A stretch of DNA of 64,000 nt from Beroe forskalii (lineage: Eukaryota > Ctenophora > Nuda > Beroida > Beroidae). Under the pieces are notes generated by a model, which was not told the DNA's origin, did no database searches, and was given only the letters and a program-made list of their open reading frames with translations. A program made the translations under genes and the position numbers. Each line of letters starts with the position of its first letter. Position 1 is the stretch's first letter. The stretch covers positions 2,285,755 through 2,349,754 of the forward strand of contig WFMF01000001.1 of NCBI GenBank assembly GCA_011033025.1, given 5' to 3'. Shown one piece after another: positions 1 to 64,000 of this stretch.

Positions 1-956
1 TCGATTCTTAGAAACGTGGCATTGGGTCATGTGACTCCTGTAAAACTTGACGACATAATGTGACGGCAGGAGGACTAGAATACTTCTTTTCGTGAATGCT
101 TCACTAAGTACAGCACTTTCATTGTATGTCCCGTCAGACTCCAGGGCCACCAGCCAAGTGATGATTAACACGCCCGTAGAGAAGTTCTATGAAACAGTTA
201 AGTGAGTTAACCCCAGAAGCAGAATTATCAGGTCTAGGTACTCAGTTCGAGCACAGTTAGTCCCACAGTACGCATTTAGCTGTATATTCTTTAGGCTTCG
301 TGTTAATTTAAATTAAAAAAAGTTAAAAACGACATACAGCGGCAGACTTAGCTAACTTAGTAGAATCAAAACTGTTAACTGCGACGCCGTATACTGGCAA
401 TGAGATAAGGCCTAGAGAAGATAAGGCCTGTCTTGTTCAAAATTTTCCGTAGATACACGAACTGTAGTGCACACAAAACTTCTCCTATCTCAAACAGTTC
501 GCCAGAAATAGGGCAATGAAATTATTCATGGAAGATACTAAGTATATCAAAATGATCAATGCATTGAATTTTGAAAATGAAACTATTTGATTCTGACAAC
601 TTGCTAACTGGGGTTAAAATTGGCCAAAGAATAATCAAGTCAATGAACTTTCCATGTCAATAGAACATGATAAATGTTACAACCCCTACAACCCCCGGCA
701 GAAAAAGTGGAGGGGTTGCAACCCCTCTAAAATCCCATTGTAGATCCACCCCTGCCGGAGATACGAAATTTGTATACAGAAAATGATATTATTTTCTGTA
801 AAAGATTTCGTATTTCTGGGCATTTTGATTCTAAATTTTTGTAGTGAGCGAAATTTCAGTCATATTTTGTATTCCTTGAATAAATCTTATCTAAAATAAC
901 TTAAAATTACAGCCATTTGACACAAAATATTGTATTGTATCATGATCGCGAAGTTT
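1..956. other. non-coding flank, no gene seen
   Basis: I see no convincing reading frame, splice-framed exon or RNA gene in this AT-rich stretch. Around 680-740 there is a short imperfect inverted CCCCT/AGGGG motif, too short to call an element. Confidence 0.4.
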
Positions 957-1122
957 GAATTCACCGGAACCCGACATAATACCTCCAGCTGCACTGTCAA
1001 CATTTGCTATAAATACTAGGTAAGCAGAATTTATAGCTAAAGCTATAAATTCTGCTTACCTAGTATTTATAGCAAATGTTGACAGTACAGCTGGAGGTAT
1101 TATGCCGGGTTCCGATGAATTC
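957..1122. repeat. near-perfect 166-bp palindrome
   Basis: Two arms of 82 bp (957-1038 and 1041-1122) are reverse complements around a 2-base centre at 1039-1040, with only a few mismatches. Both outer ends read GAATTC. The centre is TTATAGCT AA AGCTATAA. Single-stranded DNA or RNA from it would form a long hairpin. There is no obvious target-site duplication, so it may be a foldback MITE or a head-to-head junction. A 77-codon open frame on the minus strand runs through one arm and is not treated as a gene. Confidence 0.85.
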
Positions 1123-1869
1123 TGTTAGAACGGAATTCATGGTCTCGAAGCTTACCCGGTCAAAATAGCTGAATTCAATTCTGGTATGTCCACAGTTCTG
1201 ACTTTTAAGCTTAATCTCCCTAGTAGTCCCTCCCCTTTCCATTTGAAAATTTAGTCGTTTATTTGAAGACACTTCACCCATCCACCACGGCATTAGAAGA
1301 TTGGAGGGGTCTCTTGAGGAGTTGAAGGATTCATTTTTTATGGATATGTCACATTGTCACAGTGCAGATATCTTGTTATTACATGCGACAGCAAGATGTA
1401 ATCAGACATGTAGTCTCATTAGGATTAAGGCGTTACATCGTATCGCTATGGTGTACTCTGATCAGGTGTAAGATCGTGTCGCTACGATTCAGTGAAATAC
1501 TCTGATCAGGTGTTTCATCGTACGGTTTGATCCGGTATGGCAAAGCTTATACATGATACCTTTGGATATCATACGAACGAGTGTTCACGTGAACTATATC
1601 ACGTAGAATCTCATGTATCGCATTACTTGATGGGATGTTGTGGTGTTTGATTGGTTCAAATAACGAGGATCACAAGCAGGGGTGTGCGCGAACCGTTTAA
1701 TGACACAGTATTTAAGGCGACTGCTTTGAGCATATGTCGTCTTTTGACATTCATTCCATTGAATTCTCAATATTATAACCCGTGTAACCTTATATTGTTA
1801 CATTCAGTCGATTTATTTGAACAGTCCATTGTTGCTAACATGTAGTTTTTGCTGCCTCAGTCTCTAAGC
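1123..1869. other. non-coding, repetitive short motifs
   Basis: No gene is supported. Between about 1430 and 1640 short phrases recur loosely (variants of ATCGTATCGCTA and TACTCTGATCAGGTGT), suggesting a decayed tandem repeat next to the well-ordered array that follows. Confidence 0.35.
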
Positions 1870-2565
1870 TCAGTAGTGAGTAGTCTGCTGAATTGCTTTG
1901 TCCCGTAGTCTGCTGAATTGCTTTGCCCCGTAGTCTGCTAAATTGCTTTGCACCGTAGTCTGCTGAATTGCTTTGCCCCGTAGTCTGCTAAATTGCTTTG
2001 CACCGTAGTCTGCTGAATTGCTCTGCACCGTAGTCTGCTCAATTGCTTTGCCCCGTAGTCTGCTAAATTGCTTTGCCCCGTAGTCTGCTAAATTGCTTTG
2101 CACCGTAGTCTGCTGAATTGCTCTGCACCGTAGTCTGCTCAATTGCTTTGCCCCGTAGTCTGCTGAATTGCTTTGCACCGTAGTCTGCTGAATTGCTTTG
2201 CCCCGTAGTCTGCTCAATTGCTTTGCACCGTAGTCTGCTGAATTGCTTTGCCCCGTAGTCTGCTAAATCGCTTTGCCCCGTAGTCTGCTAAATTGCTTTG
2301 CACCGTAGTCTGCTGAATTGCTTTGCCCCGTAGTCTGCTCAATTGCTTTGCACCGTAGTCTGCTAAATTGCTCTGCACCGTAGTCTGCTAAATTGCTTTG
2401 TTCCGTAGTCTGCTGAATTGCTCTGCCCCGCAGTCTGCTAAATTGCTCTGCACCGTAGTCTGCTAAATTGCTCTGCACCGTAGTCTGCTAAATTGCTCTG
2501 CACCGTAGTCTGCTAAATTGCTCTGCACCGTAGTCTGCTAAATTGCTCTGCACCGTAGTCTGCTT
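1870..2565. repeat. 25-bp tandem repeat array
   Basis: About 27 head-to-tail units follow the pattern CGTAGTCTGCTgAATTGCTt with a variable TGCCC/TGCAC tail, 25 bp each. Variants (GAA/AAA/CAA; TTT/CTC; CCCC/CACC) are distributed in blocks, as expected from unequal exchange or slippage. Since 25 is not a multiple of three and the unit lacks stops in one frame, long false reading frames appear on the minus strand. The array ends about 20 bp before the ATG at 2587, so it probably lies in the promoter or 5' leader of that gene. Confidence 0.95.
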
Positions 2566-2586
2566 ATCTCTCAATTTGCTATAAGG

Positions 2587-3448
2587 ATGAACGACAAGTT
2601 GATTACATCTTACTCAGATTTGATACGTAGCGAAGTTGAACAAGTTCATGGCGATTATTTTGGCATCTACGTCCATAAGTTAGGAGAGCTGCTTCCTGCA
2701 TTGTCTTGTTCATATTCTGAAGATTTCACTGTATGTAGCTCAGTTGTCTTACAGTTGGACTGCGGGTCATGGGTTTTTATGTCAAATGCCAAAAACCGGC
2801 CCCGTGATAAGTACGTCAATCTCTTCTGCTCGAACAGGGTGAATTTCACATATCCGTTACCAGATGAAATCAAAGAGTTGATCCGTCACTTTTTCCCGAG
2901 CAAACAGGTAGTCAATATTTACAGCAGTTCACCTGGTTCTGATAAGGATGGTTCGGTTCTAGCTTTGCTCAATCTATACGGCACTTCACTTTCCAACCGC
3001 ATGATTGACTCTGCTAAGCTAGCACAGGACGATGTTTACGATTCCGTGCTTTCTGCTTTTAGTCAGTCTGTGTCTAATAAGAAGGTAATAAGGTTTACAG
3101 ACAATGAAATGTATTCCGTTTTCATCCCGCTTGGGGAGTGGCCTTCTTCTTCCTATTCAGTTGAAGCTTTCAGTGATGATGAAATGGCCCTTTACAGGTA
3201 TGAAAAGCTCAAGAAAGTTAAGCATGACGTATCATTTGCTTCTTGCGTTCCACCAGTGGTGCATGCAAACGCAACAAAATCAAATGATTCCATTGCTGAC
3301 TATGTCCTTTCGAGTGACGATGATGACTTCGAGATTCCAGTGTTTTCTGACAAGAAGGATGAGGTTGATCCTGCTGCCCGGCTTGCTTCTATAAGAGCAC
3401 TTGCAAATGATAAATCTGATCAACTGGCCAAACATCCAGCTGTAGATA
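2587..3448 (+). pseudogene. N-terminal fragment of giant KDZ-type transposon protein; degenerate Ulp1-like domain
   Basis: This frame opens with ATG at 2587 and gives 287 codons before it is cut by an inserted element at 3449; the open frame runs on into the element to 3489. Residues 60-68 (GSWVFMSNA), 77-82 (VNLFCS) and 109-122 (ending PGSDKDG) line up in order and spacing with the C-terminal Ulp1-like peptidase encoded at 12,335-12,545. At the three catalytic positions it has Ser61, Cys81 and Asp121 where the C-terminal copy has His, Asp and Cys, so it should be inactive. An acidic linker (DDDD near residue 243) follows. Removing the insertion and one target duplication joins this frame to codons from 7565 without a shift. 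Domain homology is inferred from motif spacing, not from a database search. Confidence 0.7.
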
Positions 3449-4397
3449 AGCCCCCACCCAGAATGCGACATCGCCATGAAGAGCATTGATATCGCCTCAG
3501 TGGAATCAGTTATCGCCTCCTTCTGAAAATTGTCGCCAGCAATTACATCATTTGCGACAATTTTCTAAGTAGGCGACCATTTAGTTTTGTTTTGTCGCCT
3601 ACAATGTATTTTTTGTCGCCTAAGTAGTACTTGATTATCATAATTTGTCGCATGTAACAAAAAATAATCGCCTTCTGGACTATGTCCAAGTCTTGAGCAA
3701 ATTTGTCGCCTCATGTAATAAATTGTCGCTTACTCTGGTGATGTAATAAATCCGTCGTCTTTAAGAAAAAATAATCGCGTTTGATATTTTCGTAGAATAT
3801 CCGAATTCTAGATTAAAATCGTCGCATATCCAGGTTGATTGTCGCTTCAGGAATCTTTTGAAATTTAATTAGAATATATAATTAATGTTGAAACAACGTG
3901 TGGGTTACATTTTACACATGGCAGAGAGAGCTTGAATTGAAACATCTTTCTCAGTTTTACGAAAATTACGATAGAGTGGATTGCAGATTTAGCAAAGAAA
4001 TGAAATTGCGTTATTCGTAATTAATGATACACACAATGAAACTATTTCAACATGTTTTCATGGTGCGTGGTTTAAAACTAAAAGTAGGCAGATACGTTGA
4101 CGTTATAATCAATGGCGCTATCATCATCTTTGAACTTTGATATAGACATGTCACATATCTTTTCCTTCCTACCCTCCCTTTATGCAAATATGCGATCGAA
4201 TTAAGTGCTGCAGCTCTCTTCCGCATCCAGTTCTGATCTAATGAAGCGATAATTGCGTGTTTGCTTAATAGCTCATGTGAGGTTAGAAGAAGGTCTAATT
4301 TCATACTTGCCCCTGTCTCTCAATTCTTGTGTGCAAATGCAAGTGTTACTGCCATGCCATCTTCGCGAGTAAATATGTAGCACATCATGATACACGC
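3449..4397 (+). repeat. left terminal inverted repeat of the foldback element
   Basis: This arm is the reverse complement of 6638-7558 with scattered substitutions and small indels. Both arms contain the same open frame starting MKLDLLLTS (minus strand 4047-4304 here, plus strand 6726-6959 in the other arm), but indels make the two products diverge after about 15 residues, so I do not call it a gene. Confidence 0.9.
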
Positions 4398-5039
4398 TAG
4401 GAACCGACCGGATCTCAGATCCGGTCCGGGATCCGGGCGTTTTTTGGGCGATCCGATCCGGTCCGGTTTGAGGGTCAAAATTTCACTGGATCCGGATCAC
4501 AGGGTTACTGTATCGGAGGTTTCACCAAAATATGAATATCTAAATTGAGAAAATTCAATACTTCAATACTCTGATGCGTACAATAACAAGTTGATCAAGT
4601 TACCCTGTCTCAGTTTTCATTGAATCCCTTTCAGTGCTGTAAAGATATATACATTGCTAGGTATATTGAGGCTCATTAGTCCCTTGACCATTAGTCGTTT
4701 GACTGCCTGACAGCCAGTAACATCAATTAGACATTAACTTGTGATTTTCTGTGGTTCATATTTCCAGTACCAACCAATCAATCCAATAAAGCACTAACTG
4801 CCTATCTAAATTCTAAGCATCGAACTACGGACTCTGTAACTTACAATAGTATGTACATATAAAAACTCTATGAGATGGATTATTAAAAAGTATTAACGCA
4901 GCATATCGAAACAAAAATGAGGTATAGGTGTTCTGAGTAAGCAAAAGTTGCTTATTCGATTTGATACGGTTAAGGGTAAAATCTTGCCAAAAATCCAGAT
5001 CGGTCCGATCCGTTCCGGTAAACCGGATTTTCTATAGAT
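4398..5039. other. foldback element interior with GATCCG-rich edges
   Basis: No gene is seen. Near 4405-4475 and 4990-5040 the sequence is built from GATCCGG/CCGGATC phrases, short overlapping palindromes that appear transitional to the GATTCG satellite starting at 5040. The middle is ordinary AT-rich DNA. Confidence 0.5.
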
Positions 5040-6410
5040 CCGATTTGATTCGATTCAATTCGACGACTCGACTCGACGATTCGATTCGTCGATTCGATTC
5101 GTCGATTCTATTCGTCGATTCGATTCGTCGATTCGATTCGTCGATTCGATTTGTTGATTCGATTTGTTGTTGATTCGATTCGTCGATTCGATTCGTCGAT
5201 TCGATTCGTCGATTCGATTGTTGATTCGATTCGTCGATTCGATTCGTCGATTCGATTCATCGATTTGATTCGATTCGAGTAGATTCGAGTCGATTCGTCG
5301 ATTCGTCGATTCGATTCGTCGATTCGATTCGAGTCGATTCGATTCGTCGATTCGATTCGTCGATTCGATTCGTCGATTCGATTCGTCGATTCGATTCGTC
5401 GATTCGATTCGTCGATTCGATTCGTCGATTCGATTCGTCGATTCGATTCGTCGATTCGATTCGTCGATTCGATTCGTCGATTCGATTCGTCGATTCAATT
5501 CGTCGATTCGATTCGTCGATTCGATTCGTCGATTCGATTCGTCGATTCATCGATTCGATTCGTCGATTCGATTCGTCGATTCGATTCGTCGATTCGATTC
5601 GTCGATTCGATTCGTCGATTCGATTCGTCGATTCGATTCGATCTCGATTCATTCGTCGATTCGATTCGTCGATTCGATTCGTCGATTCGATTCGTCGATT
5701 CGATTCGTCGATTCGATTCGTCGATTCGATTCGTCGATTCGATTCGTCGATTCGATTCGTTGATTCGATTTGTTGATTCGATTTGTCGATTCGAATCAAC
5801 GAATCGAATCGACGAATCGATTGGACGAATCGATTGACGAATCGATTGGACGAATCGATTCGACGATCAATCAAAATCGAATCGACGTCGAATCGACGAA
5901 TCGAATCAACAAATTCATCAGATCGACCCGTCGAATCGAATCCGAATCGACGAATCGAATCGTCGAATCGACGAATCGAACGAATCGGTCGACGAATCGA
6001 ATCGACGAATCAGATCGAATCGACAGATCGAATCGACAGGTGAATCCGACGAATCGAATCGACGAATCGAATCGACGAATCGACGAATCGACGAATCGAA
6101 TCGACAGAATCGACGAATCGAATCGACAGATCAGATCGACGAATCGAATGGACAAAATCGACAAATCGAATCGACGAACGTCGAATCGACGAATCGAATC
6201 GACAGATCGAATCGACGAATCGAATCGACGAATCAGATCGACGAATCGAATCGACGAACTCGAATCGAATCGACGAATCGAATCGACGAATCGAATCGAC
6301 GAATTCGAATCAATCGACGAATTCGAATCGACAAATCCCAAATCTAATAATCGAATCGACGAATCGAATGGACGAATCGAATCGACAAATCCTCGACGAA
6401 TCGAATCGAT
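5040..6410. repeat. 13-bp GATTCG satellite that inverts near 5795
   Basis: The basic unit is GATTCGATTCGTC (13 bp), repeated with few errors to about 5790. There it switches to the complementary sense (TCGAATCGACGAA) and becomes more irregular until about 6410. The flip sits near the centre of the element, so the satellite continues the palindrome. The unit contains no stop in most frames, producing long false ORFs rich in Asp-Glu-Ser-Asn-Arg and Ile-Arg-Arg-Phe-Asp. Confidence 0.95.
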
Positions 6411-6637
6411 TAATAATAATATCAACTTTTTTTTGAATAAGCGTCTATATTTTCTTATTTACAAGTTTTTATATTTTCTCATGAAATTAATTGTTTTTAT
6501 ATGAATTATTATTGTTTGACATTTTGTTTTAAGTTATTCTTTAATGCTAAACAAATTTTAACAATTGTTTTGATATTTTTTTGCGATATACTTCACAACT
6601 TCGACAAAAAAATCACTCAGTATTTCAGTGAATGTGT

Positions 6638-7558
6638 GCGTGTATCATGATGTGCTACATTACTCGTGAAGATGACATAACAGCAACACTTACATTTACA
6701 CAAGAATTGAGAGACAGGGGCAAGTATGAAATTAGACCTTCTTCTAACCTCATTACAGGCTATTAAACAACACACACTGATCGCTTCATTAGATCCAGAA
6801 CTGGATGGAAGAGAGCTGCAGCACTTAATTCCGATCATATTTGCATTAAGGGGAGGGCAGGAAGGGAAAAGGTATGTGGCATGTCCAATGTCCATATCAA
6901 AGTTCAAAGATGATGATAGTGCCATTGATTATAACGTCAACGTATCTGCCTACTTTTAGTTTTAAACCACACCATTAAATCATGTTCAAATAGTTTCATT
7001 GTGTGTATCATTAATTACGAATAACGCAATTTCATTTCTTTGCTATCGTAAAACTGAGAAAAGATGTTTCAATTCAAGCTCTCTCTCTGCCATGTGTAAA
7101 ATGTAACCCACGTTGTTTCAACATTATTTATATATTCTAATTAAATTTCAAAAGATTCTGAAGCGACTATCAACCTGGATACGCGACGATTTTAATCTAC
7201 AATTCGGATATTTACGAAAATATCAAACGCGATTATTTTTTCTTATAGGCGACGGTTTATTACATCACCAGAGTAAGCGACAATTTCTTACATGAGGCGA
7301 CAAATTTGCCCAAGACTTGGATATAGTCCAGAAGGCGATTATTTTTTGTTACATGCGACAAATTATGATAATCAAGTACTACTTAGGCGACAAAAAATAC
7401 ATTGTAGGCGACAAAAACAAAACTAAATGGTCGCCTACTTAGAATATTGTCGCAAATGATGTAATTGCTGGCGACAATTTTCAGAAGGAGGCGATAACTT
7501 ATTCTACTGAAGCGATATCAATGCTCTTCATGGCGATGTCGCATTCTGGGTGGGGGCT
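6638..7558 (-). repeat. right terminal inverted repeat of the foldback element
   Basis: Reverse complement of 3449-4397. The outermost 60 bp pair almost perfectly with the left end. Internal sequence differs by small indels, so the arms are no longer identical and the insertion is not very recent, or the arms have slipped. Confidence 0.9.
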
Positions 7559-7564
7559 TAGATA

Positions 7565-8214
7565 ATACCAGTCCACTTGCAAATGATTGTTCTGATAAAT
7601 CAGCATTTCCTGCCGCTAGTGAAATTCCTCTTGTGTCTAGCCCTGCTGTTTCGGCCAACCACTGCACTAAACATCCAGTTATAGATAATATCAGTCCACA
7701 AGCTTCAGTCGAAATCAAGTCAAACTCGGAAGTTGGTCATTTTCCAGCTAAAACCACTGGCGTTTCGTTAAGACGTCCGCTTGATCGGGCTTCTGAATCC
7801 ATCTCAAATTGCAGAAGCCTTCCTGCTATTCCTGACGTTCCATTGAAACAGCCGTTAAAACCGCCCCCTAAGTCCACTTCAACTTTCAGAAGCCTTCCTG
7901 CTATCCCTGGCAGTTTATTCAATTCCCCAAAGTCTGTAAAGGTTTCTCCGACTAGACAAGATATTTGCATTTTGAATCAACACATAGAAGGTAAGGATAA
8001 GAGTTCAAAATTAGTGCCTGAATACAAATTGCATATGAAATGTAATTTGCAGTCTTGTTTGAATTCTTCATGGAAATTCCCTCTCCACTACCACTGCTTA
8101 TTCTGTAAAACTTGGCGCCACAAAGATTTCAAACGAGCGGTTAGTCATATGTTGAAATGTAGTGGAAGTTCGTCTTTTGTCCATAGCAGTGTGCCCGTTG
8201 TTGATAGCAGATAA
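7565..8214 (+). pseudogene. middle fragment of the giant transposon protein (Pro/Ser linker plus C2HC finger)
   Basis: The frame continues directly from 3448 once the insertion is removed: the split codon becomes AAT (Asn). The joined sequence shows an internal repeat: KHPAVDN...SP at the junction resembles KHPVIDN...SP some 38 residues later, which supports the join. A proline/serine-rich linker with two similar Ser-Leu-Pro-Ala-Ile-Pro phrases follows. A C-x2-C-x13-H-x3-C zinc finger (8097-8160) matches the type found again at 8855-8917. The frame enters the 21-bp VPVVDSS repeat and stops at TAA 8212-8214. Confidence 0.75.
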
Positions 8215-8790
8215 AGTTGTTGACAGCCCGTTGTTGACAGCAGTTGCTGCCGTTGTTGAACAGTTTGCCGTTGTGCCGTTAGCGGTTGCCCGTTATTGAT
8301 AACAGTTTGCCCAAGTGTGATGTTGTTAGTTTGCAGTGTGCCCGTTAGTGCCGTTATGTTGACAGTAGTTTGCCGTTGTTGATAACAGTGTGCCCGTTGA
8401 TGCCGTTAGCAGTTTGAACGTTGTTGATAGCAGTTTGCCCGTTGTTGATAACAGTGTGCCCGTTGTTGATAGCAGTGTGCCCGTTGTTGATAACAGTGTG
8501 CCCGTTTTTGATAGCAGTGTGCCCGTTGTTGATAACAGTGTGCCTGTTGTTGGTAGCAGTGTGCCTGTTGTTGATAGCAGTTTGCCCGTTGTTGATAACA
8601 GTGTGCCCGTTGTTGATAACAGTGTGCCCGTTGTTGATAGCAGTGTGCCCGTTGTTGATAGCAGTGTGCCCGTTGTTGATAGCAGTGTGCCCGTTGTTGA
8701 TAGCAGTGTGCCCGTTGTTGATAGCAGTGTGCCCGTTGATGCCGTTAGCAGTGTGCCCGTTGTTGATAGCAGTCTACACTCTTTGATTCA
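8168..8790 (+). repeat. 21-bp coding minisatellite (VPVVDSS heptads)
   Basis: About twenty 21-bp units encode the heptapeptide V-P-V-V-D-S/N-S. From 8430 to 8780 they are orderly. From 8200 to 8420 the units are ragged, with deletions that are not multiples of three, which breaks the frame between the upstream and downstream parts of the gene. All three forward frames are open through the orderly part, giving a false frame at 8421-8786. Confidence 0.92.
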
Positions 8791-11700
8791 ATGTTGGGAT
8801 AACAAAAAGTCGTGTAAGTCCAGCACGAAGAGGAAAAAGGTGAAACATTTTCATTGTAAGTACTGTGGTCTTTCTCATGTTTCTAAGGACAGGATGAGTA
8901 AGCATGTCCTTAAGTGCGAAGCCCGACACGTTTCCGCTCCAACCCCGGCGGTGTCAAAGGATGGTTGTAAATCTGACGTTAAGAAGTCCGAGAAAAGTAA
9001 GACTTTACAGGCCGAACTGATTTGTCCTAAAATGAGTATTTGGGCAGTGCGAAACACTCCTCAAGGTCCAGCTGCCCCAATTCATGTAACTTGCAACAAG
9101 AAGGGATGGGAGTGCAGTTCGAATCTATGTCAAGATACGTATAATTTTCATGCTAACAACCTGCAGCCTAGTTTTGTCTGTGATCACGTGCAATCTTGCA
9201 TCGATAAGAGTTTGTCCCTGACATGTTCGAGTACAGAAGACCTCTTCAATGATCAAATTTCTCTTATCAGTTTCAATGACGCTGATAGGGATTCATTAAC
9301 TTCATTCTGTGCAAATGCCAAGGATTTAGGTACCCCGGTCATTAAAAAATTTGTTCCAATCATGATTGACAGTTCTTCCACTTCTCGCTACATTTATTAC
9401 AGCGTGTTTGCTGGTACAGGAGACGTTAAATACTATAGCAGGATGGGACGTGTGATTGTTGCATACGACAGACGCCTCAAAACGCACAAATGCGAATGCT
9501 CTACTCCTTGTTGCAATCATAAAAAGATTAGTATTTTGGTTTCACAGGGTAGTCCAGAGGTAAATTCTGATCGGCTTGAGGATGGCATAAGTCAAGAGGA
9601 GGTTGAATTTGCTGACAACATGATGGACTACGTTTTAGAACATAAACGCATCCCGTTTGACATGTCTCCCTACTATGATATGAAACCGATGAAAGAGTTT
9701 CAGCCTATCGAAACTTCTTGTCACAAATGTAACGTAAACTTGGTTGTTTCTAACATCAATAGGAAAGGTACAGTCTTTGAAATGTTCAAGAAAACAACTG
9801 GTGTTACTATAATAACTAAGAAGTGTCCCTCTTGTTCAATGGAATTCCGCTACTCAGAACATAAAGACGGGTATTATAACTATAATAATAACTCGATCTT
9901 CTCATCATTGCTATTAGAGGTTGGTCTCAGATCCTGGCATAAAAACACGTCATTGACTTCCTTTTTGGATATTGTAAGTATCGCTTCTAGTTTCAAGTAT
10001 AATATTCATCTGATTCTGCATGCTATCAAATCTTATCTATCTCAGAAAGACATGGGATGTGATGACAACTTTTCATGTCTCAGGTGTGGAAATCATCCGA
10101 TTTGTCTTGATTACGACGTGATACGCAATGTGTGTTTCGATGTTGATCCTCAGGATATTCAAGATCACACCTATTCCAGCTTTTCTGATTTTTTTCAGGA
10201 TTGTCGTAAACATGATTTGTGCAGGTCTTACCTTAACCCCAAGTCACGCCATTACAGTAGCAATGTTGAAAGTTTTGCTGTGAAGTTATCTCAATCTCTT
10301 CCACCTTTCATTTCTCCTAAAAATTTTGACACGCTTGGTCCTTATACACGCCCATTGATTGTTAATGATCGGCCAGAGGAGATTTCTTTACCATTAGAGA
10401 GAATAGAGCAGATTGCGAAGGGCAAGAACTCGTATAGGGAGTTAAAATCGTTGTGTAAAAAGTTCAAAATAGAAACTCGTGGGGGCAAGAAACACATGGT
10501 TGCTAGACTTATTGATTATGAGCGCAATGCCGAGGTTTATTCTATCATTCGTAAGAAGTTTACCAAGCTAACTGGTAAATCGGGGGGTATACTTCGAGCG
10601 TTCTGTCCACATGGTATAACATACGCACTTAAGTTTCTAGTACTCCCTGAGTCAGTGGCAGATTATACGCATGTTTTGTCAGGCTTCAAAATTCAGCCTA
10701 ATTTCAACTTCTCTGATATTGCATCACTCCTGGCCAAACATACCAATAATCACTACCCTGGTTTTTTTAGACCATACATGGGCCGCATTGATGATCCAAC
10801 TGATAGCCTTTGCGATCTTTACAAGGACGGCAGAAAAAAGGCCGTGTTTGATTTCAGTAATTACGTTACAACTCAAGTCGACGTTTCACATCTCAACCAT
10901 GATTCAGCCCACCCTGTTAGTAAGATGTGCTCCGTTTTGTCATTATACGATAGATTCCACGAGCCTAATCACCATGAATTTGACACTCATCTCCGTTCTA
11001 TCGACAGTACTAATTTGGCTGGCACACTTAACACCTCAGTAGCAGAGCAGCAAAATCATGTTCTTAGCCTTAAGAAGAGTTATTGTAATGAAATGAAATC
11101 TTCCCAGCACATGAAACTTGTTACATTCATAAGTAGTTCCCACAACCAACGCATTAATGATAGCTGGATATCACTTCGTAAGAAAAAACAACCTGATACA
11201 AACTTCGTTGTTGATAGTCTGGGGTTTCTTTCCGTTGGAGATCTCGCTAAGCCCATACACGAACATAGTAATTTGGACTTTGTTAGTACCAAGTCGCCAT
11301 TTCCCGTTTCACTTCTTCAGGACCCGTCAGGCAATTGCTCAGCTTTAAACTCCGTAGCATATTCTTTAGCCCATTCGCATGCTGCAGATCCCGTGTACGA
11401 GGTGCAACAATGTTTGACACAACCTTTATTATGCTTTGCAGCTTGTAAATCTGACTACTGCCAGACGACCCATTTTTCAATCAAACAGTTTGTTGATAAA
11501 ACGCTCAGTGAGAAACAACTAAGTCCAAATCCAGTTTCAATCCTTAAGTCTTGTTTCTTACCTGATTTAACAACAGCTGGTGTCTTACATTCAGTCCACG
11601 AAGCAACTTCATCAAACATGAGCTTATCATTGCATAATTGCTTGAAGTTTGAAAAACCCAATGATTTCGTTTTTCTTATACGGCCACAAAGAATGGATTA

Positions 11701-12760
11701 CTTCAATGGACCCAAAACCCATTTCGATTTACCCTTTCGTAACAACGTTCTACGATACAAACTTGCTGCTTTTGTTTCTAAGACGCATCACGAGAATATC
11801 TACTCCAGTTCTTCTTGCTTATCTGACACCTACTTTACGGTCTGTAATGTCAATACATGTAAAATCGATGAAACCGTTTTCTTAGAGACATCCAGGTCAG
11901 CAGAGTACCTCATTTTTAAACTTGACGCACCTCTCAAAGTGAAGCAATCATTCAATTCCAGGTCAGATAGCTTGAAGCGACCAGCCATCAATATTGCTAA
12001 TGATCCTTTCGAATTCAGCACTCTTCCGAAGCCTTCTAAGAAGGTGAAGATCAGTGTTTCAAGCAATCAACTTGTCAATTCACCGAGTCATCAGTGGCTT
12101 AGATATTCGGATACTGGGCGACTTGACCTGTTTTCTGACCAGTTTAAGATTTGCCATTCACCGAACCAGAAGTACGATGACGTCGTAATGAATTCCTACG
12201 CAAGAATGTGCCAAGTATATAGAAGGAATAGTTTTATATATCAGGATAGTTGTTTAAGCACTCCTTTCACTAGCTGTTTCGGTGGATTCAAGTCGGTTGA
12301 TGCTAAGTTCATTCAAATCATTAATAGAAGCAATGAGCACTGGTTCTGTATTTCTAATGCTCTGACGTTCATTGCTGAGCCCAATGTTGTTGAAATTTTC
12401 GATTCTCTAGTGCATGCCTCATTAGTAAACATGAGCATTGTTCCACACTATTTGACTCGTTATATCTTACAGTTGAGGCCTAACACTGATTGCATTAGGT
12501 ATGTCAATGTCCAGCAGCAAGCTCCAGGAACTGTCGATTGTGGTCCCATGGCTCTAGGATTTCTATGGAGTCTCTCTCACGGGCATCATCCGAAGATGTA
12601 CGACCACCTGCAAGCTGGCCTTATCAGGAATAGGGTCCGGGAGAGCTTTGTCAATAACAGGTTTTGTCCTCCATGCAATACGTCGCCTAGGAACTATCCT
12701 AAGACTGTTCTGAAAGAGTTCCGACTTGACTGTGACTCAGGGCATTTCAAAGTTGCATGA
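8390..12760 (+). CDS. KDZ/Zisupton-like transposase with CxC clusters, SAP, USP-like and Ulp1-like peptidase domains
   Basis: 1456-codon open frame; the ATG at 8390 lies in the repeat and is probably not the native start, because the gene appears to begin at 2587. Order: VPVVDSS repeat (1-130); C2HC finger C156/C159/H172/C176; CxC4-like cluster C368-C370-C374-C375-H377; zinc ribbon C444/C447/C479/C482; Cys pairs 563/566/572; SAP-like 681-712; KDZ-like core with a CPHG motif (from ~741), candidate catalytic D574 or D576, D776 and E886; USP-like peptidase with C983 (GNCSALNS) and H1133/H1134; a basic patch; Ulp1/C48-like peptidase with H1317, D1338, Q1375-1377 and C1384 (VDCGPMAL). KDZ elements and HMGXB3-type proteins are known for CxC clusters, and SUMO/ubiquitin peptidases occur in several large DNA transposons. 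Family assignment is inferred from motifs. The long intact frame suggests recent activity or selection. Confidence 0.8.
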   Translation: MPVDAVSSLNVVDSSLPVVDNSVPVVDSSVPVVDNSVPVFDSSVPVVDNSVPVVGSSVPVVDSSLPVVDNSVPVVDNSVPVVDSSVPVVDSSVPVVDSSVPVVDSSVPVVDSSVPVDAVSSVPVVDSSLHSLIQCWDNKKSCKSSTKRKKVKHFHCKYCGLSHVSKDRMSKHVLKCEARHVSAPTPAVSKDGCKSDVKKSEKSKTLQAELICPKMSIWAVRNTPQGPAAPIHVTCNKKGWECSSNLCQDTYNFHANNLQPSFVCDHVQSCIDKSLSLTCSSTEDLFNDQISLISFNDADRDSLTSFCANAKDLGTPVIKKFVPIMIDSSSTSRYIYYSVFAGTGDVKYYSRMGRVIVAYDRRLKTHKCECSTPCCNHKKISILVSQGSPEVNSDRLEDGISQEEVEFADNMMDYVLEHKRIPFDMSPYYDMKPMKEFQPIETSCHKCNVNLVVSNINRKGTVFEMFKKTTGVTIITKKCPSCSMEFRYSEHKDGYYNYNNNSIFSSLLLEVGLRSWHKNTSLTSFLDIVSIASSFKYNIHLILHAIKSYLSQKDMGCDDNFSCLRCGNHPICLDYDVIRNVCFDVDPQDIQDHTYSSFSDFFQDCRKHDLCRSYLNPKSRHYSSNVESFAVKLSQSLPPFISPKNFDTLGPYTRPLIVNDRPEEISLPLERIEQIAKGKNSYRELKSLCKKFKIETRGGKKHMVARLIDYERNAEVYSIIRKKFTKLTGKSGGILRAFCPHGITYALKFLVLPESVADYTHVLSGFKIQPNFNFSDIASLLAKHTNNHYPGFFRPYMGRIDDPTDSLCDLYKDGRKKAVFDFSNYVTTQVDVSHLNHDSAHPVSKMCSVLSLYDRFHEPNHHEFDTHLRSIDSTNLAGTLNTSVAEQQNHVLSLKKSYCNEMKSSQHMKLVTFISSSHNQRINDSWISLRKKKQPDTNFVVDSLGFLSVGDLAKPIHEHSNLDFVSTKSPFPVSLLQDPSGNCSALNSVAYSLAHSHAADPVYEVQQCLTQPLLCFAACKSDYCQTTHFSIKQFVDKTLSEKQLSPNPVSILKSCFLPDLTTAGVLHSVHEATSSNMSLSLHNCLKFEKPNDFVFLIRPQRMDYFNGPKTHFDLPFRNNVLRYKLAAFVSKTHHENIYSSSSCLSDTYFTVCNVNTCKIDETVFLETSRSAEYLIFKLDAPLKVKQSFNSRSDSLKRPAINIANDPFEFSTLPKPSKKVKISVSSNQLVNSPSHQWLRYSDTGRLDLFSDQFKICHSPNQKYDDVVMNSYARMCQVYRRNSFIYQDSCLSTPFTSCFGGFKSVDAKFIQIINRSNEHWFCISNALTFIAEPNVVEIFDSLVHASLVNMSIVPHYLTRYILQLRPNTDCIRYVNVQQQAPGTVDCGPMALGFLWSLSHGHHPKMYDHLQAGLIRNRVRESFVNNRFCPPCNTSPRNYPKTVLKEFRLDCDSGHFKVA

Positions 12761-13140
12761 TGGAGCAGATCGCCTACCTCTTGATATATCGTTTTCTATG
12801 AAATAACTTAGATACAGGATATAACATGTCTACAAGCTTACAAGATCAATAGCAATACTTGTGAAACAATGTATGTAGTGTATTTCATAACCAGTTTCAG
12901 GTCAGCACCATCTTGCCCGGTGAGCAGAACAGAAATCAACCTGAAGGAGTATCATGGAAATCAGAAGACTGATCAACGAAACAAAGCTTCGATGAAGAAC
13001 GCAACGACAGAAGAAACCTTCATTTTTGAAGTTGTTTTAGAATTTTAATTGTTTAAATTAATTGATTATAATAATTATTCCATTATATTTAATAAATTAT
13101 ATTTATTCGATCTTAAAAAACGGTGAAAGTGGGATACTGC
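12761..13140. other. 3' flank of the transposon gene
   Basis: No gene is seen. The sequence becomes very AT-rich (13,030-13,120), with an AATAAA at 13,092 that could serve as a poly(A) signal. I could not find terminal inverted repeats or an 8-bp target duplication that would define the ends of the large transposon. Confidence 0.4.
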
Positions 13141-15340
13141 AGGCATGGAAATTATACTCTACTGGATATTGGGATACTGTACTGGTATGGGAAACTGTAC
13201 TGGGTATTGGGATACTCTACTGGGTATTGGGAAACTGTACTGGGTATTGGGAAACAGTACTGGGGATTGGGAAACTGTACTGGGTATTGGGATACTCTAC
13301 TGGGAATTGGGAAACAGTACTGGGGATTGGGAAACTGTACTGGGTATTGGGATACTCTACTGGGATACTGTACAGGGTATTGGGAAACAATTGTGCAATG
13401 TATGATGTACTGGGTATTGGGATACTGTACAGGGTATTGGGGTACAGTACTGTGTATTGGGTGATGTACTGGGCATTGGGATACTCTACTGGGTATTGGG
13501 AAACTGTACTGGGTATTGGGATACTTTACTGGATATTGGGATACTGTACTGGGTATTGGGAAACTGTACTGGGTATTGGGAAACTGTACTGGGTATTGGG
13601 ATACTGTACAGGGGATTGGGAAACTCTACTGGGTATTGGGATACTCTACTGGGTATTGGGATACTCTACTGGGTATTGGGAAACTCTACTGGGTATTGGG
13701 AAACTGTACTGGGTATTGGGAAACCTACATTGGGGAAACTGTACTGGGGATTGGGAAACTCTTTACTGTACTGGTATTGGGGATATTGTGCTGGGTATTG
13801 GGAAACAGTACTGGGGTTTGGGATGCTTTACTGGGTATTGGGATACTCTACTGGGTATTGGGATTACTGGGAAACAGTACTGGGGATTGGGAAACTGTAC
13901 TGGGTATTGGGATACTCTACTGGGAATTGGGAAACTCTACTGGGGATTGGGAAACTGTACTGGGTATTGGGATACTCTACTGGGATACTGTACAGGGTAT
14001 TGGGGTACAGTACTGTGTATTGGGTGATGTACTGGGTATTGGGATACTGTACAGGGTATTGGGGTACAGTACTGTGTATTGGGTGATGTACTGGGCATTG
14101 GGATACTTTACTGGGTATTGGGAAACAGTACTTGGTATGGGAAACTGTACTGGGTATTGGGATACTCTACTGGGTATTGGGAAACTGTACTGGGTATTGG
14201 GAAACAGTACTGGGGATTGGGAAACTGTACTGGGTATTGGGATACTCTACTGGGAATTGGGGAAACAGTACTGGGATTGGGAAACTCTTACTGGGAATTG
14301 GAAACAGTACTGGGGATTGGGATACTGTACTGGGATATTACTGGGACTCTACTGGGAATTAGGTACAGTACTGGTATTGATGTTGGGTACAGGGACTGGG
14401 CATTGGGGTACAGTACTGTGTATTTGGGATACTCATTGGGACCTCCACTGATTGGGGAAACTGTACTGGGATTGGGATACTGTACTGGGTATTGGGATAC
14501 TCTACTGGGATACTGTACAGGGTATTGGGGTACAGTACTGGGTATTGGGATACTCTACTGGGTATTGGGAAACTCTACTGGGTATTGGGATACTCTACTG
14601 GGTATTGGGATACTGTACTGGGGATTGGGAAACTCTACTGGGTATTGGGAAACTGTACTGGGTATTGGGAAACAGTACTGGGGTTTGGGATGCTTTACTG
14701 GGTATTGGGATACTGTACTGGGTATTGGGATACTCTACTGGGTATTGGGATACTGTACTGGGTATTGGGATACTCTACTGGGTATTGGGATACTCTACTG
14801 GGAATTGGGGTACAGTACTGGGTATTGGGTGATGTACTGGGCATTGGGATACTTTACTGGATATTGGGATACTCTACTGGATATTGGGATACTCTACTGG
14901 GGATTGGGATACTGTACTGGGTATTGGGATACTCTACTGGGATACTGTACAGGGTATTGGGGTACAGTACTGGTATTTTGGTGATACTGCTTACTGTTTC
15001 AGGGTTTAGGATACAGTACTGTGTATTGGGATGTGATGTACTGGGATTGGGATACTTTACTGGGATCACAGTACTGGGTATTGGGGACAGTACTGGGTAT
15101 TGGGATAAACTCTACTGGGTATTAGGATACTCTACTGGGGTTTGGGATACTCTACTGGGTGAGGATACTTTTGGGCATTGGGGTACACTGGGTATTGGGT
15201 GACAGTACTGGGCATTGGGATGCTCTACTGGGTATTGAAAACAGTACTGGATATTGGGAAACTGTACTGGGTACTGGGAAACAGGGTTTGGGATACTCCA
15301 TCTTTATTGGATGCTTACTGGGCTTGGGATGATGTACTGG
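13141..15340. repeat. 20-bp GGG-rich minisatellite
   Basis: More than 100 units of TACTGGGTATTGGGAAACTG and its variant GGGTATTGGGATACTCTACT, each 20 bp. Every unit carries two GGG runs four bases apart, so any two neighbouring units have the four G-runs needed for a G-quadruplex. Three variants alternate (…GATACTCTACT, …GAAACTGTACT, …GAAACAGTACT), and longer blocks recur (for example the phrase containing GATACTGTACAGGGTATTGG). All plus-strand frames are open, giving false proteins of up to 321 codons. Confidence 0.96.
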
Positions 15341-16915
15341 GTATTGGGATGCTCTACTAGGGGTTTTGGGGGTGACAGTTTCTGTGTATTTAGGAGTACT
15401 ATCTCTTACAATACTTTACTGGGTCAATTTAGGAGATCACAAAGCTTAAAAGTATAAAATCTGATGTCATGGGTAAATAATATTAAATTCAGTTGCTTAG
15501 ACTCTCTGTCTTTTGGGGGGGAGTGGAGGAGGTTGGGATAGCTTGTTAAGGTATTGAGGTATCTTATCCTGAACTCAGTACAGTATTGGGAAACTTACGA
15601 TGGGTATTGGGCTCTCTCCTCTGCGAGGATGAGGTCCCGGTGCGTTTTCCCCATTGGGATACTGTTTCAAGATGGGCATACTTCTCTTTAGGGGCCGTCT
15701 TCTTGCATGGGGATAATGGGATACTCTACAGGGATTTGATTCATACTTTCCGTAGAACCCCAGTATAGTAGATTTGAAGTCTTAATAGGATACTCTACTG
15801 AATAACCCTGTCTCCAGTGAAAGTACTAGATAGCTCTACTGGGTGATCAGGATTTTTACTGGATGAAATTTATACTGTAGACCCTGACACCATTGCTTTG
15901 ACTCATCCAAAAAACCCCATTAGACTTTGGAACTTTAACAATATTGAAACTCAAACATTTTAATAATTGGGTTACTGTACAGGGCATTGGGATACTTTAC
16001 TGGGTATTGGGATACATTTACTGGATTTTGGGATAATCTAATAGTGGGATTGAAAAATTTCTGGGGGACTGATAAAATGTCTGGGTATTGGGAAGCAGTA
16101 CATAATGGGTACTACAGAACTACAGCAAACAACAAATCATTGGGATGCTTATGCCTTGAGGTTTCATCAAAAATCCCCCTCTGCTCATTTATTTGGTGAT
16201 TTTTCCTTTTTCAAGTTTATTGGGATCTCATAGAAAATGATTTCAAGGATAGTCTACTGGGGAGACTCTGGGAAAACACAACTATTTTTGGGTAGAAATC
16301 TGGGTATTGGGTGACTTGTTACTGGGCATTGGGATACTTTGACTGGATTAGTTGGCCTATTATCTGATTTCGGACATCTGAGGCGGCCGTGTATTCTCAA
16401 GAGAAATCATTGAACCACTTAACGGAGTCATTTAAAAAGGACTCAATGCAAGCAAGAAGTCATTTTCAAAGTTGAGAATGTATCTGTTTTCTCAATCTAA
16501 TCTCGGGACATTACACACCAGACTCAAATAGACGGGGGGAGGGAGAGAAATTAACAGTTTTTCTGATTTTTGCCAGGAAGGGGTCTCACCCAAAAAGAAT
16601 TCTGGAAATTTTAGATTTTAAGAAGGTTAACATTTTTCGATTATCATCAGAAACATATTTCAGTAAAGGTTGATAACTTTATAATCAAGCAACAATCTGG
16701 AAACTTCTCATCTGTTTTTCAGAGTCATACTCCTTTTCCACCTTTTGTCGGTGGGTTTGATGGCTTTATCTGTTGAATTAATAGGAATCATGAATGAACC
16801 CCTCCCCTCTTATTTAAGTCTCCAACCTTAAAAGACATTTTGTTACATCATGAACTGGGAGACAGTAATTACAGCTTAGCTTTCCTTTAAGATGTCTTTG
16901 GGATACTTACCTGGG
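15341..16915. repeat. duplication copy A, blended with the minisatellite
   Basis: This segment is homologous to copy B that follows it. From about 16,340 to 16,890 the two are almost identical. From 15,370 to 16,330, copy A alternates copy-B sequence with scattered GGGTATTGGGATACT-type phrases that replace, rather than interrupt, the corresponding copy-B bases. The open frame seen in copy B at 17,108 is destroyed here. Confidence 0.8.
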
Positions 16916-18800
16916 TATTGGGATACTCTACTGGGTATTGGGATGCTCTACTGGGGTTTTCGGTAACTGATTACGTTTCACTATTTAGGAGTACTATATG
17001 ATTACAAAATAATTTTGACTCATTAATCAATTTAGAAGTATCACACATAAGCTTAAAAGTATAAAATCTGATATCATAACTAATTAAGTAAATTAGAATT
17101 CAGTTGCTTAGACTCTCCGTCTTTTGCAGGGGGCAGTGGAGGAGGTCTGGTCAAGCTTCCTCTTGTTAAGGAATCTGAGGTATCTTTGTATCCTCCGGAA
17201 CTCGTTACTGCAGTCTTCTGCCTCCATCTTTAATGATTTCGCTCTCTCTCCCTCTGCGAGGATGAGGTCCCGGTGCGTTTTCCCCATCTGCTGGAGCTGT
17301 TTCAAGATGTGGGCTTTCTTCTCTTTAGGGGCCGTCTTCTTGCATAGGGATAATAGGAGATAAAAATCTAGCAGGATTAGAAGTTCATCTTTTCCGTAGA
17401 ACATAGCGAGTAGTAGATTCGAAGTCTTAATAGAGATGAGGAAAAGTACTAGATAACCCTGTCTCCAGTGATCAGGTTTTATAGTGAATGAAACGAGTAT
17501 TGACACCACTTGACTCACCCACTCTCTCACGACAAACAGATTAAACCCCGTTTACTGACACCATAGTAAAGTATTACACGAGTCATACGATACGTGTCAC
17601 ATTGCTTAGTCACCCTGACACCATTCCTTTGATGGACTCATCCAAAACCCCATTAGAAAGATTTGGAACTTTAACAGTACATTTGCAATACTACAGAGCT
17701 ACAGTGCACAATTGACTCTGATATATCCCGCCTTGGCCTCATTGGTGGTAACCCCCTGTGCTCATGTGGGAAAGAAATGGCGAGTCCAGATTCATTTTTA
17801 ATAATTCGGGTGATAATGAGATAATAGTGGAGCATGCAAATTTGAGACCTAATCGATAACACATAAAATGTCTGGAATGATAGATAGTATCTGATCAGGT
17901 CAGAAATCCCATAATGTAGGTAGTATAACAACAACTACAGCAAACAACAAATCGTACAGAAAATTCCTAATTATGCGAGGGTTGGGGATTTCATCGAAAA
18001 ATCCCCCTCGGCCTTTTTTTCAAATTACCGACAAAATCAATTTTCCTGTATTTCAAGTTTACTTATTCTTCAATCTCATAGCAAAAGAGCCAATTTCAAA
18101 GGATGGAAATTGCATCCACTTTGTTTTTAAGCAAAATTTCTCGTCAAACTTCGCAAAACACAACTATTTTTGGGTAGAATCAATCGATGTACAGTCGCAC
18201 ACTGACTTGTTACAATAGGGGCTTAGGGGTGATAAACAGTAATGAGTCGACCGAATTAGTTGGCCTATTATCTGATTTCGGACATCTGAGGCGGCCGTGT
18301 ATTCTCAAGAGAAATCATTGAACCACTTAACGGAGTCATTTAAAGGACTCAATGCAAGCAAGAAGTCATTTTCAAAGTTGAGAATGTATCTGTTTTCTCA
18401 ATCTAATCTCGGGACATTACACACCAGACTCAAATAGACGGGGGAGGGAGAGAAATTAACAGTTTTTCTGATTTTTGCCAGGAAGGGGTCTCACCCAATA
18501 AGAATTCTGGAAATTTTAGATTTGAAGAAGGTTAACATTTTTCGATTATCATCAGAAACATATTTTAGGAAAGGTTGATAACTTTATAATCAAGCAACAA
18601 TCTGGAAACTTCTCATCTGTTTTTCAGAGTCATACTCCTTTTCACCTTTTGTCGGTGGGTTTGATGGCTTTATCTGTTGAATTAATAGGAATCATGAATG
18701 AACCCCTCCCCTCTTATTTAAGTCTCCAACCTTAAAAGACATTTTGTTACATCATGAACTGGGAGACAGTAATTACAGCTTAGCTTTCCTTTAAGATGTC
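16916..18800. repeat. duplication copy B
   Basis: Begins with three minisatellite units (16,905-16,960), then unique sequence that is repeated in degraded form in copy A. Shared landmarks include TTTAGGAGTACTAT (15,389 and 16,985), the Lys/Arg-rich exon at 17,108, the phrase CATCCAAAA(AA)CCCCATTAGA, and the long near-identical tail from TAGTTGGCCTATTATCTG (16,348 / 18,257) to TTCCTTTAAGATGTCTTT (16,882 / 18,786). Confidence 0.85.
17108..17338 (-). CDS. putative C-terminal exon, coiled-coil with basic tail
   Basis: On the minus strand a pyrimidine-rich tract and TGCAAG acceptor precede about 76 codons that start KKTAPKEKKAHILKQLQQ and end CKRRRV-stop. Residues spaced as heptads (Leu, Ile, Met) with many Lys/Glu suggest a coiled coil, and the terminal KRRRV is a possible nuclear localisation signal. 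I do not recognise the family. The rest of the gene is not visible nearby, so this may be an exon carried by the local duplication or a gene relic. Confidence 0.4.
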   Translation of the reverse strand, partial: KTAPKEKKAHILKQLQQMGKTHRDLILAEGERAKSLKMEAEDCSNEFRRIQRYLRFLNKRKLDQTSSTAPCKRRRV

Positions 18801-19141
18801 TTTAAATACATTTGAGTCGATAGAAATCAAATGGGGTAAGGGTTAATTTTCTGTATTTTGCCTCAATTTGGCATCATAAAACGGCAAAGTCTCCTTAAAG
18901 TGGCTTTACTTATCAACCATCGTATATTTCAAATTGGTAAAATTTTCCCAACTTTATTGTACAGAATCGCTCATATCGAGCGCGCGCGGATTTTCCCAAT
19001 TTGCATCCAATCCGCGGAATCATCTTCTGGCAGGAAGGCGCGAAACAAGATACGTGGAACAAACTGTGCTATTTTTCGCGCGCCACACTTTCTGCGCGGC
19101 GCGTCATATCGATCCCATTCGATCGAATCCTTGCACAAAGA
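18801..19141. other. non-coding spacer
   Basis: AT-rich, then CpG-rich with CGCGCG clusters (18,978-19,100). A 125-codon frame starting at 18,858 runs into the GGGCACT repeat and has no coding character. Nothing else is supported. Confidence 0.4.
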
Positions 19142-19779
19142 ACCTTGTCACGTCAGGGCACTAGGGCACTACGTTAGGGCACTTAGGGCACTCAAGGGCA
19201 CTACGTCAGGGCACTCAAGGGCACTGGGGCACTAAGTTAGGGCACTTCGTAATGGCATTCGGTTAGTTGACATGTTCATTCATAAATATGTTTATTTACG
19301 GTGTTTATTCACCCTACAGATTTAAGCTGGTTTACCAGCTGTATTTTGCAAAAGAACACAGACACAGTAATGAACACCTTTGATCAGCACATTCCCCACA
19401 TTGCATTTACTGCGTAGATTTACAAACCGTTATAGGTATCACTATCAAAGCCAATGTATGTCACGTGATGTCGCCCCGTGAATGGAATGTGGTTAATATG
19501 CCTTATGCATTCTTGAGAGTTATTGCAACTGGCGATGTACACCGTGAGTGGTCATGGTGCCTCTTTCGTTCTCCATTTATATTTTGTACATTTTGTATGG
19601 TCGGTCGTTCAGTGTTCACAGAGTGCATTCTGCTTATACTGCCAATACAGAGTGCATTCTGCCTATACAGATACTGCTATTTACCAACATTTTGATGAAT
19701 TGATCTAGTGCTGATTTATACAATGTACCAATTGTAATGACAATTGAGCATGTACATACTACATACTTAAATTGATTTA

Positions 19780-20360
19780 AAGACAGTCAGGGCCGGGTAT
19801 TTGAGTAGTCATTGGTGGTGTCTGTCTGTGTAACCATGTGTCATGCCAATGTGTAACTGTAAGCAATGATGGGACGAGGACTTTAACCTCATGATTCATC
19901 GTATCTTTTCCCGATGTTTTAACTTTAAGTTTATGATGAGACAGCAGAAACAGAGGTTTTCTTTGTATCGTATGTAGTACACCAGCCAGCATACCTACGG
20001 CTTCACGGGCACATAAAAATCCTCACCCTCTCATAGAGATCCCACAAACCCGTCACCTACCACCACTGCAAAATCTCGTCGATTCTCCATTGCCTGAAAA
20101 CACCAGTGCTCCAGTGGGGCCTTTTTTAGTCCTGTGTCCAGCCAGTTACCTTTGATATTCCTGATGCCAACTGCTTCGCGGCTGGCGTCAGCAGGACTCG
20201 TAGCACCAGTCAAAAACATATTCTTATTGCTTTATTGCATGGATGTTAGTGCACACCCTACTCACTGTGTTTTCACATCATTCATGCACGTACGTACGTC
20301 GTACATATACGACAGTTATTTGTTAATAATACATGTTCACGCCTTCCATAAATTCCAACT
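19780..20360. other. interior of the foldback element, no supported gene
   Basis: Two short minus-strand frames (19,777-19,992 and 20,031-20,219) cover this stretch. They show no recognisable domain, and the first is not joined to the second by good splice sites. They could be a decayed captured sequence. Confidence 0.3.
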
Positions 20361-20734
20361 ACGTCAGGGCACTCGAGGGCACTAATTTAGGGCACTTCGG
20401 GGCACTAAGCATTGGACGTAGAAGTAACATGTTGTACAGCACGGAACTTCAATGAGTTCACCATGGTTAGGCACTTAGACACACATTAGCACCACGACAA
20501 AAGTTGGAGTTATACCCTGTGTCTAATGAAAATGTTTCCTTGCGTTTGAAAATTGATGCTCACACAGTATTATTACATTTCCAATTTGATGTTATATAAG
20601 CTAGTCTTTATGTGAGAGACAAACCGGAAGAACCAACCATCAAGCACAGCTCACCAGACAGTGGAATCAATCTAAATCTTGGCTGTATAATCACATTCGT
20701 TGCAATAGCTATGTCTCAGCATGGAGTTTTGTTT

Positions 20735-20871
20735 TCGATTCCTTGTATAGACTTGATCACATGAATAATGTGATCAAGTTTATACAAGGAATCGAAACTG
20801 AGGGACATGATCTAAATCACTTGATCAAAAGATAATCACTTGATCAAAAGGTAATCACTTGATCAAAAGGT
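20735..20871. repeat. 61-bp palindrome plus three 19-bp direct repeats
   Basis: 20,735-20,795 is an inverted repeat (TCGATTCCTTGTATAGACTT... with its complement) around a short AT loop. It contains TGATCA-type cores. It is followed at 20,815-20,871 by three exact or near-exact copies of AATCACTTGATCAAAAGGT. Confidence 0.85.
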
Positions 20872-21815
20872 ATAGACTACATAACCACGCGACCAGAAAT
20901 TGAGAGTCAGAATCAGTAGTGACACTAGTGTAGGTATATATAGGAGAAAGCACTCTGTGACCACTGAACCGGAACGACCGACCAATACCATACAAAATGA
21001 CAAAATGTACAAAATAAAATGGATGACAAAAAGAGGTACAACTCATGGTGTACATTGCTATAGTTAAATGTACTCTCAAAATGCATAGCAACCACATTCC
21101 ATACCTGACACGTGACATGCATTGTCTATGATCATATAACGGTTTTCAAATGTACAGTAATTACATTTACAATATTGTGCTGATTTCAAGGTGTTCATTA
21201 TTGTACCCGTGTACATTCATTAAATACAGTAAAAGGAGCAAGTAAACCGGGTCAAATTAATGAGGTAAATAAGCAGGGTTAATTAATATTAAACTTAAAG
21301 TTAAGGGTAAATATACATTGTAAACTGGTGACCTAAACAGGTGACCTAACGTAGTTCCCTGCTGCCCTAACGGAGTTCCCCGGTGCCCCAGTGCCCTGAC
21401 GTAGTGCCCCAGTGCCCTGACGTAGTGCCCCAGTGCCCTGACGTAGTGCCCAGTGCCCTGAAGTAGTGCCCCAGTGCCCTGATGTAGTGCCCTTGAGTGC
21501 CCTGACGAACGCTTAGTGCCCTTGAGTGCCCTGACTTAGTGCCCTTGAGTGCCCTAAGTGCCCTCACGTAGTGCCCTGTGCCCTAAAACGTGACAAGGTT
21601 GTCTCTCCTTGCAATTGCATATACGTTACGGTATGAAAATTGTCGGTTAATTTTATTGATGATTCTAGGTGCCAGGGAAGTTTATACTAGTAAAAAAAGG
21701 TGGTTTTGGACAATCCATTAAATGTATTTATTGACAAAACATTTACAATGAAAACAGAACACGTGATAGTCCAACAATGGAAGAAACATACTAGGCAAAC
21801 TTGAAAGTTGGGCTA

Positions 21816-22153
21816 GTCTCCCATGTAAACGGGGAGCCTTCATTATCTATGACAATGACGTCACTCAGAAAAATATAATTAAGCGCATCTAGCGCTTTAA
21901 AGGTTAGGGTTAGGGTCAGGATTCGACGGGCGATGTCCGTCCCTTTCTTCTGACTTGTTGCAAAGTGACGTCCAAATGTGGAACGTTGCGCCGCGCGCGC
22001 GAGGGTAGGGTAACATCCTACGAGGTCAGGATTTGTTAGGTTTAGGGTAAGGATTAAGGTTAGGGTTTTGGTTAGGGCCATATTTAGGTTTAGGATACAG
22101 AAAAATGGACCTTTAGATCTGTGACGTCACTCAGCCCCGTTTACATGGGAGAC
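21816..22153. mobile_element. MITE with TTAGGG-like interior
   Basis: Terminal inverted repeats of about 19 bp (GTCTCCCATGTAAACGGGG and its complement) enclose roughly 338 bp. The interior (21,895-22,095) contains many degenerate TTAGGG/TTAGGTTTAGGG units and a CGCGCG block. About 60 bp of it, from GTGGAACGTTGCG to GGTAACATCCTACGA, is shared with the repeat near 57,720. The flanks CTA and TTA do not form a perfect target duplication. Confidence 0.75.
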
Positions 22154-22780
22154 TTAATGAAAGTTGAAACCAGTTCAGAAATGTTCATGGCCAATGGAGG
22201 TGTGCATTTTCTTTTCTCGAAACGCAAACATTAGGCTCTTTAGAATACAAAACAGATCTATTATGGATCCAGTTTTCTGCTGTCAAAATACCTTTGTCAT
22301 ATCTGTCGACAAATATTGAGCTACAAAAAACAGCGTGTCCGGTACCAAGAAGGACAATCTGCCCTTCTGTCAGAACTCCAGGTAAATAAATCCGATCAAA
22401 GATAAATTTGAACTTAAGCTATACGTAGGTTAGCTTATTCAGCCAAGAACTAAAATTGTGGAGGTATGAAAACAAATACATCAAATAATTTTGAAATATA
22501 ATTGCTTGTTCATTGCTTAAAAATAAACATTAAGAAATATTATTGTCATATACTAATAGGAATAAGAGTAAGTTTGAGGTTATGATATAATAATTTAGAG
22601 TCTATTGGTGGCAGTTTTCTCAGCTATAATAGCACAGCGTATCACGTATTGAAACAGAAGCATCGGAATGTTTCCACTTCCTTCCGATAGAAAGAACGGC
22701 ATCTTATCTTCTGAAAAAAAGGTAATCCACTTCTCTCACTGTTAAAATGCAGTGACGAGCAAATCTGAAATCGTTGCATC
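22154..22780. other. 3' flank and likely 3' UTR of TOP2
   Basis: Non-coding, AT-rich. It directly follows the topoisomerase II stop codon (minus strand), so the part near 22,780 is probably its 3' UTR. I found no unambiguous poly(A) signal. Confidence 0.4.
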
Positions 22781-25036
22781 TCAGTCGGAGTCGGACCCGA
22801 AGTTGTACTTGACGGGCTTTCTGTTCCTTCCACCGGTGTAACGATGGACTACTGGGGCATCTTCTGGGGGAAGGATAACTTGTTAAATTCTCAGCAAATT
22901 GGGATGTCAAATTGTAGATCTTACACAATTACTACATTCCCAATTTTTGGCACTTGGTTCTATTTGTTACAGCCATAACGTAATAATTGAACGGTTCCTA
23001 TGAAAAAGCAGGAGCCAGGGATTAAAGCGTTACATACAGTACCAATGAATATAAATTGTGATTTTATGGACGAATAATCAACTCACTGGTTTCAAAGTCA
23101 CTTCCATCGCTGTCCGAGAATGAAGGTTTCTGAAAAATAGCGAAAATTAACTCTCAAAATGTATGTCACATTGTCACTTGCTGTGAAGACAAAGAGTGGG
23201 TTAATGCATCTGATCCCCTGAATAATATCACTATCAGGGTCATAGCTAATTTTCCATTTACCCCAACCACCCATTCACGATACAACATAATCCCCAACCC
23301 AAAGCATCCCCAAACCTTGGTTTTCTTCTTGGCCTTGTCATCCTCGTCTGATTCACTCCACGGGTTGGGTCCCTTCTTCTTTGGTGCAGCTTTAGCAGGT
23401 TTCTTGTTACCGTTCATGGTGCTGGGACCTAGCTTCTTCTTGGGCGCCGGTTTCTTCTTAGCTGGCGGCGATTCGTCTGCAAAAAGAGAGGCAGTGAGCC
23501 TTATGATTGTGATAGTGTAGGCACCAGGTGCACATAAATCCTGCATTTCAATCGCGCGTCTCCATCGACCTCCATTTTAATCGATCAAATGCGCGCACTG
23601 ACACTGAAAAATTTTTGCGCCCATGGCAGGGGGTATAATATTGCATTCCAATGCCCAGGGCAGGGGGGTATAACAGAGAACTGAGAATGCGGGTGCATGA
23701 CGTACCGAGAGAGGATATGGTATCGTCCATTATCTTAGCTGGCGCTTTCTTGGGCGGGTTCTTCTTAGCCGGAGCTTTCTTTGGTGCAACCTCTTTGATG
23801 GAGTCTGAAACATCCTCAATTTCAATCATTATTGTTAAGCATAATTAATGGATTTCAATAATTCGACTGAAATTTGCTACTGGGAATTCAAATCTTGTAA
23901 CCCAAGTGAAATCTCAGTACTAACTGCTTAACTTACCCTGTGAGGAATCAAGGCTGTTAGCAGCACTAGCAGCCGCCCCCGTTCCATTCCGAGATCCTCC
24001 AATTGACTCATCATCCTCTGTAACATCTGAAGATGTAATATGTTGATGATAAGAGGGTTAAACAGTACCATGTTTATTTTTTGTACAGTTGTACGTGTTA
24101 TACTGTTAAATCAGTATCACGTACGCACAAAAGGCTGTCGGGTGGAACTTGCACGTATCTACGTTCCTCAACAATGCTGAAGCCTGAAACCCATCTAACG
24201 AAGAATTAGCTTCGCTCTTCACCACAGGTTCTGGGTTTGCAGCAGCAGCGGTGGCCCCATTAAAACTTTCCTTCTTCTCCTTCTTGACAACATGCCGGAA
24301 CTCGTCATCCGTACTGTCACTAAACTCAATACTCTTATCATCCTCGTCCTCCTCCTCGTTGCTATCTGTTTCCCAGGGATCCTTCGTAGGCTTCTTCTTC
24401 CCCCCTCCTCCGCCACTCTTACGCTTCTTGTTGAGGCGTTGCGCAAGGGATTGTGCCCCATTCGAGTCATCGCCCTCTTCCGGCTTCTCTTTCTTTACTC
24501 GCGGTGCTTTGGGCTCCTTCTTCACTTTGGGTTCACCCGGCTCTTTCTTCACTTTGGGTTCACGTTTGGGTTTGGCAGAGACAGAGGGAGCTACGAATGG
24601 TATGACTTCACCTGCAAAGGAATGCGTGAGGCAATTCGCGTGGAAGTTTTATCGAATTTTAATTAATCGTCAACGAGCAATTCCCATACCTAAAGCGTTG
24701 CGCCACTTATTGGTTTCGGGCCATGTTTGGTGAAATGGGGGGGGTTGTTCATTCAGCCTCCCAACATAGCCCCCGAACCGGCCAATAATTCATTCCATCA
24801 TCAACCATGACCAATATATCTCCTTCTTCACATCAACTCGTCAATCGTCATGCACTAACCCAGGTTATCTGCAAAGTCGTCAATATACTTCTTCTTGGAA
24901 GTCTGTTTCCTTTGTTTCTGAGAGTCAGCCTCCTTCTTTGCTTTCTCGGCTTCGTATTTCTTGATCCCAACCTCAAGAGCCTCAATGTCACTCAGCCACA
25001 GCTGCTCCAACGTTGTGTTCTTTAGGGCTTCAAGAT
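22781..25036 (-). CDS. TOP2: TOP2 exons 25-31: charged C-terminal tail
   Basis: Exon 25 24,860-25,036 (coiled coil, ALKNTTLEQLWLSDIEAL); exon 26 from 24,611 downward (VKKEP/KVKKEP repeats and SDSTDDE acidic patches; its 3' end is uncertain, possibly near 24,135); exon 27 23,937-24,026; exon 28 23,706-23,804 (PKKAPAKK repeats); exon 29 23,316-23,476 (KKKPAPKKK, NPWSESDEDD); exon 30 23,097-23,129; exon 31 22,781-22,863. Alternating Lys/Pro and Ser-Asp clusters are typical of the regulatory, nuclear-localising and CK2-phosphorylated tail in animal TOP2. The K-rich repeats produce spurious antisense frames at 24,251-24,733. Confidence 0.85.
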
Positions 25037-28000
25037 CTGAGAGAACCATCGTTAAAAGTAAAACACATACATGATAGAAATATCAATGACAATATTCACA
25101 AAGAAGAGGAATACAGGTTGAGATCAATCAATAAGGCCAAAGAGACAATGACTTTATCACTTTATCGGTAGATCTTGAGAAAATAAACCCCTTCCATTTA
25201 AGCTTAATCATGGAATATGATAATACGAACCGGCAATCTTCTCATCCCTTTTCTTGAGGAGAGCCTCCTTCCTCTCCTGAGTCAAGGATCTGATTGCCAT
25301 GTCAATCAGATAGTTGTAATCTGGCTCCCCAGGTTGCCTTGCTTCTTCCTCCTTCTCCTGATAAAATAGGTATTTCATGATAAAGGAAACTGTAATTGTG
25401 GTGTCTCGACCTTTTGAGGCGTGGTGTATTATGCCGCGCTAATTGGGTACTTTTTAAGGCGCTTAGCAGCGAAATTACTTTTCTCGCTGTCACGCGCCGC
25501 AGAAGTACCCAGGCGCGTCGTAATACGCTGGGCCTCAAAGGTCGAGACACCTGGGTCATGATGTAGCAAGATTTAGAAATAAGAAATACCGAAACCACTT
25601 TGGCTCTCAAATCTCTTCTCTCACACACCTGTTCCTCCTCCGAGTCTCCCTTATCATCCTCTTCTTCAGGCACTTCCTCAGGGTTCGTATTCATCAGCTT
25701 GTTGTGGTTTTCTTGCCACGATTTCAGAGGATCGCTATCGTACCCGCGTTTCTTTAGCATCGCAATCAAATCCCGATGCTTCACGTTCTCCACCTTGATT
25801 TTACCCTCGATTTTCTCGACGATGAACCGGGCTTTGTTGAGCAGTTGCTGGGATTCCGCCTCGTATTTTCCCACGAGGTACTCTTTCCGGCGACCATACA
25901 CAGCGAGTCTGAGGTATAAATTGAACTTGAATAATTCAGCGATGGATATCTCTGCCCGATAAGAATCTTATCCGATAATGAGAATTTTCAAGATAAATTT
26001 TCAATATCACCAATTATTGCCGGGAATTCCGGAATTGATAAATACGCAGTCCCTCGACAAACTATCAATATTATTATTGATGATTTGAAGCGACTGTCTC
26101 TCGTATTAATGATTTGTCGCAACTCTGCGACTGTCTCTTTCGTACCTTCCCTGGAAGAACTCTGCCATAATCTCCTTTGGAGACTCGTACTTCTTCAACA
26201 CCCCATCCTTGTCATGTAGTACCATGTTGGAGAGGTTGATGACGGAGGTTAACTTCAGCTTGTCGTGGATACCCTGGCTCTCCCACGTGTCGATGTTGGC
26301 CTTAGTCGCTGAGAAGGAGACGAGTTAACGCGCATGTGTGTGTAGATGGCTCCATCGATGGGGGAGGGGGGGGGTCAATAAAGATGCGAAAATATACTGT
26401 CAACTTTCTACAAGTTTTCTATACAAGTGCTATCAAAATTTCACACATATTCATGATTTTCAACTGGCAATGAAATCTCGTACCGGTGACATTGAACTTG
26501 ACGATTTCATCCGTATTATCGTCGCTGTAGTCCTGGAATATGGGTTGGATCTTTTCATTTCCCTGAGCAAAAAGCAGGAAATGCTTCTCGATGTAGGTCT
26601 GGGTCCACATTCCGATGGGTAACTCCAGGATCTGGAACTTGGTGTCCGCTGTCCGCACCACCTTGCCCACACTGTAGAACTTCTGGTCATCCACCTTCAC
26701 CATGTCACCTGGGGATTTGGTGTCAAGTTGTCAATTGGTGTCAAGGATTTGGTGTCAATTGCCCAAACTATAAAATCAAGTTTCAGATTGATTTTAATTG
26801 ATTATGCGGATAAAAAATATGCAGATCGATGATCCTTTTGAGCTTTAAACTCAAACAAAGAAAACTACCATGCTACCACCTGTAATAATATTAAAGAACA
26901 ACGAACCAATGAATTTCCTGTAGGACGGGAACATCTCTCGGTACTCCTCTCCATTTATAAGCCGCTTGGTATTGGCGATGACGTCTTCAACTCCAAAGTT
27001 AGGTGTGTTCGTTGAGTACCCCGTACCGATACCCTGGCCTCCGTTAATCAGACACATGGGGATGATAGGGGCGTACCTGGGAAAGGGAAGTCGTCAGGGA
27101 ATAGGGATTAGGGGGGTTTTGTGTATGCTCTGACAAAGGAGTCGTCAGGGACTAGAGGGGTTGGGGAATGGGGCATCTGGATATCAGGACATCTGTTTTG
27201 AAAGAGAACATGGAAATAAGAACATTGAGACAATAAATAGCTCAATTTAAACCATATCAATATCAAAGGATATCCATATTATTACTAAACTCACCAAAGT
27301 TAAAAACCTTTCCAACCCCACTCACCAGACGGGTTCCACTTTCTGGTTCTCATCCCAGAGGTACTGCAGAACGTTGTCATCCACATCGGGGAATATGAGC
27401 CTGGCCAGAGGAGAGAGGGCTGTGTAGATGTAACGCGCGGCAGCACTGTCACTACCCCCGTTCAGCCGAGTACCGAACTGTCCTGGAAGAGAGCAGGGTT
27501 AAGCTTTTGTAATCTTTTTTTCGCACTAAAAATCATCGTTCAATCTTCCTGGAATTCCATTGAGCAGGGCAAAAAGGAGGGCAAAGATAGGACTGGTACC
27601 CTGTGAAAGAAGGGCAAATTGACAACTTTCAATTCAGGAGGGTTCAAGTTCTACTGTCGATGGTGAAATTTCCATTTTCTGATTACTAAAACCCAAAGTC
27701 CAAACCTTTAGGCTCTAGCAGGTTGATGTTGTTTGACCCCACGAAGTCTTGAGCCAAGTCCGACTATGGTTCCCTCCAAACTCTTCTCACCGTGGTGGTA
27801 AACAGCTACTTCCGACACACTACCTACCAGCTGGGCTACCTTTATCTGCTTCTTCAGATTCCTAGGGGTTGAGATTGTAAATTCTAATTGATAATTCTAG
27901 GATTCAAATTGCAAATTCTTGGATTCGAATTTTGATTCTAGGTTTTAGATAGTAAATTCTAGATCGCAGATTTGAGCTTGTTTGAAATCAGAAAACAATT

Positions 28001-31000
28001 CCGTAACTTTGTCATCAATAAATCGACAGGTTATATTCTAGTTCTACACTGAGTTTGGAAACCCCTTCGAATTTCGCTCAGAAAATGAACTATTTTAATT
28101 ACCTCTTGAAACAGGTCATCATGACCTTTCTCTGGGAGGGTTTAAACCCGTCCATGATGCTGGGTATACTCCTCTCGTTATCGTAGTTACTGAAGAGGAT
28201 GAGCTCCCTGTCTATGAACTCCTTGTAGGAGACAGAGGACTGCGTCTTGTGGTACAGGTACAACTCACTTTCACCTGGGTTAGTGACGTGAGGTCACTTT
28301 AAGTGAGCAGGTGTAAGTCACTTGAAGTGCAAAGTGTAAAATTAATGACCGACCATGCTGAGCAGTTCAACCAATCTCTAAAACCAGAAAATAATTTAGT
28401 TACTGAAAATAACGAACCGTTTTCGCGTCTCTGTCGTCGTTCCAGCATCCCTTGCGCCAACCAGTCCTTCCTAGCATCCACTTCCTTCTTCGTGAAGGCC
28501 ATCTTGATCTTATCATCGTCTTCTTGACCCTGGTATCTGAGATACAAGAATATAACGTCAAATATTACGTCAGATTATTTGCACGGAGAAAGTGACAAGT
28601 CGACATCAGTTTGGTAAATAACAAGGTGCCATGTACTAAAACTATTTCAAACCATAGCAACATTTTAATTAATTGTCAACATATAGAAAAGGTTATAAAT
28701 ATGCAAATCTAGATCTGTAGCCGGTACCTGAATCGAATCTTGTGTCTGACCATGTCGGAGAAGTATTCCTTCGCTTCTTGAGCTGTCGAAGTTCCCAGAC
28801 CTACGATTGGTTGTTTAGGTTTGCTATTTTTCCAAGGAGACCCAAAAAATTTCAAATCATGCAATTTAATGGTTGGGAATAAGCTCTTTTATTGATTAGA
28901 ATTTAAAATGAAAGGAAGTTCGGGTGAAAACAGACCCTTGTAGTATTTTAGGGTCCACTGCTTCAGGTTTGTCTGTCTTTCCTTCCACTCCTTGAATTCT
29001 GGTATCGAGTAGAATGACTGCGTCGGCTTCCCTGATGATAATTATTGTTCATGACATAATTGGAAATATCGGACGCTCATTGCAATTTCGAAGCAATACT
29101 ATCAAATTTTTGAAATATAAAATGTTTTAATTTTTTCTCAATTCTACCAAACCATAACACATTCTAGGTATTCCCTCTGCAAGAAGCCCGCATGATGGGG
29201 GTAATGAATTGGGTGATGAAGTTCATCTTGAGGAGGGTTGGCCAGTTGTGGTGCACCCAGTTGATTATCAGACCTTTGATGTGCGAACCGTCCTACGAAT
29301 ATGGGAGCAAATCGTGAGCGGAGGGTAAAAAAGGGTTACAAACTTTTAATAGTTTAATGTAAGCAATTTGAAAATTCCTGTAAAGAAAGCGGCAATTTAC
29401 GGAAACTCGACTCACTTCAACAGAACTAAAAGAAAAAGTTCGAATGTATGTAACATATCTAGAATAATAAGACTCACGACATCCTGATCAGCCATAACCA
29501 TGATCTTGCCGTATCGGAGGGTCTTGATATCCGTCTCTGTCTCGTACTTCTTGCTGTACTTCAGTCCCAGAATCTTAACCAAACTGGTTATCTCAGCGTT
29601 CTCCATGATCTGTAAACAATAAGTAACATCTTAAGTTTTAGGAAGATCAATGTTCGATCGCATAGCACCGTTTTGACTGCCAAAATAGTCATGTAAAAAC
29701 TTTTGAAAATACCGCAGGGCATGATTTTAGGGCAAAAGAAGGGCATATTAGAAGGGCAATTTTTTAGGTGCCTTTTGAAAAATCGCCAAATTTGGTACCT
29801 TTGATGCCAAATTTGCTCATTTTTGCCCTTTTTCTTACTTTCATCAGCAAAAAAGCGGTACCTTTCCCGCAAATCTTTTAGTTTTGGTACCTTTTTGAGG
29901 TCTGATTAAGAGATATCTGGCACCTTTTTCAAAACTGTCAAAATTGGTACCTTTTGAAAACAACATCTTTCTAGATAGGTAGTGTAACATCTAAAATAGG
30001 TACCTTTTGAAGACAATGATTTCTCTAGACAAACATTTCTCTTATGTGACATGAGTACCTTTTCAAAGCAATGATTTTCTCCATGGAAACCTTTTGAAAT
30101 AGGTACCTTTTGAGGACAACCATTTTCTTGAAAAATAGGTACCTTTTTAGAAACTATCACTTTTCAAGTGTGACTTTTGAAAAGGTACCTCTTCGATCCA
30201 GCTGTTGACCTGAAATGGAAAGAGCGCATGAAGCTCTTCAACTGAAATGGAGTTGCTAAACCTTTCAATTAAAAAATACAGAAAAAACATAAATGATCAT
30301 TACTCAACAGCTGTTAAAAATCCATAAATTTCAATACCTAGAGGTAGAAGTAAATAAATCGGCTCCCATCCAGTTTTCGGCATTACGATAATGATAACAC
30401 ACCCACAAGAAGTTTGGTCCCAACCAAAATAAGCTGAATTCGTGTAAGATTTGACCTTTACTAACGACAAAATCGAAGTAAATAAAATTTACTAATTGTG
30501 CGCGCGCACAAATTTGCCGCGCAAAATAATATCACTACAGAAGAAAATCGTTTGTCGCTCGTAATTCTGTATATAGTGTTTCTTTTTTGTTCCAAAATTG
30601 GGCCGAGCTAATCGGCGAAACATTGACAGAATTGTAACATGATTGGGGACAAAATGTTTGCAAAATTGGAACATAATATTGCTTGCATCCAATGGGCTGA
30701 AAAGCTCTTGGTATATGTCGACATTTAGTCCAAATTTGAAGTATTTCCACTTACCAGTCCGATACTTAAAACTGATGATTATCTCTGATAGCTTGAGAGG
30801 TAAAAGTTGGTATTATATTGAGAGGTAAAATTGTTTGGGTTTTGGCAGTTTGGGTTTCTGAAAACCAGCGAAAATCAATGCTGCAGCGGTGTCAAGCGCA
30901 TAATTCATGACCAGATTCACCATTATTTGAACACCCATGGGACCTATAGGTAAATTTAGGAGTCATACACAGTCAATAAGCGCGTGCTTTCTACCTCTTC

Positions 31001-34000
31001 TCATGACTGACACTAGTCTGATGTATCACAGATAATAATCAAGTGACACCAGTCTTACGTATTCCTGACACCGCTCAGCCTCATAACTCACTACTGACAC
31101 CAGTCTGGCGTATCACTGACACCAGTCTGGCGTATCACTGACACCAGTCTGGCGTATCACTGACACCAGTCTGGCGTATCACTGACACCAGTCTGGCGTA
31201 TCACTGACACCAGTCTGGCGTATCACTGACACCAGTCTGGCGTTTCACTGACACCAGTTTGGCGTCTCACTGACACCAGTCTGGCGTATCATTGACACCA
31301 GTGTGGCGTATCGTTGACACCAGTCTGGCGTATCACTGACATCAGTCTGGCGTATCACTGACACCATTCTGATGCATCACTGACAGCAATCTGGAAAATC
31401 ACTGACACCAGTCTGGCGTATCACTGACACCAGTGTGGCGTATCGCTGACACCAGTCTGGTGAATCACTGACACCAGTCTGGCGTATTACTGACACCATT
31501 CTGGCGTATCACTGACACCAGTCTGGCGTATCACTGACACGAGTCTGCGGTATCACTGACACCAGTCTGACGTATCACTGACACCATTCTGGCGTTACAT
31601 CACTGACAGCAGCCTGGAGAATCATTGACACCAGTCTGGCGTATCACTGACACCAGTCTGGCGTATCACTGACACCAGTCTGGCGTATCTCTGACACCAG
31701 TCTGCGAGTCTGGCGTCAGCGTGTAACAAAACAAGATGGTACATCATTGACACCAGTCTGGCATGTCACTGAAACCAGTCTGGCAGGTTTAGCAAGTTTT
31801 GGACGATTTGATGATTACTTCAATAGAAAATCGTAAAATTTTGGGCCAAAAATGATGGCCCAAAAGATTTTAAAGAAAATTCGGACGTCCAGGGGAAGGG
31901 GTTTCTGAAATGTGGACGTTTGCAGACAAGGAAGAGGGGGGGTCTAGAATGGCTGAAATTTTGCAGACATCATTCATGGATGGCCCCATATATGGGGCTG
32001 TACAGTTATAACTACTGAGTGAAATGTTTTATATGCACAGAAAGAACTATCACAAAGATTAAATTATGTACTCACCGATTCTGACAGATCTTTCTCAAAC
32101 CATTAACAACCCTATGGGGTAAGATGATGAAATATGAATCAAGGAAAGTTAAAAGCAAAACGCATGTTACTATAACTATCAGCAGTAATAATTACAAATC
32201 TGTTCATACTTTGTGTTCAAAAATGTTAATACATTAGTGATGCATCAACAAAACATAATGGTCGGTGATCGTGAGTTCATGCCCCGATTAAAACTGAACT
32301 TAAATTTAATTCATTATAAAATAAAATTAAGTTTATTATAAATGATCAATATTCAATATCTCACACAAAGATAAGTTAACAAAATCAAATCAGATCATTT
32401 ATTGCACTGTATAATTATGTTTTAGATTCATACTTAGTAATTATTTTACACACTGCATACTATGCAAAAAAAGGTTAAAATGGTTGACAGAAGAAAGTGT
32501 TCAATAGTGTGTTAAATTTATGGAATAATGAATTCATGGAATAATAAATTAAGTTACTTATAAATAAGTTAGTAAACAAATATTACATTAAAAGCAACAT
32601 CAGAGGGATAAACAACTTTATTAAATTAAAACTTATGTACAACTTATTACAACAAAATTTTATATGATAATGAACGATTAACTAACGAATGGGAGTGTGT
32701 TTAAATCGAAAATAATCACACGAGGCGTGAGCCGAGTTTGATAATTTTCGATAACACACGATCCGTTTACATTGATAAGCCAAATATTGGCTTCATCTGA
32801 AAATTTATTTAAAAATAAATTCCTGTCAATTTCTACAAGAGGATTCTCCAGGGGCGAGGGCGAAATCGATTCCATTGATTTCAACCTCGGACTCTGAATT
32901 GCTGTGAAAGTAAGTAACTTCGTAACCTGCAATCAAGTAATGATGATGATCAAGTAGGATGATGATCTGACCTTGAAAGCCTCTCTGACCTTGTGGGTAT
33001 CTGATATCTCAATCCTCGAGGGTATCTCAATCTCAATCACGCTTCTCTATGCAATAATAAGATGATAAGGAGGGCTGTGCCGGGAGGAGTAAATTGCAAG
33101 GTCATGTTGGGAGGAGGTTGGGAGGATTCGTGCCCTGATCAATATCATTGAGAACGGATGACCATATGGGGATGACCAAAACGTCATGACTTAATTACTT
33201 AATTAAAAATTTGCTGCTTGGTTTTCTTAATTTTCAATGAGTAAATAGGACAGCGAAATACCCATACAATTCTTTTATCGCACTTTCGAAATACGTTGAA
33301 AACATAGAAGCATTGCTCTCAGCTATTATAATGAAAGATATATAGGTAAGTACGAACAGTAGGCGGATGAGTTTGACATCATTATAGTGTTCCAATGTAT
33401 TGAATTAGTGACGGTAAAAGGTTAAACAGAACAGCCATCAATTTATTAAAGCTGCAGCAGATACTACGGATACAAAGCTCTGCTGGATGACCAGGAATGT
33501 GATTACCAAACGCTATATATTTTCTACTTTGATCTATGTAAGTGATACTTTTTTGGGGTTCTGGAGGTGAGATTTGCGATTCTCACCTCCGTAAAGCCAG
33601 AAAATCATATATTAACGTTGGCAAGCTAATTAGATTTGATCATAATGTATCTCTATGATTTTGGTCATCCTTGAGCTCTTGAGCGCAGAGGCATCATGAT
33701 ATCACATAATATATGCTCAGAATAAATAGGCAGCCGCAATGACGCCATCAACTTTGTATGCACTGTCAAATTGTTGAAAATAACCGCCTATTTTTCGCGT
33801 GTGGGGTATAATTGAGTGATAATACGATCTTACTTGGCTGGGACCGGATAGATACGCTGATATGGGGGAATTGGAATGTTCTCAATTGTACCTATAGTAT
33901 GCGAATAAATTTATCAAGCACATGAACCACGAAAAACTTCACAGTGTTGTTTTGATACTAGCTCTTTTGTTCTAACATGTCGAAGTTCGCCCACAGGCGG

Positions 34001-37000
34001 GGGGGGGATCAGGGACTAAGTGCAAGACACGAGGCCGGGGTGGGTGGTGTTTGGCCCTTGGCGAAATCACTTAGTCCACTGTACTAACTGAGGTGGTCAC
34101 CTTATGGGAAAATCATAATCACTTAGTCCAAATGGCATATTTTTCCATATTTGGGCACTTTTTTGCCAGATGACGTCATAATTTTGGGGTGGGTCCCCAC
34201 AAATTGTATTAAATTTCAGTTAGTACACGGGACAAACTGCTCATTTTGGGGTGGGTCCCTACAAAACATGACAAATTTCAGTTAGTACATGGGACAATCT
34301 GCAGCGTTTTATGCTCATTTAGGGGTTGGTACCTTCAAATAGTGACAAATATCAGTTAGTACATGGGACAATCTGCCGCTTGGATAGGTTTTTATGCTAA
34401 TTTTGGGGTGGGTCACTACAAATAGTGCCAAATATCACTTAGTTCATGGGATTATCTGAAGGGGTGGTGGGTGGTATTTCAAAATTGGGCAAAAAATCAC
34501 TTAGTACCCCTCGTGTCTTGCACTTAATCCATGATCCCCCCCCCGCCACAGGTAGGTATAATACATTTTAATTTATTACTTATGACCTATGCCCATGTCA
34601 GATAACCCTGTAGAAACTAACATAATGAATGATTGTTGATTATAACATAATCTATTTGTCTAAAATCTTCGATCAAAATTTCCTGAATACCATTGAGTTT
34701 TAAAGCTTAAAAATCAATATATTTTTTGTTCCAGAAAAAGAATTCAAAAAATGGATGACCAAATTTCACTTCGGGGATGACCAATTAGATACGATGTTGA
34801 TATGGGGATTCGTGTTTTGTTGGGTAAACGACTTGGACACTCAAATGGCACCATCTCTCGATTGAATCCGGATTGAATCCACTGAATCAATCGCCTGGTG
34901 TTGATCTGAAATCATTCCATCTGAGGAACCAAAATCGTCGTGATGTCCGGGTCTGTGAGGACTGAGGCTGTCTTCCAGGATGCATTTAAGAGAAATTGCC
35001 CTTCTTTTAGGAGCAGGACCCCCGTCTGTCACAATCTCTTGATTGGTTCTTGAATCCAGTGCCTGGTCATGATCTGGAGTAGTCATTGCATTTATCCCAT
35101 CTGAGGAAATAGGACCATCTTCTTGAGATTGTCCTCCGGATTGCATCAGAGACATAGGCCTTCTTTCAGGAGCAGAATCCGATTCTGGAACACTGCCAGT
35201 TGTTCGTGTACACATCGAAATACGCTTGAAAACAATCACATAATCCGAATAGAGGAAACTTGTATCTAAGTCGGGGTATTTGTCACACTTCTCCTGGATT
35301 ATACTCAAATCATCCTGAGAAAGTTCACCGGTAAAAACTATCTTCAAAAGGAAATAATTATTTCTTAAAGCAATGAGATGCTTTTCAACTAACTCTTGGT
35401 CAATTCCGTTGGACCCTGAATGAGGAGAATAAGACGAGAATTCACTTTGGATGAGGCTTGCTTTGGGAATGAGAGATAAAACATCAGAATCTTCTGCCCG
35501 CATCATGTAGGATTTCCAAGCCTCCTTGGTAGGTGCTGGAACTGCCCTACTCTCTAGAAACTGCACAGCTTTCTCAGTGCAGTTAAACTGCGACTCCTCT
35601 GGGGATTCCCCTTTACCCGAACAGAAGAAAATCTCACAGAGGAAGAGCACAGCAAGCTTCTCACTGAATTCGTACCGGAAGGGCAAGGAGGCGCAGTCGA
35701 GGGACTTCTCCAGGCGGAACTGAGGGTTCCTCAAGAAGCCTGGGAGGAGTATCACGGTCTCTGATGTTCCTAGGGTCTCATGGAGTGGTTTGTCATGATG
35801 CATTATGAAAACAGGGTTCATGATACCCTTAGAGTCGTCTTGAAACGAATGTGGAGCATCTAATAACACCCTTTTCCTTTTCTGTCTTATGGAGTTAGGG
35901 TCCGGTGGTGTTGGACGAGCCTATGAAAAGAAAAATTGATGATAATAGTTAAAACTACAATCCTTGATTAGATACAAAATTGAATAATATTATGTTAAGA
36001 ATTATAGCTTCCTATCAATTTCATCTTCTAGGGAGCTATGCTAATTTTGAGGCTTAAAATTTAATTTGAATTTGAATTTTAAGATAAGTTTTACAGCACA
36101 TTTACAACAATATATTTTCAATAATCTATATGAAGAAGCTTCTTGACTGTGCTGAAGGAAAGCACTCCAGCTAATCCACCTATAAGTATTATTGGCAAAT
36201 AATTTCTTTGTCAATAATTGTGCAGTGACTCTGGTAATACTAAACATTTACATATCAGCTTCTTACCAGCAGTGTTTCAAGTCCCCCTTCATGTTCTGCA
36301 ACTTTCTTTCGTATCTTAACTCTTCTGACTGGCTCCTGGGGAATTAAACCATCAATTTCATATTTGAGAATATTTGAGTTTCACTGAAAGGATCAATCAC
36401 TTCAAACACCATCAGAGTATTAGACAAAGAAAATAATCAAGATTAAAGAAAGCTGGAGCTTTAATTGTCAGTAAATCACAAAGTTTTCCAATCACAATGT
36501 TTTCCAAATATATGACAATATTTTCAATTTCAATAGTCCATATCAAAAACTGACTAACCATGAGTGGGAGGCACCTCACATTGGTGATATTAACCTCATC
36601 CATCCTATGGGTGTCTGAGTCTGCTTTGCACACCTGCAGGACGCCCCTATATTGTGTTCCAATCACCCCATAAAAACCTCCCAGTGAAGCTTCCTTAACT
36701 TAGCAGCCTGGGGGAGCACAGTGGTGATAGACATATCTTAAACTTTACATCACTACACAATGCAATAAATTTCCAGAAGTAAGCAATAGATGTAGGGTGC
36801 ATGATTTCTAAAAACAGTTTCATTTTGGCAGGGCTTCATAATTATTTGTGAGTTCCTTTAAATACAATATTTATTTTAATAGATTAAACTTAGGACTCGC
36901 TCCCTGATCCAATATTGATTTGACCATAGCAATTAATTCTTCACGGATGCAAAGCCCTTCCTTATCTAATTACCAATCTATCCCTGAGAGAGGATTAACC

Positions 37001-40000
37001 AATCAGGACACTGATATTATAGTTAAGATTCTTGTTTTGGTTATTTTACGGCTAATTCGATCTAGTTATCAAATAATGAGATGATTATCTCAAAGGTTTA
37101 AGAACGAGCTTTATGATCGAGAGCTCAGAAGATTTTAGAAGACTTTCTCAGATTTCCAGATAGAGTTTTTTACTCTGGCAGTGTAAGAGGTGGCAAAGAC
37201 TGATGTACGTCTTGGTCTGTGTATTGTGACTCTTGCGGTTCTATGCCTAACTTTTATTACTTTTGACCACACGAATAGTCTCAATTGTTTCTAACGGTGA
37301 TGCCAAAGAACCCGGAACCAAAGTGGTGTAATTGAGAGCGGTGGAACAACGAGAGTTTTTACTTCATGAACACTACAAAAATGGTGCGTCGGCCGGGAAC
37401 CAACAGAATCAGCCAGATACGCACCAGTTGCAGCAAGAAAGTACGACAAAGATCATATTCCACCCACAGAGAAGTCACCACGAGATGCGACAAGGATGTC
37501 ACCACGAGATGCGACAAGGATGTCACCTCCAGATGCGACAGAGAAGTCACCACCAGATGCGACAAGGATGTCACCTCCAGATGCGACAGAGAAGTCACCA
37601 CCAGATGCGATAAGGATGTCACCACCAGATGCGACAGGGATGTCACCACCAGATGCGACAGGGATGCCACCACCAGATGCGACAGGGATGTCACCACCAG
37701 ATGCGACAGAGATGCGACCTCCAGATGCGACAGAGATGCCACCATCAGACGACGCAACCAAAATGCCACCTCCAGATACAAAAGACATGTCACGATCAAA
37801 CGCGACCGAAATGTCATTGTCACGTTCAGATGCGACGAAGATACCATCAGGCGACCACATGAAATGCGACTCGGTTTTCATGTGAACGTACATAGCAAAG
37901 GATTCTGTCGGGATCAGTTTCGAGCCCAAACCAAGGATTTGACCACCAGTGAAGTTGAGCCTCTCCAACAGAAAATACGACGGACATCATGGAGCGCGAA
38001 GACCAACACAGCGTGGGCTTTCTAAACAGTTCTGGGGATCGTGGATAATGGATTTTACGAGAAAGGTTATTGATGGTTGTGTGGTGTATTGAGTTAAGTG
38101 AGTCAGTGACAAGTTGATTGTAGAATAGTGATATTGATTTTCGACGTACTTTTGAGTCTAGAAACTAGATGGTTTGGCACCCATTTGGTTTTCTACTCAA
38201 AAGTTCAGGAGATTGCAGTAGAGATAAGGTAAGTTAATATAATGTGATGGTGTCAGATGTTATTTTGAGATTTGAAATGTCTATAATATGTGTCTTGAAG
38301 TGAATTTTGGAACGTGACAACCTAGATAAACTCAAATTGAAGCCAGCAGTTTGAGCTCTTATTCTAGATGAGGATCCTATAAGGCTGTTTGATTTTGTTG
38401 GTGTGTAATACGAGATTTTGTGTTTATGAGATTTTGTGTGATCAACTGAATAAGCTGACGGGTCCGCCTAATCTGGCTAGCACTGATTTGTAAAGGTGAG
38501 TGTGGAGGGAGTAGCTCGTGGTCTATTTCTTTCACTACCACGGCTTATCTGGACAACAGTGTTGATAAGGGTGCTGGTAAGCACCTTATTAAGTTTTTCT
38601 GATGCAGTGACAGTGTGTTAACAATTGTATCTTTGCTGGGAATGTCGGGGATCGATATGTGTGACGCTATTTTTGATTGATTTTGATGGGTTGTCATTGA
38701 TTGGCTGATAATTACAGATGATGTGTTCTAAGTCAATGGTATGGTATGTGCTCCTAGAGGCGAACCTTTCTCGTATAAAATCCACGAATTAAACCTGAGA
38801 TGTGGATCTCGAATAAAACCGGATTGAATCCAATCGAATTAAACCGAATCAGGATGATTCCGAATTACGTCGAACCGTCTACAGCAGCGGACAAGTATCA
38901 GACACGGTGCCTCACATGGACTGGAGATTCCTGAATTCTCGTTCCTGAACATTCGGATGAACTGAGATATCTTATGGTTCATAAACAGGGATGATTGGTT
39001 AAAACTTAAAATAAATATTAAAGCATTCATACTTAGATGTCAATTAGTAGATACTATATTAAGTTTAAGGTTAAATTTTTGTTATTTATTAGGATGGGCC
39101 GTTTGAACTTATATCTCCTCGATTAATTTAAAAAAACCCTTTTTCAACTTAAAGCTGAATGGGGCATTAAGATAATTTTTAAAGTTTCCATGATTTATTT
39201 TTAGGGTTTATAGGTTCTTGCATAATAGAAAATAGCATTAGCTTACTAAAATAAGTAGTTGTTGTTCGAGCCTCATAACAGTTTGTCGGGAGGAGGGAAG
39301 TATTGTAGGGTGCATGATTTCTAAAAACCGTTTCATTTTGGCAGGGCTTCATAATTATTTGTGAGTTCCTTTAAATACAATATTTATTTTAATAGATTAA
39401 ACTTAGGACTCGCTCCCTGATCCAATATTGATTTGACCATAGCAATTAATTCTTCACGGATGCAAAGCCCTTCCTTATCTAATTACCAATCTATCCCTGA
39501 GAGAGGATTAACCAATCAGGACACTGATATTATAGTTAAGATTCTTGTTTTGGTTATTTTACGGCTAATTCGATCTAGTTATCAAATAATGAGATGATTA
39601 TCTCAAAGGTTTAAGAACGAGCTTTATGATCGAGAGCTCAGAAGATTTTAGAAGACTTTCTCTCAGATTTCCAGATAGAGTTTTTTTTACTCTGGCAGTG
39701 TAAGAGGTGGCAAAGACTGATGTACGTCTTGGTCTGTGTATTGTGACTCTTGCGGTTCTATGCCTAACTTTTATTACTTTTGACCACACGAATAGTCTCA
39801 ATTGTTTCTAACGGTGATGCCAAAGAACCCGGAACCAAAGTGGTGTAATTGAGAGCGGTGGAACAACGAGAGTTTTTACTTCATGAACACTACATAGAAA
39901 GCAACTTTTCAAAATCGAAGGTTCAAATAACAGGTATGTATACATTGAGAAATGTATGAATAAACTATTTGTAATGTACAGTGTACTATTTCGGCAGTAT

Positions 40001-43000
40001 AAGTTACCTGTTTGTGAGAAGCTTCCCTGACGTTGAGCAGCTTACCCCTGAGGGGGAATACCCCGAACTTATCTTTACCGATAACACCAAGCCCCGACAT
40101 GGCTAATGACTTGGCTGAGTCTCCCTCACACAGGATTAGTGTACAGTCCTGCGTGGATATAATAAACGATGATTCGTATGATTATAAGGACAGAAATCAG
40201 AAGATCTTTGAAAATGCAGGACACACTTATACTTCGTCATCAGGACAGTATAAATGTGAATAATATTATGAGAATTTCCGAACTGAGGGAAGAGTGAAAG
40301 GGAATCAATCGCGATATGACGAATCGATCATCCCAATTATCGATTGAAATCAATTTGCCAGTCACCTTGCTGCGTTGAGTCCCGGCATCCTTAGCATCAG
40401 AGAGCTTGGCTTCACCTTTTATCTTGGAGCTCTTCTTACCACCCGACTTAGCTTCCAGTTGTCGCTGGGACTTGGTGGTCGCCCAATCCATGACAAACTC
40501 AACAATACCCGTCTTCAAGATCTCCTTCATAAACTTTTCAGAGGGCTCACAGGTCGATCCGAACTTCTCTGGTATAGGAAGAGGATTTGATATAGAGGCT
40601 AAGTTTAGATTGATGGCTCAGTTTAATTATTATTACAGGACTCGGATAAGACAACAACAAGAAAGAGAATATTCAACTAACGTTTTTTGAGAGTCATGTT
40701 TTCTTTTGTCTGCGAATCAAAGGCTGGGTTCTCAATTAGGGAATTGATGAAAAGGAAGAGATGTTGCTTAACTTGGGCTGGCTTTATTTCCACGCCACCT
40801 TTGGGAATCTGAAGGGCAATTAGATTGGAAACATAATAAAAACTAAAAATGCCTTATTTGAAAATTATTGATTCTTCGATCCTTCTATTCTTTTAACCAC
40901 AACTTAAAGGGTAATTAAGTTATTAGAATCAATAAGAGAGAACTATCACCTTTTTCTGGCATGTAGTGAGTATTTTGCTGACCACTTGCTGGGAAATGTA
41001 GTCCACATGAGTACCACCTTTAGTGGTGGCTATGGAATTGGCGAACGAGACCTGTTGGAACCCTTTCTGACTGGTACCAACTGCAATCTGAAGAGGTAAG
41101 AAGGTTAAAACAAATTAATGCCTTCATGCCTGAGCCGTGTGGAGTGTTGCACGGCTCTTAAAAGTATTATTTGTTTTACTGGTAACTAATGTAGTAATGA
41201 GTAAGTGAGTAATGATCTTATGACTATTGATCTTTGTTACTTTCATCACTCCAATTAATGAAGTACCACATGATTCTTCGCCCCCATTGAGACACTCCAA
41301 CGCATTTCTCGAAATATTGCACAGAAGTTCCTCTCGCTTACTAATCTCCCATCTGTCGTTGACCCTCTCGTGGACCAGGGAAACCTTCTTCTCGACCTCA
41401 TCCATCTCGTCCTTCTTACTTGCGTTGATGTACATCTCGCAGTAGTCTTTGAAGTTTTTGACTGGAAGCCTCGTACCGTTCAACTCAACCTGGGTAAGTA
41501 TAGAGATAACAATTAATGAGTATGAGGTAGTGCAAGATAAATAGGTGGTCGAGGTACATAAACAAGATTTAGAGCTATTTAGAGTGTGGAAAATTTGGAG
41601 ATAATATTACTTAGGATGACTTCCTACCCATGATTTTCGTAACGAAAGATTCTCTTCAAGAATTTAAAAAAGTATTAAAAAAGTATTAAAAAAGTATAAA
41701 AATGGGGTATAAGCCCGGGAGTACTGGATCGTAAATCTGGCGATTAACAAAAAGTTTTCTCACGTACGGCGACACCAGGTGACGTAGCCGCCACATCGTA
41801 TGCTCGCCTCTTCATCAGCGCTACGGTATCCCGGTCTAGTCGGGTCATACCGAACTTTGATAGATCAGGACTAAACGTAACCTGGAACAGAGAGGTTTGA
41901 GTGATCTTACAGCTAAAATAGGTGTATTGTTGGGGTTAGCGTTTCATGGGTAGCGGATGCTTAAATAACTGATCTCAGTTAAGAATTTGATGAGCATATA
42001 CGTGATATGTGAATGAAACCAGGATTCTATGAGAATAATTCAAGCTATCTAACCCTGGTGAAATCTGTTGCTTTGTTAGGCCCGGTTGTAACTTTCCCGG
42101 CTTTGCTCATGTTGTTACTCCACTCTTGCTTAAAGTACCTGAAAAATAATGTACGATACATCCCAAATTAGATGGTTCTGTAAAAATAATGCCTATCAAG
42201 CTATTGCTAATCGACCTCTTGGATAAATTTTAGACTCCCCTGAAAAACAATACATATTGCAGATTTAAACGACTACGAGAACTCACTTTCCGCTGGTTTT
42301 GCTGGAGGTCTCCACCATAAAGCTATTACTGAAGACATTGCAGAGCTTAGCACCAAACCCATTCCGTCCACCCACCACCTACAAGGAGTGATTTGTAAGA
42401 AAATTCGCACTATTTGTTGGTATAAAATAACGGTAACTGCCTTGACAAAAATTTAAACGAAAACAGGTCTCTATCAAACGAAAAGCATCTAAAAGCAGTT
42501 GACTGCAGTCTAAAATGAATCGCTGAGGTGATTTTGAACGATTCCCATCCCTTTTTCCTCACCTTTTTCTGAGAATCATCGTAGTTCGAGGAGGTGAGGA
42601 GATGTCCGAATATCAGGGTGGGAACGAACATCTCGTGGTCCTTGTGCATTTCCACGGGGATTCCTTTACCGTCGTTCATGATGCAGATCTTATTGTCCTC
42701 ACTGGAAGGGGGATAAAAGAGTTGTGGGCATGGAATTGTGGTGGGATACAGGGGATTTAAGAGGAATTGTGGCAGTGAATTGTGGCAGTGAATTGTGGCG
42801 GAGGTATGTTCTCTCAAAAACAAGTATAATAGTTAGAGTAGCTTTGAAAGTAGCTTAGAAAGTAAGAAGAGAAGCTTCGAAAGATCCACTCAAAGTCACA
42901 GAAAATATACCTTAGTACAGAATATTTATACGTCACGAATTTTATACGGATATTATTTATACATCATAAAATTTATACGATTTTATCAGCTACCCATAAA

Positions 43001-44015
43001 ATAGAAATTCGGCTTGATGAATTCAGTTAAATTTTGCAATTAATTATTGAATGTGAGACAAGAGAACGGGTCCACTAAGCCATCAATATCCCTTATGTTT
43101 TGAGTATCACGTATTTTTTCACTGCTTTAGCCATACCAGCTGCAGACTATCCTTGTAAGAACAGCTCTTCCTGTATTTACTTTGATGTCATCTATTCGTA
43201 GAGAAATGTTTAGGCATAGACTAGTAATCTCAGCAGTAATATACTCAGCACTAGCATGCTGTTCAGTGTTCAATACGTTTCAATGTACGGTTGACTAGAA
43301 TGGAAAATGGCGACAAGAATGGAAAATTTGTACGACATTAATTTATACTTCTTGAATTTTATACGACATGAAATTTATACGAAAAAGTCAAAATTCGTAT
43401 AAATATTGTGATGTATATATATTCTGTACTAAGGTATACATAAATATTCAAAATACTACTCAACACACAAAACACTACTAACGGCACGATATCGATCTTT
43501 ATCTTCCGCATGTTGGGATCCCTCTGTTTGTTATCTGCAGCGTTCACCAGGATCTCATCGAATATCTTGTAGAGCCCGGGCACGTAACTGATGTCACGGA
43601 AGTTGAACCCGATACCCTCGTCATATACCCACATTTGCTGTGGAGGAGAAGGAGAGATGCTAGATCAATCGCTCAATTATAAGCTTTGAGAATAACCGAA
43701 TGATATGCCCACATTCAGCGTAATCATTGGGGCAAAAGGGTGTTAAAAACAATATGCATTATACAGGGATATGTTAAGATTGTAGTCGAGCCCACAATTT
43801 CCAAATGATGAGGACAGTAGATGATAATGTTCTAATTCGGAATTGATAATTTGGGCATACACATTGTACACTACACAAACCTGCGAGTAACTCTCGGTGG
43901 AGCCGATGTACGTGTCAGGTCTCAAGAGGATGTGTTCTAACTGAGACTTCTTCTGGTAGATCCGCTCTATACTCATCCTCTTATCTCCTCCACCAGTTGA
44001 AGGAAAGTCAGACAT
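22781..44015 (-). CDS. TOP2: DNA topoisomerase II (31 coding exons)
   Basis: Eukaryotic type IIA topoisomerase: an ATP-driven homodimer that passes one duplex through a transient double-strand break in another, acting in the nucleus in replication, chromosome condensation and segregation. Exons read from ATG at 44,013-44,015 to TGA at 22,781-22,783, giving roughly 1,500 codons in family order: GHKL ATPase, transducer, Toprim (EGDSAK; DQDVDGSH), winged-helix/tower with the active-site Tyr in ARYIYTAL (codon 27,430-27,432), and a charged Lys/Asp-rich C-terminal tail ending RKPVKYNFGSDSD. Nearly all junctions are GT/AG and in phase. A TGCAG acceptor just 5' of the ATG suggests an upstream untranslated exon. 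Exceptions: a 1-base insertion in exon 18 and a GG donor after exon 13. Intron 11 is 10.4 kb and full of mobile DNA. Other introns are mostly 100-1,300 bp. Confidence 0.95.
25231..29031 (-). CDS. TOP2: TOP2 exons 14-24: winged-helix, tower and coiled-coil DNA-gate region
   Basis: Exons: 28,936-29,031 (FYSIPEFKEWK); 28,728-28,800 (LGTSTAQEAKEYF); 28,418-28,536; 28,103-28,274 (ELILFSNYDNERSIPS, MDGFKPSQRKV); 27,706-27,861 (VAQLVGSVSEVAVYHHGE); 27,326-27,482 (GQFGTRLNGGSDSAAARYIY with the DNA-linking Tyr); 26,907-27,076 (PMCLINGGQGIGTGYST); 26,484-26,708; 26,146-26,308; 25,629-25,908 (EYLVGKYEAESQQLLNKARF, RGYDSDP); 25,231-25,357. The exon at 27,706-27,861 has an extra A near 27,756-27,757 (plus strand AGCCAAG for expected AGCCAG), shifting the frame after GTIVGL. 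Confidence 0.92.
25400..25551. mobile_element. 152-bp MITE in TOP2 intron 23
   Basis: The segment starts GGTGTCTCGACC and ends GGTCGAGACACC. The inverted similarity continues inward for about 50 bp on each side (landmarks TATTATGCCGCG / CGCGTCGTAATA and GGGTACTT / AAGTACCC), leaving a small loop. No target duplication could be assigned. Confidence 0.8.
29175..41087 (-). CDS. TOP2: TOP2 exons 8-13: end of transducer and Toprim domain
   Basis: Exon 8 40,950-41,080 (or 41,087; GFQQVSFANSIATTKGGTH); exon 9 40,682-40,808 (QHLFLFINSLIENPAFDS, with the switch lysine in SQTKENMT); exon 10 40,366-40,568 (FGSTCEPSEKF); exon 11 40,008-40,148 (LILCEGDSAKSLAMSGLG: the Toprim glutamate; PLRGKLLNVREA); exon 12 29,478-29,609 (IMENAEITSLVKIL, ending DQDV); exon 13 29,175-29,292 (DGSHIKGLIINWVHHNWP, completing the Toprim DxD). 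Exons 11 and 12 are separated by the 10.4-kb intron. Exon 13 lacks a GT donor: the bases after its inferred end are GGAATACC. Confidence 0.9.
29610..30198. repeat. degenerate GGTACCTTTT repeat at the edge of TOP2 intron 11
   Basis: The word GGTACCTTTT or a close variant occurs about nine times between 29,797 and 30,190, spaced 28-60 bp, with AAAAATAGGTACC phrases. It is an old, irregular tandem repeat. It stops where the segmental duplication begins, so it may mark the integration site. Confidence 0.7.
31040..31800. repeat. 22-bp minisatellite, short allele
   Basis: About 33 units of TGACACCAGTCTGGCGTATCAC (22 bp), flanked by decayed units. Variants (TGTGGCGTATCG, ATTCTGATGCATC, AGCAATCTGGAAAATC) occur once each in a defined order that is repeated several times in copy 2. 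Confidence 0.95.
31801..33132. other. non-coding part of duplication copy 1, with one possible terminal exon
   Basis: Mostly AT-rich sequence shared with 46,716-48,279. The minus-strand frame at 32,678-32,932 is preceded by a TTGATTGCAG acceptor and is retained in the other copy (47,617-47,871) with conservative differences. There the acceptor AG is lost. It may be an alternative last exon or a repeat-derived frame; no family is recognised. Confidence 0.4.
33133..34806. mobile_element. 1.67-kb DNA transposon insertion with 8-bp target duplication
   Basis: Present in duplication copy 1, absent from copy 2, where the uninterrupted site is at 48,280-48,287. The 8-bp GATTCGTG flanks it at 33,125-33,132 and 34,807-34,814. 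Its ends are imperfect inverted repeats (CCCTGATCAATATC versus CCCATATCAACATC, 11 of 14), followed by repeated GGATGACCA phrases on both sides. No transposase is encoded. An 8-bp duplication fits hAT-like or Zisupton-like families. Confidence 0.88.
33998..34545. mobile_element. 548-bp MITE nested in the 1.67-kb element
   Basis: Ends are CGGGGGGGGGATCA... and ...TGATCCCCCCCCCG with inverted similarity extending through GTGCAAGACACGAGG / CCTCGTGTCTTGCAC. The 7-bp CCACAGG flanks it (33,991-33,997 and 34,546-34,552). Inside are four degenerate direct repeats of about 75 bp containing GGGGTGGGTCC and TTTCAGTTAGTACATGGGAC. Confidence 0.85.
34841..36707 (-). pseudogene. 5'-truncated duplicate of the 48,335-51,065 gene
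   Basis: Exon equivalents: 36,559-36,707 (one T deleted in the GAGGTTTTT run, breaking frame), 36,267-36,335, and 34,841-35,920 (intact, 360 codons including stop). The first, dsRNA-binding-like exon is absent because the duplication ends in intron 1. Point changes extend the C terminus by eight residues compared with the parental copy. The large exon is still open and very similar to its parent, so the duplication is recent. It sits in the same orientation as TOP2 within its intron 11. Confidence 0.75.
36791..37377 (+). repeat. 5' LTR
   Basis: 587 bp, TG...CA ends, followed within four bases by the primer-binding site. Compared with the 3' LTR it has an A/C difference near 36,817 and shorter TC and T runs near 37,145 and 37,167. 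Confidence 0.93.
37381..37400 (+). promoter_or_regulatory. tRNA primer-binding site of the LTR element
   Basis: TGGTGCGTCGGCCGGGAACC begins three bases after the 5' LTR. Its complement ends in ...GCACCA, the expected 3' end of a mature tRNA including CCA. The tRNA species is not determined. Confidence 0.8.
37470..37760. repeat. 24-bp tandem repeat in the LTR element interior
   Basis: About twelve units of the form GATGTCACCACCAGATGCGACAGG (24 bp, eight codons), decaying after 37,760. The unit is open in all frames on both strands, giving competing frames of 129-219 codons. The 219-codon frame starting at 37,366 begins inside the LTR and overlaps the primer-binding site; I do not regard any of them as proven protein. 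Confidence 0.9.
39304..39894 (+). repeat. 3' LTR
   Basis: 591 bp, near identical to the 5' LTR and preceded by the GGGAGGAGGGAAG polypurine tract at 39,288-39,300. Confidence 0.93.
41342..44015 (-). CDS. TOP2: TOP2 exons 1-7: ATPase and transducer region
   Basis: Exon 1 43,881-44,015 (MSDFPSTGGG..., LLRPDTYIGS); exon 2 43,483-43,637 (QMWVYDEGIG, EILVNAADNK with the Asn/Asp ATP-Mg site); exon 3 42,563-42,701 (NDGKGIPVEMHK, LLTSSNYDD); exon 4 42,287-42,378 (GGRNGFGAKL, the glycine-rich ATP lid); exon 5 42,054-42,138; exon 6 41,768-41,881 (TFSPDLSKFG, RRAYDVA); exon 7 41,342-41,489 (VELNGTRLPVKNFKDY). Phases agree at every junction. The exon 7/8 junction is slightly ambiguous: the canonical donor GTAAGC works with the acceptor giving exon 8 start 41,080. 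Confidence 0.92.
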
Positions 44016-44335
44016 CGCTCTGCAGATTAAACCCTGAATTGGAACCGCATTAAGGAAGGAATATGAGGTAAATTAACGTGATATAAACAAAGGTTAATGT
44101 CACTCATCTAGTTCCTCAAAATCTGCTGCCACATTTAAATCACGTGTTCATTTTTTGTACCTACCTTATAAACAGATGTTAGGAATCCTTGATGAAATTT
44201 GCTTTGTATCCAAGACCGGCTTTGGCCAATTAGCATAAACTGAAGTAATTACTTACTTCGTTTAGCCCACTACCTTCGCTTGAGTTGTTGAACTGAAAAG
44301 ACATTATTGAACGCTTATAATTCTTCAGCTGTTGA
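44016..44335 (-). promoter_or_regulatory. region upstream of the TOP2 start codon
   Basis: Immediately 5' of the TOP2 ATG on the minus strand is a CTGCAG acceptor, so at least one untranslated exon probably lies here or further upstream. No TATA-like or other defined promoter motif is convincing. The duplicated block begins at 44,336, leaving only about 320 bp of single-copy sequence upstream. Confidence 0.35.
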
Positions 44336-47300
44336 CCTGAAATGGAAAGAGCGCATGGAGCTCTTGGACTAAAATGGAGTTGCTAAACCTTTCAATTAAA
44401 AAAGACAGAAAAAACATAAATGATCATTACTCAAGAGCTGTGTAAAATCCACAAAATTTCAATACTTAGAGTTTGAAGTAAATAAATCGGCACCCATCCA
44501 GTTTTCGGCATTAATTAGGTAATAATGACACACCCACAAGAAGTTGGGACCCGACCCAAATAAGCTTAAATTCGTGTAAGATTTGACCTATCGTACAACA
44601 AAATCGAAGTAAATAAAATTTGCTAATTGTGCGCGCGCACAAATTTGCCGCGCAAAATAATATCACTACAGAAGAAAATCGTTTGTCGCTCGTAAAACTG
44701 TATAGTGTTTCTTTTTTGTTCCAAAATCGGGCCAAGCTAATCGGCGAAACATTGACAGGATCGGGCCATGATTGGGGACTAAACGTTTGCAAAATTGGAA
44801 CATAATTGGAGACAAAATGTTGCTTGCATCCAAAGGGCTGAAAACCTCTGGGTATATGTCGAAATTTAGTCCAAATTTGAAATATTGCCAGTTAGATACT
44901 TGAAACTGATGATTATTTCTGATAGCTTGAGAGGTAAAAATTGGTATTGAATTGAGAGGTAAAAATTGTTTGGGTTTTTGAGTTTTACAGGAAAACCAGC
45001 GAAAACTGGCGAATATCATTGCTACAGTGGTGTCAAGTGCATAATTAATGACCAGATTCACCATTATTTGGACACCCATGGGACCTTTAGGTCAATTTAA
45101 GGGTTAAACACGGCCGTTTTGAAGCCAAATAAATGTGTGCTTTCTCCCTCTTCTCATGAATGACACCAGTGTGATGTGTCACTGATAATAATCCAGTGAC
45201 AGCAGTCTTCCGAATTCCTGACACCGATCAGCCTCATAACTCACTACTGACAGCAGTCTGGCGTATCACTGACACCAGTCTGGCGTATCACTGACACCAG
45301 TCTGGTGTATCACTGACACCAGTCTGACGTATCACTGACACCAGTCTGGCGTATTACTAACACCAGTCTGGCGTATCACTGACACCAGTCTGGCGTATCA
45401 CTGACACCAGTCTGGCGTTTCACTGACACCAGTCTGGCGTTTCACTGACACCAGTCTGGCGTATCACTGACACCAGTCTGGCGTATCACTGACATCAGTC
45501 TGGCGTATCACTGACACCATTCTGACGCATCACTGACAGCAGTCTGGAAAATCACTGACACCAGTCTGGCGTATCACTGACACCAGTGTGGCGTATCGCT
45601 GACACCAGTCTGGTGAATCACTGACACCAGTCTGGCATATCACTGACACCATTCTGGCATATCACTGACAGCAGTCTCGAAAATCACTGGCACCAGTCTG
45701 GCGTATCACTGACACCAGTCTGGCGTATTACTAACACCAGTCTGGCGTATCACTGACACCAGTCTGGCGTATCACTGACACCAGTCTGGCGTTTCACTGA
45801 CACCAGTCTGGCGTTTCACTGACACCAGTCTGGCGTATCACTGACACCAGTGTGGCGTATCGCTGACACCAGTCTGGCGTATCACTGACATCAGTCTGGC
45901 GTATCACTGACACCATTCTGACGCATCACTGACAGCAGTCTGGAAAATCACTGACACCAGTCTGGCGTATCACTGACACCAGTGTGGCGTATCGCTGACA
46001 CCAGTCTGGTGAATCACTGACACCAGTCTGGCATATCACTGACACCATTCTGGCGTATCACTGACAGCAGTCTGGAAAATCACTGGCACCAGTCTGGCGT
46101 ATCACTGACACCAGTCTGGCGTATCACTGACACGAGTCTGCGGTATCACTGACACCAGTCTGACGTATCACTGACACCATTCTGGCGTTACATCACTGAC
46201 AGCAGTCTGGCGTATCACTGACACCATTCTGACGCATCACTGACAGCAGTCTGGAAAATCACTGACACCAGTCTGGCGTATCACTGACACCAGTCTGGCG
46301 TATCACTGACACCAGTGTGGCGTATCGCTGACACCAGTCTGGTGAATCACTGACACCAGTCTGGCATATCACTGACACCATTCTGGCGTATCACTGACAG
46401 CAGTCTGGAAAATCACTGGCACCAGTCTGGCGTATCACTGACACCAGTCTGGCGTATCACTGACACGAGGCTGCGGTATCACTGACACCAGTCTGACGTA
46501 TCACTGACACCATTCTGGCGTTACATCACTGACAGCAGTCTGGAGAATCATTGACACCAGTCTGGCGTATCACTGACACCAGTCTGGCGTATCACTGACA
46601 CCAGTCTGGCGTATCACTGACACCAGTCTGCGAGTCTGGCGTCAGCGTGTCACAAAAACAAGATGGTACATCATTGACACCAGTCTGGCATGTCACTGAA
46701 ACCAGTCTGGCAGGTTTTGCAAGTTTTGGACGATTTGATGATTACTTCAATAGAAAATCGTAAAATTTTGGGCCAAAAATGAGGGCCCAAAAGATTTTAA
46801 AGAAAATTCGGACGTCCAGGGGAAGGGGTTTCTGAAATGTGGCTGTTTGCAGACAAGGAAGAGGGAGGGGTCTAGAATGGCTGAAATTTTGCAGACGTCC
46901 TTCATGGATGGCCCCATATATGAGGCCATGCAGTAATAACTAATGAGTGAAATGTTTTATATGCACAGAAAGAACTATCACAAAGATTAAATTATGTACT
47001 CACCGATTCTGACAGGTCTTTTCTCAAACCATTTACAACCTTATGAGATAAGATGATGAAATATGAATCAAGGAAAGTTAAAAGCAAACAGCATGTTACT
47101 ATCAGCAGTAATAATTACAAATCTGTTCATACTTTGTGTTCATAATTGTTAATACATTAGTGATGCATCAACAAAACAATGGTCGGTGATCGTGAGTTCA
47201 TGCCCCGATTAAAACTCAACTTAAATTTAATTCATTATAAAATAAAATAAAGTTTATTATGAATGAAATTTAATTGTGAGCCCGATGTTCAATATCTCAC

Positions 47301-50300
47301 GCAAAAAAGTTAACAAAATCCAATTAGATCATTAATTGCACTGAATGAAATGTTTTCTAAATTATGCTTTAGATTCATACTTAGCAATTATTCTACACAC
47401 TGCATACCATGCAAAAAAGGTTAAAATGGTTGACAGAAGAAAGTGTTCAATAGTGTGCTAAATTTATGGAATAATGAATTCATGGAATAATAAATTAAGT
47501 TATTTATAAATAAGTTAGTAAACAAATATTAATTTCAAAACAACATTAGGAAAACAAAACTAAAATTAAAACTATGTACAACTTATTACAACAAAATATT
47601 ATATGATAATGAACGATTAACTAACGAATGGGAGTGTGTTTAAATCGAAAATAATCACACGAGGGGTGAGCCGAGTTTGATAATTTTCGATAACACACGA
47701 TCCGTTTACATTGATCAGCCAAATGTTGGCTTCATCTGAAGTTTTATTTGAAAATAAATTCCTGTCAATTTCTGCAAGAGAATTCTCCAGGGGTGATGGC
47801 GAAATCGATTTCATTGATTTCATCCTCGGACTCTGAACAGCCGTGAAAGTAAGTAACTTCGTTACATGCAATCAAGTAAGCGGTGACAAGGTCAGAGAAT
47901 GGCTTGACATTGAGGTCAGGATTGTTTTTGGAGGAGGTAGCAGAGCAGGGGCGGCATTTTGACGACTGCTATGTGCCATACCCTTCAGTAATCAGTATTC
48001 GGATATCGCTATCTCAAACAAATCTCTGGGCCACATTCATAGACCAATGACCGGAGTGTTCATTGTAACCACTATACAGTACTAGCCACAGTTGTACTAC
48101 GTACATGCAGCGGAGGATGATCTGACCTTGAAAGCCTCCCTGACCTTGTGGGTATCTGATATCTCAATCCTCGAGGGTACCTCAATATCAATCACGCTTC
48201 TCTTCGCAATAATAAGATAATAAGGAGGGCTGTGTCGGGAGGAGTAAATCGCAAGGTCATGTTGGGAGGAGGTTGGGAGGATTCGTGTTTCGTTGGGTAA
48301 ACGACTTGGACACTCAAATGGCACCATTTCTCGATTAAATCCGGATAGAATCCACTGAATCAATCGCCTGGTCTTGATCTGAAATCATTCCATCTGAGGA
48401 ACCAAGATCGTCGTGATGTCCGGGTCTGTGAGGACTGAGGCTGTCTTCCAGAATGCATTTAAGAGAAATTGCCCTTCTTTTAGGAGCAGGACCCCCCTCT
48501 GATACAATCTCTTGATTGGTTCTGGAACCCAGTGCCTGGTCATGATCTGGAGTCATTGCATCTGAGGAAATAGGACCATCTTCTTGAGATTGTCCTCCGG
48601 ATTGCAACAGAGACATAGGCCTTCTTTCAGGAGCAGAATCCGCTTCTGGAACACTGCCAGTTGTTCGTGTACACATCGGAATACGCTTGAAAACAATAAC
48701 ATAATCCGAATAGAGGAAACTTGTATCTAAGTCGGGGTATTTGTCACACTTCTCCTGGATTATACTCAAATCATCCTGAGAAAGTTCACCAGTAAAAACT
48801 ATCTTCAAAAGGAAATAATTATTTCTTAAAGCAATGAGATGCTTTTCAACTAATTCTGGGTCAATTCCGTTAGACCCTGAATGAGGAGAATAAGACGAAA
48901 ATTCACTTTGGATGAGGCTTGCTTTGGGAATGAGAGATAAAACATCAGAATCTTCTGCCCGCATCATGTAGGATTTCCAAGCCTCCTCGGTAGGTGCTGG
49001 AACTGCCCTACTCTCTAGAAACTGCACAGCTTTCGTAGTGCAGTTAAACTGCGACTCCTCTGGGGATTCCCCTTTGCCCGAACAAAAGAACATCTCACAG
49101 AGGAAGAGCACAGCAAGCTTCTCACTGAGTTCATACCGGTAGGGCAAAGAGGCGCAGTCGAGGGACTTCTCCAGGCGGAACTGAGGGTTCCTCAAGAAGC
49201 CTGGGAGGAGTACAACGGTCTCTGATGTTCCTAGGGTCTCATGGAGTGGTTTGTCATGATGCATTATGAAAACAGGGTTCATGATACCATTAGAGTCGTC
49301 TAGAAACGAATGTGGAGCATCTAATAACACCCTTTTCCTTTTCTGTCTTATGGAGTTGGGGTCTGGTGGTGTTGGACGAGCCTATGAAAAGAAAAATTGA
49401 TGATAATAGTTAAAACTACAATCCTTGATTAGATACAAAATTGTATAAAATTATGTTCAAAATCTTCTAGGGAGCTATGCTAATTTTGAGGCTTAAAATT
49501 GAATTTCAATTTCAATTTTAATAATTTCATATAGAATTTTACCTTATCGGCCTTTATTTAGCTTTTTTAAAATTTAACAAAAATCGAATTTTTTGAATTT
49601 TAATATAAGTTTTAAAACAAAAAATTTTGCTCAAAAATAACCACAAAAGCAACATTTACAAAACTCAAATACTGGTCTAATATATTTTCAATAATCTATA
49701 ACAACATGAAGAAGCAAGCTTTCTTGACTGTGCTTTAGCGAAAGCACTCCAGCTAAAATCCACCTTTTTATTAGTATTATAGGCAAATAATTTCTTTGTC
49801 AATAATTGTGCAGTGACTCTGGTAATACTAAACATTTACATATCAGCTTCTTACCAGCAGTGTTTCAAGTCCCCCTTCATGTTCTGCAACTTTCTTTCGT
49901 ATCTTAACTCTTCTGACTGGCTCCTGGGGAATTAAACCATCAATTTCATATTTGAGAATATTTGAGTTTCACTGAAAGGATCAATGATCACTTCAAACAA
50001 CATCAGATTATTAGACAAAGAAAATAACCAAGATTAAAGAAAGCTGGGGCTTTAATTGTCAGTAGATCACAAAGTTTTCCAATCACAATGTTTTCCAAAT
50101 ATATGACAATATTTTCAATTTCAATAGTCCATATTGAGAACTGACTAACCATGGGTGGGAGGCACCTCACATTGGTGATATCAACCTCATCCATCCTATG
50201 GGTGTCTGAGTCTGCTTTGCACACCTGCAGGACGCCCCTATATTGTGTTCCAATCACACCATAAAAAACCTCCCAGTGAAGCTTCCTAAACTTAGCAGCC

Positions 50301-50358
50301 TGGGGGAGCACAGTGGTGATAGACATATCTTAAACTTTAAAACACTACACAATGCAAT
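44336..50358. repeat. segmental duplication copy 2 (upstream of TOP2)
   Basis: Same-orientation counterpart of 30,199-36,766. This copy keeps the full upstream gene (its first exon lies just outside the duplicated part), lacks the 1.67-kb transposon, has about twice as many 22-bp repeats, and contains extra unique sequence near 47,880-48,100. Confidence 0.93.
45150..46715. repeat. 22-bp minisatellite, expanded allele with higher-order structure
   Basis: About 70 units of TGACACCAGTCTGGCGTATCAC. The marker variant TCTGACGCAT followed by AGCAGTCTGGAAAATC occurs at 45,521, 45,917 and 46,228, whereas its counterpart occurs once in copy 1. Spacings are about 396 and 311 bp, that is 18 and 14 units, showing block-wise amplification. 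Confidence 0.95.
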
Positions 50359-51065
50359 CGAATTTGATAGTGTATGACTATCATGAATGTTATATTTATC
50401 TAAATATTACAAGAAACATGGCGTTTAATTGTTACAATAATAAGGATGTTCTGATAAAGTTAGGAAAGAAGTCCTTATTCTACACACCACACCTTAGGGA
50501 GCCCATCGAAGAAGGATGAAGGTCTGTTACAGGGAAGAAGGATGTTCAGTTTAGCAAGGGTTTGATCAGCAGTGAACTCGTCAAGCATACCACAGAACCT
50601 CTCAAAGAAGATTGCTTCAGTTGTATCCTCAGATAGGTTGTCAATGTTCTCATGACGCATGAACTTCTTTGGAATCCGCCCACAAGGAATTATCCTTAGG
50701 TCCTTGTGAGAGGCAAGGAACTTCAGCACTCTACTAACTGCATTCTCACGGGCCACAGATACAGTTCTTCCATTTCCCCTTGCCACTTTAACTCCATTGA
50801 TCAGCAGCTGAATGTATATCTTGTTCTTACTCTTTTCCAGGATTTCATACCCCACTGGGACTCCTCGGCTTCTTGTAATGCCCTTCATTACTTTCATGGG
50901 GGTGATCTTGTTTGGGAAGATTCCCAGGTACCCATCCAGATTAAGCTCCTTCAAGGTCACAGCAGTGTTAAGCTCACAATTGTCTACTGAGTCTTCATGT
51001 CGTAAAAGTGTCCAGAAGCATCTTGTTTCTTCAATCATCTTATTCTTCTTTGCATTTCGACCCAT
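48335..51065 (-). CDS. four-exon gene, dsRNA-binding-like N-terminal exon, function unknown
   Basis: Exons 50,493-51,065 (191 codons from ATG), 50,150-50,299 (50), 49,855-49,923 (23) and 48,335-49,381 (348 plus stop TAA) all join in phase 0 with GT/AG sites, giving about 612 residues. In exon 1, residues ~70-118 (GVPVGYEILE...GNGRTVSVARENAVSRVLKF) have the spacing of a double-stranded-RNA-binding fold, though the usual lysine helix is weak. Exon 3 is basic (RRVKIRKKVAEHEGG). Exon 4 has Ser/Pro-rich, nuclear-signal-like APKRRAISLK segments. I cannot name it. A frame overlapping the stop (48,097-48,363) continues for 80 codons, so the original C terminus may have been longer. Its last three exons are duplicated in TOP2 intron 11. 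Confidence 0.72.
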
Positions 51066-51888
51066 ACTACTAATTGATGGAAAACAAGACTAAATGCATT
51101 GAGAATTGCAAAAAGCATTGATAAAAAAGCAGTTACCTTAAATAATTAATTGATAGAATGATCAAGATAGCAATTGTCAGATGTTACCTGACCCCCTCGC
51201 TTCTGACTACATCAGACAAGAAAATAAAGATTGGAAAACCAATGCAATCTAGACTAGTATGAAGTACCAATGATATCAATTTGGAATCATTAAAAAGGTG
51301 ATATTTATTTTTGATTTTTAAATCATTGAAAAAAATATGTTGAAAAGGAATACAACATTAAGTGACATATATTTACCGAACAAGTGATATAACTAATTGT
51401 TGTATTGTCAGGCGCTGTTTGACTCTTTTTGTTTTTGCTTTTTCTCTGCATATGCAAGACAGAAGTATCCCGATACACGTGTGTATACGAGCCGCGCACT
51501 TCCCTATGAGGAAGTGCGAAGCTCGATGCGAACATGGAACAAGGTTATAAGTGTTTGTCGTGTTTAGCAACGCTACACGCTACGCGTACGCCTAGGCCTA
51601 GGGAAACGATGCGCGCGCGTACTTGCTAAACACTTAGATCTTTAATGGATTCCTCCCCTGGCGGCCTGGCCCTAGCGCGCAACATGAATACTCGGATCCG
51701 ATCAAGGATTCCAAGTTGGAGGTTCGTGTTGGCAACAGCTATGTGCAGTCCCTGTTTGTTGTCGAAAAGTCACACGTACACACACGCGCGCAAAATAGAT
51801 CCTACACACAGTGGCTGCATAGGAACAAATTATCGCGCGATCGCGAATTTCGCGCGCTCCGAAAAAGAATTTGCAAACATTCAGCGCA
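51066..51888. other. intergenic, CpG-rich patch
   Basis: Upstream of the four-exon gene. No exon is supported. A small hairpin lies at 51,493-51,521 (GCGCACTTCC...GGAAGTGCG), and several CGCGCG tracts occur from 51,580 to 51,870. Confidence 0.4.
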
Positions 51889-51950
51889 AAATTTGCCAAA
51901 TGTGACACTGCGCGGCGCCTGTGCCGCGCGGTGTCACAATTTGGCAATTT
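51889..51950. repeat. 62-bp palindrome
   Basis: AAATTTGCCAAATGTGACAC...GCGCGGC faces its reverse complement GCCGCGCGGTGTCACAATTT around a short CCTGT loop. With GC-rich inner arms it would form a stable hairpin. Probably the remnant of a small foldback element. Confidence 0.8.
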
Positions 51951-53540
51951 TTGATTTTTTTTGAATTTGTGTGAATTCCGCCGCGTAATTCAGACTTCGG
52001 ATTCTTAATTTGATAATTACGTTGCAATGCTGAATGCAACCATTGAATATTGTGATTGAATATTGTGATTAGTAAATTGCTGCTTGCCTAGTGAAATCCT
52101 CGGATCCGTTCAAATCATTAAAACCCGGAATGTTAACCTTTATATTCGCAAAGGTTTATAACGTCGAGTCTATTTATAAGGACCCGGAATGTTAACCTTT
52201 GACCTTTTAAGCTTTTATATTTGTTTTGGAAAAGGCAAAATCCTCGGTTAGAATTTAAAATTAGGACCTGTAAGTGGAATTTCCTTTTTTCAATTTATAC
52301 CTTAAAAGTCACGAAGGCCAAATCCTGGAGCGAGTCCATTTATAAGGACCTCGAATATGATCTTGAAGTTTGAAATTGCTAAGTCAAGATCCTCGAGACC
52401 GTTTACAAGGACCTGGAATGTTTTTAGGTACGTTTAACCTTTAAAATATCAGAGTGAAGTCCTCAAGCTGCCGGGATTTTCAATTTTTTTGATTGTGCCG
52501 TGCTTGATAAACGAATATCTTTATTTCAAAGTGTTCGGACTTTGCTCTTAACCACGGCCACAGTATTTTAGGATCTTGGTTAGGGTTTTCATGAGGACCA
52601 GGGTCTGTATAACTATTATAAAACTATAGATTCGCATTCACAAGAAATATCTTATTTGTACAATTCACAATTATCATAATCAGTGCATTTATAGGTATAC
52701 CTTTATCAGTTTAATAGTTAACGAGCATGATTTAGATTATGAATGAGCCGAGCAATAGCATTAAGCGGCATCAATCATAATCATATCCATCAGCATTATG
52801 ATCTTGAGCGATGAATTCAAATTCAAAAGTGTCAGTGCCGCCTTTTCCATATTTCTATTTCACTTTGAAAATACAAAACACGTCCCGCTACAAAACTCCC
52901 GCATTTTATAATCGTACGAAACCTTGGGCTACATTAAGTACCGCCGTATAATGATGTACGTAATATTTTAACAATATTCCCACTGAATGTTTGGAATCTG
53001 CCACTTTGATACACCCTTTTCCTCGAAAGAAATCAGACAATTCCTTATACTCCTTAATTTCATAAATATTTTGTGGTTCCCGTAGTCTGGCGTAAGGAAA
53101 CACCCAGCTCCGCCTCCAGCTATCATGACTTCAAAGCCATGAGTTGCAGTGTGACTGTTAGTGTTAGATCATCATCTAATTCTGCCGTTCTAATGTTATT
53201 GTTTATATTTCCCTGCAGTACAAAAGTAGGAACAGCTATTTTATGATATGCTCATTATATGCTTTGAGTGACGAGTGAGAAAGAGATACTCAATGCTTTC
53301 TTATTGCTCCATCGGTATCCTTTAAACTTTTAAAGCTTAAATCCTGAGACGTACGATCGCGCGGAAAATCATCGCGCAAATAACGGACGTACAATTCTTC
53401 GCGCGATCATTTCGCATTTTAGTACCAAACCTACCTTCCTAAAAACTGATCCATTAACTATAATTGAAATTCATCAAGATTTCTCTCAAAAGGCAACACC
53501 TACCTGTGATATGTCTAATTGTGTGGTAAATAGAAATTAC
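51951..53540. repeat. intergenic with degenerate ~60-bp repeats
   Basis: Between about 52,090 and 52,450 the phrases AGGACCCGGAATGTTAACCTT, TCCTCGG/AAGTCCTC and TTTATAAGGACC recur four to five times, outlining an old tandem repeat. The rest is AT-rich, with no supported gene. A minus-strand frame at 52,906-53,103 lacks a matching splice context. Confidence 0.45.
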
Positions 53541-53648
53541 CAGCCGACAGAAATTTCCATGAAATGGGGCCCGGATGCCATTGCCAGGAAAAACATAGTA
53601 CAGACTTGTTCTGAGAATAGCAGAAAATCGTGATCCATCAGCCGCCAT
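53541..53648 (-). CDS. possible first coding exon, unknown gene
   Basis: The ATG in a GTAATGGCGGCTGATGG context starts 36 codons (MAADGSRFSAILRTSLYYVF...) that end at a GTAATT donor. The MAADG start and a slightly hydrophobic, basic N-terminus resemble a first exon, possibly with a targeting sequence. No matching second exon was found, so this is tentative. Confidence 0.3.
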
Positions 53649-53954
53649 TACACGTGAGGAAGGGAAACGTTTGCCATTTCCTCTTCATCCCGAGTGCAAG
53701 GATGTGCTGCACACAAGAATACGGGGTGAGACATCATTAATTCTTCAAATTTACCAGTACAATCAATTGAGTGACGCAATTCTGAACAGCCTATCATTCG
53801 TGACGTGTATGATCAGCTTCTATCTCATCCTACTGACTAATTAGACAATAAAGGTGAAACTTTAGTAATCAGATCACCCCATCAGGCCTGGAATTTCTCT
53901 TTGACGTGTTAGCTACACTCAATCTGATTGTTTACCTTACTCTCGATCGTCCCA

Positions 53955-54104
53955 TCCACTCAGCATCAAGACGGCCCCCACCTGATAGCTTTGGGATGCT
54001 GTGAGTGGCTAGCCGGTGCAGAAGAAGCCCCATGCAAACATCCAATCAGCATCAAGACTTTCCCCACCTGATAGCTTTGGGCAGCTGTGAGTGGCTAGCC
54101 TCTT
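53955..54104. repeat. two ~55-bp direct repeats
   Basis: ATCAAGAC...CCCACCTGATAGCTTTGGG...GCTGTGAGTGGCTAGCC occurs at about 53,968-54,014 and 54,049-54,102, about 85 bp apart, with small differences. No gene is nearby. Confidence 0.75.
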
Positions 54105-55309
54105 GGAGGAGCTTTGGAGGAGCGTGATTTTTCATCGCTCTTCTCTGTTCATGTTATAGGGGGTCAGAATTGCGTCTGCAGCTATATTTTCATAGAATTG
54201 ATATGTTGTTTTTCAGTCGCATATCCCGTTTCAGCTATACGTTTCAGACAGCACTTTTTGACCAGCCATTTCATAACCAGCATTCCTAACACTTATAATA
54301 GTTAACGACCGGCTTCTAATTTTAATGTGGCAACAGCTGTTCCCAACGAGTAAATTTGTAATTGTAGGTATTATAATCAGGATTTTTAAACAAGATCATG
54401 CTGTATACATGATATAAAGGCTGTTTTGATCATGACTGGATGTTTTAATTCAGTAATACCTACTACCTATATCAGTCGTTCTATAAATGGGGTAGGTACT
54501 GGTTCTGATATAGTGATAAGACCAAATTTTTTAAACCATTTTAACTTTTAAACCGACCTAACTTTCCGCAGGAAAACACAATACCTATACCTAAGTCCTA
54601 AAATATGGAAGTGGAACACGCAATCTCAATATCGGATTCGGAGCTTCAAAGTGATCTGTTTGGGTTTTATTTTATCTGAGGTTATTTTTTTACGATCTAA
54701 CTTTCAACATTTTATTTCGTACACAAGCACGATCATGCATTTGACCATGCACATTTGAGGCCAATCGTCGGAGGCTGTACGTACGTTTTGGTACGACTAA
54801 TGGATTACCATAACCATTGGACAAGATTCACAACTCTAATGACCATTCTAGTTTTTAATACAATCTTCAATAAATGAATTTAGATTATACTTATACTAGC
54901 AGGCCCGTTGGGCTTCGCGCCACCTCGTTCGATGCTAGCCATACCCGTCCTCTATCTTCAGATCTTGAATTTCATTTGAAAAACAGTAAACACACCGTTC
55001 TTTCAAACGCTACAATGCAGCAGTCAACAACGTATCAGAAAGCACTCTCAAAGAACTGATTATCATCTGCACGTGCGAAAATTGGTTTCCATAGCAACGG
55101 CGCCTCATTTCTCCCTTTTGCCTTTGTTTCTCTTGATATTTACTTGGCAAGCTCAAATTTAATGGTGTGCGCCCGCACAGACAAACATTATTCACGTGTG
55201 AATTCATTTTATATATAAGATCATATTTATAATTACTAGTCGGTTCCCGTCCTACGGACGGCGAATGATGGCAGCCGCATGAGCTAACGGACACATGTCC
55301 CTTCGACAG
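54105..55309. other. intergenic with dispersed-repeat ends
   Basis: No gene is supported. ACTAGCAGGCCCGTTGGGCTTCG (54,895) and ACTAGTCGGTTCCCGTCCTACGG (55,236) look like the ends of dispersed repeats that carry CCCGT...ACGG cores, but the element boundaries are unclear. Confidence 0.35.
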
Positions 55310-55945
55310 TGATTTGACCGTGCGAGTTTGGAGGGGAAATTCGAAACTTTAATTTCTGCGAAGAAAAAAGTTTCCCACGCCCCCGACGGGAACCTAATAT
55401 TGCCGACAATATTCTCAAAACCTTTACTCATCATAAGCAACTCCATGGCGAAGGAATTTTGAAAAAAATCGAAAATATTTTTTTTGCGAAAAAAAGGGCG
55501 TGGCCTCCCACGCCCCTTAGGGTGACCCAATAATTCGGACAAAATTCTCAAAACTTTTATTTATCATAAGCAACTTGATGGTGAAGGAATTTTGAAAAAA
55601 TTCGAAAGTTTAATTTTTGCGAAAAAAAGGGCGTGGCCTCCCACGCTCCTTAGAGTGACCCAATAATTCGGACAAAATTCTCAAACTTTTTATTTATCAT
55701 AAGCAACTCAATGGCGAAGGAATTTTTAAAAAATTCGAAAGTTTAATTTTTGCGAAAAAAAGGGCGTGGCCCCCCACGCCCTTCAGGGTGACCCAATAAT
55801 TCGGACAAAATTCTCAAAATTTTTATTCATCATAAGCAACTCGATGGCGAAGGAATTTTGAAAAAATTCGAAACTTTAATTTTTGCGGAAAAAAAGGGCG
55901 TGGCCCCCATGCCCCTCAGGGTGGCCGAAAAAATGTCTCATTATT
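55310..55945. repeat. 133-bp tandem repeat, four to five copies
   Basis: The GGGCGTGGCC core recurs at 55,496, 55,629, 55,762 and 55,896, a period of 133-134 bp, and a more diverged first unit starts near 55,320. Each unit contains a GGGCGTGG...CCACGCCC inverted pair, an A-rich stretch, and CATAAGCAACTCGATGGCGAAGG. Units are about 90% alike. Confidence 0.93.
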
Positions 55946-57700
55946 TTTCTGATTTATTGTAACTTTCTTACAACACGATTAAAAGATAATTTTGATGCTA
56001 ACTTGAAAACGAATCGCCATAAATAAATAAATAAATATATATATATTAACAACACGCATTATATATAGTAAGATGGTCGCAGGTGTTAGAATTTTGACGA
56101 TCTTCGGACAAGCATCACGAAATGGCACGCTACAGCCTGAGCCAGTATAACAGGAGCAGCGTATCTAAACTTTGGATCAGTAGGTATTTTTAACGTTTTT
56201 TCAATTCCATTTCTATTGTAATTGAATGCGACGAGATAGGATTGTACGGAATCAGAATTTTTGCATGTGTGATCCAGGGCTTCATGGACTATAGAGTCAA
56301 TAATTTATAATTATAACGTCGAGCGTTTCTAGACAATGATTTTAAGCTTTTGAAATTAATGTTCAGATTATTCTAATTCTATCATTTTATCCATTATCAC
56401 ACAATCACAGCATATTTGCTATTGTGAAATTGACTCGACTGTCGGATCATTATACTCAATTTTACCTATACTCTAACGTTTTCTGCCGTTATGCTCAGTT
56501 ATTTTCAGTCCGTTATGCTCCTGAACTTCTTGAACTTGATGTTGGAAAGTTACTGGTCGATGTGCTGGGATTCCAGAACTTCCTTGACAGAAAATCTCGG
56601 ACGGAAGCTGGAGATCATGAGATTGGGCAGCAGCAGTCTCTCCACTCTCGAACATGGAATCCTCAACGACGACAGAAACTGTGCATGGTACAGCGTTTTT
56701 AAAAAGTACGGCGTTTAATGAGACTGAGAGTGAGTTCGAGGAAATGTTGACAGTTGCAACGGGTGCAAGCTGACGTTGGGTCGTTGGGAATAGGAATACG
56801 ACGGGTTTGAATATTCAGCGCTGAGGTAATAAAATATTGCCAATTATTTAGCTATTAATTGAGGAGTGAATAGTGATCAATAAGTTATTAACCAATCGAA
56901 AGCCGAACGCATAACTTTTAACGCAGGACGGTGGTGCTTATCAGTGTCAAATAGGAATATCTGAATATAGGAATATAACCTACTCCGATCAGGCCAGTGC
57001 TGATTTTAATTGCCAAATGCCACGTCATCTGTTTATCAAGCTATAATAAAGTATAAGAGTATAATGATTTGAACTTTTTCGTTGTGATGTCTGTACGGTG
57101 AATATGTTTATTTAATTTCCTGTTTCGTTATTATAATGTGACAAAGTTTGTTTCCATTATCCAGCTAGAGCTATCCATATGAATATGATTTAACGATCGT
57201 AGTACGAATCAGGAAAGAGAAAATGCGCAAAATTATACTGTGCGCGTTCTCTCTTTCAGTTTCTGCAAACGCGAAATGGCGAAAAAATCTTTCGGGTGTT
57301 CATTTTGACGGCCAATTTTGAATATGATCGCCTAGTTTCGCCTTGTCAAACCAAAAATAAAATTAAAGATAAAGCCTTGAATTCTAATATGCCGAAGGTT
57401 TCAAGATGGACATTTGAATACTTTTTGAGTTATGGCCCTATGAAAAAGCCTTATTTTCGCGCATTTTCATCGAGAGATAACTCGGCTTTGGAATGGACTT
57501 AGGAGACGAGAGAAAAAACATCGAATAGGGCTATCTTTCCTCTAAACAATGCAAAAAACCCATTGCTGTGAGTTTTTAGGAATTTCTTCGAGGTGCCTTC
57601 AAACACGGTACACTGTACGTACGTCGTAAAATTGTCCGCGCGCCGCGGAAATAATTTGTTCGCTTTGTCGTAAAAGCGTACACACACACCTATGCGGGCT
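55946..57700. other. intergenic, no supported gene
   Basis: Contains an AAAT/AT microsatellite (56,022-56,048). Frames at 56,424-56,718 overlap each other in several phases and on both strands without splice support or recognisable domains. Otherwise AT-rich. Confidence 0.4.
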
Positions 57701-57900
57701 TAGGAACGTCCAATTGCAATTGTGGAACGTTGCGCTGCGCGCGAGGGTAGGGTAACATCCTACGAATCCTACAACAACACAACGTAGGCCTGAGGAGGAA
57801 CAAGGGCCAGGGTAGGGTAACATCCTACGAATCCTACAACGACACAACGTAGGCCTGAGGAGGAACAACGGCGCGCCGCGCGCGCAGAACAGGGCGCTGG
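57701..57900. repeat. dispersed repeat with a 65-bp internal duplication
   Basis: AGGGTAGGGTAACATCCTACGAATCCTACAAC... is repeated at 57,744 and 57,809. The preceding GTGGAACGTTGCG...GCGCGCGAGGG matches the interior of the MITE at 21,816-22,153. GCGCGC tracts flank it. Confidence 0.8.
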
Positions 57901-58817
57901 TTAGGGCAAATCCTGAAAAAGAAATACTTATGTCTTATAATTAATAATTTCTAAACTGTCATATGATTATTAGTATTCATTAGTATAGTGTGTGGGTTCG
58001 ATATCATTTTTGAGAATTGTGTTTCACTGCATATCAATGATTAAATTGCAAAAGTTTTTTATTAGGTAGACCCCAGCCCCCCAGCAATCACCTCCTGGTA
58101 CCAGGGTATAGCACTGTCAAATGCAGTGACCACCTGCCTGAATGATACTGAAATGAAACGCCAAAAATGAAATGGTGTAATTAAAGCTAACACTGCAAGA
58201 CTTTTTCCAAGTCTGTACTTGAACTCTAACATGGTCCCTTTAGATAACACTATGTGGCGAGCAGCAAGATTCAATTGAGTTGAAAACCAACCTCCCCCAG
58301 GGTGTTTAGATTTGTTGGTATATCTAGAAGTTATTAGAGACTATCATCAGCAGACTTACTCCCATTACTGATACCAATCTGAAGAATGTCCTGTTCATGA
58401 CAGCAATTTTAAATGTTTCTGACACTAGTCTGTGATTGATTGATTATTAAAATTGGGATTATTCTGCTGCATCCCACATCACTATTTTATCATATCACTA
58501 GATGCTGACACCAGTTTGTTGCATCACTGGCAATAATATTGCTCATATTTGATGCAAATCAGTATGATATATCATTATCACCAATCTGAATTATGACTAC
58601 CATTCTGATATTCTACTTAAAATGTTACTATGTCAGTTTTGATTATAATTCATGCAACTAATAACGATAAAGTGGTTCTTCATAATTTTGATATCTGAAG
58701 TATGGCTATCAAACTAATTTTGGGACTCATTTTGAATGAGTTGTATTTGAATGACCATGAATACCATATTAAATAGTAAATAACATTAAATTACTTTGAG
58801 GTTCATGTTGAAAGAAC
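57901..58817. repeat. PKC upstream region with decayed 22-bp minisatellite relics
   Basis: Between about 58,340 and 58,600 phrases such as TGACACTAGTCTG, TGACACCAGTTTGTTGCATCAC, TTACTGATACCAATCTG and ATCACCAATCTGAATTATGACTACCATTCTGAT resemble the unit amplified at 31 kb and 45 kb, but are strongly diverged. No exon is seen before the ATG at 58,818. Confidence 0.5.
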
Positions 58818-61800
58818 ATGGCCTTTCTTCGAATGAAAATCCTGTCAGTCGAAGTTGACACTGCAACAAAAGCATCTTTCAATGACTTTGAGCCTTATTG
58901 TATGGTGAATATCAAAGAAAAGGTAGACTCATCTGATTCAGAAGCTGGTGGGAAACTATTCACGTGAGTTGAACTATCTAATTGTAGGGAAGATAAGCAG
59001 CTCAAATTTTGTTGAGCAGATAAATTATATCAAATGAAAACCATTTGTATTGCAAGATACATTTTTGAATTAATATGAAGTTCTGCATTATTTTTGTTGT
59101 ATATATTATTTTTTCAGGCAGAAGAAGCCATCCTTTTATCCTGAACACAATGAGTTTGATTCTCATCTACATAAAGGAAGGCTAATGCAGGTACAAGTCT
59201 CACAGTTCGAAATACTGTATTGATTTTCATGAAATAAGTTTTCACTTATATTCAGTTTTGTGACATTCGAATATCCATCATGTTCATCACTACAGGTTAT
59301 TGTGCTAAACAGTACAGATGGATATATGATTGGTGAAACTCAGACTCTCTTACGTAACTTAGCTAATGAAACTAACAATGGAGCAGAAACTGCCACTCTT
59401 TCAGTGAGTTATCTACCAAATAATTAGTAATAAAATAAGTAAGCACTGAAAAGATATCAGATACCTATGACATACAGTAAGAATAGATAATGATAATTGA
59501 ATTGTTCATTCTTGAATGAAATAAATATGCCAGCTTTCCAGAAAGTTTGATACTCTAAGTGTCATCTTTTATCTTTCAGTTTAGCTTAAAACTTAATAGC
59601 ACTTCCCAGTTGCCGCTGAGTTTTGGAAGTGCTAACAAGGGAACAATGAAAATACAAGTGGTACAATTTGGACAACAAACTGGTATAGAATAATAATAAT
59701 GATAATAAAATATGGTTAAAATGATACACTGACTGTTTGTGATTGCGAAATCTTCTTGTCTGTTTTTAATAAAGTAATAAAACAAGTAATTAATAAAACA
59801 AGTAATTATATTTTATAGCCATTACACCAAGATTCAACATATATTACTCTTCATCTCGTTTTCAATTATGATTCAGATTAATTGCTCAATTACAATGGGC
59901 AACAATAACATAACAAAACAACTTAATAAATTATAGAAACTAAAAGTCAGGATATCCTAACAATCTGAAATAATCAATTATTGTAAAAAACTAAAGCAAC
60001 AGATATACCATTTATGGTTTACTTCGTCAGGAGTGTTGTTGTGTTAATAATTTTATATAGGTGATTATTTATTATTTCAAGCTCAAATCATTGCCTGATT
60101 GTATTTAAATAATTTTCTATACATTTCATGACATGCTAACTTTCAGATGAATGCATGGCTGACATCCCTGAGGAACAACTGCCTACTGAAATGACCCAGT
60201 TCAGAGCACGACGTAATGCTGTCAGACAACAGAAGATTCACAAAATCAAAGGCCATCAGTTCATTGCTCGGTGGTTCCATCAGCCTACCTACTGTGCACT
60301 GTGCACCGAATTCCTGTGGGGACTGACCAACAAGCAGGGATACCAGTGTAAAAGTAAGTCTTCCTGATCATGTGTAATTGTTCTTATTTGGGCATGAAAA
60401 GATTAATTTAGTTCAGTGCTATCATTAGATAATAGATATGAATCATGATTAATCTATGAATTATTCATCCAAGAATGATGACAGATTCTCCCCAAGTTCA
60501 AGGACCAATCATCAGGTTCTTTCGAAAATGGTGCCTCACATCCACTATTTGTTAAATTTATAGGTACATGTTTTCTGAGTAATCGTCCTTGCCAAATATG
60601 AGAGATTTAACAACAAATAAATGGCCTTCAAAAAGTTGCAAACGTTTATGAAAAGATAAAATAATGCATGAGCATATTATATGTAGTATTCTTTGACGTA
60701 ACTGTATGTAAAAAATATGGCAGAAATCGCATAATACTGTGCAAATATTATATTTTCGACAAAACATCCATTAAATATTGACTATGGTAATAAATTTAGC
60801 CTGGGGCCAAAAACTTTCAATGAAGGCCTGAAAATGTATTATCCTGAAAACATCACTGAGAAATGTTTTTCCTCCAAAATACAAGCTCAATTTAAATCAC
60901 TTTGAGCGAGTTCTCTTGCAAATGATCAAAATCTGCAGAAATCCAGCTATACCTTTACCATACATATTCTTGTTACAGTGTGTGCCATGGTGACTCACAA
61001 GAAGTGTCATAATAAGATCATAGTACCGTGTAAAGGGGCTACTTCCATCACTAACTCCATGGAAAACACCCTCCTCGCCAAGAACAGATTCAGTCTCAAC
61101 GTACCTCACAGGTTGGACACTTGGGTAACATCGAGATTTTCTATCCTTAGTAAAATTCTTCAAATCAGTAAATTATTCTACTTGCAGTATTATGCTTAAT
61201 AGGTATATATATATATATGTTTTCTATGTCACCTTTGGAATTTAAATATTAATATTATTATATTGAGTTCAGCTTCAATATATAATGCTATTAATAAATC
61301 AAGACATAACAGTATAAAACTTTGCCGCTTGAAGCCAGTCCTGCAACAGGTTGAGTGCTTTGTCACGTTGTATGAAATTCATGCCAGCCACGGTATGCTT
61401 CAATAGCTGATCCATTTCACAATACCTGACGCTCTAAACCAATTGATTTACAAAGTATTTGGCAACATAATATATCAATGGTCCTTTGAAATTATTTTCC
61501 TTTCTGGGCTGGACCCAAATTGCATCCTTGCGTCCGATGTAGTTTGAATGCTCTGAAATATCAACGTTTGGCACATTTTCCCAATTCGTTAAATTCAAAC
61601 ACCGGTAGTGTGCCGATGACGGCAATGCATTATAGCACGCAGAAAAACCGCTGCGATTGGACAATATTCCAAAGCACGTCCGGTTTTACCTACCCACGCA
61701 CAGCCTCCAGAAACAGATAATTTAACTTGCGCAAAACGTGTCAGGCACCGTTAAAATTCAAATAACGGTCACTTACGTAAAAATGAAGGTGTGCTAAATC

Positions 61801-62663
61801 GCTGTGGGTCCGAAAACTAAATAAACTTGGACTGTATTGACCTCTTTTCTAGAATCAAAGAATCAAAGAATCACAGCCACGGAAGGTGTTCTTCGAATTA
61901 CGACTGCATAAATATCTTAAATCTTAATATCATATTGAGTGACACATATTGACTGTTATCATGATTTACTGCAACGCAATTGAGTGGGAGGGGGTTAGTC
62001 CCCGCCCCCTCACAAAGCATGCAAGTGTCATCACGGTTTTCTTTGATGTTCCTTCTGCAAAGTCATCTAATCACTCGCAGTCGGACGTTTCATTGCACTG
62101 CTGATGCTTTCCTGCAGTGGGAATCGGGATGCAATGTTGCAACTTGCACGTCTGCCAACTTGGAACTTTCAGATCCAGAGCAAAAGCTGTATCATTTGGA
62201 TTGATTTGGACAGTTTTAATTTCAAAATCCTGTAGGTGGGGCTAAGTCTTTTATCTGTAATAATATCCATCTAGATGTGGAGTCATTCTAAATTTTGTAT
62301 GGTATGTCCTTCTAGAGTTCTATCATTGTGTCACTCTGCTTCATTCAAGCGAACTTTGATCTGAGTCGACGCCAAATACAGATCCACTAAAAAGTGATAA
62401 AGAGAACCACCCACTAACTCAGGCCTTGAGCTGTGGTGGAGTTAAAACTTGCTAATTTCGATGCCTTCAATAACTTGGATATTGCCCCTGATAATTATCT
62501 GATTTATTTTACCACGAGTATTCTCCATCACAGGTTCAAAGTGCACAACTTCGTGAAGCTGACGTTCTGTGACCACTGTGGCGTGCTGCTGGTAGGACTA
62601 AGGAAGCAGGGAGTCCGGTGTTCGGACTGCAAGATGAACTGCCACATGAAGTGCCAGGATAGT
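58818..62663 (+). CDS. PRKCD-like: novel-type protein kinase C (delta/theta-like), N-terminal exons
   Basis: Seven exons join in phase: 58,818-58,963; 59,118-59,190; 59,296-59,403; 59,580-59,682; 60,147-60,353; 60,979-61,111; 62,534-62,663. The product starts [15 protein letters not shown] and forms a calcium-independent C2-like domain (to about residue 140). C1A follows, with the pattern [17 protein letters not shown]...[13 protein letters not shown]...THKKC...IVPC. C1B follows with [16 protein letters not shown]...[20 protein letters not shown]. The Cys/His zinc ligands are in place, and the Pro, Gly and Gln residues used for diacylglycerol binding are visible in C1A (QPTYC...KQGY). In C1B the usual SPTFCDHCG is KLTFCDHCG, lacking the conserved proline. 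These are Ca2+-independent, DAG-activated membrane kinases. The kinase domain would lie past 64,000. Confidence 0.93.
61200..62533. other. intron 6 of the PKC gene
   Basis: 1.4-kb intron separating the end of C1A/linker from C1B. Contains short TA repeats (61,203-61,220). A frame at 61,980-62,204 and others are not supported by splice sites. Confidence 0.6.
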
Positions 62664-62697
62664 GTGAGTACGATAAAGTTTACCTTTTATATTTGTG

Positions 62698-62770
62698 TCA
62701 GTTGGTGTAATGGCAATGGTATTAAGTCTGGCTCGTGATAGAAAGATCCCGGGTTCGATTTCCTGCCATT
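62698..62770 (+). repeat. tRNA-like (SINE-type) fragment
   Basis: GTTGGTGTAATGG at 62,701 resembles a pol III A box, and GGGTTCGATTTCC at 62,751 a B box, about 40 bp apart and with a tRNA-like order. Stem pairing is poor, so it is more likely a decayed tRNA-derived SINE than a functional tRNA gene. Confidence 0.4.
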
Positions 62771-62779
62771 CCCACTGAA

Positions 62780-62840
62780 CTAAGGAAGCAGGGGATGAAG
62801 TGCCTGGAAAGTGTGAGTACGAGGCAGAGTTTACCCTCTA
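62780..62840 (+). repeat. partial duplicate of the PKC exon 7 end
   Basis: CTAAGGAAGCAGGG..ATGAAGTGCC.GGAAAGTGTGAGTACGA repeats, with an internal deletion, the last part of exon 7 and its donor (62,598-62,672), including the following AGTTTACC. It flanks the tRNA-like fragment, so the two may have arisen together. Confidence 0.7.
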
Positions 62841-62943
62841 TATTGTTTTAGAAAGTTTGGTACTCTGCCAACCTACTTACCGATTATACATCAAATTGTT
62901 TGAGAGTTTGAGGAAATTTCATTCCCAAATGGCAAAGCAACAG

Positions 62944-63032
62944 AGTGGATCAGCACCTGACACCAGGGAATCATTCCCTGATTATGGCAATGCCGGTTGG
63001 TCGGTGGTTGATGTGATATGTCAGGGCATCAA
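62944..63032 (+). CDS. possible eighth PKC exon
   Basis: A CAACAG acceptor and a strong AAGTAAGT donor bracket 89 bp that read in phase with exon 7 (SGSAPDTRESFPDYGNAGW...). The sequence does not resemble the usual post-C1B linker, which is poorly conserved anyway. Could be a lineage-specific V3-linker exon or chance. Confidence 0.35.
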
Positions 63033-64000
63033 GTAAGTTCATCAGGTAAAATGAGGTAAGTGAGGGGACACTCAAACATTTAAGAAACAAATCCTGCATG
63101 CAAACAATAGTTGGTGAAAGGTAATCAATTCACTATATTTCGCTACGATAATGACATCATCTTTTCTGCCTATTTCTCAAGTGGGCATTAGATTATACAT
63201 GAACTGTTTTAAGAAATGATACAATTTATAAATTCATGCCTATGAAATTGAAATTTGAGTAGGCACCGGTAGTGGCATGTTACAGCTATTCATATCTTGC
63301 AAAATCGAATTTCAGTCAATAGTCATTGGTGTTTATAGAATGTAGGCTGTAGCAGCTGTGAGGGTTTGCAAATGGGCAAAGGGGCGCCATGAGGGTTTCG
63401 GGCTGGGTACTTCTTTATTTCTCTTGTCGGATATATATGTTCGATAAGAGGAGTAGGGGGGAGTGTAGACTGTAGACTGTAGACCCTTAACATAGGCTCA
63501 TAGTCATGTCCTTGATCTGGTCTTTCATGACCATCAAAGGTTTTGTTGATTGTAAAATCAAAGAAACAAGAAATTAATGCCAAATTCCTTTTTAAACAGA
63601 AGTCAGTAATTGTAAATGAAAATCAGAATTTTAGAATTCATATACTGGCACCTTCACGTCTCAATTGTTCCAAATTCAGATTCATTGATTCAAACCGTCC
63701 GTAGACTCAATAATTCGATCGTTGCTTCTCGGCCACTGTGCACGCAAGGGTTTCACCGTGGTAGCTATTCATTACATGGAGGCAGCATGAAATATGCGGT
63801 GTGAACAGGGCCACTCTAGGATATTTCCCGTTTAATAACATCGATAATGACGTAACTCGCACCTTAATTTCAAATATGCGGAAGACTATTTCGTGACACT
63901 TTTCCTAATTTTTATAACGCTAAAAGCGCCAAAATGGCGTCAAAGCATATGGTGTACCACCCTTCACCACTGTACGAACGTCGTGTTGTATTGGCATTCA
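63033..64000. other. non-coding end of window
   Basis: No exon is recognised. A short triplication of TGTAGACTG occurs at 63,464-63,484. Presumably PKC intron. Confidence 0.4.

Follow-up and report, generated by a model that had tools for sequence, protein, structure and literature searches.

The window, which is the whole 64,000-nucleotide stretch of the Beroe forskalii genome analysed here, contains a decayed member of a large multi-copy transposase-like protein that carries, as judged from predicted structures and missing catalytic residues, two dead domains from distinct deconjugase families together with an apparently active C-terminal C48 peptidase. From the N-terminus, the protein comprises a dead Ulp1/SENP fold, disordered repeats with zinc clusters, a CxC4 cluster, a SAP domain with the transposase core, a dead USP fold and the C48 domain. 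All three peptidase-like domains stand in a single open frame in four genome copies (L051-L054) of 1905-2506 residues and in nine of 29 database relatives, one of which has a partial N-domain. Because the frames of the four genome copies are uninterrupted, the three-domain layout is real, and it is conserved across divergent copies. This arrangement suggests that a mobile element may both recognise and erase host protein tags.

The window copy, with all its coding features on the forward strand, is broken because an inverted-repeat insert of ~4.1 kb splits it. The pseudo-C48 (Ulp1/SENP-fold) N-terminal domain (2587..3126, 180 aa, lacking the catalytic triad) lies in an open frame (2587..3489) whose end, from about 3447, is inside this foldback-like insert (3447..7560, no strand assigned), which harbours a satellite of 13-bp units. 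The arms of the insert (3447-3593/7414-7560 and 3585-3750/7256-7421) are 97% complementary and TAGATAA was seen by eye at each side; no exact duplication of eight or more bases was found flanking it. An initial annotation had located the N-terminal fragment and the C-terminal Ulp1-like domain correctly, except that the last ~13 residues of the former (from about nucleotide 3447) are a translation of the insert. Downstream, the coding region continues (7561..8214) with a C/H zinc-binding-like motif similar to that of the full-length copies L051 and L052, and the main open frame (8369..12760, 1463 aa) begins within an in-frame 21-bp minisatellite (8357-8773). This frame encodes a SWIM-like cysteine/histidine motif (9491..9526); it had no library match, and all five rows of alignment A3 agree at its C and H positions. 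It is followed by the CxC4 cysteine cluster region (9719..9835), a SAP domain (10430..10525; Pfam PF02037, E 7.9e-5, 22.6 bits, just below the cut-off of 23.9; 24.0 bits in the relative P0002), the most conserved transposase-core blocks (10601..11062; CPHG...LPES..DY, DRFHE and EQ.N), in which many columns are invariant across five copies, the pseudo-USP (C19-fold) domain (11261..11953) and the C48 (Ulp1-like) peptidase domain (12107..12682).

The transposase-core query retrieved 22 relatives with the core region including the conserved blocks, and database relatives were reached only through this core, not through the N-domain: when 5.8 billion proteins were searched with an N-domain query of 190 residues from a full-length copy, none of 113 candidates had E <= 1. 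The 134 pattern matches in viral contigs included no relative. The CxC4 cluster, which Pfam names as KDZ-associated (PF18717), exceeded the cut-off in P0002 (E 5.3e-8), P0009, P0017, P0022, P0023 and P0027, fell under it in P0021 and was not called by Pfam on the window copy. The KDZ transposase domain PF18758 gave no hmmscan match in the proteins tested and no match in a whole-genome search in which the controls were silent too. In the short flanks of six copies (window, C791, C1002, C717, C403 and C690) exact inverted matches were 12 bases or less, a scan that imperfect terminal repeats would escape. The designation as a KDZ element made in the initial annotation is thus partly upheld, the putative kinship being drawn from the CxC4 motif only. 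We infer mobility from copy number and kinship, because the analysis revealed neither ends nor target duplications belonging to the element itself.

Pfam called Peptidase_C48 (PF02902) for the C-terminal domain in eight of the nine members of alignment A4 (best E 2.8e-7) and above the cut-off in six element loci; the domain of the window copy scored 19.2 bits, under the cut-off of 20.7. SENP5 was matched with E 5.4e-4. The catalytic residues His1324 (12338..12340), Asp1345 (12401..12403) and Cys1391 (12539..12541), as well as the Gln preceding the Cys, are conserved in 34/34 domains each, in a set that leaves out P0003 and P0022 (truncated C-domains), the short or split fragments L033, L038, L041, L047, L049 and L050, and P0028, in which the Cys-Gly block is lost. 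With its intact triad, the domain is apparently an active SUMO-cutting peptidase. A YopJ-type acetyltransferase, suggested by precomputed Pfam names, was considered and rejected: the YopJ match of P0009 falls within the C-terminal domain, does not reach the cut-off and is outscored by RickCE. One A4 member also shows such a match, but the triad is a general feature of the CE clan, and C48 was called there more often than any other family.

The middle domain, located between the transposase and the C48 domain, is confidently predicted to adopt a USP fold and was overlooked in the initial annotation; it is dead like the N-terminal one but belongs to a different peptidase family. Its structure matches include the PAN2 pseudoubiquitin-hydrolase and, in the U5.U4/U6 tri-snRNP, a chain with the USP fold. 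The Cys-box nucleophile was placed, according to the USP Cys-box motif, three residues before an invariant Asn; Cys occurs there in 0/19 middle domains (Ser in 15, as in the window copy, Thr in two, Ala and Asp in one each), although three of them carry a Cys at the residue just before. By eye, H is found at about the GHY-box position in three of 19 (P0013, P0020 and P0024), a partial relic of the ancestral site, and the window copy has HH a few residues before the expected place of the His-box. Pfam reported no peptidase family in any of the 19 aligned members, and a PDB sequence search with the middle profile gave one unrelated weak match. The pseudo-USP was not detected in P0022 and P0027, and so is not essential to the family.

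For the N-terminal domain, structure prediction supports an Ulp1/SENP (CE-clan) fold, with the SUMO protease SENP5 and the ubiquitin protease OtDUB among the nearest structures. At the catalytic positions, the window copy has Ser61 for His (Ser61-Trp62, 2767..2772), Cys81 for Asp (2827..2829) and Asp121 for Cys (2947..2949). His is retained in one of 26 N-domains (P0021) and Cys in one (P0022), which are partial relics of the ancestral site, while Asp is found in 0/26, with Cys in its place in 17. Since the complete His-Asp-Cys triad occurs in 0/26, the domain is not filed as a peptidase. Trp62, beside the lost His, is kept in 23/26; the same Trp in SENP2 and Ulp1 lines the tunnel for the Gly-Gly tail. 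It may also be kept merely for packing. Other non-catalytic residues are retained as well (D119 in 26/26, N67 and F103 in 25/26 each). Purifying selection acts on the N-domain: five pairs gave dN/dS values of 0.131, 0.121, 0.092, 0.079 and 0.118, and a sixth, whose members are very close, gave 0.272; three further pairs were saturated. The inactive Ulp1-like domain proposed in the initial annotation is therefore borne out by predicted fold and missing triad, and it recurs at the N-terminus of related elements. Neither outcome named in advance as a refutation occurred: the modelled N-terminal fold matched known SENP-type structures and no other family took this place in the relatives, with modelling covering the N-terminal and middle domains and the C-terminal side compared by sequence.

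The two ends of the protein share three ungapped motif blocks (N/C: GSWVFMSNA/EHWFCISNA, VNLFCS/VEIFDS and VNIYSSSPGSDKDG/VNVQQQAPGTVDCG), which had been recognised initially with correct N-terminal residue numbers (Ser61, Cys81, Asp121) and C-terminal ones 7 too low relative to the open frame 8369-12760. That the likeness is a chance pattern could be argued from the fact that the N-domain alone draws nothing relevant from Pfam, which assigned no peptidase family to any of 12 aligned members, or from a PDB sequence search with the N profile, which gave one unrelated weak match. This reading is refuted by the predicted fold and by a controlled profile match, and its probability is practically nil. 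A profile-profile comparison (hhalign) of 23 N-domains with 34 C48 domains gave a score of 39.5 (E 1.4e-5 for a single comparison, probability 80), above all 200 column-shuffled N profiles (maximum 23.8) and the reversed profile (11.8); N against the middle domain reached 16.5. The resemblance exceeds chance because the match beats these controls and the predicted fold supports it independently. The hhalign register equals the initially proposed one at the His and Asp blocks and is two residues off at the Cys block, placing Ser123 rather than Asp121 opposite the Cys. An N profile built without P0027 still finds the C48 domain of P0027, with the initial register at all three blocks. Of the proposed internal paralogue, the homology to C48 is supported; as to its putative origin by duplication within the element, sequence favours the C48 domains of the element over human SENP5, but weakly. 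The N profile ranks element C48 domains above human SENP5 (P0027 as a single domain 22.7 bits, E 3.6e-6 for 1000 sequences, versus 1.1 bits), 17 of 35 element C48 singles exceed 5 bits versus five of 700 shuffles, and a W-x3-S/T-N block is common to both ends. A separately captured CE-clan peptidase that died later retains an appreciable probability, well short of even, given that N and C share only ~15% identity and that 34/35 C48 singles do not exceed 10.1 bits, with one of 700 shuffles reaching 10.3.

The predicted folds, the catalytic losses in two domains, the intact third triad, the conserved layout and the selection on the N-domain form the observed basis of a functional proposal. In the leading explanation, to which we give about even chances, the dead domains would dock SUMO- or ubiquitin-tagged proteins from which the C-terminal peptidase would remove the tag. 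Both dead domains would have kept their ancestral substrate-docking role and would keep SUMO- and/or ubiquitin-tagged factors of chromatin, silencing or repair close to the transposase, where the peptidase would strip the tag. The protein could then act as reader and eraser of tags on its own DNA, the most plausible purpose being to counter SUMO-dependent silencing or to steer repair after excision. More tentative, and somewhat doubtful, is that the unrelated SENP-type and USP-type folds turned into SUMO/ubiquitin readers with the third kept as eraser, giving a putative self-contained reader-eraser device with which a mobile element would find the host's marks for silencing or repair on its own copies and remove them. 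Alternatively, the dead domains could be structural or regulatory, holding a transposase multimer or controlling the C-terminal peptidase without binding ubiquitin-like proteins. Pseudoenzymes often have such roles, and the middle domain matches PAN2 and the tri-snRNP USP-fold protein, both architectural; we regard this as a serious minority view, as two different deconjugase folds beside an apparently active third are better explained by a shared ligand class, and the Trp next to the missing His persists in 23/26. Functionless relics drifting to loss are very improbable and already disfavoured: neither dead domain is recognised by Pfam and the catalytic residues are gone, but the N-domain dN/dS of about 0.1, the near-invariant residues and the confident predicted folds speak against drift. 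Finally, the copies could be a host multigene family derived from a transposon and no longer mobile, which we consider unlikely. Such a family would fit the modest copy number, the long and intact frames with their low dN/dS, and the deep divergence, as several pairs have a dS that exceeds 0.6 or is saturated. It would also fit the lack of visible terminal inverted repeats and a 3'-terminal stretch of 381 bases in the window gene that matches nowhere else. Several copies are broken, however (the window copy; C225 and C717, which contain stops; and C403, which is split), in keeping with mobile-copy turnover, and recurrently active TE lineages also show low dN/dS.

For the docking proposal, the predicted folds do not tell a SUMO from a ubiquitin ligand, since the N model is near both SENP5 and OtDUB and USPL1 is an example of a USP fold that can serve SUMO (PMC8983731). 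"Dead" refers here to missing residues, because USP53 and USP54, formerly annotated as dead, turned out to be active (PMC12037411). Two dead deconjugases of different families with a live one suggest selection on binding surfaces besides cutting. The separable domains of the protein are ready-made for a direct test of whether such marks are used by transposons. Ulp1, OTU and C19 peptidase domains are known in several transposon groups, with a role merely suggested in the sections cited (PMC2836005). In the open-licence PMC literature, a scope outside which the original Zisupton/KDZ papers fall, no transposase with a dead Ulp1 or USP domain appeared among the matches listed. Such domains can escape sequence libraries and come to light only through predicted folds, so they may be commoner in transposases than known.

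Among known systems, the KDZ (Kyakuja-Dileera-Zisupton) DNA transposons of the Zisupton group are alike in the CxC4 cluster, the SAP domain and the large multi-copy transposase-like protein, and Zisupton carries a C-terminal Ulp1-like domain; the element described here has no KDZ-domain match and adds the pseudo-C48 and pseudo-USP domains. Zisupton is described in the cited part of its source as having terminal inverted repeats and 8-bp target duplications (PMC12730594), whereas the exact-match scan of short flanks revealed no such repeats here. Ginger1 and Mutator-like transposons with Ulp1 or OTU domains also join a transposase to a C-terminal Ulp1, and a SUMO/ubiquitin role in transposition was proposed for them, but they belong to other transposase families, and the relevant section describes a peptidase domain at the C-terminus but none that is dead (PMC2836005). 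A Trichomonas protein with transposase_11 and Peptidase C19 (XP_001314237.1) likewise links a USP-family domain to a transposase; its C19 domain is described there as taking part in ubiquitin removal (PMC2836005), whereas the USP fold here lacks the Cys. The SENP5/Ulp1 SUMO proteases (C48) resemble the N-domain in fold and the C-terminal domain in sequence and full triad, but the N-domain here has the complete triad in 0/26. The pseudo-USPs PAN2 and Sad1/USP39 are host proteins with roles in RNA processing, whereas the pseudo-USP described here is part of a transposase-like protein and neighbours a C48 domain that is apparently active.

The transposase-like protein of the window copy (2587-12760, plus strand) carries a dead domain of the Ulp1/SENP (C48) fold at its N-terminus and a triad-bearing C48 domain at its C-terminus, so that the finding put forward in the initial annotation, a transposon protein with an inactive Ulp1-like domain at one end and an apparently active one at the other, is real and its central claim stands. 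The N-terminal fragment, at 2587-3489, and the long open frame, at 8369-12760, lie where they had been placed, and the motif blocks by which the two domains had been aligned are exact, while the residue numbers assigned to the C-terminal domain were seven too low. A further domain, absent from that annotation, is located between the transposase core and the C48 domain (11261-11953) and is a pseudo-USP (C19-fold) domain, here called the middle domain. The N-terminal fragment and the C-terminal frame are pieces of one interrupted gene, since a foldback-like insert of ~4.1 kb (3447-7560) lies between them and uninterrupted copies confirm the arrangement. The insert, which breaks the window copy, has inverted arms of ~300 bases that are 97% complementary and encloses a satellite of 13-bp units (5050-6409). 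By eye, the motif TAGATAA apparently flanks it on both outer sides; a scripted search for exact flanking duplications of length 8 or more found none. A second break in the window copy is a stop between 8214 and 8369.

Several tandem arrays accompany the gene. A 25-bp minisatellite lies directly upstream (1880-2564), and the element copy on contig C225 of the same genome has a longer version of it, matching at up to 93%. Between the N-domain and the transposase, long minisatellites run in frame both in the window (8357-8773) and in the open frames of four other copies (L051, L052, L053 and L054), and their units differ in sequence between copies, making this a hypervariable coding region. At 13154-15358 a 20-bp unit (ATACTGTACTGGGTATTGGG) is repeated in tandem over 2.2 kb, with several frames open.

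When the 216-Mb assembly was searched with the 173-residue N-domain and with the C-terminal domain, matches were obtained at 20 and 23 places, respectively. Both domains occur on one strand, 4-10 kb apart, at 11 loci (on contigs C1, which holds the window, C403, C225, C717, C1002, C791, C691, C625, C173, C153 and C991), and C237 is a twelfth paired locus, the N-domain of which was picked up by profile. Unpaired N-domains, with no C-domain matched in their vicinity, lie on C241 (at two places), C625 (also two), C173 and C791; C-domains for which no N-domain was matched lie on C690, C769, C360, C1068, C270, C259, C691 (second place), C1097 and C169. Nor does the pair arise merely from the breakage of the window copy, since a single uninterrupted open frame spans from the N-domain to the C48 domain in L051 (2090 residues), L052 (1905), L053 (2506) and L054 (2472). 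The N-domain is thus part of the element and not of the window copy alone. Two divergent relatives of ~1480 aa, L057 (on C270) and L059 (on C1068), have the C48 domain, and no N-domain was detected in their frames; the middle domain is matched by profile in L057 (E 6e-13) and gave no profile match in L059. Elsewhere in the genome, C48 domains are found at C1099:17667-18314 in an open frame of 2871 aa, and at C432:162457-162852 in one of 2814 aa; these frames possibly represent further transposon families with peptidase domains.

A look at related elements, which had been proposed as a check, likewise shows that the N-domain recurs beyond the window copy. The only named relatives are three Mnemiopsis leidyi proteins, which points to a ctenophore as the probable host. 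Among the 29 database relatives (P0003-P0031), the N-domain is matched in 15, one of them partially, and in all 15 the match starts within the first 22 residues; the 14 relatives in which it is not matched are either truncated models or true absences. The middle domain is matched in 22 and the C48 domain in 21, some of these matches being partial, with nine relatives having all three domains and two having none.

Within the sequences compared, the N-domain is uniformly dead and the C48 domain uniformly intact by the residue counts in 26 N-domains and 34 C48 domains. At the catalytic positions of the N-domain, His is found in one sequence (P0021), Asp in none, its place being taken by Cys in 17, and Cys in one (P0022). 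Other residues are kept, namely the Trp adjoining the lost His (23/26), Asn67 and Phe103 (25/26 each) and Asp119 (26/26). Copies that are near-duplicates, fragmentary or truncated (L010, L014, L015, L016, L020, L021, L022, L024 and L026) do not enter this set, nor does P0004, the domain of which is partial. All 34 of the C48 domains counted have His, Asp, Gln and Cys at the respective positions, the truncated P0003 and P0022 having been dropped and the short or split fragments L033, L038, L041, L047, L049 and L050 left unused, together with P0028, which has lost the Cys-Gly block. Furthermore, the dead N-domain is under maintenance, as judged from dN/dS ratios calculated by the Nei-Gojobori method for nine pairs of N-domains, five of C48 domains and three of middle domains. 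For the N-domain the ratio was 0.131 (window-C225), 0.121 (C717-C1002), 0.092, 0.079 and 0.118 (three further pairs); a sixth pair, of very close sequences, gave 0.272, and the remaining three of the nine were saturated. The C48 domain gave 0.033, 0.089 and 0.054 (two of five pairs saturated), and the middle domain 0.175 (two of three saturated).

Kinship of the element with KDZ transposons is likely, yet not proven, since CxC4 (PF18717) and SAP domains score over or close to the cut-off in full-length relatives, and the KDZ transposase model gave no match, its control in the genome search being silent as well.

The predicted folds, the residue losses and the conservation of the element's domains are observed; how the element works can be proposed from there. 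The dead domains may dock tagged proteins, from which the live C48 domain would take the tags off. In other animals, SUMO-based silencing acts at transposons. The presence of Ulp1, OTU and C19 domains in transposons has led to the suggestion that transposition or repair is aided by the ubiquitin and SUMO pathways (PMC2836005). Among transposons with peptidase domains the element is a new variety, in which two dead deconjugases would add reading to erasing.
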